Below, piece after piece: positions 1 through 64,000 of a stretch of DNA of 64,000 nt (the first letter of the stretch is position 1; every line of letters begins with the position of its first letter). The translations under genes were made by a program, and so were the position numbers. The notes beneath the pieces were generated by a model that worked only from the letters and a program-made list of their open reading frames with translations, did no database searches and was not told the DNA's origin. The DNA is taken from contig KN832563.1 of NCBI GenBank assembly GCA_000827205.1, positions 940,863-1,004,862 on the forward strand. The letters are read 5' to 3'. This stretch comes from Plicaturopsis crispa FD-325 SS-3 (taxonomy: Eukaryota > Basidiomycota > Agaricomycetes > Amylocorticiales > Amylocorticiaceae).

Positions 1-603
1 CGAAAGAGGCGGTCAAGATGGTGGGGTGCTCAACGGCGTCGGAGTGCATTTATACATCGGGACTGAATGTACAAATCTGCCCCGCAGTCCGAGAGAACAG
101 GCGTGCTATAAATTGTGGGCCAACGGACTTGCCCAATGCTCACTACCAAGAAGGAGACGATCAGCTGACTCGGTGTATAGCGTCAGACGTCGCAAACGCA
201 CTTCTGCATTGACACGAATGATCACAGGGAGCGAAGCGCAATCGACTTTCCGGGCCACTTATAGGAGAAAGCCCACAGGGCACGAGCACCAATGCCGGTC
301 ACGATGCACAGTCCTCGGAGCTGCTCATAGTGACATAGGCTGAATGCTTATAAACGAACAGCGGAAATGGAGTCGGCGTGAGAACTGGCGAGGTAATGAG
401 CGGACACGACATACCACGAGTTGCGTGGACTGAACACCTAAAGAAACACTGGTTTGTAAAGGGGTTCATTTGGCCTGGCGAGTTACTAGCGTAGATTGTG
501 ACTGCCTGTAGATTTCGTGAGCTTCTGTGCTTAAGACGAGAGAATGTGCACGGCTACCTGGTAAACGTACGGCAACGCGTACGGTGGATTGTCAAACGAG
601 ATT
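1..603. other. Left-edge intergenic stretch
   Basis: No gene can be supported here. The open frames are short, lack recognisable protein features and are not joined by convincing splice signals. The right end is presumably the 3' untranslated region of the F-box gene on the minus strand. Confidence 0.5.
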
Positions 604-2448
604 TCAGAAGTCGAAACTCCAAGGATCGCCTGAGTAGCGATCGGGCGACCCACGGCTCACAACCCCATCCCAATCCACCTCGTCAATCACATCCTCTAAA
701 TCAAAGAGGCAGTCGCTCTCGACCCACGCGCAGTTCCTAAGGGACAACTTTTCGAGGGTAGCACTACATCGGGCGCGATCTTTGAAGCAGCTGCAGAGGG
801 TGTCTAATTGCAGGCGATAGTCGTCCAAAGGATTGAAGTCGACCCCACTTAACGTCAGGTCCCGAAGCGCGGGGAAGAAAAGACCGTCGTGTTCCGTCGG
901 TATATCGCGGGTAAAGCCAGCTTTGCGTGGGTCCAAGGCCGTTATGAGTCCAGAAACAGCGTCTTCGGATACTTCAATCTTTCGTACGAGGGTGCACTGA
1001 CGGAAGATCGCTTCCCATGCATCGCACGTCATTCTATGAAGGTCAACCACCACTAGGCTTTGCAGTTGATCCAAGGACAGAGATCTGCAGAGCGCCACAG
1101 CATACTGGTCTCCTCGCTCGGAGTCACCGTATGTCGGCACGTCAAATGTGATTGTGAGACGGGGCGCTATGCGAGTTGTCGATGACTCTTCGGCGGTCGT
1201 GTTCCAGGCTCGAATTTGGATGCTACGCGCGCGCGAATCGAGACGGATATCCAACATTTGCAAGCCAACGCTCCAAGAATTCAATGCGGGTAGTGGGTTG
1301 CGGAGGTGCATTGTATACGAGTAGTCAAGCCCGCAGACGAACGTAAAGACGGCGGCCAAGGGTAATGTCAATTTTTTGAGGAGCATGCTGCACACGTCGA
1401 CAGATGACGAGACGTGGACGGAAATGAGGCATGGGAGATTGACCATCTCCGTTGCCGCTACGGACTCTTCTCTCGAGTGTGCTATAGAATCCTTCCCGAG
1501 GCTCAATATGGTGAGGAACGACGTCCTGCCTAACAGACCGAGTATATCGGATACACTGGGTCGCGAGGCGACAGGGATCAATTCAAGCTTTAGCACCTTC
1601 AGATTGTTGACGAAAGGGAAATCCCAGGGAATGCTGCACGAGCTAAGGAAGAGGTTTCGCAATGTGGGGTTTAATCCAGCGCAGAATGTCTCCGGAAGGT
1701 TGTAACCTTTGCTGTCACTTTGAGTCGGTACGACCAGCTCCAGACTCTCCAGAACCGGCGCGGATGAGTCGACACTTCCAAACAACTCGTCCATACATTC
1801 CGATGTCGACGTGAGGTGCAATGTTGATATGCGCGCCAAGTGTTTCAATGCCGGCTTCAGCGACAGCGCGTTTTTCTTGTCTCGATACTGGGATTGACCC
1901 ATAATCGTCAACGGCATGTTTTCGGACCGTTTGAGCATTTCTTTAGTCCATGCCGGTGACTTGAGAACGATGGAGCTCCAAAGTCGCGGGAAATTAAGGG
2001 CGACGTCTCGCCAACCTCTACAGACGTGCGTAACCGCGATCCACCGAAGGGCGTAGATGGAAAAATCGTCTCCGCGGCAGAACATGAATATCTCCGAGAG
2101 AACCTCAGGAGGTAGTCTGGAGGTGAGTGCAAAGCTGTTACGCCGGGTTTTGAAGTCTCGAATGGACTGCTCGATTCGCACAATTTCGCTGTCGACATGC
2201 TGCCGCGCAGCATCAAGCATGTCCCCGCGACTATGTGCAGACACTTCCCCCAAGGCAATGAGTCCTGAGTCCGGGTTACTCGTATTCTATGCGATAGACC
2301 ATAGCAGTCAGTACGAGTTTTCTGACATGACTTAAGACGTTTCTTTTGCCGCACCATGCTCTCTGCCACGGCAATTTGAGCCTGGCAAGCGATTTCAGGG
2401 ATGAATAACGTGTCGTGTATCAATTTGCAGCTCACGTACCTTGGTCAT
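604..2448 (-). CDS. F-box protein (paralogue of the gene at 22.7-24.4 kb)
   Basis: Likely substrate receptor of an SCF ubiquitin ligase. The main exon (604-2286) carries an F-box-like segment beginning LPPEVLSEIFMFC at about residue 61, with the usual following WIAVTHVCRGWRDVAL and a leucine-rich remainder resembling degenerate LRRs. Its N-terminus (EVSAHSRGDMLDAARQ) aligns with that of the F-box gene at 22684-24360 (EVSAYSSPDLVDRAQR), so coding must extend upstream of the first in-frame ATG at 2220. A short first exon (ATG ACC AAG at 2440-2448) with donor GTACGT and an AG acceptor before 2286 restores an ATG start and gives about 563 aa. That first exon is inference; the conservative start is 2220. 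The substrate is unknown. Confidence 0.75.
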
Positions 2449-2983
2449 GTTTGCAGTGGACCGTTTCCCAGAGGAGGAGGAAGAGATCGCGTCGAGAAAG
2501 AGCCTGATGTTGGACGCTGGTAGCTCAGAGCGCTGGTGGACAGTGTTGTGGCTGAGAGCAAGCGCGTCGCGTTCGCGTTCGGAAATTTGCCGCTCCTCTC
2601 CTCCTGACCACCTCTAAACCAGCCAGTCTTTGCAATTTCTACAACGGATTTGAAGAGCTTTAAAGCAAAGAAACGGAGACAAGCGGATACTCTGTCCGTA
2701 CGCATCACAAGTGCACTTGGGCTCACGGATCGAAATGTTGACTAGTTAGCATTTGCCTTTTCGTGAACAGACATCTGTTGGACATCTTCCAGCTGGTGAG
2801 CAGCCGTTGACCAGCGGGACCTGAGACGCCCAAGCAGTCGCCCTGTTGCGAGTCAGACTCGCCGTCTGTCCAGTGATACGCTACTCCCCAACCTTTCGAA
2901 CTCGACAGCCAGTCCTCCTGTTCAGGGAACGGTTGCCATTTGCTCAGCACACCAACTCCAGACTTTCCTCCTTCTGTACATAT
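2449..2983. other. Divergent promoter region between F-box gene and PUS1
   Basis: About 535 bp separate the two start codons. The open frames here have no recognisable product. It probably holds both promoters and 5' leaders. I see no clear TATA box or conserved motif. Confidence 0.4.
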
Positions 2984-5304
2984 ATGGACGAAGACACCTC
3001 TTCCACTGCGCCTGCTGAGGATCCTCGACCGTTAAAGCGCATCAGACTTGACACCGATGCGGCGCAGTCATCTCCTGCAGACGACAGTGCGAAGAACGAC
3101 GCGCCCGTTGATCCCCTCCCGTCAGAACGCATCAAACCTGTCACTGATGTGGCGCATCCATCTCCCGTAGACGACGGTGGGAAGGACGACGCGAAAATTG
3201 CCTCCGGCAGTGCGAAGAAAAGCAAGGATACCGCCAAGCGGGATTCGGCTGGGTGGGCTAAGTCGCGGCGCGGGAAAGACAAGGATGGGAAGAATGCTGG
3301 ACGACGGGGGCGGACGTCACGCAACGATGAAGATGCCGCGAAGGGCGAACGCGTCGAAGGCGAAGATGGCGTACAGAAACAGAAGGCCCCGCGACTGCCC
3401 AAACGACTGTGCGCACTCCTCATCGGATTCTGTGGGACGGGCTGCAATGGGATGCAGATGTGCGTAGTTATATCTCTTGAAAGCACATATCGACGTCACA
3501 CACTTAGACGCATGCGCACTTGTTTTCGTCAGTCAGCCAAATGTGCGCACCATTGAGGGAGTGCTGTTTGATGCCATGGTAAAAGCAGGCGCGGTCTCTG
3601 ACGATAATGCGAATGACCCTACGAAGGTGAAATCACAATGCGGATCTCACACTTCATGCGCCCTCATAATTGTCTCTTTCGCCAGGTAAATCTGGGTCGT
3701 GCAGCACGAACAGACGCAGGCGTGCATGCGGCTGGGAATCTGGTCTCTATAAAAATGATCACAGAGGTTCCTGGTGTGCCAGATATCGTCGCACGCATCA
3801 ATGAGGAGCTCCCTCCTGAGATCCGTGTTTGGAGTTATGTGAGCATCGAGGAACTCTTCGTCAAGCACCGTCCTCTAATGATGACGTTCCTCATCAGGTG
3901 CGGGTACAAAATTCATTCAACGCGCGAACGTATGCATCTCCCATTCTACCCACCCGACATCAAACTCTGACAGTCCCTATAGCTCATGTGATAGTCGGAA
4001 GTATACATATTTCTTCCCGACATATCTGCTTATTCCTCCTAAGCCCGATTCCAACCTTGCGCGCACACTTTCTCGTTCCATCCCTACCACTGAAGGGGCC
4101 ACTTCCCAATCCTTCTGGCCTGCACCAGAGTCTGAATCTGCTTCAGCATCCTCGCCCGCCCCGGCAGACTCTGAACCACAAAAGACCGATCTCTTACGCA
4201 AACGCGCATGGAGGATAGAGCCCGCGCAGCTCGAGGCACTTCGTTCGACGGCCCAGCGATACGAGGGCACGCACAACTTCCACAACTTCACCGTAGGACG
4301 TGAGTTTTCGGACCGCAGCTGCCAGCGGCACATGAAGAAAATCGAGGTATGCATGCGTCACTCTCCCTCCACATCTTGAGCTCACCCAGGCGTCGGTTGA
4401 ATTTACCGTACATTTAGATCGGTGATCCTGCCGTATACGGCGAGACAGAGTGGATTAGTGTCATGTTTCACGGACAAAGCTTCATGTTGCACCAGGTATT
4501 TGCTATCTAACATACCTAGTGCCTGGATCTACGGCTAATGGTTGTCGGTTTCTCGCAGATTGTGAGTATGGATCTTACACCTTTCTGGCGAATGGCGCTA
4601 ATGTTTTGGCCCCACAGCGTAAAATGATGTCTGCGCTTGTGCTCTCAGTGCGCACCGGCACTCCTGCCAAAATCATCGACGAGGTCCGTCACATCTCTGC
4701 CAACTAAAGAAACATGCAATTCTTGGTTTCTGATATGTGGTATAGCTCTACGGACCACGTACGGTCTTCGTACCCAAGATGCCCGCGCTAGGACTCCTGC
4801 TGGAGCATCCTATTTTCGAGTCGTATAACAACCGCATGGAGGCGGTGAATGCGAAACTGCAGCCCACAGACGTGGAATACAGGCCGCCGATCGAGTTCGC
4901 CCAGCATAAAGACGCTATGGAGAAGTTTAAGCAGGTCCACATCTACGACAACATGCGGGCCACGGAAGACCGCGCTGGCATGTGAGTCTTCTGCGTGGCG
5001 CATACTCTAGGTGTGCGGCTGAACCCTGGGATGTAGATTCGATGCATGGGTCCGGATGCTAGATAAGTACGGAGGCTCGGATCTGTTATACTTGAATGCG
5101 GAAGGCATCGTGCCAGAGGAGGCGGTCATCCGAAAGGGACAAAGGCGGGAAAATCCATTCAGAGAGCGGAAAAAGTTCGATGCAACTAGCTTTGCTGTGG
5201 GCACAGATGTGAAAGTGGACGCGGACGCGCAAGACGAGGCTGAAGACGACGACGACGAGGATTTGAAGCTAGACAAGAAAGGTCTAGTGGACATGGAGGG
5301 TTAA
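2984..5304 (+). CDS. PUS1: tRNA pseudouridine synthase Pus1 (TruA family)
   Basis: Isomerises uridines to pseudouridine in tRNA and some other RNAs, mainly in the nucleus. The start ATG opens a charged, Lys-rich N-terminal tail ([15 protein letters not shown]), as expected of a nuclear protein. The TruA core then appears across several short exons: [30 protein letters not shown], and the catalytic loop [12 protein letters not shown] with the nucleophilic Asp. Next come [53 protein letters not shown] and [14 protein letters not shown]. The tail is acidic and Lys-rich. All joins use GT-AG introns of about 45-60 bp. It ends 116 bp from the RPB4 stop codon in convergent orientation. Confidence 0.93.
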
Positions 5305-5420
5305 ATGCTCGTATTGTCAATATGTAAATGGGATTTAGGTCGTGACGCCGCCAACTGCGTATCGATAGAAATACACACCAATGTATCGGTAAATATACAG
5401 GTAACAGATCATCCAGCTGA

Positions 5421-6038
5421 TCATGACTGGAACTTCCTCATCGTCTGAATCTCGTCCAGTAACGCCTGCAGCCTGTCGTCGTCAATTTTTACGAGACTAA
5501 GGGTGACCTTTAGAAACAAGATGGTGATAGAACCGAAGACGCAGTGTACACACCTGGGGACGACGCTTTTCGCTTCCTCGGCAGAGGCAGGGCATAGGTT
5601 AGCTATCTGAGCCGTCTCAAACTGCGTCAATGCGGGTTCTCGTCGAAGAGTCCTAATTCCCTATCAGATGCTGGCGCATGGATGTGTGTTAGGAAGAAAA
5701 CGCACTCGCGAACGGCACTGGCGGAATCGGTCGTGTTGAACTTGGTGAATGTCTTCACGTATTCGAGAGTCTTGTTGTACACGCTGTATATATGCTATGA
5801 GTTCGGATTTAGAGGGAATGTAGCAAGTAACGCACGCAGTGTCAGGTGCATCCTTGTCCCTGTTCTCGAGGAGATATTTGACCTCGGAAATGAGCAGGCA
5901 ACCTGCGTTATTGAATTCTGCAATGCCATCAGCGGCGTTAGACCGAAAATCGTATCAAAAAGACATACCTGGTCCTAGCTTGAGCGCAGCCGCATCCTCC
6001 TCTTCAATTTGAGGTCTGTGCCGCAGCCTGGTGGTCAT
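5421..6038 (-). CDS. RPB4: RNA polymerase II subunit Rpb4
   Basis: Rpb4 forms the dissociable Rpb4/Rpb7 stalk of RNA polymerase II and acts in initiation, elongation and mRNA decay coupling. Exons read from 6038 give MTTRLRHRPQIEEEDAAALK, then EFNNAGCLLISEVKYLLENR, then YNKTLEYVKTFTKFNTTDSA. The C-terminal HRDC-like part follows: LTQFETAQIANLCPASAEEA and KIDDDRLQALLDEIQTMRKF. This is the family's characteristic layout, including the LCP..AEEAK motif and the ILDE-type C-terminus. Exons are short (for example 5969-6038 and 5836-5917). Its start codon lies 315 bp from that of the transporter at 6354, so they probably share a bidirectional promoter. Confidence 0.9.
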
Positions 6039-6353
6039 GGTCAAAGTCAACGTCCAAAACCTGTCCAACTTCGCAAAATCGCGGCCATTGTTCCTCAGGG
6101 GCTTATGCATCCTTACTTGTATTTGGCCCCTGTACATCACCCACGTGGAAAATTGTTACCGCCTCCGTCGCATGCGGGGCACACGCCGCCGCCTCCTGCC
6201 TCCTGCCGCCACCGGATCCTACACACTTATATTTACATTCTGGCTTGGTTCCCGCAGTCACTACGAAATCCTTGGACGAACGCGCTCGCAGAGGACAGCG
6301 AAACATACCAAGATATTCACCCACGGAAAGATAGCTCTAGCGAGTCTTTCGAG
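6039..6353. promoter_or_regulatory. Bidirectional promoter region RPB4 / amino acid transporter
   Basis: The two divergent start codons are separated by 315 bp with no independent gene. I infer promoter function from orientation and spacing only; no specific element was identified. Confidence 0.35.
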
Positions 6354-8281
6354 ATGGTGCAGACGTACGGCGTCGCACGAGAGAATGACCACGATCAGGC
6401 GGCAGGCGATGCAGAGGACAGTGCGCTCCTTGGAGGAGCTGCGTCCTCGTCCAACTTGAAACGCGCAGTGCTCGAGGCGGATGGTCATGCGTCGATAACG
6501 AGCTGCGTGAGCAATCTCTCCAACACGATCATCGGCAGTGGTGAGTAGACTTTCCACGATCAATCCTCTGAACGGATTACTGATGATACATAGGAATGTT
6601 GACATTCCCTTTGGTGGGTGCCGACATATGCTGTTCCTGCTACTGCAACTTAACTCTCGCGGTAGGCAATGGCAACGACTGGAGTCTTACCCGGTGTAGT
6701 GACTTGCATGTTCTCCGGCGGGGTTGCAGCGTTCGGGTTATATCTCCTTTCGTTATGCGCAACGAAAGCACCCCTGCGACGAGCATCGTTCTTTACGGTC
6801 GCTGAGCTCACGTTCCCGAAAGCGGCCATATTTTTCGACATGGCCATCGCAATAAAATGCTTCGGCGTGTCAATCAGGTAATGTATCCGCTGCATCGCCG
6901 TGTTTCAATCATTAATGAGGATAAATGCAGCTATTTAATTATTGTCAAAGGCTTAATGCCGAGCGTTGTGGCATCACTTTACCATGATCTCGCTGGTACT
7001 AACCCTCCCGCATGGGCACTCTCTGGGCGTAATTGGATCACCATGTTCATGCTCGTCCTCGTCCCCCTCGCATTCCTCCGAAAATTACACAGTCTGAGGC
7101 ATACTAGCTACGTCGCACTCTTCTCTATAGGTAAGTGTCACTATGTATCAGCCTTACAGTTGCTGACATACATGATACAGGGTATCTGGTGGTGATCGTC
7201 ATAACCTGCTATTTCCACCCATTGGAGGGCATGGATGAACCTGGGGAAGTTCGGCTAGTACACATCACGCCTAAGTTCATCTCGACATTCCCTATACAAG
7301 TGTTTGCATTCACGTGTGCCCAGAATGTGAGTACTGGTGATATGTGCTTGGGTATCCCCACTGACCCATAATTAGATTTTCCCCATCTTCAACGAGCTGA
7401 AGAGCAACGGCCAGAAGAGGATGAACATTGTCATTGGCTCCTCCATCGGTGCCGCGACATTGACGTACGAGGTCATAGCGGTTTTTGGATACTTGACATT
7501 CGGCGATCACGTACGTTGCACGTCCATTGATTCACGTCTCCATAAACGAAACATCGCATGCGCCAGGTTTCTGCAAACATAATCGCAGGATATCCCTCCA
7601 CTTCGTTATTCATCGCGATAGGCCAACTCGCTATCGTGATTCTTGTGCTCTTTTCGTACCCTTTGCAAGTTCACCCGTGCCGAAGCTGCCTCGACAAAGT
7701 GTTTTCCTACGGCTCCACCCCACACCCTCCCAAGACCATTGCCGTGACAGGATTGGACGACGAGGAGAACGGGGATGATCTGATTGATGAGCACCTTAAT
7801 CCTGGACCGCACGAGATGACGGCATTCAAGCATACGCTGTTAACAACTGCGATTATTACTTGCGGGTTTGCTATTGCATACTTTGTTGATGATCTACAAA
7901 TGGGTGCGTTTCTTCTGCCTGGTCACCATTTTCACTGCTAAGCGTGTTCGTGCGACTTATAGTCTTGTCATTCGTCGGCTCGACTGGCTCGACGACTATC
8001 TCATTTATTCTCCCTGGTCTATTTTACTGGAAGGTGCGTTTGTGCGCTTCTTATACTGGTGCTGTACTGATCTATCTTCGTGTAGTTGACACGGAATGAT
8101 CCCGACGCTCCTCGTTCACTCTCCATTGCATCTATTGCACTCTTCATCTATGGCTGCTGTATATTTGTGTTCTGGTACGTCCCCTCGTCCTCCAGATGCA
8201 TATTATCCCTGCTCACCCTGGCGTAGCCTCGGATTCAATATATACCAGGTAATAAACCCCGCGGGTCCCGTTGTCCATTGA
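6354..8281 (+). CDS. Amino acid transporter, Avt/SLC38 (AAAP) family
   Basis: Multi-pass membrane transporter that probably moves neutral or acidic amino acids across the vacuolar membrane. After a hydrophilic N-tail comes the family signature SNLSNTIIGSGMLTFPL, split by an intron at 6541. Hydrophobic exons follow: GVVTCMFSGGVAAFGLYLLS, FFDMAIAIKCFGVSI, WITMFMLVLVPLAFLRKLHS, IFPIFNELKSNGQKRMNIVI, YEVIAVFGYLTFGD and AGYPSTSLFIAIGQLAIVIL. The last ones read TTAIITCGFAIAYFV and VLSFVGSTGSTTISFILPGL. That fits the roughly ten or eleven membrane segments of the Avt5/6/7 group. A charged cytosolic loop (LDDEENGDDLIDE) sits between helices. There are at least eight introns. The last exon reads GFNIYQVINPAGPVVH to a stop at 8281. 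Confidence 0.88.
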
Positions 8282-8754
8282 CATGGGTCACCCTACAACT
8301 GGTTGTCTATAATGCATGCTCCGACACCTTCTAGAGGATGTACGATATACAATATACAAGACATTTGCGATATGCCACCGTATCTGGTGCGTGACCGGAA
8401 TGGGAGTGCGGCGTGGCTGTGTAAGCCCTGGCCTGGACGATAATCTCCGGCGACATGGCGTTCGTCAATTGACCAGATGCAGGCCTCGAATAATCCAAAG
8501 ACCATGCCACGGAGCTTTACCCCGCATACATAAACCACGGTATATGCCCCGCCTTGCTCAATTTCCCTTCTCCTGTATACACACAACCTGTCATATCTTC
8601 CTCACTGACACTCCTGAAGCGGGAGTCATCCTCTCCGTATAGATTCAAGTCAAACATCCTAAAAGGTGCGTCGATATGCTTGTAATTAAGGTGCAGATCC
8701 ACCTACTCACGGCGACTATGTTACTACCCTAAAGGTTCGAGCCGAGTCTTGGCT
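8282..8754. other. Intergenic region upstream of xylulokinase
   Basis: About 470 bp between the transporter stop and the xylulokinase start. No ORF or RNA gene could be recognised. Confidence 0.4.
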
Positions 8755-10588
8755 ATGGATGTTTCTCCGCACAACTTTCTTGGACTTGATCTCTCCACAC
8801 AACAGCTGAAAGCCATCGTCATCTCCGAACACTCGACCGTACTCCATGAATGTGCAGTGCGATTCGACCGGGACCTCGATGCGTCTGGTTATCATACGCA
8901 CAACGGTGCCGTCCGTGGTCCGGACGGCGAGGTCACATCACCTGTCGCGATGTGGGTTGAGGCCCTAGATCTGCTCATGGCTAGAATGAATGCCGCAGGC
9001 GTTGACTTCACCGCTATCGCTGCCGTATGTGGGGCAGGTCAAGTATGTAATTTTCCTCGTGATTCCCATCGTTCTTTGTTGCTTTATTTTTTTCTTCGTC
9101 CAGCAACACGGATCGGTGTACTGGTCGTCCGCTGCGGACGACTGCCTGGCGTCATTGATGCCGGAAAAAAGTCTATTGCAGCAGCTTTGCCCCTCGGCAT
9201 TTTCGTTACAGAATTCACCCATCTGGGAAGATTCGTCTACCACACGCGAGTGTCGAGAGCTTGAGACTTATGTCGGCGGGCCCCAAGTTCTCGCAGATAT
9301 AACCGGGAGTAGAGCGTATGAGCGCTTCACGGGCCCTCAAATAGCGAGGGTCAGTCAGTGGCTCGATTTTACCCGCCTAGCTCATTCTGATCTTCATTTA
9401 CAGATTCGTCGTAGACACCCCGAAGTATACGAGTCGACCACGCGCATATCCCTGGTGTCTTCTTTCCTTCCTTCCCTTTTCTTGGGACGCATTGCGCCCA
9501 TAGAAGTCTCTGACGCAAGCGGGATGAATCTCATGAATGTACTCACCTGCAAATGGAATGACAATCTATTGGAAGCGTGCGGTGGGCCCAAGCTGCGCTC
9601 AAAGCTGGGTCCAGAGCCTGTCCCTGGAGGGACCGTACTTGGTACGGTGAGTGACTGGTGGGTCAAGCGATGGGGATTCAGCCCGAGTGAGTTTCCTAAG
9701 TTCTACTCAGGGATCGTTTGGTGGCTTGTCTCATAGATGTTGTCACTCATAGACTGCATGGTCGCGCCATTCACTGGCGACAACCCCGCAACAGTCGTCG
9801 CACTGTCTGCCCCAGGAGATGCCATCCTTTCGCTCGGCACTTCAAGCACTTTCCTCCTTTCTATTCCACCGTCGGAGACCCCGCCTAAGCGATTCACCTC
9901 CTCCCACCTCCTTTCCCATCCCACAACCCCCGATGCACAAATTGCGATGCTCTGCTACAAGAACGGTGGCCTGGCTCGCGAGCAGGTACGAGATCGCTAT
10001 GCCGGCCGCGACTGGCAGCGATTTAACAGCCTCATCGACGCGTCCGGTGTGGGCAACGATGGCTACTTCGGATTTTATTTCCCCCTCCCTGAGATTATAC
10101 CGCCCAGTGTACAAGGCGACTTCTTCTTCCGTGTGGATGGACGATCCATCGTCAGCGTTCCGTCGATTCCGGACTCTTCACACCCACGCGCCATCCTCGA
10201 ATCGCAGTTTCTCTCTATCCGCTCCCGCGTCGCAGCCATCCTGCCACCTCATTCTCCTCCGTCGCAGCGGCTCGTTCTCACCGGTGGATCCTCCACCAAC
10301 ACTACCATACAGCAGCTCGCTGCGGATGTCTTCGGGATGCGGACATACGTATCGATAAGTGGCAAGGAGGCGGCAGATACGGGCGGAGCTCTCCTGGCGA
10401 AATTCGCATGGTGGAGGGCGAAACACGGGGGCAAAGGCACGTTCGAGGAAATGACGATGGGCGAGGCCGAGGCGATGAAATGTGTTGCCGTGCCGCAGGA
10501 GTCGAATGTCGCTGTCTACAGCGGGCTCATCGACGTTTACCGAGCTTGCGAGGCGAAGGTGGTGCAAGCTTGCCAGTTGAAGTCATGA
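8755..10588 (+). CDS. XKS1: D-xylulokinase (FGGY carbohydrate kinase)
   Basis: Phosphorylates D-xylulose to D-xylulose 5-phosphate, linking pentose and plant-biomass sugars to the pentose phosphate pathway in the cytosol. Four exons (8755-9042, 9104-9349, 9404-9686, 9753-10588) give about 550 aa, a normal length. The N-terminal lobe starts FLGLDLSTQQLKAIVI, a classic FGGY phosphate-1 motif. AVCGAGQQHGSVYWS is the conserved substrate loop, completed across the first intron. EVSDASGMNLMNV carries the catalytic Asp region. The C-terminal lobe has VAPFTGDNPATVVALSAPGD, LSLGTSSTFLL and LVLTGGSSTNTTIQQLAADV for the adenosine site. The ATG at 8755 is the first in-frame methionine. Confidence 0.93.
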
Positions 10589-10914
10589 TCCCTGTAACCC
10601 AAGGCTGTTCATACCTCCTCAAGTTCACGGTCTCTTAGATGGTCAGACGCAACTTATTTCTTTAAAACGCTCAATAAAATCTTCAAGCTCTATCAGTGTG
10701 GTGGCCCGGCGGGTGAGTACTGTGCGGCGAATACATGAATATTTCTCCAGAGCCTACTTGAGAACTAGCGTACGTCGTACGTCTTACAATGACTCGTCGG
10801 CGAACGCGTTCGAGGGGCCCTCCAGAGACCATATGCGTGGTAGCGCCCACCACCTCCACCTCACGGCTGAGCGCTCACTATGTGTGCGCTTGGCTAGTCC
10901 GTGTTATACAGTCT

Positions 10915-11595
10915 TTTTTGATGGGTGAAAGCCCCAGTCCGTGGTGTACACTTCCCCATCCGAGTTATAAAGTGTGGCACAGTCGACCGACGCACGGTGA
11001 GTGAAGTCGACCCAATCCATTCCACGAGTTTCCGGCGACATAGGCACGATCCGATGACGAGTTTGCGGAGGGCGACACCATGCTCTGCGCGACGCGATGT
11101 GCAATCGCACAGTTCGTAGGGAAGTCAAATCGAATGCCTCGCAATTCCAGGCATTCCAGAGCAGGAAGAAAGACGTTGGGAATGCCTATCTGGAGCCACT
11201 TTCGCGAGGCAGAAGGGCAGCGATTAGAGTGCATGTGTGCACGGAGAGCGCTAAGACACACCTCCCGATTCCCGAATGCCTGTGCCCAGTCAATCGCAAA
11301 GGGGGCCCTGCGACTTTTGACAATGACATGCTGCCAATGGGCTACGGATAGTCGCTTGCATACATCTTGTATGATGCATTCAGGACGCCGGAATGTAGTA
11401 GCCCCAGAGCCGTAGACTCCGAGCCTGAGGGAGCTGAGGGAGATATGGGGCGCCGGTGCCATAGTATGAGGGCTGCTGGTTTGAAAGCGCCCTTGCCGTG
11501 CACATGCGCAGGACGGTCATAAGAAACATCCAGGCCCCCGTACAAGCCCCATAAGCCTTTTCCTTTGCTGCTGACCGCTTTCACGAGGGATAAAA
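10915..11595 (-). pseudogene. Decayed F-box gene fragment, paralogous to 22684-24360
   Basis: Minus-strand frames here match the C-terminal half of the F-box protein encoded at 22684-24360. GLDVSYDRP matches SLDISYNRQ, and CIIQDVCKRLSVAHWQHVIV matches TIIQDVNKHLSLAQLEYLAV. SRRAPFAIDWAQAFG matches SRRAHLALDWVEAFG, and VFLPALECLELRGIRFDF matches VFLPSLECLELRGTRVDF. The tail SDGEVYTTDWGFHP matches SDDEVYTDSDSDF. The F-box and N-terminal half are absent. The remaining homology is spread over different frames: a frame change lies near 11460-11480, another near the middle of the C-terminal part, and a segment after the FG motif is shortened. It is therefore a 5'-truncated, frameshifted remnant and not expected to make a protein. 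Confidence 0.8.
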
Positions 11596-11777
11596 TTGTG
11601 GATAAGTATAAGTATAAAGTGTCGCCGCCACGGCCATTTACAGCGTAAGTACGTACGGTACGCTCTGGTACAGCGAGCACATTGTATCGCCTTTGCCTGA
11701 GGTTTGGCCTATCCTTCGAGCTTGGCGGATATAAGACATGTTTTTATCCAGTGAACTGGATGCAATTTGGATAGGTG

Positions 11778-11786
11778 CAGAGATGC
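11778..11786. repeat. Left target-site duplication of the 854-bp transposon
   Basis: The 9-mer CAGAGATGC lies immediately outside the left terminal inverted repeat. An identical 9-mer abuts the right end at 12641-12649. Confidence 0.75.
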
Positions 11787-11853
11787 CAGATAATTAGAAA
11801 TATTGGGGATATTTCCGAAAGTTTCCGAAAGTTTCGGAAACTCGTGAATAGCC

Positions 11854-12164
11854 CTTAAGGGATATTTCGGCGTTTAAGCGTTAAGGCATCGTTTGGCAAA
11901 TATCCCTTAAGGTGTATCAAGCCGAATATCCCTTAAGTGACGGCCGTTAAGGCATACACTCTCAAATATCTCTTAAGGGATATTCACCACACCGACCCTT
12001 AAGAGATAAATTGCATAAAATTCCTTAAGGGATATTTCGAGAATATCCGAGTCCCTTAAGGGATAAACAACAAGGAATCCCTTAAGAGGTATAAAGCAAA
12101 CTAAGTCTTAAGGGATAAATCCTCGGATATCGCTTAAGGTGTGTTTCTCGAAACATCCCTTAAC
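11854..12164. repeat. Left array of 26-bp-phased CTTAAG palindromes
   Basis: Thirteen cores (CTTAAG or one-base variants) start at 11854, 11880, 11906, 11932; 11946, 11972, 11998, 12024; 12055, 12081, 12107, 12133 and 12159. Within each block the spacing is exactly 26 bp; blocks are offset by 14 and 31 bp. The best units extend to the palindrome ATATCCCTTAAGGGATAT. The core is an AflII site, expected about once in 4 kb, so the density is far above chance. Confidence 0.9.
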
Positions 12165-12220
12165 GGATGCCCGGACGCGCCAAACGGGATATAGTTAAAC
12201 AAAATCAAGAAATTATGTTC

Positions 12221-12323
12221 AGACGTTTGGTGCAGTGGTTGGAATCGGCGACGCTATTATTCCCAGTCGTGTGTAAGGTTAAGAGTGCAAGTTCGACTCT
12301 CGCGAAGTAGTTTTGTTTTTTTT
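12221..12323 (+). ncRNA. tRNA-like RNA polymerase III unit inside the transposon
   Basis: TGGTGCAGTGG at 12228-12238 fits the A-box consensus TRGYNNARNNG exactly, and GTTCGACTC at 12291-12299 fits the B-box consensus GWTCRANNC exactly. A run of eight T (12316-12323) follows as a possible terminator. A short stem GCGAC/GTCGT can form around an enlarged anticodon-like loop. However, the sequences where the acceptor stem should be do not pair, and the A-to-B spacing (63 nt) is longer than in a standard tRNA. It is therefore a tRNA-derived or SINE-like promoter unit, probably not a functional tRNA. Transcription is inference. Confidence 0.5.
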
Positions 12324-12360
12324 CGAGCCTGGCCCTCAAGCTTTACTCGGGGTGCTAGGC

Positions 12361-12573
12361 CTTAAGTGATATTCGAATGTATATCCCTTAAGGGATATTC
12401 GGTCTTGTATGCCTTAAGGACTATTTAACGTTGTAAGCCTTAAGAGATTGATAGTTTTCAACCATATGGGTATTCTTGACGACGAGGTGCCCTGCAAGGT
12501 TTTAATGCTACACGCCATAAGGGCTAAAACACGAATAATGTCTTAAGGGATATTTACCAGGATAACCCTTAAG
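12361..12573. repeat. Right array of 26-bp-phased CTTAAG palindromes
   Basis: Cores start at 12361, 12387, 12413, 12439 and then at 12516 (variant CATAAG), 12542, 12568, each exactly 26 bp from its neighbour within a block. The distance from the last core to the right terminal repeat (6 bp) mirrors that from the left terminal repeat to the first core, so the element is symmetrical. Confidence 0.88.
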
Positions 12574-12640
12574 GGATGTTCACGAGTTTCCGAAACTTTC
12601 GGAAAGTTTCCGAAATATCCCCAGTATTCCCATCGCTCTC

Positions 12641-12649
12641 CAGAGATGC
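12641..12649. repeat. Right target-site duplication of the 854-bp transposon
   Basis: CAGAGATGC is identical to 11778-11786 and directly abuts the right terminal inverted repeat. Confidence 0.75.
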
Positions 12650-12843
12650 AAATCGGTGGAAATACCGGCAGCAGACCGAAATTTCCCACAAAGATATCGA
12701 GTGAACGGGCGCTGCTTCTCCTTACCCTCAGACCATCATGTCGATCTCGCAATAGTCCTTTCCCCGCCCTCAAACCATCTCCAAACCACACCACAGCTCT
12801 CTCTGAACACTCTGCCGAAAACATAGACGCCCAGCTCGCATCA

Positions 12844-15644
12844 ATGTCTCTCGGTGAGTGATCTTGTGGTCGCACAGGACTGTACCGGGGTCTCCTCTAG
12901 CAAGGCATAGCCCTCGGTATGCCTGTCTATTCCATCACCGAAATGCTGAGCGAACGTGCTTTTGCTTTCTAGCAGAACCGCCCTCCTTGCTGACTTCGAG
13001 CCCAACTTCACCCGCACTCTCTCTGTCCGTAATGTCTGCTACGACCAACGCTTTCAGCACGAGCGCACCCTCATCCTCCGCCAGCCCACCACCACCACCG
13101 CCCTCCTTGACCGAATCGCGATCCTCAGCACACCAAGATGACATGGATGTCGACCAACAAATCCTCGAAGCACTCAGGAGCAAAGATAGACTCTACGTGC
13201 TCAAGCTCGGCGAGCAGATGGAAGGTCTCATAAATGACCGCAGGTGCGTGTTCATACCGACGTGCCGTTGCGAATGGCCGCCCCCTTCGCTGGCGTGACC
13301 ATCAGCCGTGTGTTGACGTACTCACAGACCGCGCATCGATTTGACGCCCGCGACATCGTACCAACGCCTTCTCGTCCATCGGTGCTCGGCCTACTACAAA
13401 CTCTCACCCGAGAGCGATCCCGCGACAAAAATCATATCCGTCTCCTTCACAATGGAGAGTAAAATGTTCGTACACACATTAGTCATCCGCCTTGCATCTC
13501 ACGACTCATGATGCACCCGCAGCCCCGTCCGCCGGCTGTCCGACCTGGTGCCAGCAGAGTCGACCGCGCAGCCAGCGTTCAAAATCATGCGTCGCGCGCC
13601 ACGGAAGCCGCGGTCGCAGGCAGACTCGGTAGTGGGCGAGGACGGTGAGTTTTCCGACATAGAACCGTCCGAGGCAGGAAGCGTGGGCGGGCGCAGCAAC
13701 GCTACGGGTAGCAGTAAGAAGCACATGACCCTCGAAGAGCGGGAGGCGGCCTACAACGAGGCACGCTCGCGGATATTCATGAATTTCGAGGAGAAGGAGA
13801 AGGAGAAGGAAAAGGACATGAGCGCGAGCTCGTCGACTTTTAGTCTCATCTCGGGGTCTGCCTCGACGAGCGGTGGGGGTGGGGGTAGCAGTGTCGGTGA
13901 CCTGGACGATTCTGTGAGCTCTCCTGCAACTGAGAGCGAGTGGTCCGGGCCAATCACAAGAGACAAGAAGGAACCGAGGCGGGGCGGTTCAGGCAACTCG
14001 AATTCTGCTTCCTCGCAACGGTCTCTGCGTTCCACTGCGCCTTCCTTCAATACCAATAGTGGTTCTAGTAGCTCCCGGGATTCACGAGCGTCCTCCCCAT
14101 CGTTCCAATATCCTTCCCTCTACGAACCATCTCCGCCGACTTCGTACGATCCCTCGCCTGTTCAGGGTCAACCTCCCAACCCGGGTACGGGCTATATGGC
14201 ACCATACGTGTACCACTATCCTCCTCAGGGCCAAGTACCTCCACCTCCGGGCTACGCATACCCTTACTACCCCCCTTACCAGTACCATCCGCCCCCACAA
14301 AATCCTTCGTCCGACCCCAACAGTCCCACTGGCGGCGATTTATACTCCCACCTTCACCAACAACACGTGCAGTCTGTGCAATACATGAGCCCGTACGCGT
14401 GGGTACCGCCCTTGGGCTTGCAACATCCACAACCATCTGTACATCCGCAGCATCCAGGATCAAATCACAGTAGTCCGCCTCCTCATCAGCAACTTCCGCC
14501 CCAATATCAACAGCCTTACATGCCGCCTTACGCTCCTTACCCCATGGCAGGATATTATCAACCGCCACCGCCACCTCCTGGCCAGCTACATCATCCTCCG
14601 CAGCAAATGCCTCCGCCACATATTCCCGGCCAGGTGTATCCCGGAAACGAAGTGCTACGCATGCCAAACGGGAGAAACGGTGCACACCACCTAAGTGGTA
14701 CAAACTCACCCGCACGGTCACGGACCACGTCATCGAGCCCCGGTGGTGCCAATAAGCGCAACGTGCCCCCGAATGCACGGTCGGCGTGGAGCTTCGGCCC
14801 TGGCGTTGGCGCGAGCGGGTATGCGGGCTCCTTGAGCCTGGGCGGAGGTGAGACTGTAGGCCCGCGGCTGAGCGCGAGCATGCGGAGGACTTCAGGAGCG
14901 TCAAGCACGGGGAGTGGGAGTGCGGGAAACAGGACGCCCGCAGGTGACGAGGCATCCTCTACCGCAGTGAGTCAGCACGCCGCTTGCACTGTCTTTTGAC
15001 TCGTTGCGCCGTCTCTGACATCTTTGCTCGATATACAGTCGTCGTCAACCACGTCGTCGTCTTCGCGGCGGACGTACACGTCAGCGGCCTCGTCGCAGCA
15101 GCACCCGCTTCCTCCACGCCCAGACTGGGCTGTAGGACTCAAGCCGGAGCCTACGCTGCACGCCATACGGCACCATGACACCACTGCGACGGATTTCCCG
15201 CCCCTCACGTCGGCGTCCTCCGACAAACGCGCGGCTATGTCCTCGGAGAAGCGCAGTGCGCCGGCGAACAGCTCGCCCGTTGCGAGCGGCGCGTGGGGAA
15301 ACGCGTCGTCGACGCGGTCCATACTCATGCCGCCTGCAAACTCGTATAGCAGTGCTGTCGTGCACCATCCGCCGGCTTTAGCCAACGGGAATGGCGGCCC
15401 CGCTCGGGCGGAGGATGCGGAGCGGGAGCGCAATTTCGAGCGACCACAGGCGAAGCCGAACACTGAGCTGTGGACGCCACGGCGCAACGGGCGGACTCCC
15501 GAGAAGGAGCGCGGGGAGAGGGAGAAGGAACGCACGCGCGGGGAATCCGTGGCCGGCGCGATACTCGCTGAGAAGGTTGCAGCGATGTCGGTTGAGGACC
15601 AGACTGTGGCGGCGGCGGAGAACGCCGCCGCTGTGCCTACATGA
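12844..15644 (+). CDS. R3H and SUZ domain RNA-binding protein
   Basis: Probably binds single-stranded nucleic acid or mRNA through R3H and SUZ modules, like ENC1/R3HDM/ARPP21 relatives. Five exons (12844-12853, 12973-13243, 13328-13465, 13523-14966, 15039-15644) give 822 aa in one frame. The R3H region spans about residues 55-135: RSKDRLYVLKLGEQMEGLIN, then PRIDLTPATSYQRLLVHRCS. A SUZ-like block follows with FKIMRRAPRKPR and MTLEEREAAYNEARSRIFMN, then a Glu/Lys run. The rest is disordered: a Pro/Tyr/Gln-rich stretch (about residues 320-470) and a Ser-rich, charged C-terminus containing ATDFPPLTS. The short first exon and the donor GTTCGT at 13466 are the only choices I found that keep frame. 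A transposon ends about 200 bp upstream. Confidence 0.85.
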
Positions 15645-16120
15645 GACGTCTTTGGAGGAGGTCTCTCGGCGGTCGTTTTTCTCGCTGTGCATGTGTGTTG
15701 CTTGTTCGTCTGTTCCTCTGCTGTCGTTTATTCTGTTTTTGTCCCGCTCACGTTTCTGTCTGTTTTCCATACACTCACTTTTTTGTCTGTTGTGCCCGTT
15801 GGGCTTAATGTGTTCGATCCATCCATCCATAGGTACATACATACATCTGCTAGAATGAATGCATTGTTCAAAACCAGAGTGTTTTTCCTTGCTGAATGTA
15901 ACTGCAAGCAGATCTCGAGTGATATCAGTTGAACCGTGGGGGAGGCGCGTCTTAGACTAGCAAGGCGCGTCTAGCCTAGTACTTTGTCGTCGTTTCTCAA
16001 CTTCAGCGCTTCAGCTTTCGTTCTTTCGCTCAGCCCCTGTAAATAAACTCGACGGAGAGTGCAAGTCTGAAGTAGGGCTGTCTTCATATCTTGTTGTGAC
16101 CACTTACGAACATTACGCAG
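15645..16120. other. Intergenic region, T/C-rich 3' end of R3H gene and H3K9 methyltransferase promoter
   Basis: The first 150 bp are rich in pyrimidine runs, as often seen downstream of fungal genes. A CATCCATCCATCC short repeat lies near 15819-15831. There is no coding evidence. Confidence 0.4.
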
Positions 16121-18499
16121 ATGGACGACGCGATGGACATCGACGAGGAGGAAACTACGATATGGGACCCTTCGCCGTCGCCAGAAGAGACATGGAGCGA
16201 CAGCGAGGACATTGAATGGGCTCACAAGGGCGTTGTCGGCGAACATATAAACTTATTCGGAGAAAACAAGTGCGCCATCTATTCCCCTTCCACTGTCTTG
16301 CATGGTCTAACGGAGTTTACAGGTATGAAGTGCGCACGCGTCTTTCGCCGTTCCAACGCGTCGCGAGCTAAAGAATGGAACTGCAGGTACGCTGGCTGGA
16401 TTGGCACCGAAGAGACGGCACCTCCACCACCTGGGAAAGGGAGGGCGACAACCCCGACCTCGTTAACGACATCAAGGAGTGGAAGAAGAAGCGTAATGCG
16501 ACCAATCTCCAACTTGCGCGGGAGTCAATATCGATACCTATGGACACGTTCACCTCCATTGATGTTGCGAACGAGAACGACAAGCGAAAGTTGCATGCAT
16601 ACGATGAGCGCGTAGCGCGCGCGAAGACCGCCGCACTTGCCAGCAGGTTCTCCGGGTGGGAGGACGAGGCCGATCGCTTTGTGCGAGAATTGGAAACGGA
16701 GGAGGACACTACTATGGACCGCGAACGAGCAAGGGGTCTGCGCGCCAAGCGGCAGCGCTCGAGTAGCTCACGAACCCTGGATCGTGCGGAATCAGCACGT
16801 CAATCGTCTATTTCGTCCTCCAAGCGCCCGCGTACCCCCTCCACGTCGACCACAAACACTTACAGTTCCGGCTCCACGCGGACCCAGTCGACGAGTAGCA
16901 GCGTGCCCGTCTCCCCCTTCACTTTTACTTTCCCCTTAGGCTCCAGCAGGAGTACTACCGCATCGAGCCCGAGCTCGAAAGCCGATACACCGGGCCCAGC
17001 AACGAGTAAGAAACCTTCTTCTTCAAGCAGGTCCACGTCGGCCCTCGAGGTTGTATCGCATTCACGGCCCTCGCGACCACTGCTCAAGGCTACAAAGTTC
17101 CCGAAGTGAGTTAAGCTCGTTGGTCGTGATGTGTGGCTCTTATAATATCATATCGCCTGCAGACGGATAACTATGGAGCAGCAGTGGACACGTGCAGCAA
17201 AGAATGTGCGCGCAGCTTCCGTCAAGATAGTGAACACTATTGACGATGAGGAGGTACCTCTGCTTGTTCCAAATTTCAGGTACCTGGAGAATGCATACAT
17301 CTTGTGCGTCGCAGGCTTTTTTCACTGCGGTAATAAAGACTGACATGGTCCACAGCGGACCACATGTTGAGCACCCTGACGTCGACAGATCTTTTTTCCT
17401 GAAGTGTGACTGCAGCGACTGCGTAGACGCCGACGAGTGTGCTTGCCAGGACGCATCCGAGCTCGTCAACGAGTACGGCCAAAAGATATACGCGTACAAT
17501 GATGATGTGCGTGTTTCTGATCAGCTTTACCGCGTAATCTTGTTTATATCATGTGCAGGGCCTGTTCACGTTTGAAGTAGAACGTGGAATGAAGGTCATC
17601 GAGTGCAACAAGGTAGTTACATGGCACATTGATTGCCATCATCGCTGAATGTTTGGCGTGCAGTATTGTCGATGTTCGCCGGCAATGTGTACCAATCGCG
17701 TCGCGCAGCGTCCGCGCGATGTGCCTGTCGAAATATTCAAGACGGAATATTGTGGATGGGGTGCGCGGCTTGGCGTTGATGTTGAGAGAGGCTGCGTACT
17801 GGGAATCTACACTGGGTTCGTCCACTGTCATCAGTTGCCGAGGAAATACTGACGTTCTCTGCGATGTAGGAAACTAATGCGAGTTACGTTTTATTCTTCT
17901 AAAGTTGGGCTGTTTTGCTGAAAGCGCTAGCAGCCGACGTGAGGATGCTGAAAGTGCGGTTAATAAACGGTATCTGTTCAACCTGGATGGAGATGAAAAC
18001 GTTGAAGAAGTTGAAGATGGTGGATACACGGTCGATTCTCATGAATGCGGTGTGTCAACGTCACACTCTCGGTCATCTTGACCCATAGCTCAGTGCAATT
18101 GTTCAACAGGGAATTGGACACGGTTCATCAAGTCAGTGTTTGAAGGTCTGGCTTTGCCGGTAGCCATACTGATCGGGCTTTCACGCAACAGTCATTCCTG
18201 CGATCCAAACACAGTCGTGTACTCTGTCGTGTACGACACCGTCCCAGAAGTGAGCATTTTTTGACAAGCGTTCATTGTTAAACTAAAATCATGCTTGGAT
18301 CCTGTAGATGCGCATGCCATACCACGCATTTGTTGCGAAAACTGATATACCCATGCACACTGAGTTGACGTTCGACTATGACCCTGCTAAGACCGAGGCG
18401 GCACTCAAGGTCAAAGGCAAGGGGAAAGGGAAACCGAAGATCCCTCAAGGAGCCGAACAATGTTTCTGCGGGGCAGCGAACTGCAGGCAGTGGATGTGA
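16121..18499 (+). CDS. Histone H3 lysine-9 methyltransferase, Clr4/SUV39 type (chromodomain + SET)
   Basis: Methylates H3K9 to nucleate heterochromatin. Acidic N-tail, then a chromodomain: [34 protein letters not shown] is contributed by a 7-nt micro-exon at 16323-16329. A Ser-rich linker follows. The pre-SET Cys cluster is [19 protein letters not shown] and [22 protein letters not shown] motifs are [41 protein letters not shown] (rejoined across an intron inside the Asn codon) and ELTFDYDP. The post-SET motif is [11 protein letters not shown]. All catalytic hallmarks are present. One join after YTGKL fits best with a GC-AG intron (donor GCGAGT near 17879); the exact acceptor among three nearby AGs is unsure. 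There are about ten introns. The stop lies 84 bp from the convergent monooxygenase stop. Confidence 0.92.
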
Positions 18500-18583
18500 G
18501 GTGACTATGGCTTGCCCTCAATCACTTTTCTACAAAGATTAATCTACTACGACAGACCTCTACTAATGCCAACAAGGAATCAT

Positions 18584-20093
18584 CTATATTTTATCCACGG
18601 GCAAGTTCCCGATACTCCACCCTTCGTCTCTCGCCACCCGCAGGCTCTCGAGCTTGGTCGGATACATGGCATCTAGCGCACGCTGCTGCTCTTCGTCCCA
18701 CTTGGCGAGAACCTCTCCCAGCCCTGGCTGCACGTTCACGACATCGGCTGTCAGCGCCTTCGCATAGGCGAACTCGGTGCTTCCAAGGAGATGATAAGCG
18801 ATGAAGCTGGACTCGCTCTCCGCGGCATTTGCTATGCTCTGCAACTCAGCGATTCGTTCCTTCTCCGACTCTAGACGTTCCGCGACGGAGGTGGGGTACG
18901 GAAGTCGTGCTGACCATGCTAGTGCGACCCAGGTACTGGAGACGTCGGAGAGGGGAAATGGTGCTGCCGATACTATGGTACCGATGAATGCCAGGGTTGG
19001 ATTGTGCGCATACAGTATGTGCCGATGCAATGAAGGGATTCTACGGGGCTCGATGGACGGTGGTATCAACGGCACGAGCTCATGTTTGCCATCCCGCACG
19101 CGTAGGAAAGGGACATCGTGGGCGTATCCGGTGCCGACGACGACGTGATCGATATCCTCCAGGGTTGTACCATCAGTGAGGTGGGCGGTTATTCGATCGG
19201 AGGGCTCGAGTGTGTAATTCGCGACGGGCGCTACATCGACAATGCGCGAGTCGGGGAGGGAGACGATTTTCGAGGGAGGCGGATTGCGGATCGAGCGGTG
19301 TACAGGCGCACGGGCTACAACGGCAAGCTGCGCGGCGATGTCATTCGAGGAGTTGCCGTTCCCTATAACGACGACGTGCTTTAGGACGATGCCTATCAGT
19401 CAACTGAAACTCAGCAGAGCAAATGATTCATACCTTCCCTTCATATGGTCTAGGACCCCGCCACAGTTGAGCATGGGTTGCAAGACCTTTCTCGCGTAGG
19501 TCTTGCAGACCGTCCACTGTTGGCCACTTCGGGAAGTCGTAATCAGCGATGGCCAGTACGACCGCGTCCCACGTCTCTTCTCTCTCACTGGCCTCTCCCG
19601 CTTCGCTCCATTCTCTCAGCACTACGCTCCACCTTCCACCTTCCGTCTCATCTACACTCGCCACCTCTGTGTTCAGCTTGATATGTGACTGCAGCGGCGC
19701 AGCAAACGCTTTGAGGTAAGCATGCGTTTCTACGAGCGTTGGATACGGCTGCCGAGGAGAACCTGGAGGTGGTGGAAATGGATACTCGGAGAAGGACAGA
19801 AATCGTGGAAGGACATTGCCGATCAGGTTGGGGTACGCAGGCGACGGCCACCTTGGCCGACGCGATTTCGACCGGGATGCATCGGGAGGTTTGTCCAGAT
19901 ACCTATCCTGCATATCGCGACCGGCTTCGAGTTCCATAAATCAACGTGCTCACCATACACCCCCGACATCATCACGCCTCTCTACGAGTTCTACACGGTC
20001 GAAATCGCCGCGTTGGAGAAAGTTGCGCAGCGCGACTAGACCGGAGGCGCCGCCCCCTACGATCAGTACATGTCGAGGACGCGGATTGCCCAT
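18584..20093 (-). CDS. Flavin-containing monooxygenase
   Basis: FAD- and NADPH-dependent monooxygenase of the FMO (dimethylaniline monooxygenase-like) type, oxidising soft nucleophiles in small molecules. Three exons (19954-20093, 19434-19902, 18584-19378) give 467 aa. The N-terminal FAD Rossmann motif is HVLIVGGGASGLVALRNFLQ. PNLIGNVLPRFLSFSEYPFP occupies the position of the FMO central segment. The NADPH Rossmann motif is VVVIGNGNSSNDIAAQLAVV. THAQLWRGPRPYEGK resembles the FMO/BVMO signature H(S/T)..(Y/W).GP, here degenerate. VVVGTGYAHDVPFL is the ATGY-like motif near the C-terminal part. The ATG at 20093 is the only methionine before the Rossmann fold. No biosynthetic cluster surrounds it, so the substrate is open. 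Confidence 0.88.
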
Positions 20094-20888
20094 ATCTGAT
20101 GATACAGTTATGGTCCAAGAATATTCTATGCTTGCAATGGCCTGAGGACACGATTATTACACGGTGCTAAGCGCTGTGCGACGCTCACGCCATTTCGCGG
20201 TCATATGTCGTTTGTCGATTATACTACTATCAACTGAATGCCAAGTACTTGAAGTAGAGCGTTGGCCATTTGGAGTGGAGGTCTCAGGTGGGTGTATCAT
20301 TTATCACAAAAGCATAGATGAAAATAAGGAGAGATCGACATCGCGGTATGAGGATAAGCAAGACAGTGCGCGCTCAGCTGTAGCCTGTAGTAGCCGGTTA
20401 TTCGAAAGCAATAAAAAGATGATATTCATGACGTCCAATGTACGGTAGGACGTACTTATGCGTAGTAGTGAGTATATGTGCGATGGTGGTGTCGACGTGC
20501 AATGTGCAATGTGCCCTGATGGCTACAACAACAACAGAGGTGACTGTGCAAGCGATAACGATAACATGGCGGACGACGGGTAGCATGCCGCGTGTTAGAT
20601 GAAGTGCAATGTGCTATGTGCTATGCGAAGTGCAGAGATATTATGTGAAAGAACCGAATATAACATCCAAAAACCTTACCAATCTAATTCCTATCCTACC
20701 CCGAAGAAAAGCGAAAAAGCGAGAAGAATATAGGTCTACGGGCACGAGCCGTAGACGTGGGTGGGACTAGGACGATGGGCCGGACGTGCCCTGTGCACGG
20801 TGAGCCGCATCGTCTGGGCGAAGGACGAGTGGGCGCGGTTCGTGGGTCGCAGGCGACTCAAGTGCTACTAAAGCATCGACTGTGGCGA
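20094..20888. other. Intergenic region with short GTGCAATGTGC-type repeats
   Basis: No gene is supported. Between about 20492 and 20633 the sequence repeats variants of GTGCAATGTGC / ATGTGCTATG in several imperfect copies, a small low-complexity tract. The remainder presumably holds the monooxygenase promoter and the 3' end of the following minus-strand gene. Confidence 0.4.
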
Positions 20889-21554
20889 CTACTCGAGCTC
20901 AAGCGAGAAACGGACCGCCTTCCGCGGCGTCTCTGCCCCAGAACCTGTAGACAACGAGGCTGTCGATATCGCAGCGGTTGTCGTTGGGGACCCCAAAGAG
21001 CTTGGCGACGACGCCTCTGTCATAAGCTTTGGGCTGCCAAACGAAGGCAGCAGCTTGGACAGCCGCAGTTTCAGCGACGAAACGGAGGCCGACCGCAAGC
21101 GCTCTGCTCTTGCTGGCGTGGTCGTCATCGTCGACGAGGGCGGTGTGAGAGTGGACGAGGAGGCATACGGCGCCGATAGGGAAGAATGTGAGAGCGACGA
21201 GGGCGGGGTAGAGGGGGAGGTGGACTGGGATGGGGACGTGCGTCCACGAGCATCAGGTACGGCTGACGGAGACGACCGGGAGCTTGGTTTCTTCAGGGCC
21301 GACCGAGGAGGCGGAGGGGGCAGCTTCTGCGCACGGCGTGTGCGCGTGGGATGCGCATATGGGTGGTGTTGCGGATGTGAATTCGATGGTCGACGAGAGT
21401 AGCCATTCGAAGGATGACTGGGGGCATGGTGGTGCGGCAGATGGGGGGTTCGCGAGGTGTGCAGGCCCATGGCAATCTGCGCGATCGTCGGTGCCGAAGA
21501 CGAGGACGAGGAGAAGGGTGCGGGTGCGCTGCGTTCTTCGGGTGTAGAGTACAT
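20889..21554 (-). CDS. Hypothetical low-complexity Ser/Pro-rich protein
   Basis: A single open frame of 221 aa starting with ATG at 21554. I do not recognise a family. It is mostly Ser/Pro/Thr-rich and predicted disordered. A short ordered-looking N-terminal segment (TIAQIAMGLHTSRTPHLPHH) precedes a His-rich stretch, and basic patches occur (TRTRRAQKLPPPPPRSALKK). The C-terminus PRKAVRFSLELE looks like a short linear motif. Length, good start context and lack of stops in a GC-rich frame support a real gene. No membrane segment or enzyme motif is present. Confidence 0.5.
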   Translation of the reverse strand: MYSTPEERSAPAPFSSSSSSAPTIAQIAMGLHTSRTPHLPHHHAPSHPSNGYSRRPSNSHPQHHPYAHPTRTRRAQKLPPPPPRSALKKPSSRSSPSAVPDARGRTSPSQSTSPSTPPSSLSHSSLSAPYASSSTLTPPSSTMTTTPARAERLRSASVSSLKLRLSKLLPSFGSPKLMTEASSPSSLGSPTTTAAISTASLSTGSGAETPRKAVRFSLELE

Positions 21555-22683
21555 GTATGTCGACTTTGTGAGGGTGTTAGAAGCTATTTAAGGAGGATCG
21601 AGGCTGAAGCGAGGCGTACCGATGACGACGATGCACGAGTTGCTTTCGATCTCGCCGAAGGCGACGACGACGAGTAGCTAAATGAGCGCTTGATCGAGGA
21701 CATGATGCGCCTTGGCCGTGCAGTATAGCTCTCGTCTATGTTTGTATTAACGGTTTTGTTTGTCGTGTGCGTTGTGTTTGCGATGGCGAGCATGGGCGGG
21801 TGTCGCGGTGTCTGTGCATTCAAATCTACGGCGAGCCGGTGCTATATACGTCGTCGCTGGGGCTATCGCAGAATGCTATTCAAGCACTATCGTTCGTATA
21901 TTTCGCTCGAGGATGATGAGGGCAGGAGGCAAGGAGGTTGACAACAAGTTTATGTTGAACGTGGACCCGTTGGGGATAAACCGGCCGTCGGACAGATTCG
22001 TCACCCATTTCGGCTGTCTCCGGAAAATGAAGGTGGCTGTGCTGTCTTCGTAGATGGTTAGTTCTTCTCTGCCGCGGGAAAGTCGATTCGTACCTGGTCC
22101 TCCGTTTTGTAATGCGTCCTGCTAGTCTACAGTGCACAGACAGACATAATCCGATTTTTGACATCACAAAGATTGTAGTTGCGCCAGTAGTCGGAAGAAA
22201 CAACTTCAAACCCTTGATGTGGCCAGCTGGTGTGGCACCGGGGAGGATTCTACTTGCAGATCGTAGGGGGACATTATATGGTGTGTCGAGCGTCCAGAAT
22301 AGAGCCTGACTTGAAGGTTGAAGGTTTAAACCTGGCCGTGCGTCGTATGTTATGTACAAGTCAAGAATTGCTAGAGAGCCAGGGAATTATCAATGAAGAT
22401 TTTCCATACTTATATAGGATCGGAGACAAAGCAAGGACGAAACAAAGCACACTCAGTGACGCACGTTCTCCAGTCAGAGTCTCCATGTGTACTAGCCATT
22501 TATCGAGAGATAGGGTAATATTCGACGCTGATGTATACATTCCATACTATACAAGACGTTGTACATGTTCCGCTAAGCAAGGGTTTCAGGCATAAATAAG
22601 CACGCTGTTTACATATTGACGGACTCTGGACGTAGATATCACTCACGCACACGCCGTCCCGATTGTGATGCTGCAGAAAAGGC
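21555..22683. other. Intergenic region, 1.1 kb, no supported gene
   Basis: Several short frames occur on both strands (for example 22112-22309 on plus and 21880-22359 on minus), but none resembles a known protein or shows a clear chain of splice sites. An unrecognised small gene cannot be excluded near 22050-22320. Confidence 0.35.
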
Positions 22684-24360
22684 CTAGTACAATTCGGAGA
22701 AGTCCGAGTCCGAGTCCGTGTAGACTTCGTCGTCTGAGCTATCATAATTGTCGACGTAAGACGAGCGCTGTTCCATGTCGGCGTGATCATCCCAGTCCAC
22801 TTCCACGAGGTCCGCGAGTCGGTCGACAAGTGGTTTGTTGACATGCCTGCACTTGTAGATGATAATTTTGCGGAGGGGGGCGCCGTGTGCGGCGCGGCGC
22901 GACACTATGCAGTCGCACAGCTCGTCAGTGAAGTCAACTCGGGTGCCGCGCAGCTCCAAACATTCCAAGCTGGGTAGGAATACGTCGGGCGCGCTTGTCG
23001 CGGAGGCATGTGGCAGGGTAAGGGCAGCGATGAGAGCGCGTGTGTGCACGGTTTGCATGGTGAGGGACACATGACGCAGGTTGACACACGTCCCGAATGC
23101 CTCCACCCAGTCGAGCGCAAGGTGGGCCCTGCGGCTGGTGACCGCAAGATATTCCAGTTGAGCGAGTGATAGATGCTTGTTTACATCCTGTATGATGGTC
23201 TCAGGAAGCCAGACTGCGGAGCGCCCGAACCCATCGAGGTCCACGGAAACCCGAGGGACGGTCGACGTTTCGGGGCTGCTCGTCCGAGAGTCTTTCCAGC
23301 TCAGACTGCCGGGTCTATACACTTGGCGGTTATAAGAGATATCGAGACTCCGTACACCTTCTCCGGCGCCGCTCACAGCCCTCAAGGTGGGTTGGATCAA
23401 GGAGAGGTCTGTATCGAGAGGGCCTTTGACTACGCAACGTAGCGAGACGGTGGCCGTCGGTGGGAACGCCAAAAGCACAAGAAGGGCCACACATTCTCGG
23501 GTACGGGTGGAGATCGTGATGGAATTCAGTCGCGTTAGCTCGACGGCATTTGCTGTGGGGGCGCAGTCCCGCTCCTCGAGCTCGCGAAGCTCCAACGTCT
23601 CTAGGAAAGGTGCCCTTTGTAGCATGATGAGCATCTGTGACACTGTTGAGCTGGTGCAGTCGAGCTTCAAACGCGTCAGATTGTTCAGAAGCGGTGAGTC
23701 GCACGGAATAACGCATTGTTTCAGGTCGAGCTGTCTCAGTGCCGAGCTCAGTCCAGCACAGAACGTGTCGGGGAGAGGGTACCTTGCGCCATAACCGTCG
23801 TCCTCTAATGCCAGGCTCCGCATGGCGGGTGCCGGGGTCGCGAAGTCGACTAGAATGTGTGTCAGGTCCTCAGCCGAGGCTGTAAGTCGCAACGACACAA
23901 CCCGTGGAATATGGGCTAAAGCCATCTCCGTGGATTGTCGGACATTGTCTCTGTTGAACGATGAGTATACGTCATACGTCGACTCGATCGTTAGCGGGGC
24001 GTTCCGCGAGCGTCTGAGCAACACTCCGGTCCATAGCGGCGTTCCGGGGATTATACGAGTCCAGAGCATCGGGCAATCCAGTGCGACATCGCGCCAGTGT
24101 CGGCATATGTTCGTGGCTTCGATCCACCCGGTGGGATCAGGCAGATACGCGCAAACCATGGCGATGAATATCATCGACAGTATTTCGGGAGGTAAGCGCG
24201 AGATGAGTGAAAGCGTGTTGCGTCGAGTTTTGAGCGCAAAGGGATCAAGCTGTGGTGGGGCGCTCTCGTTGTCGATCGTGTCGTCAATCTGCCGCTGGGC
24301 ACGATCGACGAGATCAGGGCTGCTGTACGCCGAAACCTCGTCGAGATTGATGGCTGGCAT
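22684..24360 (-). CDS. F-box / leucine-rich protein
   Basis: Probable SCF substrate receptor, 558 aa from the ATG at 24360 (an in-frame ATG at 24420 would add 20 residues). The F-box-like segment RLPPEILSMIFIAMVCAYLP begins near residue 54, followed by WIEATNICRHWRDVALDCPM, the typical basidiomycete continuation. The rest has irregular leucine-rich repeats (LRQLDLKQCVIPCDSPLLNN, FLETLELRELEERDC, DVFLPSLECLELRGTRVDF). The C-terminus is acidic (SSDDEVYTDSDSDFSELY). It shares N-terminal and F-box sequence with the gene at 604-2448 and is the intact relative of the broken copy at 10915-11595. Single coding exon. Confidence 0.85.
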   Translation of the reverse strand: MPAINLDEVSAYSSPDLVDRAQRQIDDTIDNESAPPQLDPFALKTRRNTLSLISRLPPEILSMIFIAMVCAYLPDPTGWIEATNICRHWRDVALDCPMLWTRIIPGTPLWTGVLLRRSRNAPLTIESTYDVYSSFNRDNVRQSTEMALAHIPRVVSLRLTASAEDLTHILVDFATPAPAMRSLALEDDGYGARYPLPDTFCAGLSSALRQLDLKQCVIPCDSPLLNNLTRLKLDCTSSTVSQMLIMLQRAPFLETLELRELEERDCAPTANAVELTRLNSITISTRTRECVALLVLLAFPPTATVSLRCVVKGPLDTDLSLIQPTLRAVSGAGEGVRSLDISYNRQVYRPGSLSWKDSRTSSPETSTVPRVSVDLDGFGRSAVWLPETIIQDVNKHLSLAQLEYLAVTSRRAHLALDWVEAFGTCVNLRHVSLTMQTVHTRALIAALTLPHASATSAPDVFLPSLECLELRGTRVDFTDELCDCIVSRRAAHGAPLRKIIIYKCRHVNKPLVDRLADLVEVDWDDHADMEQRSSYVDNYDSSDDEVYTDSDSDFSELY

Positions 24361-25397
24361 AGTAGTCCAAAATCCAGCTACCTGAAACCGTAGCGTATGA
24401 AATACAATCGGACACGCCACAACGCAGGCAAAGGTGATTGTTGCATACCGGAATCAAGCTCAAGGAGCGTATCGTATTCGAGGGGGGAGAATTATACTGT
24501 CGCTTGAACATCGTCAACGTAAATTTCGAGGTAGATGGGTACGATGGTTTACATCTTAGAGAGGGACGCAGCCGGCGACTCCTTCGTGGCAGTCTGTTGG
24601 AACTTGTCCCTACTTTCGTTTGTTGGAAGTCTCGCGTAAAGGTTTAGTCAATCTGAGCGCCTGAGAAGGCAGAACTCCGTTGAAACTTGGTCTTGTCGAT
24701 GAATCGTTGAGTTAGCTGTCGTCAGTGAACCAGCCTGTCGAGATTAAGTTGAAAGATTCGAAGTTAGCAAATTCGGAGCACTTGCAGTCTGGAGCTTTGA
24801 TCAAGTTGAGTCGCGACTCGCCAACGACTCGCGACGCGTGCGTCGACGCCACAAAAGCAACGTAACGCGACTGCGACGACAAACATACATGGCACGATAG
24901 TAGGTTCCTTTGAGAGGTCATATTCAACGTCAGTAATAGGGAAGGAATCGTCGCCTCGAATCGATCTTCACTCGCCAATTTGAGCTGGGCGAAGCGCGCA
25001 AGCGCCCACGGCGCAAGTACGATCAGTCAAACAATGATAATGATTTGAAGAGTTCTTTGGCGTTGCTCCCAGCTAAGTAAAGTCCCCTGCGTAAGTATAA
25101 GTAATGTAGATGTGGAAGTCCGAGGTCGATGCAAAGTCAGAAGGTGAGCACACAATGGTGATAAAACGTGCACCCGCTGCACGATACGAATATCGAATAT
25201 TACAGTGCTCAAGGAGAGGGATGGAATCGACGCGGATAGAGAAAGCAAGCGAAGGGGTGGTCGAAGAGCGAATAGTGGGCGGCAACAGGTCGAGACGTGC
25301 GGAGAAAAGTCTAATAAGTGTTCGGGACGATGAGACAGATAGGACATACAATGAGGGTTCCGGGTAAAAGAGGGCATCAGTCGTCATAATGACATTA
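24361..25397. other. Intergenic region between F-box gene and ZDS gene
   Basis: About 1 kb without a recognisable product. The right third is probably the 3' untranslated region of the minus-strand ZDS gene. The left part should contain the F-box promoter. Confidence 0.35.
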
Positions 25398-28203
25398 TTA
25401 TTTCCGTCGCTGTTGTTGCCACAACGCGAGCGGCACATCCTCGTCACCAGAGATCCTGCCCCCGCCGCTCACCCGCGCTCTGGGTGCGGCTGGCGACGGC
25501 GCGGCAGCATGCGCGCTGGAGCCTTTCCGGAGCCTCCCGTTCTGCGCCGCAGCCTGGGCATGATTTGGCGGTGGTGCGGCGGCCGTTGCAGATAGAGAGC
25601 GACCAGGTCGGCCACTCGCACCTTGGTGGTGTTTTTCGTGTGTGGGAGGTGCGCGGTTGTGTTGAGGAGGTGGAGGTGATCGGGATCGACGTGGTCCAGA
25701 ATAACCACCTGTGGGGGGTGAAGATGCCTGCGGTGGCGGGGATGGCGACGAGTGATTTCGTGGAGGGTTTTGCGATTGCCAGGCATTCTTCTGGTCAACT
25801 GCGACAGGTCGCATAGCTCCTGGTGGGAGTTGCGCGGAGGGGGGATGTTGTGACTCGGAACCGTTGGACTTCTGAACGCCATCGACGCCGTAGTAGAAGT
25901 TATTCGGAATCGAGCTTTGTGGCTGCGGCTGATATACCTTCGCACCCTGACCTTGTGCTGGCGCCGGCCCTGGTCGCTGTGAAGGTGAAGAATAGCCCTG
26001 CTTGGACGATTGCCCACCGTACCCATATTCCTGCTCCATCACTCGGTGCTGCATCTCGTACTGAGGACCGCGGACAGGCATTTCCGCGCGGCGACCCCCA
26101 CCGTTCCCGGACTGAGCACCCTTTGTTAAGGATCCCCGTCGACCCGATTCCTTCCGCTGTTGCTCCGCCATGCGCTGCTGCTCCTTTGCCAGGTTTTCTA
26201 GCCGTTCTAGCTCTGCCTTGGCCTGATCTTCCCGTGCCTTCTGTTCTGCCTCTTTCTTTTCCTTCTCTGTCGGAGGGGTGGTGGAGGACGCAGGCGGTGT
26301 TGTAGGAGTGGGTTGTGTTTTATTGATGACGCCAAGATACCAGAACATGAGGTTGCTGATCAGGACCTGCTCGTAAAGTGGCCTCCGCGGGTTCGCAAGC
26401 TTAATGTGGCTCAGCCTGTAGATGGCGCGCTCGACGTGGATGGGATATCGAGCGTAGGATCCATCGAGGTTTCCAAACGCCGGCGAGACGGAAGGCGTGT
26501 GCGACCTGGACTTGGAGGCACCGAGCAAAGCTGCAGCCGTTTCTCGACCGGTACTGCTATGGCCCAATGTCTGAGAGTCGTCCTGTTTCTTCTTCGATCC
26601 GAAAAGAGATCCAAAAAAGCCGCCCTCCTTTTCTTTTTCTTTTTCCTTCTCCTTCTCCCTCTCCCGCTCCTTCTCCTTTTCTGCACGCTCCCGACCCTCC
26701 CGTTCTTTCTCTTTCTCTTTGGAGCTCCTTTTCCCGCCCTTGTCACTCCCCCACTTTCCAAAAAGGCCCTTTTTGTCCTTTTCTTTCCGATGTGGACTAG
26801 GGGTGGTTGAGAGAAAGGCTGGAGGTTCATCGCTTGCAGGACGAGTACTTAAAGCAGGATCGCTAGCCGAGGGGTGCGAGGATTCGCTCTCGGGCGACGG
26901 TGTGCGAGAGAGCTGGGCCTGAGCAGACGGTGGGGAGAGTAGGCGCTGGGGTTGTGGATGATGAAGAACGGGCGCTGGCGCAGGTTCTTCTATTGGAACG
27001 GGCAGCACAAACGGCTGTTCCTCTTGTGGCGGGGGCGGTGAAAGTGGCAGCTCTATATTTAGCGGCTCAGGCGGAGATGTGACTGCCAAAACAGGCGCGA
27101 CGCTCTCTTCTTCATCTGGCTCTTCCCGCATATACGAGTCGTAAATAAGAGCCTCTTCGCTGAACGACTCGGGGCGCATGGACCCCTCGATGCCATCCTT
27201 GATGGCCTCATTTGAGAAGGAGCGGCCGCGCTGCGTGGGCGCGTCCACGCTGTCGTGATCGTTCGATGAGAGATCGCTCGAGGTTCGCGTTTCGGGCGGT
27301 GCGGTGCCCGCGCGCGCGCCGGGGCCTCGTCGGGTGGACGCGCCGAAGCGATGTCCGCCGCCGTCCCCTGGGAGGCCTGGCTTGCGGATCTTTGTGCGCG
27401 CGGCTCGACGAAGGATCTGGCCGGGGCGTGGCACGATGATGGGCGAGTCCGCGTCGTCCTCCATATCCGGCATATCGTCCATCTTGTCGATGACTGCGAA
27501 CGCTCAGCCGGGTCGCACTACGGGGCAGGCACACGGACTGGGACTCACCAGAGGGGGAGACGTTGAGGCTGAGACTCCTGCGGAGGACGCTGCGCAGCTT
27601 TGACGGGTCGTCGCTGGTGGAGGCTTCCTCTGCGAGTTCTTCGAGTCTCTGGAGGTCGCTGATGGTGAGTTGTGGGCCAGCGTTGGCGAACGCGCTGGTC
27701 CGGTTTCGCCTGAGCGGCACGACTTTCTCATTCTCAACACCGTCGTGAGGCGCAGGGCTGTATTGCCTGCTGAGCATGGATTTCTTTCTGCCCAGACCCG
27801 AATAAGAACCAATTGATGCGGTTGAGTTGGAGCGCTCGGGTGAGGTTGCGCCGTCTCCGGGCACGGCATGAGCGTGCTCCTTGAGAAACGCCCTGAACTC
27901 TGCTGGGGCTATCTCTGGATGGAGGCTCGCAGGGACCCAAAAGAGGTGAAACGGGTCGTCTGATGTCGAGCTGCGATCAGAGGCGGCGTCGTCGTGCGAG
28001 CTGCTGCTGGAGTCGCCATCTGTGAGTGCGGGCGTGTCCCTCGCTGAACTCCAGTAGCCCGCCGAGGGCGACGTTGGCGACGTCGGGTTTGGTAGATCAG
28101 GATCAAGAATGAGAGCTCCTGGACCGCCTTGACTTGTCGAGCGACGGCGAAGGTCGCGCAAGGCCTCTACCTCTCGTTGGATCTCGTATTCGGAGGGCTG
28201 CAT
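25398..28203 (-). CDS. Zds1/Zds2-type regulator (Zds C-terminal domain)
   Basis: In yeast, Zds proteins bind PP2A-Cdc55 and control mitotic entry/exit and polarity. Two exons (27549-28203, 25398-27493) joined by a 55-bp intron encode about 916 aa. The N-terminus REVEALRDLRRRSTS and LFWVPASLHPEIAPAEFRAF are ordered segments before a long Ser/Pro-rich region. A Lys/Glu block (residues about 470-500) precedes the diagnostic C-terminal domain: YPIHVERAIYRLSHIKLANP and RRPLYEQVLISNLMFWYLGV. A coiled coil rich in Glu/Lys/Gln follows, then a disordered tail. The Zds_C core is the basis for the name; the role in this fungus is inferred. Confidence 0.82.
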
Positions 28204-28617
28204 CCTGGGCCAATTCGAGCACCAACAGTGTTCACACTGCGGAGAGAAACAAGAATAACCAGCAGCAGAACAGCAAAAATAGCGAGCGGACGAGAGAGAA
28301 AGTTGCAGTCCAAGTTGTCAATGACAAGATTCCGTACGCCACCGATTTCTCGATGCCGAATGCCGATTTTACATACGTGCTCAACAAGAAATGGGGTCGC
28401 AAAAAACGAGCAAAAAGACAATAAAATTCAAAGGATAAACATCTCAAGCTACGGGTAAGTACATGCCATGGGCTAGGGGGTCCGCCATAAGCAGCGGTGA
28501 ACGGTGACCGTCCTTCACCGCGACGGGCGTGCGCCATCGGTCCCCATTCTATGCACCCCTATTTCATCCGGATGTCTAGCGAGCGCATGCATGACGCTGA
28601 GGCCTAAGGATAGGTTC
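28204..28617. other. Intergenic region between ZDS and MZT1
   Basis: About 410 bp carrying the ZDS promoter and 5' leader and the MZT1 3' end. No gene is supported. Confidence 0.4.
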
Positions 28618-28953
28618 TCATCGTCCTGCAGGAGCGTTTGATTGTGCGTTCAGCGTCGAGCTTTCGCGGCGCAACTCCTGGATCACAGCCTACAGCGCAG
28701 GGTCAACACCGACGCACAGTCCGACTAAAGCAATGATAAGACACACGGCTAACGCTTCTGGGTTGACGCCGCTCTCAATCATGCCCACGCATGTTACAAG
28801 AGTCTCTTTGTCCAGCTGCGTATTGAGAAGCTGCGAGATGTCGTACAGAACTGTAATGCGCACGTCAACATCCAAATCAGTTGTTATGAGAAGATACGCA
28901 CTGTCTAATGTCTGTTGGGCCGAACTTATGCGATCGGATTCGCGCGACGACAT
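28618..28953 (-). CDS. MZT1: Mitotic-spindle organising protein 1 (MOZART1 homologue)
   Basis: MZT1 is a tiny subunit that binds the N-termini of gamma-tubulin complex proteins and is needed to recruit and activate gamma-tubulin rings at spindle poles. Two exons (28747-28953 and 28618-28689) give 92 aa, close to the usual 75-85. The core VLYDISQLLNTQLDKETLVT and CVGMIESGVNPEALA matches the family's ..ISRILNTGLDMETL...CE.GVNPEALA. After splicing of a 57-bp intron (donor GTGTGT, acceptor CTGTAG) the C-terminus becomes AVIQELRRESSTLNAQ, matching VIKELR in animals. Unspliced, the frame stops after an unrelated hydrophobic tail, so the intron is required. Confidence 0.9.
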
Positions 28954-29343
28954 GGTAGGCCCGTCAGGCTTGGTGGAAGCTCCGTGGCGCGTAAAGCGCG
29001 TTCTGCGATAGTGTTGTTCTGCCTTGGACCTTTGTTTTAAGGACCACGTAGCGGGTTGCCCTCGCCCTGCAGGAGTCAGCGCTGGCCAGCAGGAGTTTTG
29101 TTATCGTCGTGGTACGCGTCGAAGACAGTTTAGGCTTCAGCGTTGCTTCAGCGCTTCACTGGTGGCCGCGACAATCCCGACAATTGCCTTTTCTGTCAAT
29201 TTGAGCCCCTGTTTTCGCGCCATTGCACAGTGCAGTCCATACCTATGTTTAGTAGCATGTTATGCACATGCTCTACATGACCGAAGATACTCCTTATAAA
29301 CAGAGGAATGTATATTATACGCGGTAGTACATCGGCATTATGG
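28954..29343. other. Intergenic region between MZT1 and gamma-adaptin
   Basis: About 390 bp containing the MZT1 promoter and the gamma-adaptin 3' untranslated region. Nothing further was recognised. Confidence 0.4.
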
Positions 29344-32300
29344 TCATGGGCCGCCTGTCAACCCTGCTGGAAACCCTGCAAAGTCTACTTGATCCTGAAT
29401 CGCTTGGCCTGCAAGCGAAAACGATATTCGTAAACGTAGCCGTACGTTGCTCTGGATAAAGATACATCAGTGTCGAAGACAACGCAGGAACGTCAAGGTA
29501 CATGTGCTCACACCAACAGGGGCGACCACTCGCATTTGCTGTGTCTCTGTTGCTCCAGGATGGATGTCTGGATTTGACATAGGTAGCATTTGCAGTTGCT
29601 GAGACTGTTGCAGATCATATGTGAGATAAGGGGCATGCACGAGCAATGTCAATAACGTACCTTGGGAACAGCAGCCTGGAAGTTCAGCCCTGTCACGGGA
29701 GTGCCACCCGAAACTTGGAATCGCGCCAGGATGTTCACGACACCAGGCCGCGCCTGCGATGTCTGCGGCGTGAGCGTTATCTTCAGCTCGTTTTTGTCGT
29801 AAGCAGGGTAGGATGCTAGTCGTGGCGCGGCGGGCTGGGCAGGCGGGGGCGGGGACTGCGACTGTGATAACGCGAATGCAGATGATGCCGGCACGGAGGG
29901 CGAGCCACCGAAGGATGGCGCTGGAGAGGCACTCGCATTGGAAGGGGTAGAAGAGTTGCCAAAGAGGCCCAGGATATCATCCATGGTGCTCTTTTGCGAC
30001 TGTGCTGGGGACGCCGCGGAGGAAGCGGTCGGTGTAGAGGTAGATGAGTTGCCAAATATCTCAGCCAGTAGGTCTTGGTTTGTTTGGCTGGGTGCAGCAT
30101 TTCCATTCACAGCTGGACTGTTTGTTGTCGAGATCTCGTCGCCGAGGAGATCCGCCTACGGTGCACAACGGCAATCAGACCTGAGATAACGTGAACACAG
30201 ATGAATACTCACCTCTTGTCGTGTGGAACCCACAGGTTTGTTCTCACTGACTACGCCCATGACGGTAGCCTTCAACTCAGGCGGTGGCATTCGCTCCAGA
30301 ACGCCCACCCTGATATCCCCAAGTGCGAACAGACTCGAGAATTCGACCGCACGCTGTTGCAACTCTAGCTCAGGACTACTTGTGTACTGAGCGAGAATCT
30401 CCTGGATGCGCTCTTGCTGTGCTACCGAGGTTGTCGGCCGCGCCGACATCTTCGTCAGTGCCGCAAGCACGAACTGCCGTGTCAGGATGTTGGCGTAGGG
30501 CGAGTCGACGACCGAGAGCAGAAGGTCTACAAGATCTTTATCCGTTGTCTGCGCAACATTCGACATCAGTATGGCACTTATGAGCCTTATGACGCAAAGA
30601 TGGGTACCTGCTTCGGTTCATCCTCGTCGACTATGCCACCCTCAAGCAGGACTTCACTGTACTCGCCAATAACCCATGTGGCGGCCAACGTCAATGACTC
30701 CTGCGAGATATCGGAATGCAGAGCCGTGTACAATTTCGATGCAGTGTAGCCCTGGAGTTCCGGTGTATACGCCACAAGGCGGATAAACGCAGACAATATT
30801 TCCTCGCGGACGAAATTACCGGCCTGACACGATTGTCAAGCCCGCTCATCCCAAGACAGATGAATAAAGATAGTCAAACATACCAGTTTAAGGACCCTGA
30901 GAACGGTGTCAATGTGCCATCGCTTATTCGGCGCGAACCGCTCGGCGGCAAGACATATCTGCGTCGTCATCCCGAGCTTGAACTCGTCGTCCGCGACCTC
31001 GAGGAACGCAAGCAGCTCCCGGATGAGGATGCGGACGTTCTGCTCGTTGATCAGGGCATACGAGAGCTCGAGCGCGCGCCGCCGGATCGAGATGTCGCCG
31101 TCACGCAGACAGTCGAGGATGATGTTGCGATGCCGCTGTACGGCGTTCGTGTCCATCGACACAACCTTGTTGAGGGTGTTGAGCGCGACGTATCTGGGGT
31201 AGGACATATCAGTATTCCGCGTTTCGGGGTAAAATGAGAGAGTAGGTTTACCGGATATTGTTGTCCTTGTTGCTCAGGAATTTTCCGAGGATGTTGATCG
31301 CCATGACGCGGAGCCCAGTGTCCGCCTCGATCTCAAGGACGGTCAGGACGGTCTCGTACAAAATCGAGTTTCCGACGTTTTTTGTTGAATCCGTGTTGGT
31401 TGCGACCTGATGACATATCAGAGCCTGCCACAAAGGTACGCAGTATGTTATGTACCTGGGCGAGAATATCATTCATAGTCTCGCTTGCCCGTTCGTCGCC
31501 TCGACCAAGGAGCCGTAATAACCGTAGGACCTTAACCTGGAGGAATGGGTCGGTGATTCCCGATACATCATGTTCCGGGCTGTATCCCGTGGTGACCAGC
31601 GACTTCAGGTTACGGACGAGCAATGGGACAGCCTATAATGGTGGCATGAGAAACGGGAGAGGCAGTAAGGATAAATCGGTTCACGTTGCGGAATTCGTCT
31701 AAAATTGCAGGGTCTGTCTGGCACATCTCAGTGACGAGTGTGATAGACGTGAGGAGGACGCCGTGGTTTCTGTCAGTCAGCAAGTTTTTGGCCTTAGATG
31801 TGAAGTGATCCGCTAGGTCGGGCACTTTCTTGATAACGCGCAGGGCGCACAGGGCAGCCTATATGAAGGTCAACTTGGTGCTGCGATATCTTTGCACAGG
31901 GCCTCTAACCTTCTTTCGAATATATGTGTTGCTCGATCCTAGCAGTTTCTCTATTTCATTGGCCAAATCTCGCGACATCTCCTCCGAGGCGATATTGGCA
32001 AACGTGCACAGCGCCAAGCCGACGGCGTACATGTTCGAGTGGTTCATATCACTGGCACGACCGAGTGTAAGTGGTGTCCCATAGCGTTCGTGTGCATCGA
32101 CTCACTTCTTCAATGAATTCGTGACAAGAGTCAAGACCTCCTGGTTCTCGTCGAGCAAAAGCATGATCCCGAGGTACCCGAGACGTTTATCGGAGAAGCG
32201 TGGACTGGCGACGAGCTTCAGGCATTCGATCTGGCCAAAGTGTGCGGGCGAACCAAGCATGTGGATGTAAAGCAATTTCGCGATGTTGTTGTGCCGCGCA

Positions 32301-32531
32301 AACGAGTCCTCTTCGCGGAAGGAGGCACGAATCGCTGCAGATTCTTGCTGGATAAGAGCGCGTTCATCGGCCACGGTCTGCGAGTTCGTGTCAGCAAACG
32401 CTGTGAACAACGGGGGCTGCTGCGTACCTTGCATGCGCGAATGCCCTTGATGAGGGCTGATACGAGATTCGTCAAAATTGAGTACTGAGCATATGAACTG
32501 AGCGCTCACCCTTGAGATTATGATAGACCAT
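29344..32531 (-). CDS. APL4: AP-1 clathrin adaptor complex gamma subunit (gamma-adaptin)
   Basis: Large subunit of the AP-1 adaptor that recruits clathrin and sorts cargo between trans-Golgi and endosomes. The first exon, 32531 downward, gives MVYHNLK; splicing to [20 protein letters not shown] restores the family N-terminus. The adaptin trunk follows: [80 protein letters not shown] and [15 protein letters not shown]. The hinge is Ser/Ala/Pro-rich with DLLGDEI and DDILGLFG motifs suited to clathrin or accessory binding. The ear domain starts [20 protein letters not shown] and ends [26 protein letters not shown] at 29344. About a dozen small introns. Confidence 0.93.
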
Positions 32532-33838
32532 GGTGGCCGTATGAACCGACGTTTCCCAAGGACCGTTTGCGAATTAGTTTACACAGTTTCAGACACGGCA
32601 GCGCCGCGATGTCACGGTAGTCCTGAAGTCGGCTTCGGATCTCGGATGTGCGATCATTGACTGTCCCACGCCTGCTTACCGACTTTTCATTTGAAGTGAG
32701 TCGTTCTCTTCATCTCATCGACTTGACTTTACCGTGCTTTGACAGAAATTGCTCTCAGGCGCCATCGCTTTTCGACAGGGAAAACATCGATCTGGATAAT
32801 GTCTGCTACTCTGGACGCTTGCGTAGAGCTCGACTTTTCCTCCGAATAGGCGGCGAGCACCATGCATGCTGCTGCTGCTGTACCGTCCTCAGGCCTCAGC
32901 TTCAAGCACGACGCGTTCCGACCGAGATGAGTCTGCCGCTCAAGGCGTGCACACCCACTCTGACGGCCCGCACTCAGGACGAAGCCTCATCGAACCCTGT
33001 GCAACTGGTATGACATATGCATGAGGGGCGCGTTGCGTAGGACTCAAAGCGCGCTCTTCGCTATAGTATGTCCCAAATACCGGGATACGGTCTTTGTACA
33101 AGTACGTATGGATCCCAAGGTATCAATAACTAGATCTCCAGCAAAGCGATTGCTCCGTAGTAAGTTCGTATCTCCCTCTCACTCTCTCATACCCGCTAAA
33201 ACGCCATTCATTATATCCTAGATGTCAATGCATGTGATGAACCTCTGCCGGTGCCATCGAACGGGTGCCCAGCGTAACATTGCATGCCAGTCTTGTTATT
33301 CTATCTCCAACACCGACCTCTTTTCTGTGAACGGCACATCTATATCGTCGACGCCGTATATACTCTTCGCACTTACTTTGCTTCCCCAATCACGCGTACC
33401 GTATTGAAACATGGGTGCTTGCTGGTACTTACAGCTACTTACATTAGGACTACATGTCAGTGTAAGTAGACTTGTATAACAATAAGAGCACGTAAAGAAA
33501 TGACCGGGACGTCGCCGGCATGAGCTGCTTAGCCGATAGTGATGATCTAGGATTATCCGACTCGTCAGAAGGAAAAAACATGGACTTATAACTTGACTCT
33601 CATCGTCTTCTACCCACAGCTGTCCATTGCACGCTATAAAGCCGCTCAACCTGCGCTCAACCGTCGACAAACTTGTCTCTCGAGGCGTGCCGACCTTTAT
33701 TTTTTTGGACAATAGACCGGCAGTCGTTTCGGTCCACCCGAATTCAGACTCCGTCTATTGGCCAGTTTTGACTGCAGCCTCTGTCTGTCTTTCCTCGCTT
33801 GGCGACTCTCTTCTCTGTAACACGCCCTGTAATTCGCT
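32532..33838. other. Intergenic region, 1.3 kb, with one doubtful small gene
   Basis: This stretch holds the divergent promoters of gamma-adaptin and the forkhead gene. A plus-strand ATG at 32929 opens MSLPLKACTPTLTARTQDEA.. and reaches a plausible donor at 33010, but the next exons would need a 32-bp intron, which is too short. I therefore do not call a gene. A TATAAAG lies at 33635-33641, about 200 bp before the forkhead ATG. Confidence 0.35.
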
Positions 33839-36511
33839 ATGGCAGATTCGCCGCCCAAGCCCGTATCTCCAATCTCGCAGGTCTTACAGTCGCTTGGACT
33901 GACTCGCGAGGACCTCCTGAAGCACAGCGATCAGATGCGCCAATTCTTGACCGCCGAAGACGCGAACTCGCTACGCGTCCTGGTGCGGGATCTCGAAGGA
34001 GGTCAGTCCTCTTCGCAGCCTGAGCATGCCCCGCCCTCGGCTGCACGCGCGCGATCGCATTCGACGACTTCGCACGCGCCATCAGTCCCGACGACACCGA
34101 TACACGTCAAGGCGGAGCTCGCGGACGGCGCAATGCCACCACGCCGCGACGACAGCATGGAGGCAGTCATCGAGCGCAAGAGCCGCCAGGCGCGGCGCGA
34201 GAGGAGGAGCCGGAGAGAGCGTGAAAAAACTGCGGCGAGACGCTCCAGGTCACCCCCACCCGCGTTCAACCTCAACATGTCTGCACCTACTTCATCACGC
34301 GGTACGGGACGCGTCGATATCTTTGACGCGCCCCGGGATGCCACACGAACGGTGCGCACCGCGTTTTTCGCGTGTTTGCAGACCACTGACATAATTGCAC
34401 TGGCAGGATAATCCTATGACGCCGCAAACGCGAAAATACTATAGAACAGACTACGACGATGGCTCGGCGTCGCGCCTCAGAGCAGTACGCTCCACAGTTC
34501 CTTCACTCTCATGCACTTGACTTACTGTTTTGTATAGGCTACTTTTTCACCGAGACCCGAAGCACAGGCGAAGACGCCTGTGACGCCCTTCAACCGCTAC
34601 TACAAATCCCCGCTTCCCCCCTCCTCCCCCGCATTCCAATCATCCCCGCCATCGAGTCCGACCCGACGCGTTTACAATATTGTCTCGTCGCCTGGACCCA
34701 TGGGGCCGCTTCCAGACGAAGATGACTATGACGATCTTCCATATACGCTTCCTCCTGGACCGTACTCGACTGCTAAGCCAGACCTCTCTTATGCAGCTCT
34801 TGTCGGGCAGGCCATCCTTTGCTCTCCACAGCACCGCCTAACGCTGCAGGAAATCTATGATTGGATCACAATCGTATACCCGCACTTCCAGCGAGGCGAT
34901 AAGACGTGGATGAACTCCATCAGACACGTCCTGAGCACGACGGCCTGCTTCCGCAAGGTCACTCGTGAACGCAGTGCTGGACGCACGCTGTGGGCCATCT
35001 GGGACTGCGACTTGGAATGCTTCAAGGATGGGGGGTTCAAAAAACAATTTTGCGCTGACATGGCGGGCGACGCTGCCAAAAACAAGAAGAAACGCGCCGC
35101 CACCGACGAGGGCGGTACCCCTTCGAAGAAAGCCAAGCGGCAGAAGAAGGCACCCCAACCTAAGTCCACCGCGCCGCCCAATCCATACCCAATGCCGCCC
35201 ACTGCCCACTCACTCCCCTTCTTCCCGCCAACACGTCCCTCGGCACACCATCAATCCTATTATCAGAGCTGTATGCAGCCACTTCCAACACATGGTGAAA
35301 TGATCTTTCCTCCCTTGCCTCCTCCGGGATACCCTGCACTTGTCCCCATGTATGCTTCATCGTCTGCGTCCACCTCCACCGCTGTATCAACCTCTGCATC
35401 CGCATCCACCTCACAGCTGTCTATCACTGCCTATTCTGCATCGACATCGGGCCCGTCTTCGACCTCTGGGTCTTCTGTGCCGCCTCCGTCTGTGTCTGAG
35501 AATTCAGAGATGGACATTGGGGAGCTTATGTACCCTGACGATGAAGAGGACGTCCTACCCATGCCTCCTTCGTCTTCCTCTGTGCCATCCCTCACGCCGA
35601 ACTTGAGCTCCTCTAGTCCACCGACCATGGACGAGACACCGCCTGAATCGACCGCCTCGAACGTTATCCGTCTTGCAACCCCAGAAGCCGACGATGGCCT
35701 TGAGCCTGGAATTACTCTCTTGAACGGCGGGGGAAGTCCAAGGCCACGCGCACAGAGGATAGATAAAGGCAAGCGGAAACAGTCTAATGAGTCGATGTCT
35801 TACAAGGTAGGCTGCCATTTTTTCATGTGCGTGTCAAAGGTTCGTTTTATTAACGCACTTGACTTCTCCCAGAAAACTATGGCTTTCCCACCCATGCCCG
35901 AGTCCCCGACTCTGAGCAAATCAATCGCGCGAGGGTACAAAGCACCCAAACCGTCAACGCCGCTTCCACCGATGGAACTGCCTCCTAGAACCCCTCCTCC
36001 GCGCCCGTCCACGCCCCCGCGCACCGCCGCAAACTCCAGGGCCATGGTCAATCTTTCTCCCGTTCGCACCCCGCTTTCGCACAAAGGCGTCCACATGAGT
36101 CCGTCGCCCAGTCTCGCACACTACAAATCGCACCTCGACCCGCCGCCAGCCGCAGCGTTCCGTGGCGCCGATCATGGGCCCCCCGGATCGCCGGAGCATA
36201 TGCGCACACCCTCCCGGAGGCGCAGCTCTTCGCTCGGGACCAACCTCTTTGGTCCGCCCGTGACACCGAAGAAGCTGACGTTCCCCCCATCTGCGAGCGG
36301 CACGCAAGACTCGCCGTTCCGCACCCCGGGCTCGCGCGTGTCGATATTCGATCCGCATGACCCCGGGTCCATGCTTGACGACGAGCTTTCGCGGATCGGC
36401 TCTGCGGCGGGCGCGCAGGAGAGCCCGGCCGGACTGTTTGGCCGTGGCAAGGGCTTGCTGTACGAGTCGCCCGACGCAGGGAGTCCGGGGCGGTGGACGA
36501 AGTGGTGGTGA
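33839..36511 (+). CDS. Forkhead (winged-helix) transcription factor
   Basis: Nuclear DNA-binding regulator. Exons 33839-34351, 34407-34484, 34538-35806 and 35873-36511 give 832 aa. The forkhead domain lies at about residues 278-365: KPDLSYAALVGQAILCSPQH, RLTLQEIYDWITIVYPHFQR, TWMNSIRHVLSTTACFRKVT and GRTLWAIWDCDLECF. The recognition helix has MNSIRHVLS where most forkheads have QNSIRHNLS. A basic stretch follows (KNKKKRAAT, KKAKRQKKAPQ), likely a nuclear localisation signal, then Ser/Pro-rich low complexity with many SP/TP sites. The intron at 35807-35872 is 66 bp, keeps frame and has no stop. N-terminal charged segment RKSRQARRERRSRRERE may form a basic helix. Confidence 0.9.
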
Positions 36512-37023
36512 TCTCGATGCTGATGATGATGACGATGACGATGAACTTTCTGCAAGTGTTTCCTCCTATCGACAGTTGTATTATTGATATGTATCCAGCG
36601 ATGTCTGGCGAGAGCTGTTTGCACCGTCTTATTGTGTCCTCACTGTTGCGCTATCACATTGCTACCATCTCTTGATTTCCCCGCGTCTGTATTGCCGTTG
36701 TGCACATGCCGTCTCATTCCTACCTACTCTGCTCTGGGTCGATGATTCGTTTTTTTACTCTTATTCTGGTATTCTGTCGCGGTACGAGCTTGATATATTT
36801 AGGGTACACATAGCTGTAAGTTACGTATATACTGTCCCCTGCTGCCATGTAGATTCAGTGATTCCTTAGAATATGAGAACACGAAAAACGATCAAGATAC
36901 TGGCTTTCGCGCGGTCGGCAGATGGTCTTGGATGGACATGCTCAAACATGGTAGGCCATTAAGTTATGTGCTCTCTGTATTGTGTAGATGGTATTGTGTA
37001 CATGCGGTATATGTCGCCCCCGC
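36512..37023. other. Convergent intergenic region forkhead / LIG4
   Basis: About 510 bp between two stop codons on opposite strands, T-rich. It presumably holds both 3' untranslated regions. There is no coding evidence. Confidence 0.4.
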
Positions 37024-40000
37024 TTATGGGGCGAAATCTGATACGATACCAATGTCAGAGGCAATGACGGAGCTCGCTCAAGGAATTGGATGCGTACCTT
37101 CTTCGTCAAGCAACGTCTGCTCCTCCAGACACGCCTCAATGAAGTCTGTCAAAACAACTCTCCTGCGTTTGGGCCTAAACATCGTCGCGATGTCAATCAA
37201 GTACTTGCAAGCATGGATCATTCGAGGCCACTCACACTGAGGTGCGCTTTGTCAGCTCGAGGCGACGACTGCTATCGCGTTTGTCGATAATTGTATGGGT
37301 CAATTTGGGCTCATCCAAGTCAACCACGCGGCCACCGTTTTCAACGATGACCTTATTCAGAGCATCGAAACTGTGGATGTCTGTGAGCATGTGCATCGGT
37401 TTAATGCATATACGGGTTGAAAGAGCTCGCCTTGCGTTGACAGCCTGTTCGTCGGCAACTTTGACAGGCATGCCTTGCTTGCGTGCGTTCTCTGGCGAGT
37501 CCAAATAGAAGCATCTGTACAACAAAAGTCATATATAATCAGCGTCCAAGGACTTTAAACTAGGAAAGACGTAGACATGAATGCGTACAGATGCTTGAAG
37601 ATGAGATCCTGGTCGTATTCCATGGCAGTCTCACTTTCACCCATCTTGATGTCCTCGGGTTCGTCCTAGCGCAAAAATAAGATGTGGGCTCAACGTCAAA
37701 GTGAATGATCTTCACCTTCGAACTATCGTCGGCGGGTTCATTCTCCACCTGCAGCCAATCGTCTTCAGCGGCGTCTTCGCCGTCAGCCCCGGCCAAGGCA
37801 GCATCGTGATCAGAATCGTCTTCCGTCTCAGTATCGCTGTCCTGGGGTGGACTATGGGAAGATTGTTTGTCGACCTTGTACCAATCTTTCAACGAAGGAT
37901 CTGTTTCATCCGCGTCGTCAGATTTAGTGTCGGTATCATCAACTTCCTGTGGAGTGTTGTCGCGCGATTGGACCATGGGCGTTCCAGCCGGGGCTACGTC
38001 TTCGTCTTCATCTTCGGTGTCCGAGTCGTAGCCTTCAGCCTGCTTGCGCTTTGATGTCGCATGGAAGAAGTATCTAAAAGGAGGAATTTGTGATTTGGTC
38101 AATGAGATAGAAATGCAAGACCTCACTTTTTCTGAAGCGGTACGCGTTGACTTTGAGCGATGGAGTCTTGGATCCACCGCGGCTTTACAACGTCATACTT
38201 GTCTGCCCGAATCACCAAGCTAATGTCATATGCTGTTCCAGAACGGTCAGGGAGAGCAACATATCAGCTCTAGAGGGACAAACTAACGTGTAGTCTTCCC
38301 GTCATAGATGACAATGAGATCCGGGTGATTTTTGGCCACCATAACAGTTTTGCCTCCATGTTTCCGGATCCTGAATCAAGACGAGATGAACACTTTAGCT
38401 TTGCAAGTGCTTCATTAACTAAGGACGCACTGTTTGACAAGTTCTGCTTTGTCCTGGTCCCCTGTCTTCGACTTAGGGTCCGAGGAAACGGCTATACAGC
38501 CATTTAAGACGACGGGTTTATAGCGCGTTGAAGCTACTCACTGAATATCATGTCTTTGAATATATCAGATTCGATAGTGCTACCGTCTTGCTTCATTCCC
38601 TCGTAGCCGAGTCCGAGAGATGCCTGTGCAACATGAATATCTCGAGGTTGGCGAAATCATGATGAAGACGAACTAGTTTTGCGACCGTCTTGCGCTTCTT
38701 CTTAGACATGCTGCGTTACATGGTAATTAGCAGCATCCCACACGATAAAATCATGGATCTTACCCCGCGTCCGTCTCCATTTTCCTTTTCCTGTCGGTCC
38801 GCATGCTTGCTAGAACGGCTGTATAACGCGTACAGAGACTGTTAGACATGTCGCGTAGTGACGGCGTTGCTCACCTGTAGCGGTCATGCAGTCGCTGACA
38901 TCGAGGTCGTCCCTTATCGACAGTGCTCGGGGAAACCGCATCGTGAGCCCCATGTGATATTGATCTGCATGATATGCTCAGTACGAGGACTAGGTTTGAC
39001 TTGCAGAAATGAATATCCATACCGGAATGAGTGATCTCCGCAGCCTTGACCTTCACGATAAACGAGCTGCCGAGTCTAGTAAGCATACGTTTCCAAGGCA
39101 TGTTAGCAAGGGGAAGCCGTACTCTTCTGGCTCGAGGTACACATCGCCCTTGTCTTCATGGGACTTCTTTGCTGTCTGGAGGAAGGCTGGGGGGTCCTTT
39201 GGGTCCCAAACTTTCCATGGCTTCTCGCGCACCCACACGTAGTCCGCAAAGGACAGACCGGAGCCGATCCTCACAAAGCTACTGTACTTTAGTTCGTCGT
39301 CGTCGTTCTTGCGCCGGTCATCCAGCACACCACATATGAGCGTCGACACACCGCCGCCTCGTTTTCCGCTGCCGTAGTTTCCAGCTGATAACATCCGTCA
39401 GCTTGCTACTGCATTGTACAGAATGAAACCTCTTACCGACGACTAGCACATCCACTGTTTCACCCATATTATCCTGTAGGTGTTGATTTCAGCACCCAAA
39501 GGCAGTATTTCCTCGGCGCACGACGCACCATGTATTCTGGCTTGACTTTGATCCAGTCTTTATTCCTGCCGTTGAGAACATATTCTGACTTCGGATGCTT
39601 GATGACAAGGCCCTCGCCGCGTTCTGCCATAACGTCATCCATACGCTCCCGCACGTCCTTCGCCGTGCGGCCCTCGAATTCGATAGTGAACTCGATGCGG
39701 CCCTTGATCTCCCGCACGCACCGGCGCATGTTGTTCTTGCGCACCTTGGTGGACTTGTTCAGGAGGGACCTCCCGTTCAAGTAGACCATGTCGAACACTT
39801 TGACTGTTCGATCTCAGTCTCTGGAATGCTATGCAATAGAGACGTGGAGACGTACAGCAGGGCCTCGGATTATGTTGCTTTTTGGACTTGTCTGTAAGAG
39901 AATCAGGTGAGGACGTTCACAAAAACAAGGTAGCAGGGAGTACCCACCAAGAGCTGCAGTCTTGAGTGTCCCGAACGGTAGATTGCGTTCAGATACAGGG

Positions 40001-41493
40001 TCCCAAACGAGCATTTCCCCGTCGAGGATGATACTGGACTAGGAGTATCAGAGACAGCGGGTCCATCGGACCAAGAAAACTACGTACTCATCCACCCGAG
40101 AATCGAATGCAGAATCGATAAATGGCGTCAAGCTTCCTGCACCTACATTCTGGCCATATAAATACGTGTAATCTTTCCCTTTCCTACAAAATAATGTCAG
40201 AAGCGGTGTCATGCGTCTGCTGCCGTCTTACCGAGAACAGTAAAAGTACTCGTTGCCACGCTTGTGCAGCTGCATTCGCTCTCCGTCCAGCTTTTCCTCG
40301 ATAATGAACGTATGGCCTTGCATTTCTTTGACAGATTCTTCTATCTTGTGCGTTGGTCGTTTGCACAGCATCGGCGCGAACGCTCGGAATATCTGCACCC
40401 CTTTGTCCTGTATGGCCATCCATAAACTGATAGCATGAAGACTGCGCCACATGAAGATTGCGTACCTCTTCTTTCAGACGCCGGGACGTGTCCCACAGCT
40501 CGTATGCGACCTTTTTGAGGTCGGAACATGTGTTAAATAAATCCATCGCGTCTGGATGGAAAACGGAGAAGACAGTTGTCTCCTTGACGGATATTATCAG
40601 ATCTGGGTGTCGTTCATTAGCGCCAAGCATGAATATACAGCCATGATACCGTACCCTTCAAGATGATGCGTATGATCCATCTCTGCTCTTCTGGCGTCGT
40701 CCGGTTGTATACACGCTGCAAAATCTTGGATTGCGCCTCTCTGTAAAGCAAGTCAATATTGGCGAGTGCACCCAGAGTTATGCGCACTGTTTCCCCGAGT
40801 TTTTAGATAACTCGTCCAGGATATCGTTCAGTTCATCAACCGTAAGGTTGCCTTCTACGACAGACGACCGCTTGCTGACAACGTCATACAACACAGCAGG
40901 GAAATCTCCAGACGTTTTCTAACAACAGCAACTCTGAGACGCTTTGATGAATCTGACGGGGAACTTGACGCACATCTCTCTCAGATGGTCTTTTCCAGTT
41001 CATGAGACGAATAGCATCCGGGTCGTTCTTGTTCAGAGGGATGAGCTTGATGTATGTTTTGGCAAGATTCTTCTCTTTCAATCCGTAGACGGCACGCTCT
41101 TTGTCTTTCTGCCGTATTTGTTGTTGAGGCACGAGCTATGCAGAGTATCATCCCAATATTGTGCGACTCACATGAGGTAGGATCAAGCGAAGCACAGGAT
41201 ACAGGTCGTATCCCATTTGTTCCCGCCACCGCTGAGGACCCTGGTCTGAGCCAAACGACACGCTTTTCTGTGAGAGACCCACGTACGTTGAACCATGCTC
41301 CTATCAAACGCCTTCTCTTTTCAGAGTTTCTCTCGTTCTGCAACTTTCCGAACAGGCCTGCTAGAACGCCGAACGGTGCGCTGTTCATGTTCTGAGGCGG
41401 TGGCGGGTATGCGATGTCCTCGTCTTGTAGCGTGGCATCGGTTTGCTTGGGAGAGCTTGCTGGAGAGGTGGGTGCTGGAGTAGGCTGCATCAT
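37024..41493 (-). CDS. LIG4: DNA ligase IV (ATP-dependent, NHEJ)
   Basis: Seals double-strand breaks in non-homologous end joining with its XRCC4/Lif1 partner in the nucleus. The N-terminal domain: FGVLAGLFGKLQNERNSEKR, YGLKEKNLAKTYIKLIPLNK. The adenylation motif I is IIEEKLDGERMQLH with the AMP-accepting Lys. Others: SSIILDGEMLVWDPV (motif III), GRIEFTIEFEGRTAKDVRER, ERGEGLVIKHPKSEYVLNGR (motif IV), WIKVKPEYM (motif V), GETVDVLVVAGNYGSGKRGG. BRCT parts include CIKPMHMLTDIHSFDALNKV and CEWPRMIHACKYLIDIATMF..VLTDFIEACLEEQTLLDEE. The final coding exon is only 14 nt (37024-37037), giving ..DEEDFAP. Many introns of about 50-60 bp. Confidence 0.93.
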
Positions 41494-41996
41494 CGTGGTC
41501 GCAAAGAATGAACAGGGCTACGCGATACTATTCAATAATTGTAAGATTCGTTCAGGACAAAGGACTGCAGTGAAGTTCGTCAGATTGTTCTGAGAGGGCC
41601 ATCCACATTTTGAACTCCGCGTCAATTCCGCGAGGTACCTCCGCAGTCACTCAGACTCCGATAGAGTCACTCCGACTCCTTCAACCAAGTTCACATGTTA
41701 TCCTTGAGCTTCAGCAACAGACATTGGCACAGTACTATAAGCCACGCTACGGCCTTTGCAGATTATGTGGGAGACATCCGGTTGCGCACGAAATGGTGTA
41801 TATATAGGGCAAATTTCAATCGTGACTGGTGCCGCAGTGCGAGGTCCAGGCTTGAATTGAGTACGCTCGAACTTGTATGTTGCGGATTCGATCTCTTGCA
41901 TGTTGCGCACGCCCGCCGTCAGCCTCACCATTACATCTCTACTTTCTTTTATTCCTTTTAGCTCTGTAAACTTACAACCTACTACCGACACTCACT
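41494..41996. promoter_or_regulatory. Divergent promoter region LIG4 / protein kinase
   Basis: About 500 bp between start codons. A TATATATA run lies near 41801-41808, roughly 190 bp before the kinase ATG. The segment 41641-41690 repeats a (G)ACTCCGA / AGTCAC theme three times. No coding evidence. Confidence 0.4.
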
Positions 41997-44591
41997 ATGA
42001 AAGACGGCGACGTTCCCCATATGCCCCGGCGCAACAAAGAGGCAGACGACCCCAAGATGATCGGCTTGTGGAAAATCGGCAGAACAATCGGCAAAGGCAG
42101 TTCAGGTGTGCACGCTCCCTGCACTCCTCGGTGAATCTCATCTAATGCGAGTTTCAAAGGTCGCGTAAGGATCGCACGACACTCTAAGACCGGCCAGTAT
42201 GCAGCTATCAAGATCGTGTCCAAAAGCTGTCTCCTCAATTCGCGGACGGAGGAGCTCCAGGACGCGGGGGATCAGGCTGATCGCATTCTCCTGGGAATCG
42301 AACGCGAAATCGTCATCATGAAGCTCATTGACCACCCCAACATCATGCGGCTCTACGACGTCTGGGAGACCTCTACCGAACTCTATCTTGTCCTCGAATA
42401 CGTCGAGGGCGGCGAGCTCTTCGACTATCTCTGCAGCAAAGGCAGACTTTCAACGACGGAGGCTCTCAAGTATTTCCAACAGATAATCATTGCCATCGAT
42501 TATTGTCACCGCTTCAACATCGCTCATCGCGACCTCAAGCCTGAAAATCTACTCTTAGACGCGAACAAGAACATCAAGGTCGCCGACTTTGGGATGGCCG
42601 CCTGGCAAGCAAACGCCAACAACGGCTTGCTACAGACAGCGTGCGGAAGCCCACATTACGCCGCACCGGAGGTCATTATGGGCCATGCTTATAATGGTTC
42701 CCAATCCGATATCTGGTCGTGCGGGGTCATCCTATTCGCTTTACTTGCTGGGCGACTCCCCTTCGACGACGAGGACCTCCACGCCCTCCTAGAGAAAGTC
42801 AAGTATGGCGTATATGATACCCCCACCGACATCGATCCTTTGGCGAGGGACCTCATCTCGAAGATGCTTCAAAAGGACATCGCGAAGCGGATCACCATCC
42901 CACAAATCCTCAAGCATCCATTTTTCACCTCCCAGAAACCGACAGGAACGGCGGCGACCATGCCTAACTTAGACGACATTGCTCGCCCCATTGGGAGCAT
43001 ACTCGAAATCGATCCCGATATCTTCGCCAACCTCTTGACTCTATGGCACGGGGTCCCCGAAGCTGAAATCACCGAGAGCCTGAAGAACAACGAGCAAACC
43101 TGGCAAAAGGGCGTATACCATCTTCTGATTGAATATCGCGCCAAGCATATGGAGAATTACGACGAAGACGAGGAGGCCCACGCGCGTCGCTCGAAACGTC
43201 GTAGCAAGAAGAAAGCGACGGGGAAGGAGGTCGAGTCGCAGGGCATGAAACGGACGTCATCCAAGGCGACAGATCTTGGTCGGTCCAATACATCTATCCC
43301 ACCACGCTGCGACCCGCCTACGCCTCGCCGTGCAGGCCGCAACAACGACGCGCCTGATGCTGATAGACTGAACGTGATTCAGCCTCCCCGTCTCACATTT
43401 CACTCACCCTCCCCCGATGCCTCTCGGGATCATTCCAACTCCCCCGTGCCACCAGCCTCTCCGCTGTCGCCCATATGGGATGCCCTCAATCTCCCGCCGC
43501 TAGACGTTCCGGAGATGCACGACGACAAGATCCAGCAGTTCTTCCACCAGATCGTGGACCATCTCAATGCTATCGAAGTACGGACTCCGTTGGCAGGCGA
43601 GTCGCTTGCGTCCCCTCACGAGCGTCACCGTGGCCATTACAACGACGCAGCTACGCCACCTCCGACGCCTCTGGACGGCACTATCAGGCGGCAACCCCCG
43701 CACCATCCAAATGGCCCCCGCGACAGAGTCAATTATAAGAACGGATCAATCGGTAGCACGAGAACAGGTCAATCGCAGCGCTCGGACTCATTCGGGCTTG
43801 GACTCTCGAGCGACTCGGTCACGACGAGACCACTCAGCATACGCCGGCGCGTCACGCCAGCGGCGTTGAAGCTCTTTTCGAGAGGAAATGTGGACAAGGA
43901 AAACAACGGTGGCTACCGCATTGCGGCCCAGGGAATAGGCATCGTCAAAAAATCTTCGCTTCGTGTTCGTGGTGCTTACACAGAGGACGCGGTGCTCGGG
44001 AATCGACGCGTGCAGATCGTGATGCCGCCCGAGACCGAACACGCCAAACTGCGCAGACGACGCAGCCTCGACCCGCAATTAGGAGTCTCGCCGTCTCTGT
44101 CAGTTTCCGACGACAGCTCCTTTGTGGGGTCTCCGGCGACACCGCGGCGAAGCTGGTTCAACAACGTCTTCAAGTTCAAGCCGACGCGCTACCAGCTGTT
44201 CTCCGTGCATGATGCGTATACCTCTCGCGAGGAGTGCCGACGCATCCTCGTGGGCTTGGGGGTGCAGGTCGTGCTTACGCACGCGGAGAGCGCGGGGATC
44301 CTCAAGTGCAAGATGGACGAAGTGAACGATCCTGCAGGCGCAATGGCCGTGTTTAAAGCCGTGCGGTTCCGCGTCGAAGTGCATAAGCCATCGCCGTCGC
44401 AGGTTGCAGCAGGGTTCCAGGTCGTGCTGCACCTCGTGCAAGAGAAGGGTGCGATGTCAAGCTTTGGGTCCGTGTACAGCCGGTTGAGGAGGGATTGGGA
44501 TTTGGATGTGCAACAACAGCAGGATGTAGGAGGACCAAGTCCAGCGTTTTCTGACGCGGGGCGGTTTGTAGAGACGGTGTATGCTGTGTGA
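41997..44591 (+). CDS. Serine/threonine kinase of the Gin4/Hsl1/Kcc4 (Nim1-related) group with C-terminal KA1-like domain
   Basis: In yeast such kinases tie septin organisation and cell size to mitotic entry through Wee1. Two exons (41997-42105 and 42160-44591) give 846 aa. The kinase domain occupies about residues 20-300: GLWKIGRTIGKGSSGRVRIA (Gly loop, split by the intron), AAIKIVSK (VAIK Lys), IAHRDLKPENLLLD, VADFGMAA, ACGSPHYAAPEVI, SDIWSCGVILFALLAGRLPF. A UBA-like or autoinhibitory stretch follows, then a long Ser/Pro/Arg-rich linker. The C-terminus (NVFKFKPTRYQLFSVHDAYT .. FRVEVHKPSPSQVAAGFQVV) resembles a KA1-type membrane-binding domain. The assignment within the Nim1 group rests on layout. 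Confidence 0.88.
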
Positions 44592-44689
44592 GCTTACCAC
44601 TTCGATGTTTTGGTTAAAGAGTATACCCCAGTATCGTTAGAGGCTAACGGTATGATATTACAATACACACTACTATTCCACTACTAAAG

Positions 44690-45456
44690 TCAAATAGGGC
44701 CATCCATTGTCAGCATTGTGCTTCCAAGCTGAGATAACGGTACCCCGAAAGGCGTCTCTACCTCTATATTTTCTTCGCTAGTATCCATCTCCTGGTCCCC
44801 ATCGCTAGCAGGCAGAAGAGATGGGTGTTTTCCTGGGCGCGTGACGATGCCCGCATGCGGTGCTAGGCCGGACAAGCGAATATGCCGGAGCTGCGCGACG
44901 TATGGCGCCTCCCTCTGGTCCCACCTTCGGAAGAGCTCCACGTTTGCGGCGTGTGTCAGATCAATAACCTCTACAGACATTTTCAGGGTTCCCGTAGGGT
45001 AATCAGTCAATCGAGATTGAACTGACCCATCCCAGTTCTATACTCTTCGCTCTCAATCAGTTTCCTTTCCTCCAGTTTCACTTCCGCCGTGCTTTTTGGA
45101 CGACCTTTTCGTCTCGCAGCCCGCTCTTCCTCCAGTTCATCATCGTGCCGCGTTAACCATATGTCCTTGATCAGTGAATGCATGTCCTCCAAGGTCATGA
45201 GGCCTTCGGGCGGCATTGCATGGTAGAAAAAACCATATTTATCCACTACAAAAATCGTTAGTACATTGGATGAGCGATAATAATCGTACACACCCTGCGA
45301 ATGGTCCCGTTTGCCCCGCTTCGATGCTTGGCCGACGAGTTTTCCTTTGCGAAGCTGAGAGCGCGCGATCTGGCCTGCTTTCCGGGATTCGGGATGAAAG
45401 ACTTTCTCTTTCTTCGGTTTCGGCGCAGCGGCCTTGCCCGTTTTCGAGGGGGCCAT
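44690..45456 (-). CDS. TMA16: Translation machinery-associated protein 16
   Basis: TMA16 associates with pre-60S ribosomal particles in late nuclear assembly. Three exons (45294-45456, 45027-45245, 44690-44970) give 220 aa. The N-terminus is basic: KVFHPESRKAGQIARSQLRK, the family's HP.SRKA.Q.. motif. The central part is YGFFYHAMPPEGLMTLEDMH SLIK, then a charged helix with ELEEERAARRKGRPKS. The end of exon 2 joins as EYRTGMEVIDLTHAANVELF RRWDQRE, typical of the family's C-terminal half. The ATG is 196 bp from the divergent SF3B1 ATG, and the stop is 98 bp from the convergent kinase stop. Confidence 0.88.
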
Positions 45457-45652
45457 ATCAAGTACGATAGATGAGGTAGATGGTCTTTATATTCAGGACA
45501 CACTCGAGCAGTAAGTCCGTAAGAAATAATTTATCTGCTCTGCGGCTGCATGCATAGTTGGCGGAGTTTGAAAACGAGTTATTCAGCTGTGGCGGGAGCG
45601 AACGTCGACTTGTCTCTTTACTGCCACTTGTCTGGCTCATTTACCCACCAAA

Positions 45653-48600
45653 ATGTCGTCTCCAGGATCTCCTAGACTCGTCGACTCGTATACGGCGCCG
45701 AAGGATGTTCTCCAGGAGTTCGCAGATATGGCGGAGGAGGAAAACGTCGACCCCTTCGCCGAGACGGCCTCGAAGCGGCAAATTGCTGCGCGACAGTCGG
45801 ATTATCATAACCGCAAGTTCAACCGTACTGCCCTCGAGAGCGCAGATGCGTTCCAGCAGTCGGACGACGGGAAGGAGGTAGAGGGTGGATACAAGGATGC
45901 GATGAGGTTGGCGCGGTTGGAGCAGGAGGAAGTTAGAGTGAGGCGGGCCATTGAGGAGAAGGAAAGGCAGGACAGGGAGGAGGGAAAGATGAAGATGGAC
46001 TTGGACAAGACACCACCGGCTGCAGAGATAGAGGAAGTTGCGCGGGAACTGGCTGCCGCCAAAGAGCTTGCTACGTCTGCTTCGTCGAAGCGCAAGCGTC
46101 GTTGGGACATTACGGAGCCGTCGGACGAAAATGCAGACCCCAACACACCCAAAGACGACAGTGGGGAATGGTCGAAAGAGGCGCTCGAAGCTTCTGCTCC
46201 CAAAAAGCGGCGGTCGCGATGGGATGCTACGCCCGCCGACGTCGTCCCAGGAGAGACTCCAAAGCGTTCTCGGTGGGATCAGACGCCCGTTGCGTCAGGT
46301 CCTGGTGGATTCCAGGACGTACCTATGACCCCCATCATCATGAACGCACCCGGTTTTATGCAAGAGGACAAACACAATCGATACCTTACCGACGAAGAGC
46401 TCGACGCGGTCCTCCCACAAGCTGGGTACTCCATTGTTACTCCTCCACCAGGCTACGCTCCCACAGTTGCACCTCGGAAACTCTTAGCCACTCCGGTGAC
46501 GGAAGTTGGCGGCTTCCAAATCCAAGAGAGCTCCGACGCGGCTGCAGCTGCAGCTGCCGCTGGTCTTGCGCCCGAACTACCTACGGAGATCCCTGGGGTA
46601 GGGAATCTTGCTTTCTTCAAGGCAGAGGATGCGCAATATTTCGCGAAAATCCTCAAGGAGGAGGATGAGACGGAGCTTACGGTCGACGAGATGAAGGAGC
46701 GAAAAATTATGCGTCTCCTTTTGAAGATAAAAAACGGTACGCCGCCTGTCCGCAAAACTGCCCTCAGGCAGATTACCGACAAGGCGCGGGAATTTGGTGC
46801 TGGGCCGCTCTTCGACAAAATCCTCCCACTGCTCATGGAACGAACACTCGAGGACCAGGAGCGCCACCTTCTCGTCAAAGTCATTGACCGCGTGCTTTAC
46901 AAGCTCGACGATCTTGTGCGTCCGTATGTCCACAAGATCCTCGTTGTCATCGAGCCACTATTGATTGACGAAGACTACTACGCTCGTGTCGAAGGACGCG
47001 AAATCATCTCCAACTTGTCGAAAGCCGCTGGTCTCGCCCACATGATCTCCACTATGCGTCCCGATATCGACCATGCGGACGAATACGTCCGTAACACCAC
47101 CGCCCGAGCATTCTCCGTCGTCGCCTCAGCACTTGGTATTCCATCCCTCCTCCCCTTCCTGAAGGCTGTATGTCGCAGCAAAAAGTCGTGGCAGGCGCGG
47201 CATACTGGTATCCGTATTGTCCAGCAGATTGCCATCATGATGGGCTGCGCTGTTCTTCCCCATCTCCGAAACCTCGTGAACTGTATTGCGCACGGTCTGG
47301 CCGATGAGCAGCAGAAGGTCCGCACGATGACCGCCCTTGGTCTTGCTGCGTTGGCGGAGGCTGCCGCACCCTATGGTATCGAGTCCTTCGACGAGGTTCT
47401 CAAACCATTGTGGCTTGGTATCCGTCTCCACCGTGGAAAAGGTCTCGCCGCCTTCCTGAAAGCCATTGGTTTCATCATCCCGCTCATGGACCCCGAATAC
47501 GCATCCTACTACACCAAGGAAGTGACCGTCATCCTCATTCGTGAGTTCCAGACGTCAGACGAGGAGATGAAGAAGATTGTTTTGAAGGTAGTCAAACAAT
47601 GCGCGGCGACGGAGGGTGTCACGCCAGGCTACATCAAGCAAGATATCCTTCCAGACTTCTTCAAAGCCTTCTGGGTCCGTCGTATGGCTCTTGACCGTCG
47701 CAACTACCGCCAAGTCGTCGAAACCACTGTCGAGCTCGCACAGAAGGCCGGCGTCTCCGAAATTGTCGGCCGCATCGTGAACGAGCTGAAAGACGAGGCG
47801 GAGCACTACCGGAAGATGGTCATGGAGACGATCACGAAGGTGGTGGCTACCCTGGGAGCCTCCGACATCGACGAAAGGTTGGAGGTCAGGCTTGTGGATG
47901 GTATTATCTACTCATTCCAGGAGCAGACTTCGGAGGACCAAGTCATGCTCGATGGTTTCGGCACTGTTGTAAACGCCCTCGGTATCCGCGTCAAACCCTA
48001 TCTCACCCAGATCGTCTCGACCATTCTTTGGCGGCTCAACAACAAAAGCGCCAAGGTCCGTCAGCAAGCAGCCGATCTGACAACGCGGTTAGCAGTCGTT
48101 ATCAAACAGTGTGGCGAGGACCAGCTTTTGAGCAAGCTGGGTTTGGTGCTCTTCGAACAGCTCGGAGAAGAGTACCCAGACACGCTGGGCAGTATCATCG
48201 CTGCAGAGGGTGCTATCGCGAACGTTGTCGGTATGACTCAGATGAACCCGCCGGTCAAAGATCTTCGTGAGTTCATTTCGTTATCTTTTTTCATCGTTGT
48301 GTAGACTAATTTTCCCTCTCTATCCAGTTCCTCGTATGACCCCTATTCTGCGTAATAGGCACGAAAAGGTGCAGGAGGCCTCAATAAATTTGATCGGTCG
48401 CATTGGTGAGCATTCAGGTCTCAAACTACTTTTCAACACATATTAATGCTATATCAGCCGATCGTGGTGCTGAATTCGTCCCGGCAAGGGAATGGATGCG
48501 AATTTGTTTCGAACTCCTTGACCTTCTAAAGGCGCACAAGAAGGGAATTCGTCGAGCTGCCGTCAACTCTTTCGGTTACATTGCGAAGAGTTTGGGTCCG

Positions 48601-49310
48601 CAGGATGTGCTCTCTGTGCTTCTCACGAACTTGAGGGTGCAGGAGCGGCAGAGTCGTGTGTGCAGTACTGTTGCGATTGCAATCGTAGCGGAAACATGTG
48701 GTCGTAAGTACTCACTGTTTGTCGAGACGAAAGTTCTGGCTAACGTGCTTCCCCACCAACAGCTTTCACATGTATACCGGCCATCCTGAACGAATACCGA
48801 ACGGCTGAGCTCAACGTTCGGACCGGTTGTTTGAAGGCTCTATCTTTCGTCTTCGAATACGTTGGTCCACAATCGGCGTACTACGCTGACTCCGTCGTCA
48901 CCATGCTCGAGGACGCCCTCACCGACCGAGATCTCGTCCACAGACAAACGGCAAGCACTATTGTCAAACATCTCGCGCTCGGCGTCGCGGGCTTGGGTTG
49001 CGAGGACTCCATGCTCCATCTCATGAACCTCGTCTGGCCAAACTGCTTCGAAACGAGTCCACACGTTATTGGCGCGGTTATGGACGCCATCGAAGCCATG
49101 AGGGTGACGCTAGGACCCGGCGTGCTGTTGAGCTACGTGCTGCAGGGCTTGTTCCACCCCGCGCGGAAGGTGCGGGAAGTGTACTGGCGCATCTACAATG
49201 CGTTGTACTTGGGTGCGGAGGACGCTTTGGTGCCGTTCTATCCTGATCTCGGCGAGCTTAGCGAGGGGCAGAATGTGTTTGATAGACATCCCCTACAGGT
49301 CTTCATTTGA
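45653..49310 (+). CDS. Splicing factor 3B subunit 1 (SF3b155 / Hsh155)
   Basis: HEAT-repeat scaffold of the U2 snRNP SF3b complex that clamps the branch site. Exons 45653-48266, 48328-48405, 48458-48703 and 48763-49310 give 1161 aa. The N-terminal tail has RWD-TP motifs ([18 protein letters not shown]), substrates for cell-cycle kinases in animals, and the U2AF-like-binding ULM style. [20 protein letters not shown] introduces the conserved p14-binding segment. Then about twenty HEAT repeats: [100 protein letters not shown]. The intron between exons 3 and 4 splits Pro of CGPFTC. Highly conserved, essential gene. Confidence 0.96.
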
Positions 49311-49392
49311 GTGTTTTCTTCATATTGTAACCGCATCTTCATAGTTTGGTAGTTTACCTTGTACGAACAGAATTATATTTTCTTATTGCTTT

Positions 49393-50399
49393 GCCCGCAC
49401 GTATGGTGGGCCAAGTGCACTTTTAATTATTTCCGCGCATAACTCGGGCGCGCAATTCAAGTGCGCGCGCAAAATAGAATGTTTTACTAGAAACTGCTTA
49501 CTACTAGGGTTCCCCAAGCCTTCAAGTACCTTCCCTAATGGCCACCGACATTCATCATGACATTAATGCCTGTGAGCTCGAGGTCGTCGTCAGTCATGGC
49601 GACGACGGTGTTCGGCTGCATTTCCGAGTGCCGACTCCGATATCCGGCCACCGCGACGGACGATAAACAACTTGCCCTCAACGTCGCCGACCTCTGTGAG
49701 ACAGCACGAAGGATTGGACGCCCGCTGCCGGATAGCAGGACAACATTACCTATGGACCTTCCCGCATTGCCTACTTAGGTCTTTGCTTATGGTCACTTGT
49801 TGCTGCCACTACATACTCCGGTTCCATCGACTCGGACTCGGCCCTAACCTACTAGTAGTACCCACTGGCCTGCCAACCTCGGTGCGTGTGTGCATAGCCA
49901 CATATTTATAAGGCGTCGGGGCTTGGGTACGGGGCAGACATGCTTGTACTGCTGGGTATGTCCGATTTTTAATGGAAATCAGTGTTTGATTATGAACCTA
50001 TAGACCTTGTCCGGTTAGCCATGGCCATGTGCCAGTGTAGCCAGACTCCGTACCGATTTGCCTCGCCACTGGCAGTATCAGCACACTGGTCTGTTCATTT
50101 TCTTTCATCCTCTACGAGCTGCACTAGGTCTCTGTCTTCCTCAGGAAATATCAGTGCTTGAGTTATCAAATTTCAGCCTATTACTGACTTGACCCCATTT
50201 CTCTTATATTCAAGGCTTATTTATGGTTAGGTATGGCTTGGGAGCACTCACTAGTTACTGTACAAGGCCCACGGACCCTTATTTTCGATGTAGACACGAA
50301 ATATGCACGAGATACGAAAAAAACTTGATTTGCGCGCTCCGAAGTTTGCGCGCGCGCGCGGTCAAATAAATGTGCAGTTTGACCCTCATACGCACGGGC
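49393..50399. mobile_element. Degenerate TIR DNA element without coding capacity
   Basis: About 1.0 kb bounded by imperfect inverted repeats of 70-77 bp: 49393-49462 and 50323-50399. Reading inward, left GCCCGCACGTATG / GTGCAC / CCGCGC / GGCGCGCAATTCAAGT corresponds to right GCCCGTGCGTATG / CTGCAC / CCGCGC / AGCGCGCAAATCAAGT, in the same order with small gaps. No long frame or transposase motif lies between them. A clear target-site duplication was not found, so the superfamily is undecided and the boundaries may be off by several bases. The divergence of the two ends suggests an old insertion. Confidence 0.6.
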
Positions 50400-50788
50400 C
50401 GCACCTCCAGTACATATATTTTACAGAGCCTCGTGTTTCGATCTGTTTGCAAGCTGACACTTTGAGGACACTCGCGGAGATTCGTCGTCGAGTAATCGGG
50501 TAGCATCTCTTTCCTTCCTGCTTTTCCCTGCGCACTCTCGCCCGACAGGGAATCTTGCTGCAATAGATTGCTTTCCCTGTAACCCTCGCCCGATATACCT
50601 GAACATAGCAGGCTGCTATTAGCAGCTGCCATTCAGGTAAGTATTAGTATGCGTGACCTTCGGATCGCACGACGACGACCCTGTCAGTTCCCCTGGCGCT
50701 AAACTTTGCCTCGAGGCCTGGCCACAGGCACTGACGCAACACCTGCTTTTCCCACTTCTAATCCTTGTCTAAGCCCGCTATCTCGACA

Positions 50789-51644
50789 ATGGACACGTCC
50801 TCGGTACTTAGCGACGACGACTACGATGTCATCTCGAATCCTGGCCATAGCGAGTCCAGCATTGCAGACCTCGCCTACAGCGGCAGCACTGGCGAGCCTG
50901 CACCGACACAGACAGCACGCGAGACATTCTACACGGTCGGTCTAAGTACGGAGGACGTGCAAACGTACGTGCGCAAGGCCCTAGAGGCCTCCGTCTCGCA
51001 AACGAATGGGCGCCACCTATCCGAGCACAGGACCGTGAGGGTATACGTAGACGGCGCATTTGACTCGTTCCATGCCGGGTGAGTCCTATGGCACGTCCGT
51101 GGCGTCGTTTTCCTAACCAGCTTGGTATTTCGAGGCATGCGCTTCAACTGCGCCAAGCGAAGCTTTCGTTCCCCTTCGTGCATCTTGTCGTCGGTGTCTT
51201 TCCCGACGACCTCATCGGGCAGAACGGCCCCGCTACTTCGCTGCCGCTCGTCGAACGGTGCGAGGTCGTGCGGCACTGCCGCTGGGTGGACGAAGTAATA
51301 CAAGACGCACCCTGGACGCTCGACGAGCAATTCATTCAACGGCGGCGCATAGACTATGTCGCTGTGGACGAAGGTGCATCCGTGGACCCCTCCTGTGGGA
51401 AGTGCAGGGTACAAGGGTACGATGCAATCAAGCGGCTAGGTGAGTTACACACGTCTCTCTCAGAAATATACGCTGAACGAGTCTCCCAGGAAAAGTCATC
51501 CCTACGCGGAGAACATTGGGTCTCTCTCACTTGTGCCCCCTTCCTTCAACAGCGCCTACACCCACCATCTCTAACACCGACACGCCGTTTCTTTACACGC
51601 CAGCCGTACAGGAGCACATGGACGTCTACGGTATCGGGCTCTGA
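50789..51644 (+). CDS. CTP:phosphocholine cytidylyltransferase-like protein
   Basis: Catalyses the CTP-dependent step making CDP-choline in the Kennedy pathway of phosphatidylcholine synthesis. Three exons (50789-51078, 51135-51439, 51490-51644) give 249 aa. Catalytic-core signatures: TVRVYVDGAFDSFHAGHALQ (HxGH nucleotide-binding motif, completed across the first intron), LRQAKLSFPFVHLVVGVFPD, ERCEVVRHCRWVDEVI, APWTLDEQFI, RRRIDYVAVDEGASVDP and GKVIPTRRTLGLS (the RTxGxS loop). After that loop the protein ends within about 40 residues (..VQEHMDVYGIGL). The long amphipathic membrane-sensing helix of the yeast and animal enzymes is therefore absent. The N-terminus is short and acidic. Confidence 0.87.
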
Positions 51645-52045
51645 CTTCCCTTTTCCTCTTTATCGCGTACAGCTTGTTTAACTGTGTAATGTGTATTCAT
51701 CGACTTCCCCGCTTATAGGATTGCCACATTTTTGCTTGGTTATGTTTGACTCTTCACTACCCCGCACCAAATAGGCGCCAAACAACGCCTACGATGTCTC
51801 ACCCAATCCAATTTGGGCCGAACGAAAATTTGGTTCCGGACTGCATGAGGGAGAGTTCATTTCCTTCGACAAGATGTCACTAACATGATTCATTAATAGG
51901 AATACAGACGTTTGGTCTTTATGACACGCTGCGAAATCCCTGTGATGCGGCGAGTACAGCTCTTGTTTAATTTACTTCCGTTGAAGCTCATCAACTTTCG
52001 GCAGATCGTGGAAAGCGGAAGCAAATCTTAGTCCTTACAAAAACA
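51645..52045. other. Intergenic region
   Basis: About 400 bp, no ORF or RNA gene supported. Confidence 0.4.
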
Positions 52046-53236
52046 ATGAACTTCCGTTATGTACGCCAAACTCCCACCATGCCGTCTCTTACATCTACCT
52101 CTCGAAATTCGATGGCCACCGAAATTCTCAACACACTACTCGAGCGCAGGTCCGCCGCTGATACCACTGGGCGTGTCCCAGAACTGCCAATTGAGGTCCT
52201 TGGTCTCATATTGAATGCAGCCTGGTCGCAACCGCTCAGCGATGCGGAACGCCTCGGCCTCACGGAATCATGCACGCTCGTGAACAAGACCTGGCTGCAG
52301 GAGTTCATGTTCGTCAGCACGAAAGACGTACACATACCGCATGCTGCCTACTATCGCTTCCACAAGCGCATAGCCCAAATCACCGCAGGACTGTGCCCCA
52401 TCACATATCCCATCAGCCTTCGGGGACGCATGCAGTCGATTACTGTCGACCTCAAGCGCACGGAGGAAAATTACACGCCGCGATCGCTAGTCAATTTCCT
52501 CACCTTCTTCTGCAAGGGAGGGCTGGAACGACAACTCAGAAGCGTACACGTCTTATATACCGACGACTTTCAGCCGAAAATCAATCTCGCCGTGCTCCCG
52601 CCACAGATCCAGGAGCTCTCCCTCACGTACCGGAAGACGAAGGCACTGGCACCGTGGACGTCGGAAACCGTGCACGTTGCCTACAGCCGAGAAAACACGA
52701 ACAGACGGTGGGCCCTCATGAGCGCCATCCATACGAGCGTGTCCGATACTGGAGATGGGCGGTGGGTGTCAGATACCGTTTGTGTCAATGCCTCGCTGGA
52801 CGATGCGACACCCTTGGACGACGTTGATCTGAGTACCGACCTCCCCACCACGATCCAGTCGCTTGTGTCACGTCCGACTCCTGAAACCCCTATCGACGTA
52901 CGCACGATGGACATGGACTTAGCAGTCAACTCGGGATTTTTCGCTCTCGACGCACTATTCGACCGCCCTGCGACGGAGAATCCCAACCTTGCGTGTGATC
53001 TTGCCATTCTCCTCGCCTTTCACTTGCTCGTGCCCCTGTTCTCGCTGAATGGCAGCGATACTACCGACCGTCAATCGCCGCCGGTGGATGTTGCAGTCGC
53101 TCGAGCTGTGCTCGTACCTTTCTATCCCCCTTCCCGCGCGCCTACAGCGTATTTACGCAATGGCATGGGTCAAGGAGTAAAGTGGGAAAAATCGCGACGA
53201 GTTGGGGCCAGAAACACAGGAGACGCGCTGCACTGA
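52046..53236 (+). CDS. F-box-like protein, first of a tandem pair
   Basis: A single exon of 396 aa from the ATG at 52046. An F-box-like segment, RVPELPIEVLGLILNAAWSQ, lies at about residues 43-62, followed by a conserved PLSDAERLGLTESCTLVNKTW. The next gene has PWMPLELLVHILQYAWSQ and PLTATERFRLLSACSLVSKTW at the same place. Further shared blocks are LRSVHVLYTDDF / LRAVHILCSDEL, ELSLTYRKTKALAPWTSETV / EVSITYTTTTPIAPWTFDTL and YSRENTNRRWALMSAI / YSRNNPRAAWTVMGAL. The two genes are thus tandem duplicates, diverged to roughly a third identity by eye. The cellular target is unknown; a role as ubiquitin-ligase adaptor is inferred only from the F-box-like start. Confidence 0.75.
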   Translation: MNFRYVRQTPTMPSLTSTSRNSMATEILNTLLERRSAADTTGRVPELPIEVLGLILNAAWSQPLSDAERLGLTESCTLVNKTWLQEFMFVSTKDVHIPHAAYYRFHKRIAQITAGLCPITYPISLRGRMQSITVDLKRTEENYTPRSLVNFLTFFCKGGLERQLRSVHVLYTDDFQPKINLAVLPPQIQELSLTYRKTKALAPWTSETVHVAYSRENTNRRWALMSAIHTSVSDTGDGRWVSDTVCVNASLDDATPLDDVDLSTDLPTTIQSLVSRPTPETPIDVRTMDMDLAVNSGFFALDALFDRPATENPNLACDLAILLAFHLLVPLFSLNGSDTTDRQSPPVDVAVARAVLVPFYPPSRAPTAYLRNGMGQGVKWEKSRRVGARNTGDALH

Positions 53237-53809
53237 TGGTTCTCGACATGGACGCTGCTCGAGAAATTAACACGGTGTTCTTGCTGGTCTCATATGAATA
53301 CAAAATACCAATACCATTCAAGCTGCTTTCTCTGTCCGATTTACTGGAAGCTGAAGGGCCTCGCTTCAAGTTCAATTGACGGTGACCGTTGTAGATCGTG
53401 ACCCCTGCAGGTTTCAGACTCAGCGAATACTGGTTGACGCGACCCGCCTTCACAAAATTGCAGTACCGTTGTTCAACCTACAACTCGATTACTACTAGTA
53501 CTATGTGAGTCGGCGCTTTCTGTAGACGTGACTCTCTCTCGATAAACGTTAGGTACCTAACGAAACCAGTGGATATCTCTAGTTAATATTTTTCAACACG
53601 GCTAGTCGTATGTTTTAATACAGCCCAAGGTGAGTCCGAGCCGTCAAGTTAATTTTGCCCGCTGCCGCCCACTCTCAATGTGTCTGCTTCCGCCTGTCTT
53701 CCGCTATCATATGTCGGGCAGCCTATGATCCACGTATAAAGGGGAACATAGCACCCTTTCTCATTGCACACTTAACCCTCTCACCCACTACAACCACAAT
53801 CGACTTGCT
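53237..53809. other. Intergenic region between tandem F-box-like genes
   Basis: About 570 bp with no supported gene. It contains the perfect palindrome TTAGGTACCTAA near 53549 and, at its right end, the promoter of the second gene. Confidence 0.4.
53735..53741 (+). promoter_or_regulatory. TATA box of the second F-box-like gene
   Basis: TATAAAG lies 69 bp before the ATG at 53810, followed by a CT-rich leader (CCCTTTCTC, CCCTCTCACCC) of the kind found at fungal transcription starts. Confidence 0.5.
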
Positions 53810-55168
53810 ATGTTGTCTGCCATAACCGCCCCTCTCATCGCCGAGCATGGTCGGCCCAAAACATGGAATCACCTAGGAAGATTCATACCCGTATCAGGTC
53901 GGCTGCGACGTTTTGTGCGCAAAACACCTTCCCCGACATTGGCCGTGGAAAAGGCGTCGGCCAACTCGTCTCTCACCGACGTATCCACCACTGGCAGTAC
54001 CTCTACACCGGAAACGTCATCTAGTATGGAAGTCATACCCGTCTCCAATCAAGAAACCACATATCCCTGGATGCCGTTGGAGCTCTTGGTCCACATACTA
54101 CAATATGCGTGGTCGCAACCCCTCACAGCTACGGAACGCTTCCGTCTGCTAAGTGCTTGCTCACTGGTCAGCAAGACCTGGTTTAACCAGTTTCAACTCG
54201 TGATCGCGTCGGACGTCCATGTGCCATCCACCCGTTACAGCGCCTACGCCGCACACCTCCTCCGTGCGGCGTCTGGAAAGAGCGCATACCCCTTTCCGAC
54301 TTCGCTGCCTCAACGCATGCGCACCATCACGTTCGAGGTTGGCGGCAGCGCTCTGCTCTGGCATCCTAGAGGGGACGTGATCCTGCCCGTTTTTCTGAGC
54401 AACGTCTGCGCGCCCGACAGCACACCGAACCTTCGGGCCGTGCACATATTGTGCTCCGACGAGCTCATCACTCGAATCCAGCTTGCGGAGATGCCGGCGC
54501 AGGTCGAGGAGGTGTCCATCACTTATACGACGACCACCCCTATAGCGCCCTGGACGTTCGACACTCTGCGCGTCGACTATAGCCGCAACAACCCCCGGGC
54601 CGCCTGGACTGTCATGGGCGCCCTCCGTTCGAGCATGTTCAACGCTGGCGGCGGGGCGTGGGTGTCCGATGTCGTCGAGGCCAAGGCTCTCCCTGGCGAG
54701 AGCGAGTATGTCAAAAATCTGACTATGGACCTTCCGATCAACGTGCGCGCACTCATGGCGCGCCCCACATCCGGGATCCTCGGCGCAGCCGTTCGGCTCA
54801 TGGGAATGAACTCCGCAATGTACGCAGGACTCTTTGCTCTCGACACTACCTCTGTGGCACCGGCTGCCTCGTCGTTCACGGACGACGCGACGCTCGCGGT
54901 CGATCTCGCCAAGTACCTTGCACTGAAATTCCTAGCGCCGGATCTGCACGACACCGACGATAGCGACGACGACGACGAAGGCGCCGATGATGTTCGACTA
55001 TCTCCCGCCGACGCGAAACTCGCCAAGGCGGCGCGAATGTTCAAGCTCTGTGTCCCGACACTTGTCCCGACCGGGTTGACTACCAGTGGTCTAGGCCGGG
55101 GGTTCAAGTGGAGAAAGGTCCGGAGAGTGTGGATACAGGTCGATGGGAAGCACGTCGAGACTCGTTGA
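53810..55168 (+). CDS. F-box-like protein, second of a tandem pair
   Basis: A single exon of 452 aa, paralogous to the gene at 52046-53236. It has a longer N-terminal extension (residues 1-85, Ser/Thr-rich, with a basic start RPKTWNHLGRFIPVSGRLRR). The F-box-like segment PWMPLELLVHILQYAWSQ and the shared central blocks follow. Near the C-terminus an acidic insert, DTDDSDDDDEGADD, is not present in the neighbour. Both end with a similar G(L/M)G(R/Q)G(F/V)KW(R/E)K motif, which shows the duplication covers the full length. No catalytic motif; function unknown. Confidence 0.75.
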   Translation: MLSAITAPLIAEHGRPKTWNHLGRFIPVSGRLRRFVRKTPSPTLAVEKASANSSLTDVSTTGSTSTPETSSSMEVIPVSNQETTYPWMPLELLVHILQYAWSQPLTATERFRLLSACSLVSKTWFNQFQLVIASDVHVPSTRYSAYAAHLLRAASGKSAYPFPTSLPQRMRTITFEVGGSALLWHPRGDVILPVFLSNVCAPDSTPNLRAVHILCSDELITRIQLAEMPAQVEEVSITYTTTTPIAPWTFDTLRVDYSRNNPRAAWTVMGALRSSMFNAGGGAWVSDVVEAKALPGESEYVKNLTMDLPINVRALMARPTSGILGAAVRLMGMNSAMYAGLFALDTTSVAPAASSFTDDATLAVDLAKYLALKFLAPDLHDTDDSDDDDEGADDVRLSPADAKLAKAARMFKLCVPTLVPTGLTTSGLGRGFKWRKVRRVWIQVDGKHVETR

Positions 55169-55539
55169 TCAATTTGGGGTTACGCGGCATACTACGAGGC
55201 AAATGGACTTTATGGACTCACATAACATCATTCATGGACTCGCATCGCATGTACTCACCCTTTCTTGTTTTGCGTATCGGAAATATACCCAGAACACTCA
55301 AAAAATAGACCATCTACTGTATCATTCCTAGCAATCTCAACAGATAAATTTCAGTACATGAAAAGCACTCGGACGAAGGGGTATATAGGCAGGGCTAACA
55401 AAAGGCAACGCAGCAAGTACACGTTTCCTATCATGTGCTACGCATATCGAGTGATGTGGGTGCTACGCACAGACCTGAGATGATTACCTGGGCATGTCCT
55501 CAGTTGAATGCTCAAAGACGCGGACGGAGTAAGAAGGAC
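55169..55539. other. Convergent intergenic region
   Basis: About 370 bp between stop codons of convergent genes, AT-richer than its surroundings. Nothing recognised. Confidence 0.4.
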
Positions 55540-56620
55540 TTACATTTTATTGGTCTTGGCTAATTCATCCCAGTCAGGAAGGTCGAAGAACGATGGAAGG
55601 CGGCGCCACAGTGAAACACGGTTATCTTCGTAGAGAGTTTGAGCGGCCTCAAGACAGGGAGGGCATAAATCAACCCCCCATTGCGCATCCCAGGGTTGGA
55701 ACGCGTCGTAGTCGTACCCGCGAGCAGAAAGGGTGATGACCACTGCCGCCTTCGCCTTGCAGCATGCACCGGGGCAGGTGCACCCTGAAGTCGCACTGCA
55801 GACCCAACCCTGGAACGCAGCCAGCGACTGCGCGCGAAGCTTCTCCAGTCCGACCAAGCAGATTGTCCTGTCTTCGGGAGTAAAGCTGTCCTCGTCGAGT
55901 AGCTTCGCCGTGGAATACGTCCTTCCGCAGGCATAATATGCGACCGGCAATGGAGAGTGGATGCCCGTGTCGCGTAGCAAACGCACCACTTTGAACTCGT
56001 CCCCTTCAGTCCGTTCGATGTATATGTTCCGGAAAGGATTCGCGGATGTGAACGGGTTCTCTAGCGAAGAGACATAATCTCCTCTTATGTGACGCAGAGC
56101 GGAGTCATAGACGTGCTTGATTCTATATTTTTTCCCGAGACGGAGCATAGCTGCAACGACAGGAAACGGTTTCATTCCGAAGGCCCAGGGTGGATACATG
56201 CTGCCCAAGGTATCAGTGTACAGACCCGCATCAGTACTTGTGAGCTCCTTACCTCCAGTTATGAATCGCGTGCAACAAATACCTCACGTCTGTGGCTGTG
56301 TCTTTGCGAAGGTGGACTACGGGGCACTTGTCGACAGTTTCCTCCGAGGTGGTGCTAGCACTGCCGCTCTCAAACAAATCCTTGAGAACGGGAGAGTTCT
56401 GTGCTAAAAACTCCCGATAAACGCGGAACTGCACGAACTCGGCTTGCAGGACGACGGATCCGTCGTCGTACCAGATGTCCGACCTTGTAATTTTTCGCAA
56501 GGACGGAGAGGTTGAGCTCTCGGGCTCATCTACTCGCTGCCGCTTGGCGGAAGGGGGTGCAAGGTCCGAGCCCATGAACGTTGGAGAGGTGGATAAAGTT
56601 GGTGCAAAGCCTGATACCAT
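55540..56620 (-). CDS. BTB/POZ domain protein A
   Basis: Two exons (56253-56620 and 55540-56200) give 342 aa. After a variable Ser/Thr-rich start comes a basic motif, SAKRQRVDEPESS, then a BTB fold: SDIWYDDGSVVLQAEFVQFR VYREFLAQNSPVLKDLF and PVVHLRKDTATDVRYLLHAI. The intron interrupts the fold at HNW. The second exon has FPVVAAMLRLGKKYRIKHVY DSALRHI, the usual BTB end. The C-terminal half is a fungal extension with Cys-rich CSATSGCTCPGACCK and FDLPDWDELAKTNK. Such proteins can be Cullin-3 adaptors, but the substrate is unknown. The gene at 59333-60342 is a paralogue with the same intron site and the same tail. Confidence 0.83.
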
Positions 56621-57215
56621 GTGAGAGGTGGACGTTGTAGCGGATGTAGAATGGGTGGGTGCCACTGGTGGACTTTAGAGTGAGTTCGTTATATGGGCGA
56701 TCGCCGATGCAAAGTCGACTTTGATACCTCAAATGCGATGGCGAGTGGCGTAAAAGTATGTGTGTCTGAGAATCAGCCTTTGACGGCGTCACGGACATTA
56801 AACTGAGACGTGTTCTGAGGGCGCGTTTGTCTCGTCGAAGTTGAAAGGGCTCGGATTCTCGGTTGCGTCAAATGAGCTGCATTGTTTCATTAAAGGAAGA
56901 TTGAATGTCAAGTATATGATGGTGTGCGTACCTACATATTCCATAGCTTCGTACCAATAAATTCCTGGGGGCGAACTGGATCGCTAGGATGAGGCATCCA
57001 TCGCATATGTTTCGTCAATGTCACGGTCATTCATCCGTTCGTTTTCAAAATTTGGCGGTCCCCTGGAGCCAGTCTTCTCGAGTTTCTTGTAATCTTTTCA
57101 CGGATACCAGGATAGCACATAAGTAGTACGCATTGCAAGGTTGTTGAAAGGACAGTCCGCTAAACCTTTGAACGACAAAGAAACTGAACCTGTGGCGTTA
57201 TAACCACGTGCGCCA
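56621..57215. promoter_or_regulatory. Divergent promoter region BTB A / zinc-finger factor
   Basis: About 595 bp between divergent start codons. No coding evidence. GTTATAACCACG lies near 57197, shortly before the zinc-finger ATG. Confidence 0.35.
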
Positions 57216-59071
<1,856 letters not shown>

Positions 59072-59332
59072 TGCGCTTGGACAATCTGCAGGTTTGACGA
59101 GATTATTTGCTGAAGTACTGTACGATTACATGTTGCTGCTTGAAACCAATTGTAACCCGCCAGTGCGCTCGATAGAAAGCATTGACCGGCCCTTAAGCAG
59201 CGCTCAGCTCGCGTCTCAAGCGCGTCGGGCCCGGCATCTCGTTACTCGTATCTCTTGACGCTGAGCTGCCTGTGACAAGAAACCATCCTCCATTCCTTTT
59301 AATTCCTTTGCTGGTAGTCCCACTGTTCTCCT

Positions 59333-60342
59333 ATGTATGCCGATGAAGCAGGCACCTCCGCCAAACGGAAAAGAGTCGACGAAACAGACAACTCGCCGAG
59401 CTCGTCGCGCATACAAAAACGATCCTCGGACTTCTGGTACCATGACGGGTCTGTCATCCTGGAAGCGGAGTCCACGCAATTTCGTGTCCACATCGGAGTA
59501 TTGGCCGAACAGTCCCCCGTATTCAAGGACATGCTCCAGCTCAGCGAGCCTGTTACAGAAGGCTCTGTCGACGCGTGTCCCGTGGTACATCTGTCTGACT
59601 CGGCGATGGACTTGAACCATTTCTTGAGAGCTGTATATAAGTGGAGGTACGATAGACAGCAAGTCCGTTCAAAATCAGAATGCTTATGATATCGTTTCCC
59701 AGACTATTTTCTGGCCAGACCAAGACGCCACTACCCACTCTCGCAGCTTTCCTCCGTCTGGGGAAGAAATACAGCGTCGAACACATCTACATATATGCGC
59801 ACAATCGCATATCTGGACAATACTCCTCCTCGATCGACATTTTCAGATCGGGCGGAAACAACAACATTGTCAAGTACAAGGGGATGGAGTTTGATCTCGC
59901 GCGTCTGCTGCGCGAAACAGGAACACTCTCCCCGTTACCATTCGTGTTCTACTCCTGTGGGCAGAACTACTCTACGGCGGAGCTCCTTGATGGATTCAAG
60001 CCTTCAGGCCCCAGCTTAGATGCCATAGATAGGACTACGTGCCTGCTTGGACTGGAGAAACTGCGCGCGGAGGCGTTGGTTCACCTCCGAGCTTGGGAAA
60101 ATACGCAGCCAGGGTGTCTCTCCCCTGAGATATGCGAACAGGATAAGGCGAAGGTCATCATCGCACTCTCCGCTCGCACATACAACTTCGACGCTTTTCA
60201 GTGCTTTGACACCGATTGGGAAGCTGATTTATGTACGACGTGTCGCACTTTTATCCAAGCTGATTACGACGCCAATCGACGGTTACTTTGGCGCAAGCTT
60301 CCATCTTTCTTTGGCCTCCCTGATGGGAGGCAACTGACCTAG
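59333..60342 (+). CDS. BTB/POZ domain protein B
   Basis: Two exons (59333-59646 and 59703-60342) give 317 aa. AGTSAKRKRVDETDNSPSSS matches the basic motif of BTB A, followed by the BTB fold SDFWYHDGSVILEAESTQFR VHIGVLAEQSPVFKDML and PVVHLSDSAMDLNHFLRAVY KW. The intron falls at exactly the same place as in BTB A. The second exon has LPTLAAFLRLGKKYSVEHIY and shares the fungal C-terminal extension: DRTTCLLGLEKLRAEAL, ALSARTYNFDAFQCFDTDWE ADLC and RLLWRKLPSFFGLPDGRQL. The gene is on the plus strand, opposite to BTB A, with the zinc-finger gene between them, so the pair is an inverted duplication. Partner proteins are unknown. Confidence 0.85.
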
Positions 60343-60699
60343 TGCGACTAGGTGAGATTTATCTATATCCGATGAATGGTAGGGTGCTGAACTGAGGGTG
60401 CTCTGCATAGGTTGAGCTAGGGCGTGCATAGGGTGCACCCCTCTGCACGTAGGTGGTCGCATGGACGACAAACATACACTGCTACAGGTCGAGGGACCGC
60501 TGCTAGTACCTGTGTCCTGAAACACCGAGTCATCAACTTTTCCCCGTACTTCCAGTTGTGATTTATTACAGAATGACATGCCTACAGCCGCGCCTGTCTC
60601 TACCGTTAGCGCCTGGACTACGTTTCATGGACATGCGCAGCAACCTCCGAGATCCACTTCCTCTCAATGCATGCACACGAAATCTCGCGGACCACCACC
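60343..60699. other. Convergent intergenic region BTB B / oxidoreductase
   Basis: About 355 bp between stop codons on opposite strands. No gene is supported. Confidence 0.4.
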
Positions 60700-62040
60700 T
60701 CATGCAGGAGTCTCCGCTATGCGATACACCAACTTCTCTCCGCTGATTGCCTCTCGTCTAAGGATATCCATACCCGCAGAAACGCCTGCAAGTCCGCCGG
60801 GGATGACGCGCACTCGGTTTGGCTGGATAGTGCCGGCTTCGAGCAAGCCTGTGAGTGCACGATATCTGTTGGCCCATGTTTAGCTTCAACATGCCTGAAT
60901 AAATCAGGAATGACACCTACATAGCCGTTGCAAACTCGGCGTCACCCCCGTACGACTCCATTGCCTATATTAAAAAATACCGGCGGTTGGTGTTGATCAA
61001 GATATCTCAGCCATGTCGCCGCAACGTACCGACGTATGCACGGTCTTGACGTTCTCTGGGATCTCCACGTCGTCGGGCCAGAAGACAAGGAAAGTCAACG
61101 TGCCTCCCGCTTTCTTCAGCACGTCGATTCCGATCGGGAGGGTCTCGCGCGAGGAAATGGTGTCGTCTGCAATTATTAATGTTTCTCGTCATAGGCCGAT
61201 GTGGAACATATACGCACATACGTAGCGAAGGGTTCCGTGGCCCTCCAGTGCGGCTTCCACTGCACCAACGATTTCCTGGCGCGTCTTGCCTCTGTAATCG
61301 ACCACGGCGTCTGCACCGAGGCTGCGCACGTAGTCCCCGCTTGCGCCAGCTACACCCACCACATATAGGCCAGCCAACTTCGCGAGCTGCACGGCGTACG
61401 CCCCCACGCTACCCGATGCCCCGTAGATCAAGATGGGTTCACCCCGTACTTTGCCAGCGTCACTTGGGTCGTTGAATGCAGGGATGCCGAGACGCTTATA
61501 GAGTCCTATGAATGCCGTTGTGAAGCAGCATGGAAGCGTTGCACCCTCTTCGAACGACGTCCGCGCGGGAAGCAGGAACGTTGTGCCCGCGAGGGCGGTG
61601 GAATACTCCTGGTACGCGCCCCACTTTGGCGAGTTGTTTACTTTGGTGAATGCTGCGACCTAGAGATGTTGACACCCTAAGCATGAGCTGATAGACCTGT
61701 GTTTTCCAGGCAGCGACTCACCCTGTCGCCCTTCTTGAATTCGGTGACACCCTCGCCGACGGCCTCGACGTAGCCCGCGACATCGTTTCCCTCAATGCCT
61801 TCCTGTTCGCGCTTCAGAACACGCACACCTCGGGCGCTATGACAGTAAAGAATTGCGCACCCATTTCATCACGTCGTACCAGAGCTCGGTAAACTTCCAG
61901 TCCTTGGGATTCGACGCGACGGCGACGTTCTTGATGAGGACTTCGCCAGGTGCCGGGGGTACCACTTCGAATTCCTGGATCGTGATGCCCGTACGGGCGA
62001 ACCAGACGCCTCTCTGTTTCTGTTGGAGGGTGGTAGACAT
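60700..62040 (-). CDS. Medium-chain (zinc-type/quinone-reductase-like) dehydrogenase
   Basis: NAD(P)H-dependent reductase of the MDR superfamily, close to fungal CipB/ToxD-type enoyl reductases. The start MSTTLQQKQRGVWFARTG leads into the GroES-like domain: PAPGEVLIKNVAVASNPKDW and GIEGNDVAGYVEAVGEGVTE FKKGDRV. The Rossmann part is EPILIYGASGSVGAYAVQLA KLAG, then VRSLGADAVVDYRGK. There is no Cys/His pair for a catalytic zinc, as in the quinone-reductase subgroup. The C-terminus needs two small introns and ends AMESYGGDAEFATAI, YRALTGLLEAGTIQPNRVRV IPGGLAGVSAGMDILRRE, then GEKLVYRIAETPA to a TGA at 60700. The substrate is not evident from context. Confidence 0.87.
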
Positions 62041-62796
62041 GCTTAAGTTGGTATGCAGTGATATTGGATACAGTCAACGCAGGCAATGCTCAGGGTATTT
62101 ATCCTTCCACCCTACCTCTCACAATTATTAATGTACATAGTGTCCCCAGTAGTGTCCAGCTGTAATCCATGGATCGAGCGTATAACAGAGCTTGTACACT
62201 GTGTTACTTACTCAGCCTGGCATGCTGCTCAACGCTGAGTCACCGACCTTCGGAGGGAGCGTAGGGAGCGGCGCCCGTATCGGAGTGGGTCACTTGTGGG
62301 TCACACATGTACAACTTAACTGTACTGCATGTTGAATGCATGGGGTTTGGCAAATGTTACGACGTCTCCGGTAGCTGTCTTCATGGACAGTAGTTTTGTT
62401 GTGACAGTGAAAGATATCGTTGACGTCGAAACGAACACCTTGAAAGGATTCGCGTCTGTCAACGCTCGAAGTGGGTCACAGCCGCGTGTCCTCATGCATC
62501 ACTGCCGAGCGATGAGTGTACATCCGAAGCCTCTGCGAGCACGATTTCGCAATGCACCAGACATCGATCACCTCTCCCTAAGGCCTGACTTTGAAGGCAT
62601 TCGTGACATCGTGTTATATTGTCAATATACAGGACATGATAATCGTGAACCATGATTCTACTCACGCAAGACCGTAACCCGGGCGTATCCACGCGGATGC
62701 CCTAGACCTGGCAAGATAACTGGAAAATGACTAGCCATTACCCACCATTACACCGCAACGGCGACCCTAAACAAGATACCTCGGTCCATGGTCGCA
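62041..62796. other. Intergenic region, oxidoreductase promoter and transporter 3' end
   Basis: About 755 bp. A plus-strand frame at 62329-62655 has no recognisable features and I do not call it. GGAGGGAGCGTAGGGAGCGG at 62255-62274 is a purine-rich tract. Confidence 0.35.
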
Positions 62797-64000
62797 TCAC
62801 ACGGCCTCGTCGCGACCAAGACTCGACACACCGGCGACGTTGTCTCCGGGGTGTTTCCGCCGCACATAGGCCGGCGCCTGCGGGTCCAATCGTCCCTGCT
62901 CCTCCGCTACAGACACAGCCAGTGAGCCACGCGTCGGTCAAAAGGGATAGGGGACGTACGTGTCGCAGACCAAAAGTATATTATAAGCCCGATGATGACG
63001 ACGACGAACGAGGGGAAGTACAGCCAGAAGGGGGAGTAATGGAATAAGAATAGGCCTGGATATCGCGATCTCGTCATTAACACAACGCCCGGGGGAACGA
63101 TGCAGGGAGACGCTTACCGAATAAGAGGCCGTAGAAGTCGCTGGTGAGGAGGCTGATGTTGTAGTACGCGGAGGAGGCCGTGCGATAGATGAGGGGAGCA
63201 ACGGTGTATAGAATGAACATGGCTAGGAGATCGCGGAAGAGACGTCAGTCGGCGGGTAATCAGCGAGGTTGCATGGACATACCAGCCGTGTATGCAATGA
63301 TCAATCCAACTGGCACCGCAAGAAACATGTCAAACAGTGTAATCATAGCGGAGGAGGTGGAAGCGTAACGTACTCGTTGCACCGTTCCAAACAACCTGCG
63401 TCATTACGACGTGTTCGAGTCCGGCGGCTTGGATGCCATTGATAAGTGTGCCCCACATGCCCATTTGGCCGACGACCTATAGATTGCAAGGGGATACGAA
63501 TAAGCGACATACTTCAATGGACGGGAGACGCTGTAGGCTCACCTCGTAGAGGGGCCGTTTCCGCACGAAAAATTCTTCCGTTGCATTTGCTAGAGAAGTT
63601 TGTAATTAGTTTAGAGATGCAGTTGCCACCTGCTTGCTTAGGGGAATTTTTGATTGCGAGAGATACGCACTAAAGCCGTAGAGCGTAGCGCCCAATATCA
63701 TGAAGCCATCACCCATGCCTTTATTGAGCGCAGGGTAGTTTTTGTCGGTTAACATGTCCGAGGACACGAGCATCCCGAGACCACCGATGCATACAAGCAC
63801 GCCCTGCGGATAACAGTCAACGGCTGCAAGCGCCCAATCCAGGACGGGATGCTCACTAGGATCTGCGTCCAGTGATATTTGGGACGCATGTATACCCAAG
63901 AGAAGAACAGGCACACCGGGATCGCCCAGGCGTCAAGTAACATACACGAAAGTAGATCCGTATATTGATACGCCTGTGGAAGTGTCAAGAGTGTCAGTCC
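62797..64000 (-). CDS. SLC35F1/F2-type solute transporter (DMT superfamily), 5' part beyond window
   Basis: Multi-pass membrane protein of the drug/metabolite transporter superfamily, SLC35F (DUF914) branch; transported substrate uncertain. The gene runs off the right edge, so the start and first helices are missing. Visible exons from 64000 downward: LPQAYQYTDLLSCMLLDAWA IPVCLFFSWVYMRPKYHWTQ IL, VLVCIGGLGMLVSSDMLT, MGDGFMILGATLYGFS, NATEEFFVRKRPLYEVVGQM GMWGTLINGIQAAGLEHVVM, LIIAYTAAMFILYTVAPLIY RTASSAYYNISLLTSDFYGL, and a final helix LYFPSFVVVIIGLIIYF. The order and the TSDFY motif fit human SLC35F1. The cytosolic tail ends YVRRKHPGDNVAGVSSLGRD EAV at 62797. At least five introns. Confidence 0.85.

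Follow-up and report, generated by a model that had tools for sequence, protein, structure and literature searches.

The row of 26-bp-spaced palindromes in the 64-kb stretch of DNA analysed here (the window; C10:940863-1004862 of a 33.2-Mb assembly with 49 contigs) is part of a transposable element with terminal inverted repeats (TIRs), and elements of three families, A, B and C, occur in the same genome. They have a common terminal signature and target-site duplications; A and C carry phased palindromes, the left array of B holds decayed counterparts in register with those of A, and in all three families a unit resembling an RNA polymerase III (Pol III) type-2 promoter lies at the centre in one orientation. 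We think it rather probable that these are non-autonomous TIR DNA transposons whose arrays would load a multimeric transposase and whose central Pol III unit would be maintained by selection. An earlier note on this DNA had already placed the array in a mobile element, to which the TIRs, a target duplication and further genomic copies now attest; it contained neither the target duplications nor the central unit.

Three families of elements with inverted termini

The window copy of family A is whole, measures 854 bp and spans positions 11787..12640 on the plus strand, as delimited by an alignment of the four A copies with their flanks. Its CAGA end lies on the left and its GAGA end on the right: it starts at 11787 with CAGATAATTAG..., finishes at 12640 with ...CATCGCTCTC and is bracketed by the 9-bp target-site duplication CAGAGATGC (11778..11786 and 12641..12649). 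The left terminal region (11787..11865, plus strand) holds GGGGATATT, tandem palindromes of the 10-bp TTTCCGAAAG type (11812-11840) and the first box of the left array. Its counterpart is the right terminal region (12562..12640, minus strand), in which 12562-12628 forms the inverted partner of 11799-11865 with a match of 91%. On either side of the centre, arrays of palindromic boxes take up the greater part of the DNA as far as the termini. No open reading frame (ORF) of at least 110 aa lies wholly within the window copy, nor does it have a stop-free frame of at least 100 aa. The element is flanked by an ORF with an FGGY_C carbohydrate-kinase domain (window positions 9737-10585) and by a SUZ-domain ORF (13548-14996), upstream of which it lies.

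Family A comprises four copies, namely the window copy and three more in the same genome, family B eleven diverged copies, including one probable assembly duplicate, and family C two diverged copies. Family B was reached through terminal matches and family C through 24-bp-spaced CTTAAG pairs at C3:2358132-2358758. The terminal signature common to all three, SAGA-N10-TAYN-GGGGATATT (CAGA or GAGA tip), is present at 31 of the 34 ends of these 17 copies, the other three ends being at assembly gaps or lost. When up to one mismatch is allowed, the signature has 32 matches in the whole assembly, 31 of which are the ends of the 17 copies, compared with two matches for a backward control.

Target duplications of 8 or 9 bp were identified for 13 of the 14 assessable copies: ten are perfect 8-bp duplications, two are 8-bp duplications with one mismatch, and that of the window copy is 9 bp long. 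Two other A copies have the 8-bp duplications GTCGAATG and TACTTGCC, and in the flanks of the remaining one, A_C7, no target duplication was found. Two B copies (B_C27 and B_C7) were left out of these counts owing to gaps. A third, B_C12a, enters only the copy total and the terminal-signature count, being a probable duplicate; it has the same 12-bp left flank as B_C12b, with a run of N alongside. These two tandem B copies (C12:785087-787236), with their identical left flanks and the run of N close by, are probably an assembly duplicate.

The elements are MITE-like in that inverted termini occur in dispersed copies, the target duplication is of fixed length and no transposase gene was seen within them. 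Among the 16 copies scanned, eight contain stop-free frames of at least 100 aa (15 frames in total), and a Pfam search of seven of these 15 frames returned no transposase; below the cut-off it gave a DEAD helicase (E 0.019) and DUF4605 (E 0.087). The weak DEAD-box helicase match lies in one stop-free frame of a ~1.2 kb insert in the B copy at C3:227204-229360, and this frame is perhaps a captured gene fragment. Two A copies (C1:1300896-1302027 and C10:554492-555820) carry different nested inverted-repeat inserts in the same CCTTAAGTG box, with junctions that by eye resemble TA target duplications. The B copy at C1:2409963-2412735 is, again by eye, broken twice, once in its TIR by a ~1.1 kb insertion with inverted ends of its own.

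Searches of the assembly with element DNA and with the terminal signature turned up no gene-bearing element that has these ends, which suggests that the mover is absent from the assembly or has diverged ends. Allowing up to two mismatches, the signature has 82 matches versus 29 for the backward control, and 50 of the 82 have exactly two mismatches; the closest convergent pair among those 50, judged by eye, is ~24 kb apart (C1:2541211 and C1:2565225). Reading the sequence around the lone signature matches at C1:230657 and C6:517429 revealed no element. Two further lone matches, one at C6:892824, next to a hAT match, and the other at C2:1883783, fall in what looks to be coding sequence.

The central Pol III-like unit

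In the layout of a Pol III type-2 promoter, an A box (TRGYNNARNNG) is followed by a B box and then by a T-run. The centres of all three families follow this order, with TRGYNNARNNG, then GTTCGA 25-75 bp further on, then a T-run, on the strand that runs from the CAGA end to the GAGA end. In the window copy, the unit consists of the A-box-like TGGTGCAGTGG (12228..12238), which fits the consensus, the B-box-like core GTTCGA (12291..12296) and the T-run TTTTGTTTTTTTT (12311..12323), a candidate Pol III terminator, all on the plus strand. All 15 copies in which the A box can be read (a gap hides that of B_C14) retain its consensus, and GTTCGA is retained in 16 of 16. On the opposite strand, an A-box/GTTCGA pair occurs in none of the 17 rows (one of which repeats B_C12b). 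Among 2000 shuffles each, the A box and GTTCGA appeared in order 15 times for the window copy, nine times for B_C4 and three times for C_C3, and followed by T4 five times, twice and not at all. Because the layout was spotted before testing, these figures and those on box conservation are somewhat optimistic.

Independently of what the arrays do, the two boxes could be a product of chance or the decayed, functionless remnant of a tRNA gene or SINE, and we regard this as a real possibility, if on the doubtful side. In keeping with it, the unit is not recognised as a tRNA and has no stable fold: it gave no Rfam tRNA match, no match with ARAGORN at default settings and no cloverleaf, and its folding is no better than that of shuffles (z +1.56). 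When the ARAGORN thresholds were lowered to 60-70%, 'tRNAs' appeared all across the element, which we discarded as noise. The centre is also more variable than the arrays in A (22/156 variable columns vs 23/568) and in B (68/230 vs 82/551), and hardly different from them in C (25/182 vs 60/558). Furthermore, an insertion parts the two boxes in C_C20. Against a remnant stand the same strand and place of the unit in three diverged families, and the boxes themselves, which are kept in all readable copies despite variable surroundings: only 4/60 box columns vary, compared with 50/222 around them (pooled p=0.005), a difference that reaches significance in the pooled data and in B (p=0.03) but in neither A (p=1.0) nor C (p=0.07) alone.

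Under the reading that we favour, the unit would act as a Pol III transcription unit or a TFIIIC binding site, and it would be kept for a benefit to the element, for example by holding it open in chromatin. A Pol III promoter kept in a cut-and-paste element would then be an unusual ingredient, which could shield the element against silencing or set its place within the nucleus. Among the open-licence PMC papers listed, none was seen to describe a TIR element that has a Pol III unit inside it, although this does not prove that there is none. SINEs, for their part, are retrotransposed and have no TIRs. Pol III-type boxes in a short non-coding mobile element are also present in AfuSINE2, a fungal tRNA-related SINE with target duplications of 4-14 bp according to the available portion of its description (PMC5063351); in contrast to AfuSINE2, the unit described here lies mid-element between TIRs, with duplications of 8-9 bp. 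Outside the element, both strands of the window together contain one A-box/GTTCGA pair, at 63346 (+).

Phased palindrome arrays

The left array of the window copy (11853..12165) consists of 13 boxes with the consensus ~ATATCCCTTAAGGGATAT, whose 8-mers start at 11853, 11879, 11905, 11931, 11945, 11971, 11997, 12023, 12054, 12080, 12106, 12132 and 12158. The seven boxes of the right array (12360..12574) start at 12360, 12386, 12412, 12438, 12515, 12541 and 12567. Exact CTTAAG occurs 20 times in the 64-kb window, 16 of them within 11854-12573 (shuffles of the window contain 9.6 on average, and 20 was reached in 1/100). Together with four one-mismatch boxes (11880 GTTAAG, 11946 GTTAAG, 12159 CTTAAC and 12516 CATAAG), these make up the roughly 20 palindromes in two arrays that the earlier note had counted. 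Its statement that the steps are 26 bp without deviation is likewise exact for all five blocks. With boxes defined by up to two mismatches to CCTTAAGG, the window copy has 16 pairs at a lag of 26 bp, whereas shuffles average 0.04 and 0/300 dinucleotide shuffles attain this number.

The number of CTTAAG pairs alone is unremarkable genome-wide (68 per strand vs 56 for the backward pattern GAATTC), and the spacing alone stands out: among the plus-strand pairs listed (50 of 68), 31 are exactly 26 bp apart, and 30 of these 31 lie in the four A copies. The 26-bp period that the earlier note had proposed to test across copies emerged from a motif-free palindrome autocorrelation in A, was replaced by 24 bp in C, and was not found in B, where B_C4 has four pairs at 27 bp (0/200 shuffles).

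Between blocks, the joints are 14 bp (11932 to 11946), 31 bp (12024 to 12055), 202 bp and 77 bp. The 31-bp joint is confined to the window copy; A_C1 and A_C10b have 25 bp instead, as does A_C7 when measured from a mutated box. Since steps of 14, 25 and, as the commonest step of C, 24 bp are also found, helical phase as such is unsupported, which weakens the earlier argument that 26 bp, or about 2.5 helical turns, would place neighbouring sites on opposite faces of the DNA.

When the 20 units are compared in a 26-bp frame, unit-to-unit identity is 85% in the 8-bp core, a value somewhat inflated because the units were chosen by their core, 52% in the adjoining 5+5 bp and 28% in the other 8 bp, with 26% expected at random. 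On the sequence evidence, the site is an extended palindrome, ~ATATCCCTTAAGGGATAT. Half of the family A box, GGGATAT, recurs in the termini as GGGGATATT.

The geometry of the arrays is similar across families. The first box starts 67 bp from the tip at both ends of A, 65 and 66 bp in C, and 66 and 56 bp in B, so that the distance is ~66 bp at five of the six family ends. The boxes of C are GCTTAAGC, with 24 bp as the commonest step, and five lag-24 pairs in C_C3 and three in C_C20 were each matched by 0/300 shuffles. For B, the consensus has three lag-26 pairs (0/300 shuffles), detected only with the motif CCTNNAGG given. All four left boxes of B sit on the A register with an offset of one base, a fit reached by 2/20,000 random placements with free offset, and the spacers of A and B can no longer be aligned. 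A common register points to a spacing that has been inherited and maintained.

Conservation of the boxes differs by family. In C, with boxes taken from either copy, 4/136 box positions are substituted compared with 56/410 spacer positions (p=2e-4; one box present only in C_C20 was left out of this projection), and a separate alignment that includes this box and gaps gives 9/145 vs 74/437 changed columns (p=9e-4), which demonstrates box conservation at the level of the two aligned copies. In A, core and spacer columns do not differ significantly over the four copies (4/168 vs 19/400, p=0.25), and box conservation is suggested by the unit comparison. In B, it appears to be absent or relaxed: the boxes look decayed and are no better conserved than the spacers (12/96 vs 70/456, p=0.53), and when every A-register slot of the left array is considered, they are more variable (18/88 vs 18/183, p=0.02). 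The proposal of conserved cores amid drifting spacers is borne out between units and between the C copies, but not among the copies of A or of B; these two families show the similar decay of cores and spacers that had been named as speaking against a phased site array, and C does not.

We propose that each palindrome would bind a dimer of a transposase acting in trans, and that a row of sites that begins ~66 bp from the tip and has a spacing of ~24-26 bp would load several such dimers. The loaded dimers could bring the ends together before cleavage, with a stagger of 8-9 bp yielding the duplication. Apart from helical phase, the earlier idea of a phased array of dimer sites agrees with the behaviour of core and spacing, the identity centred on the palindrome, the A/B register and the separate palindrome of C. 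A precedent is Hermes, for which the accessible part of PMC10368747 describes a transposase multimer that reads several subterminal motifs, including a palindromic pair, with strict phasing. In the same text, additional transposases deeper in the ends are judged unlikely to aid transposition, and the loading of many dimers along a row therefore has no direct precedent in Hermes.

Alternatively, the elements might make use of a host factor, for example a protein of transcription, chromatin or replication, that binds the boxes in place of a transposase. We consider this unlikely, although the box cores of C are kept with no transposase carrying these ends found in the assembly, and although arrays that fill most of the element between termini and centre would suit it. 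Families A and C have different boxes, CCTTAAGG and GCTTAAGC respectively, at similar tip distance and spacing, as expected from diverging transposases and not from one host factor, and the half-site of A resembles the tips. A point against our own reading is that the C box lacks the terminal GGGATATT, which shows that one motif does not simply serve as both box and tip.

Less plausible still, and in our estimate improbable, is a foldback structure in which the palindromes would form a long hairpin or dsRNA and no protein would read the sequence itself. The fold of a single strand of the element is indeed much more stable than the folds of shuffles (-171.7 kcal/mol, z -12.5, 0/20 shuffles folding as well); however, such folding is expected from TIRs and from any palindrome array, and a foldback needs neither an exact 26-bp phase nor one defined conserved core.

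A passive remnant of a captured 26-bp satellite, the fallback of the earlier note, would agree with the exact 26-bp steps, with a 26-bp unit that A_C7 and A_C1 have and the window copy is missing, as unit exchange would give, and with the A and B copies, which by themselves show no better-kept cores than spacers, but it is very improbable, as the units are not alike over their full length, identity being concentrated in the palindrome with uneven decay across the unit, similarity outside the core is no higher for adjacent units than for remote ones (0.406 vs 0.414), the register is common to A and B, and C has a palindrome array of its own with conserved boxes.

Transposase loading by phased sites remains our preferred explanation of the arrays. 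In eukaryotic transposons, irregularity is common among subterminal repeats and obscures the number and geometry of loaded transposase subunits; three families with palindrome rows, one of which keeps its boxes as the spacers drift, would be a natural system in which to test how multimers load and whether box and transposase co-evolve. Much more tentatively, the elements may represent a transposon lineage that combines a working, selected and TFIIIC-bound Pol III unit with phased rows of family-specific dimer sites. Within such a lineage, the box sequence would change by family, while the distance from tip to array and the direction of the Pol III unit would stay and the spacing would remain similar.

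Candidate superfamilies

Three superfamilies, hAT, MULE and Zisupton/Dileera, each fit the elements in part. Ends of the CAG type occur in hAT transposons, and one end here starts with CAGA. Like the hAT elements Hermes, Tol2 and Ac, the elements have an 8-bp duplication (9 bp in the window copy) and many subterminal motifs. The AAGG in the boxes of A and the AAGC halves in those of C are also reminiscent of the AAGT/AAGC bound by the BED fingers of Hermes, where a quasi-palindromic motif pair is bound cooperatively with strict phasing, as stated in the portion of PMC10368747 at hand. Unlike Hermes, in which only two motif pairs are palindromic according to that portion, the window copy contains regular rows of ~20 full palindromes. 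In addition, GGGGATATT is located 18 bp in from the tip, the second end is GAGA, and no hAT gene bearing such ends turned up in the assembly. None of the 13 hAT-domain matches in the genome is close to a terminal-signature end, and near one of them, the single hAT locus that was read, a weak end-like match falls in a coding region.

Among Mutator-like elements, Muta1 of Aedes has 8- or 9-bp duplications, TIRs with subterminal tandem repeats, a palindromic terminal motif and small non-autonomous derivatives with differing middles, as given in the available sections of PMC5225508. The elements resemble MULEs in their 8-9-bp duplications, in TIRs with subterminal repeats and in their small non-autonomous forms. 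They differ in that their TIRs are ~65-80 bp long and their palindromes 26 bp apart, in contrast to Mutator-like TIRs, which these sections describe as usually >100 bp, with repeats of 9-15 bp in tight rows (PMC5225508). Two weak MULE-domain matches were detected in the genome, on C13 and C5, and no signature end was found on those contigs.

Zisupton/Dileera (KDZ) elements of fungi have 8-bp duplications, as far as the accessible text of PMC12730594 goes, and are similar to our elements in this respect. For the one KDZ locus that was read (L091), whose element ends are not fixed, neither a comparable TIR nor any inverted repeat longer than 25 nt was listed. The genome contains 43 KDZ-domain matches, which suggest that the host is a basidiomycete fungus. 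One of them, at C27:66687, is ~5 kb away from the B copy at C27:72043.
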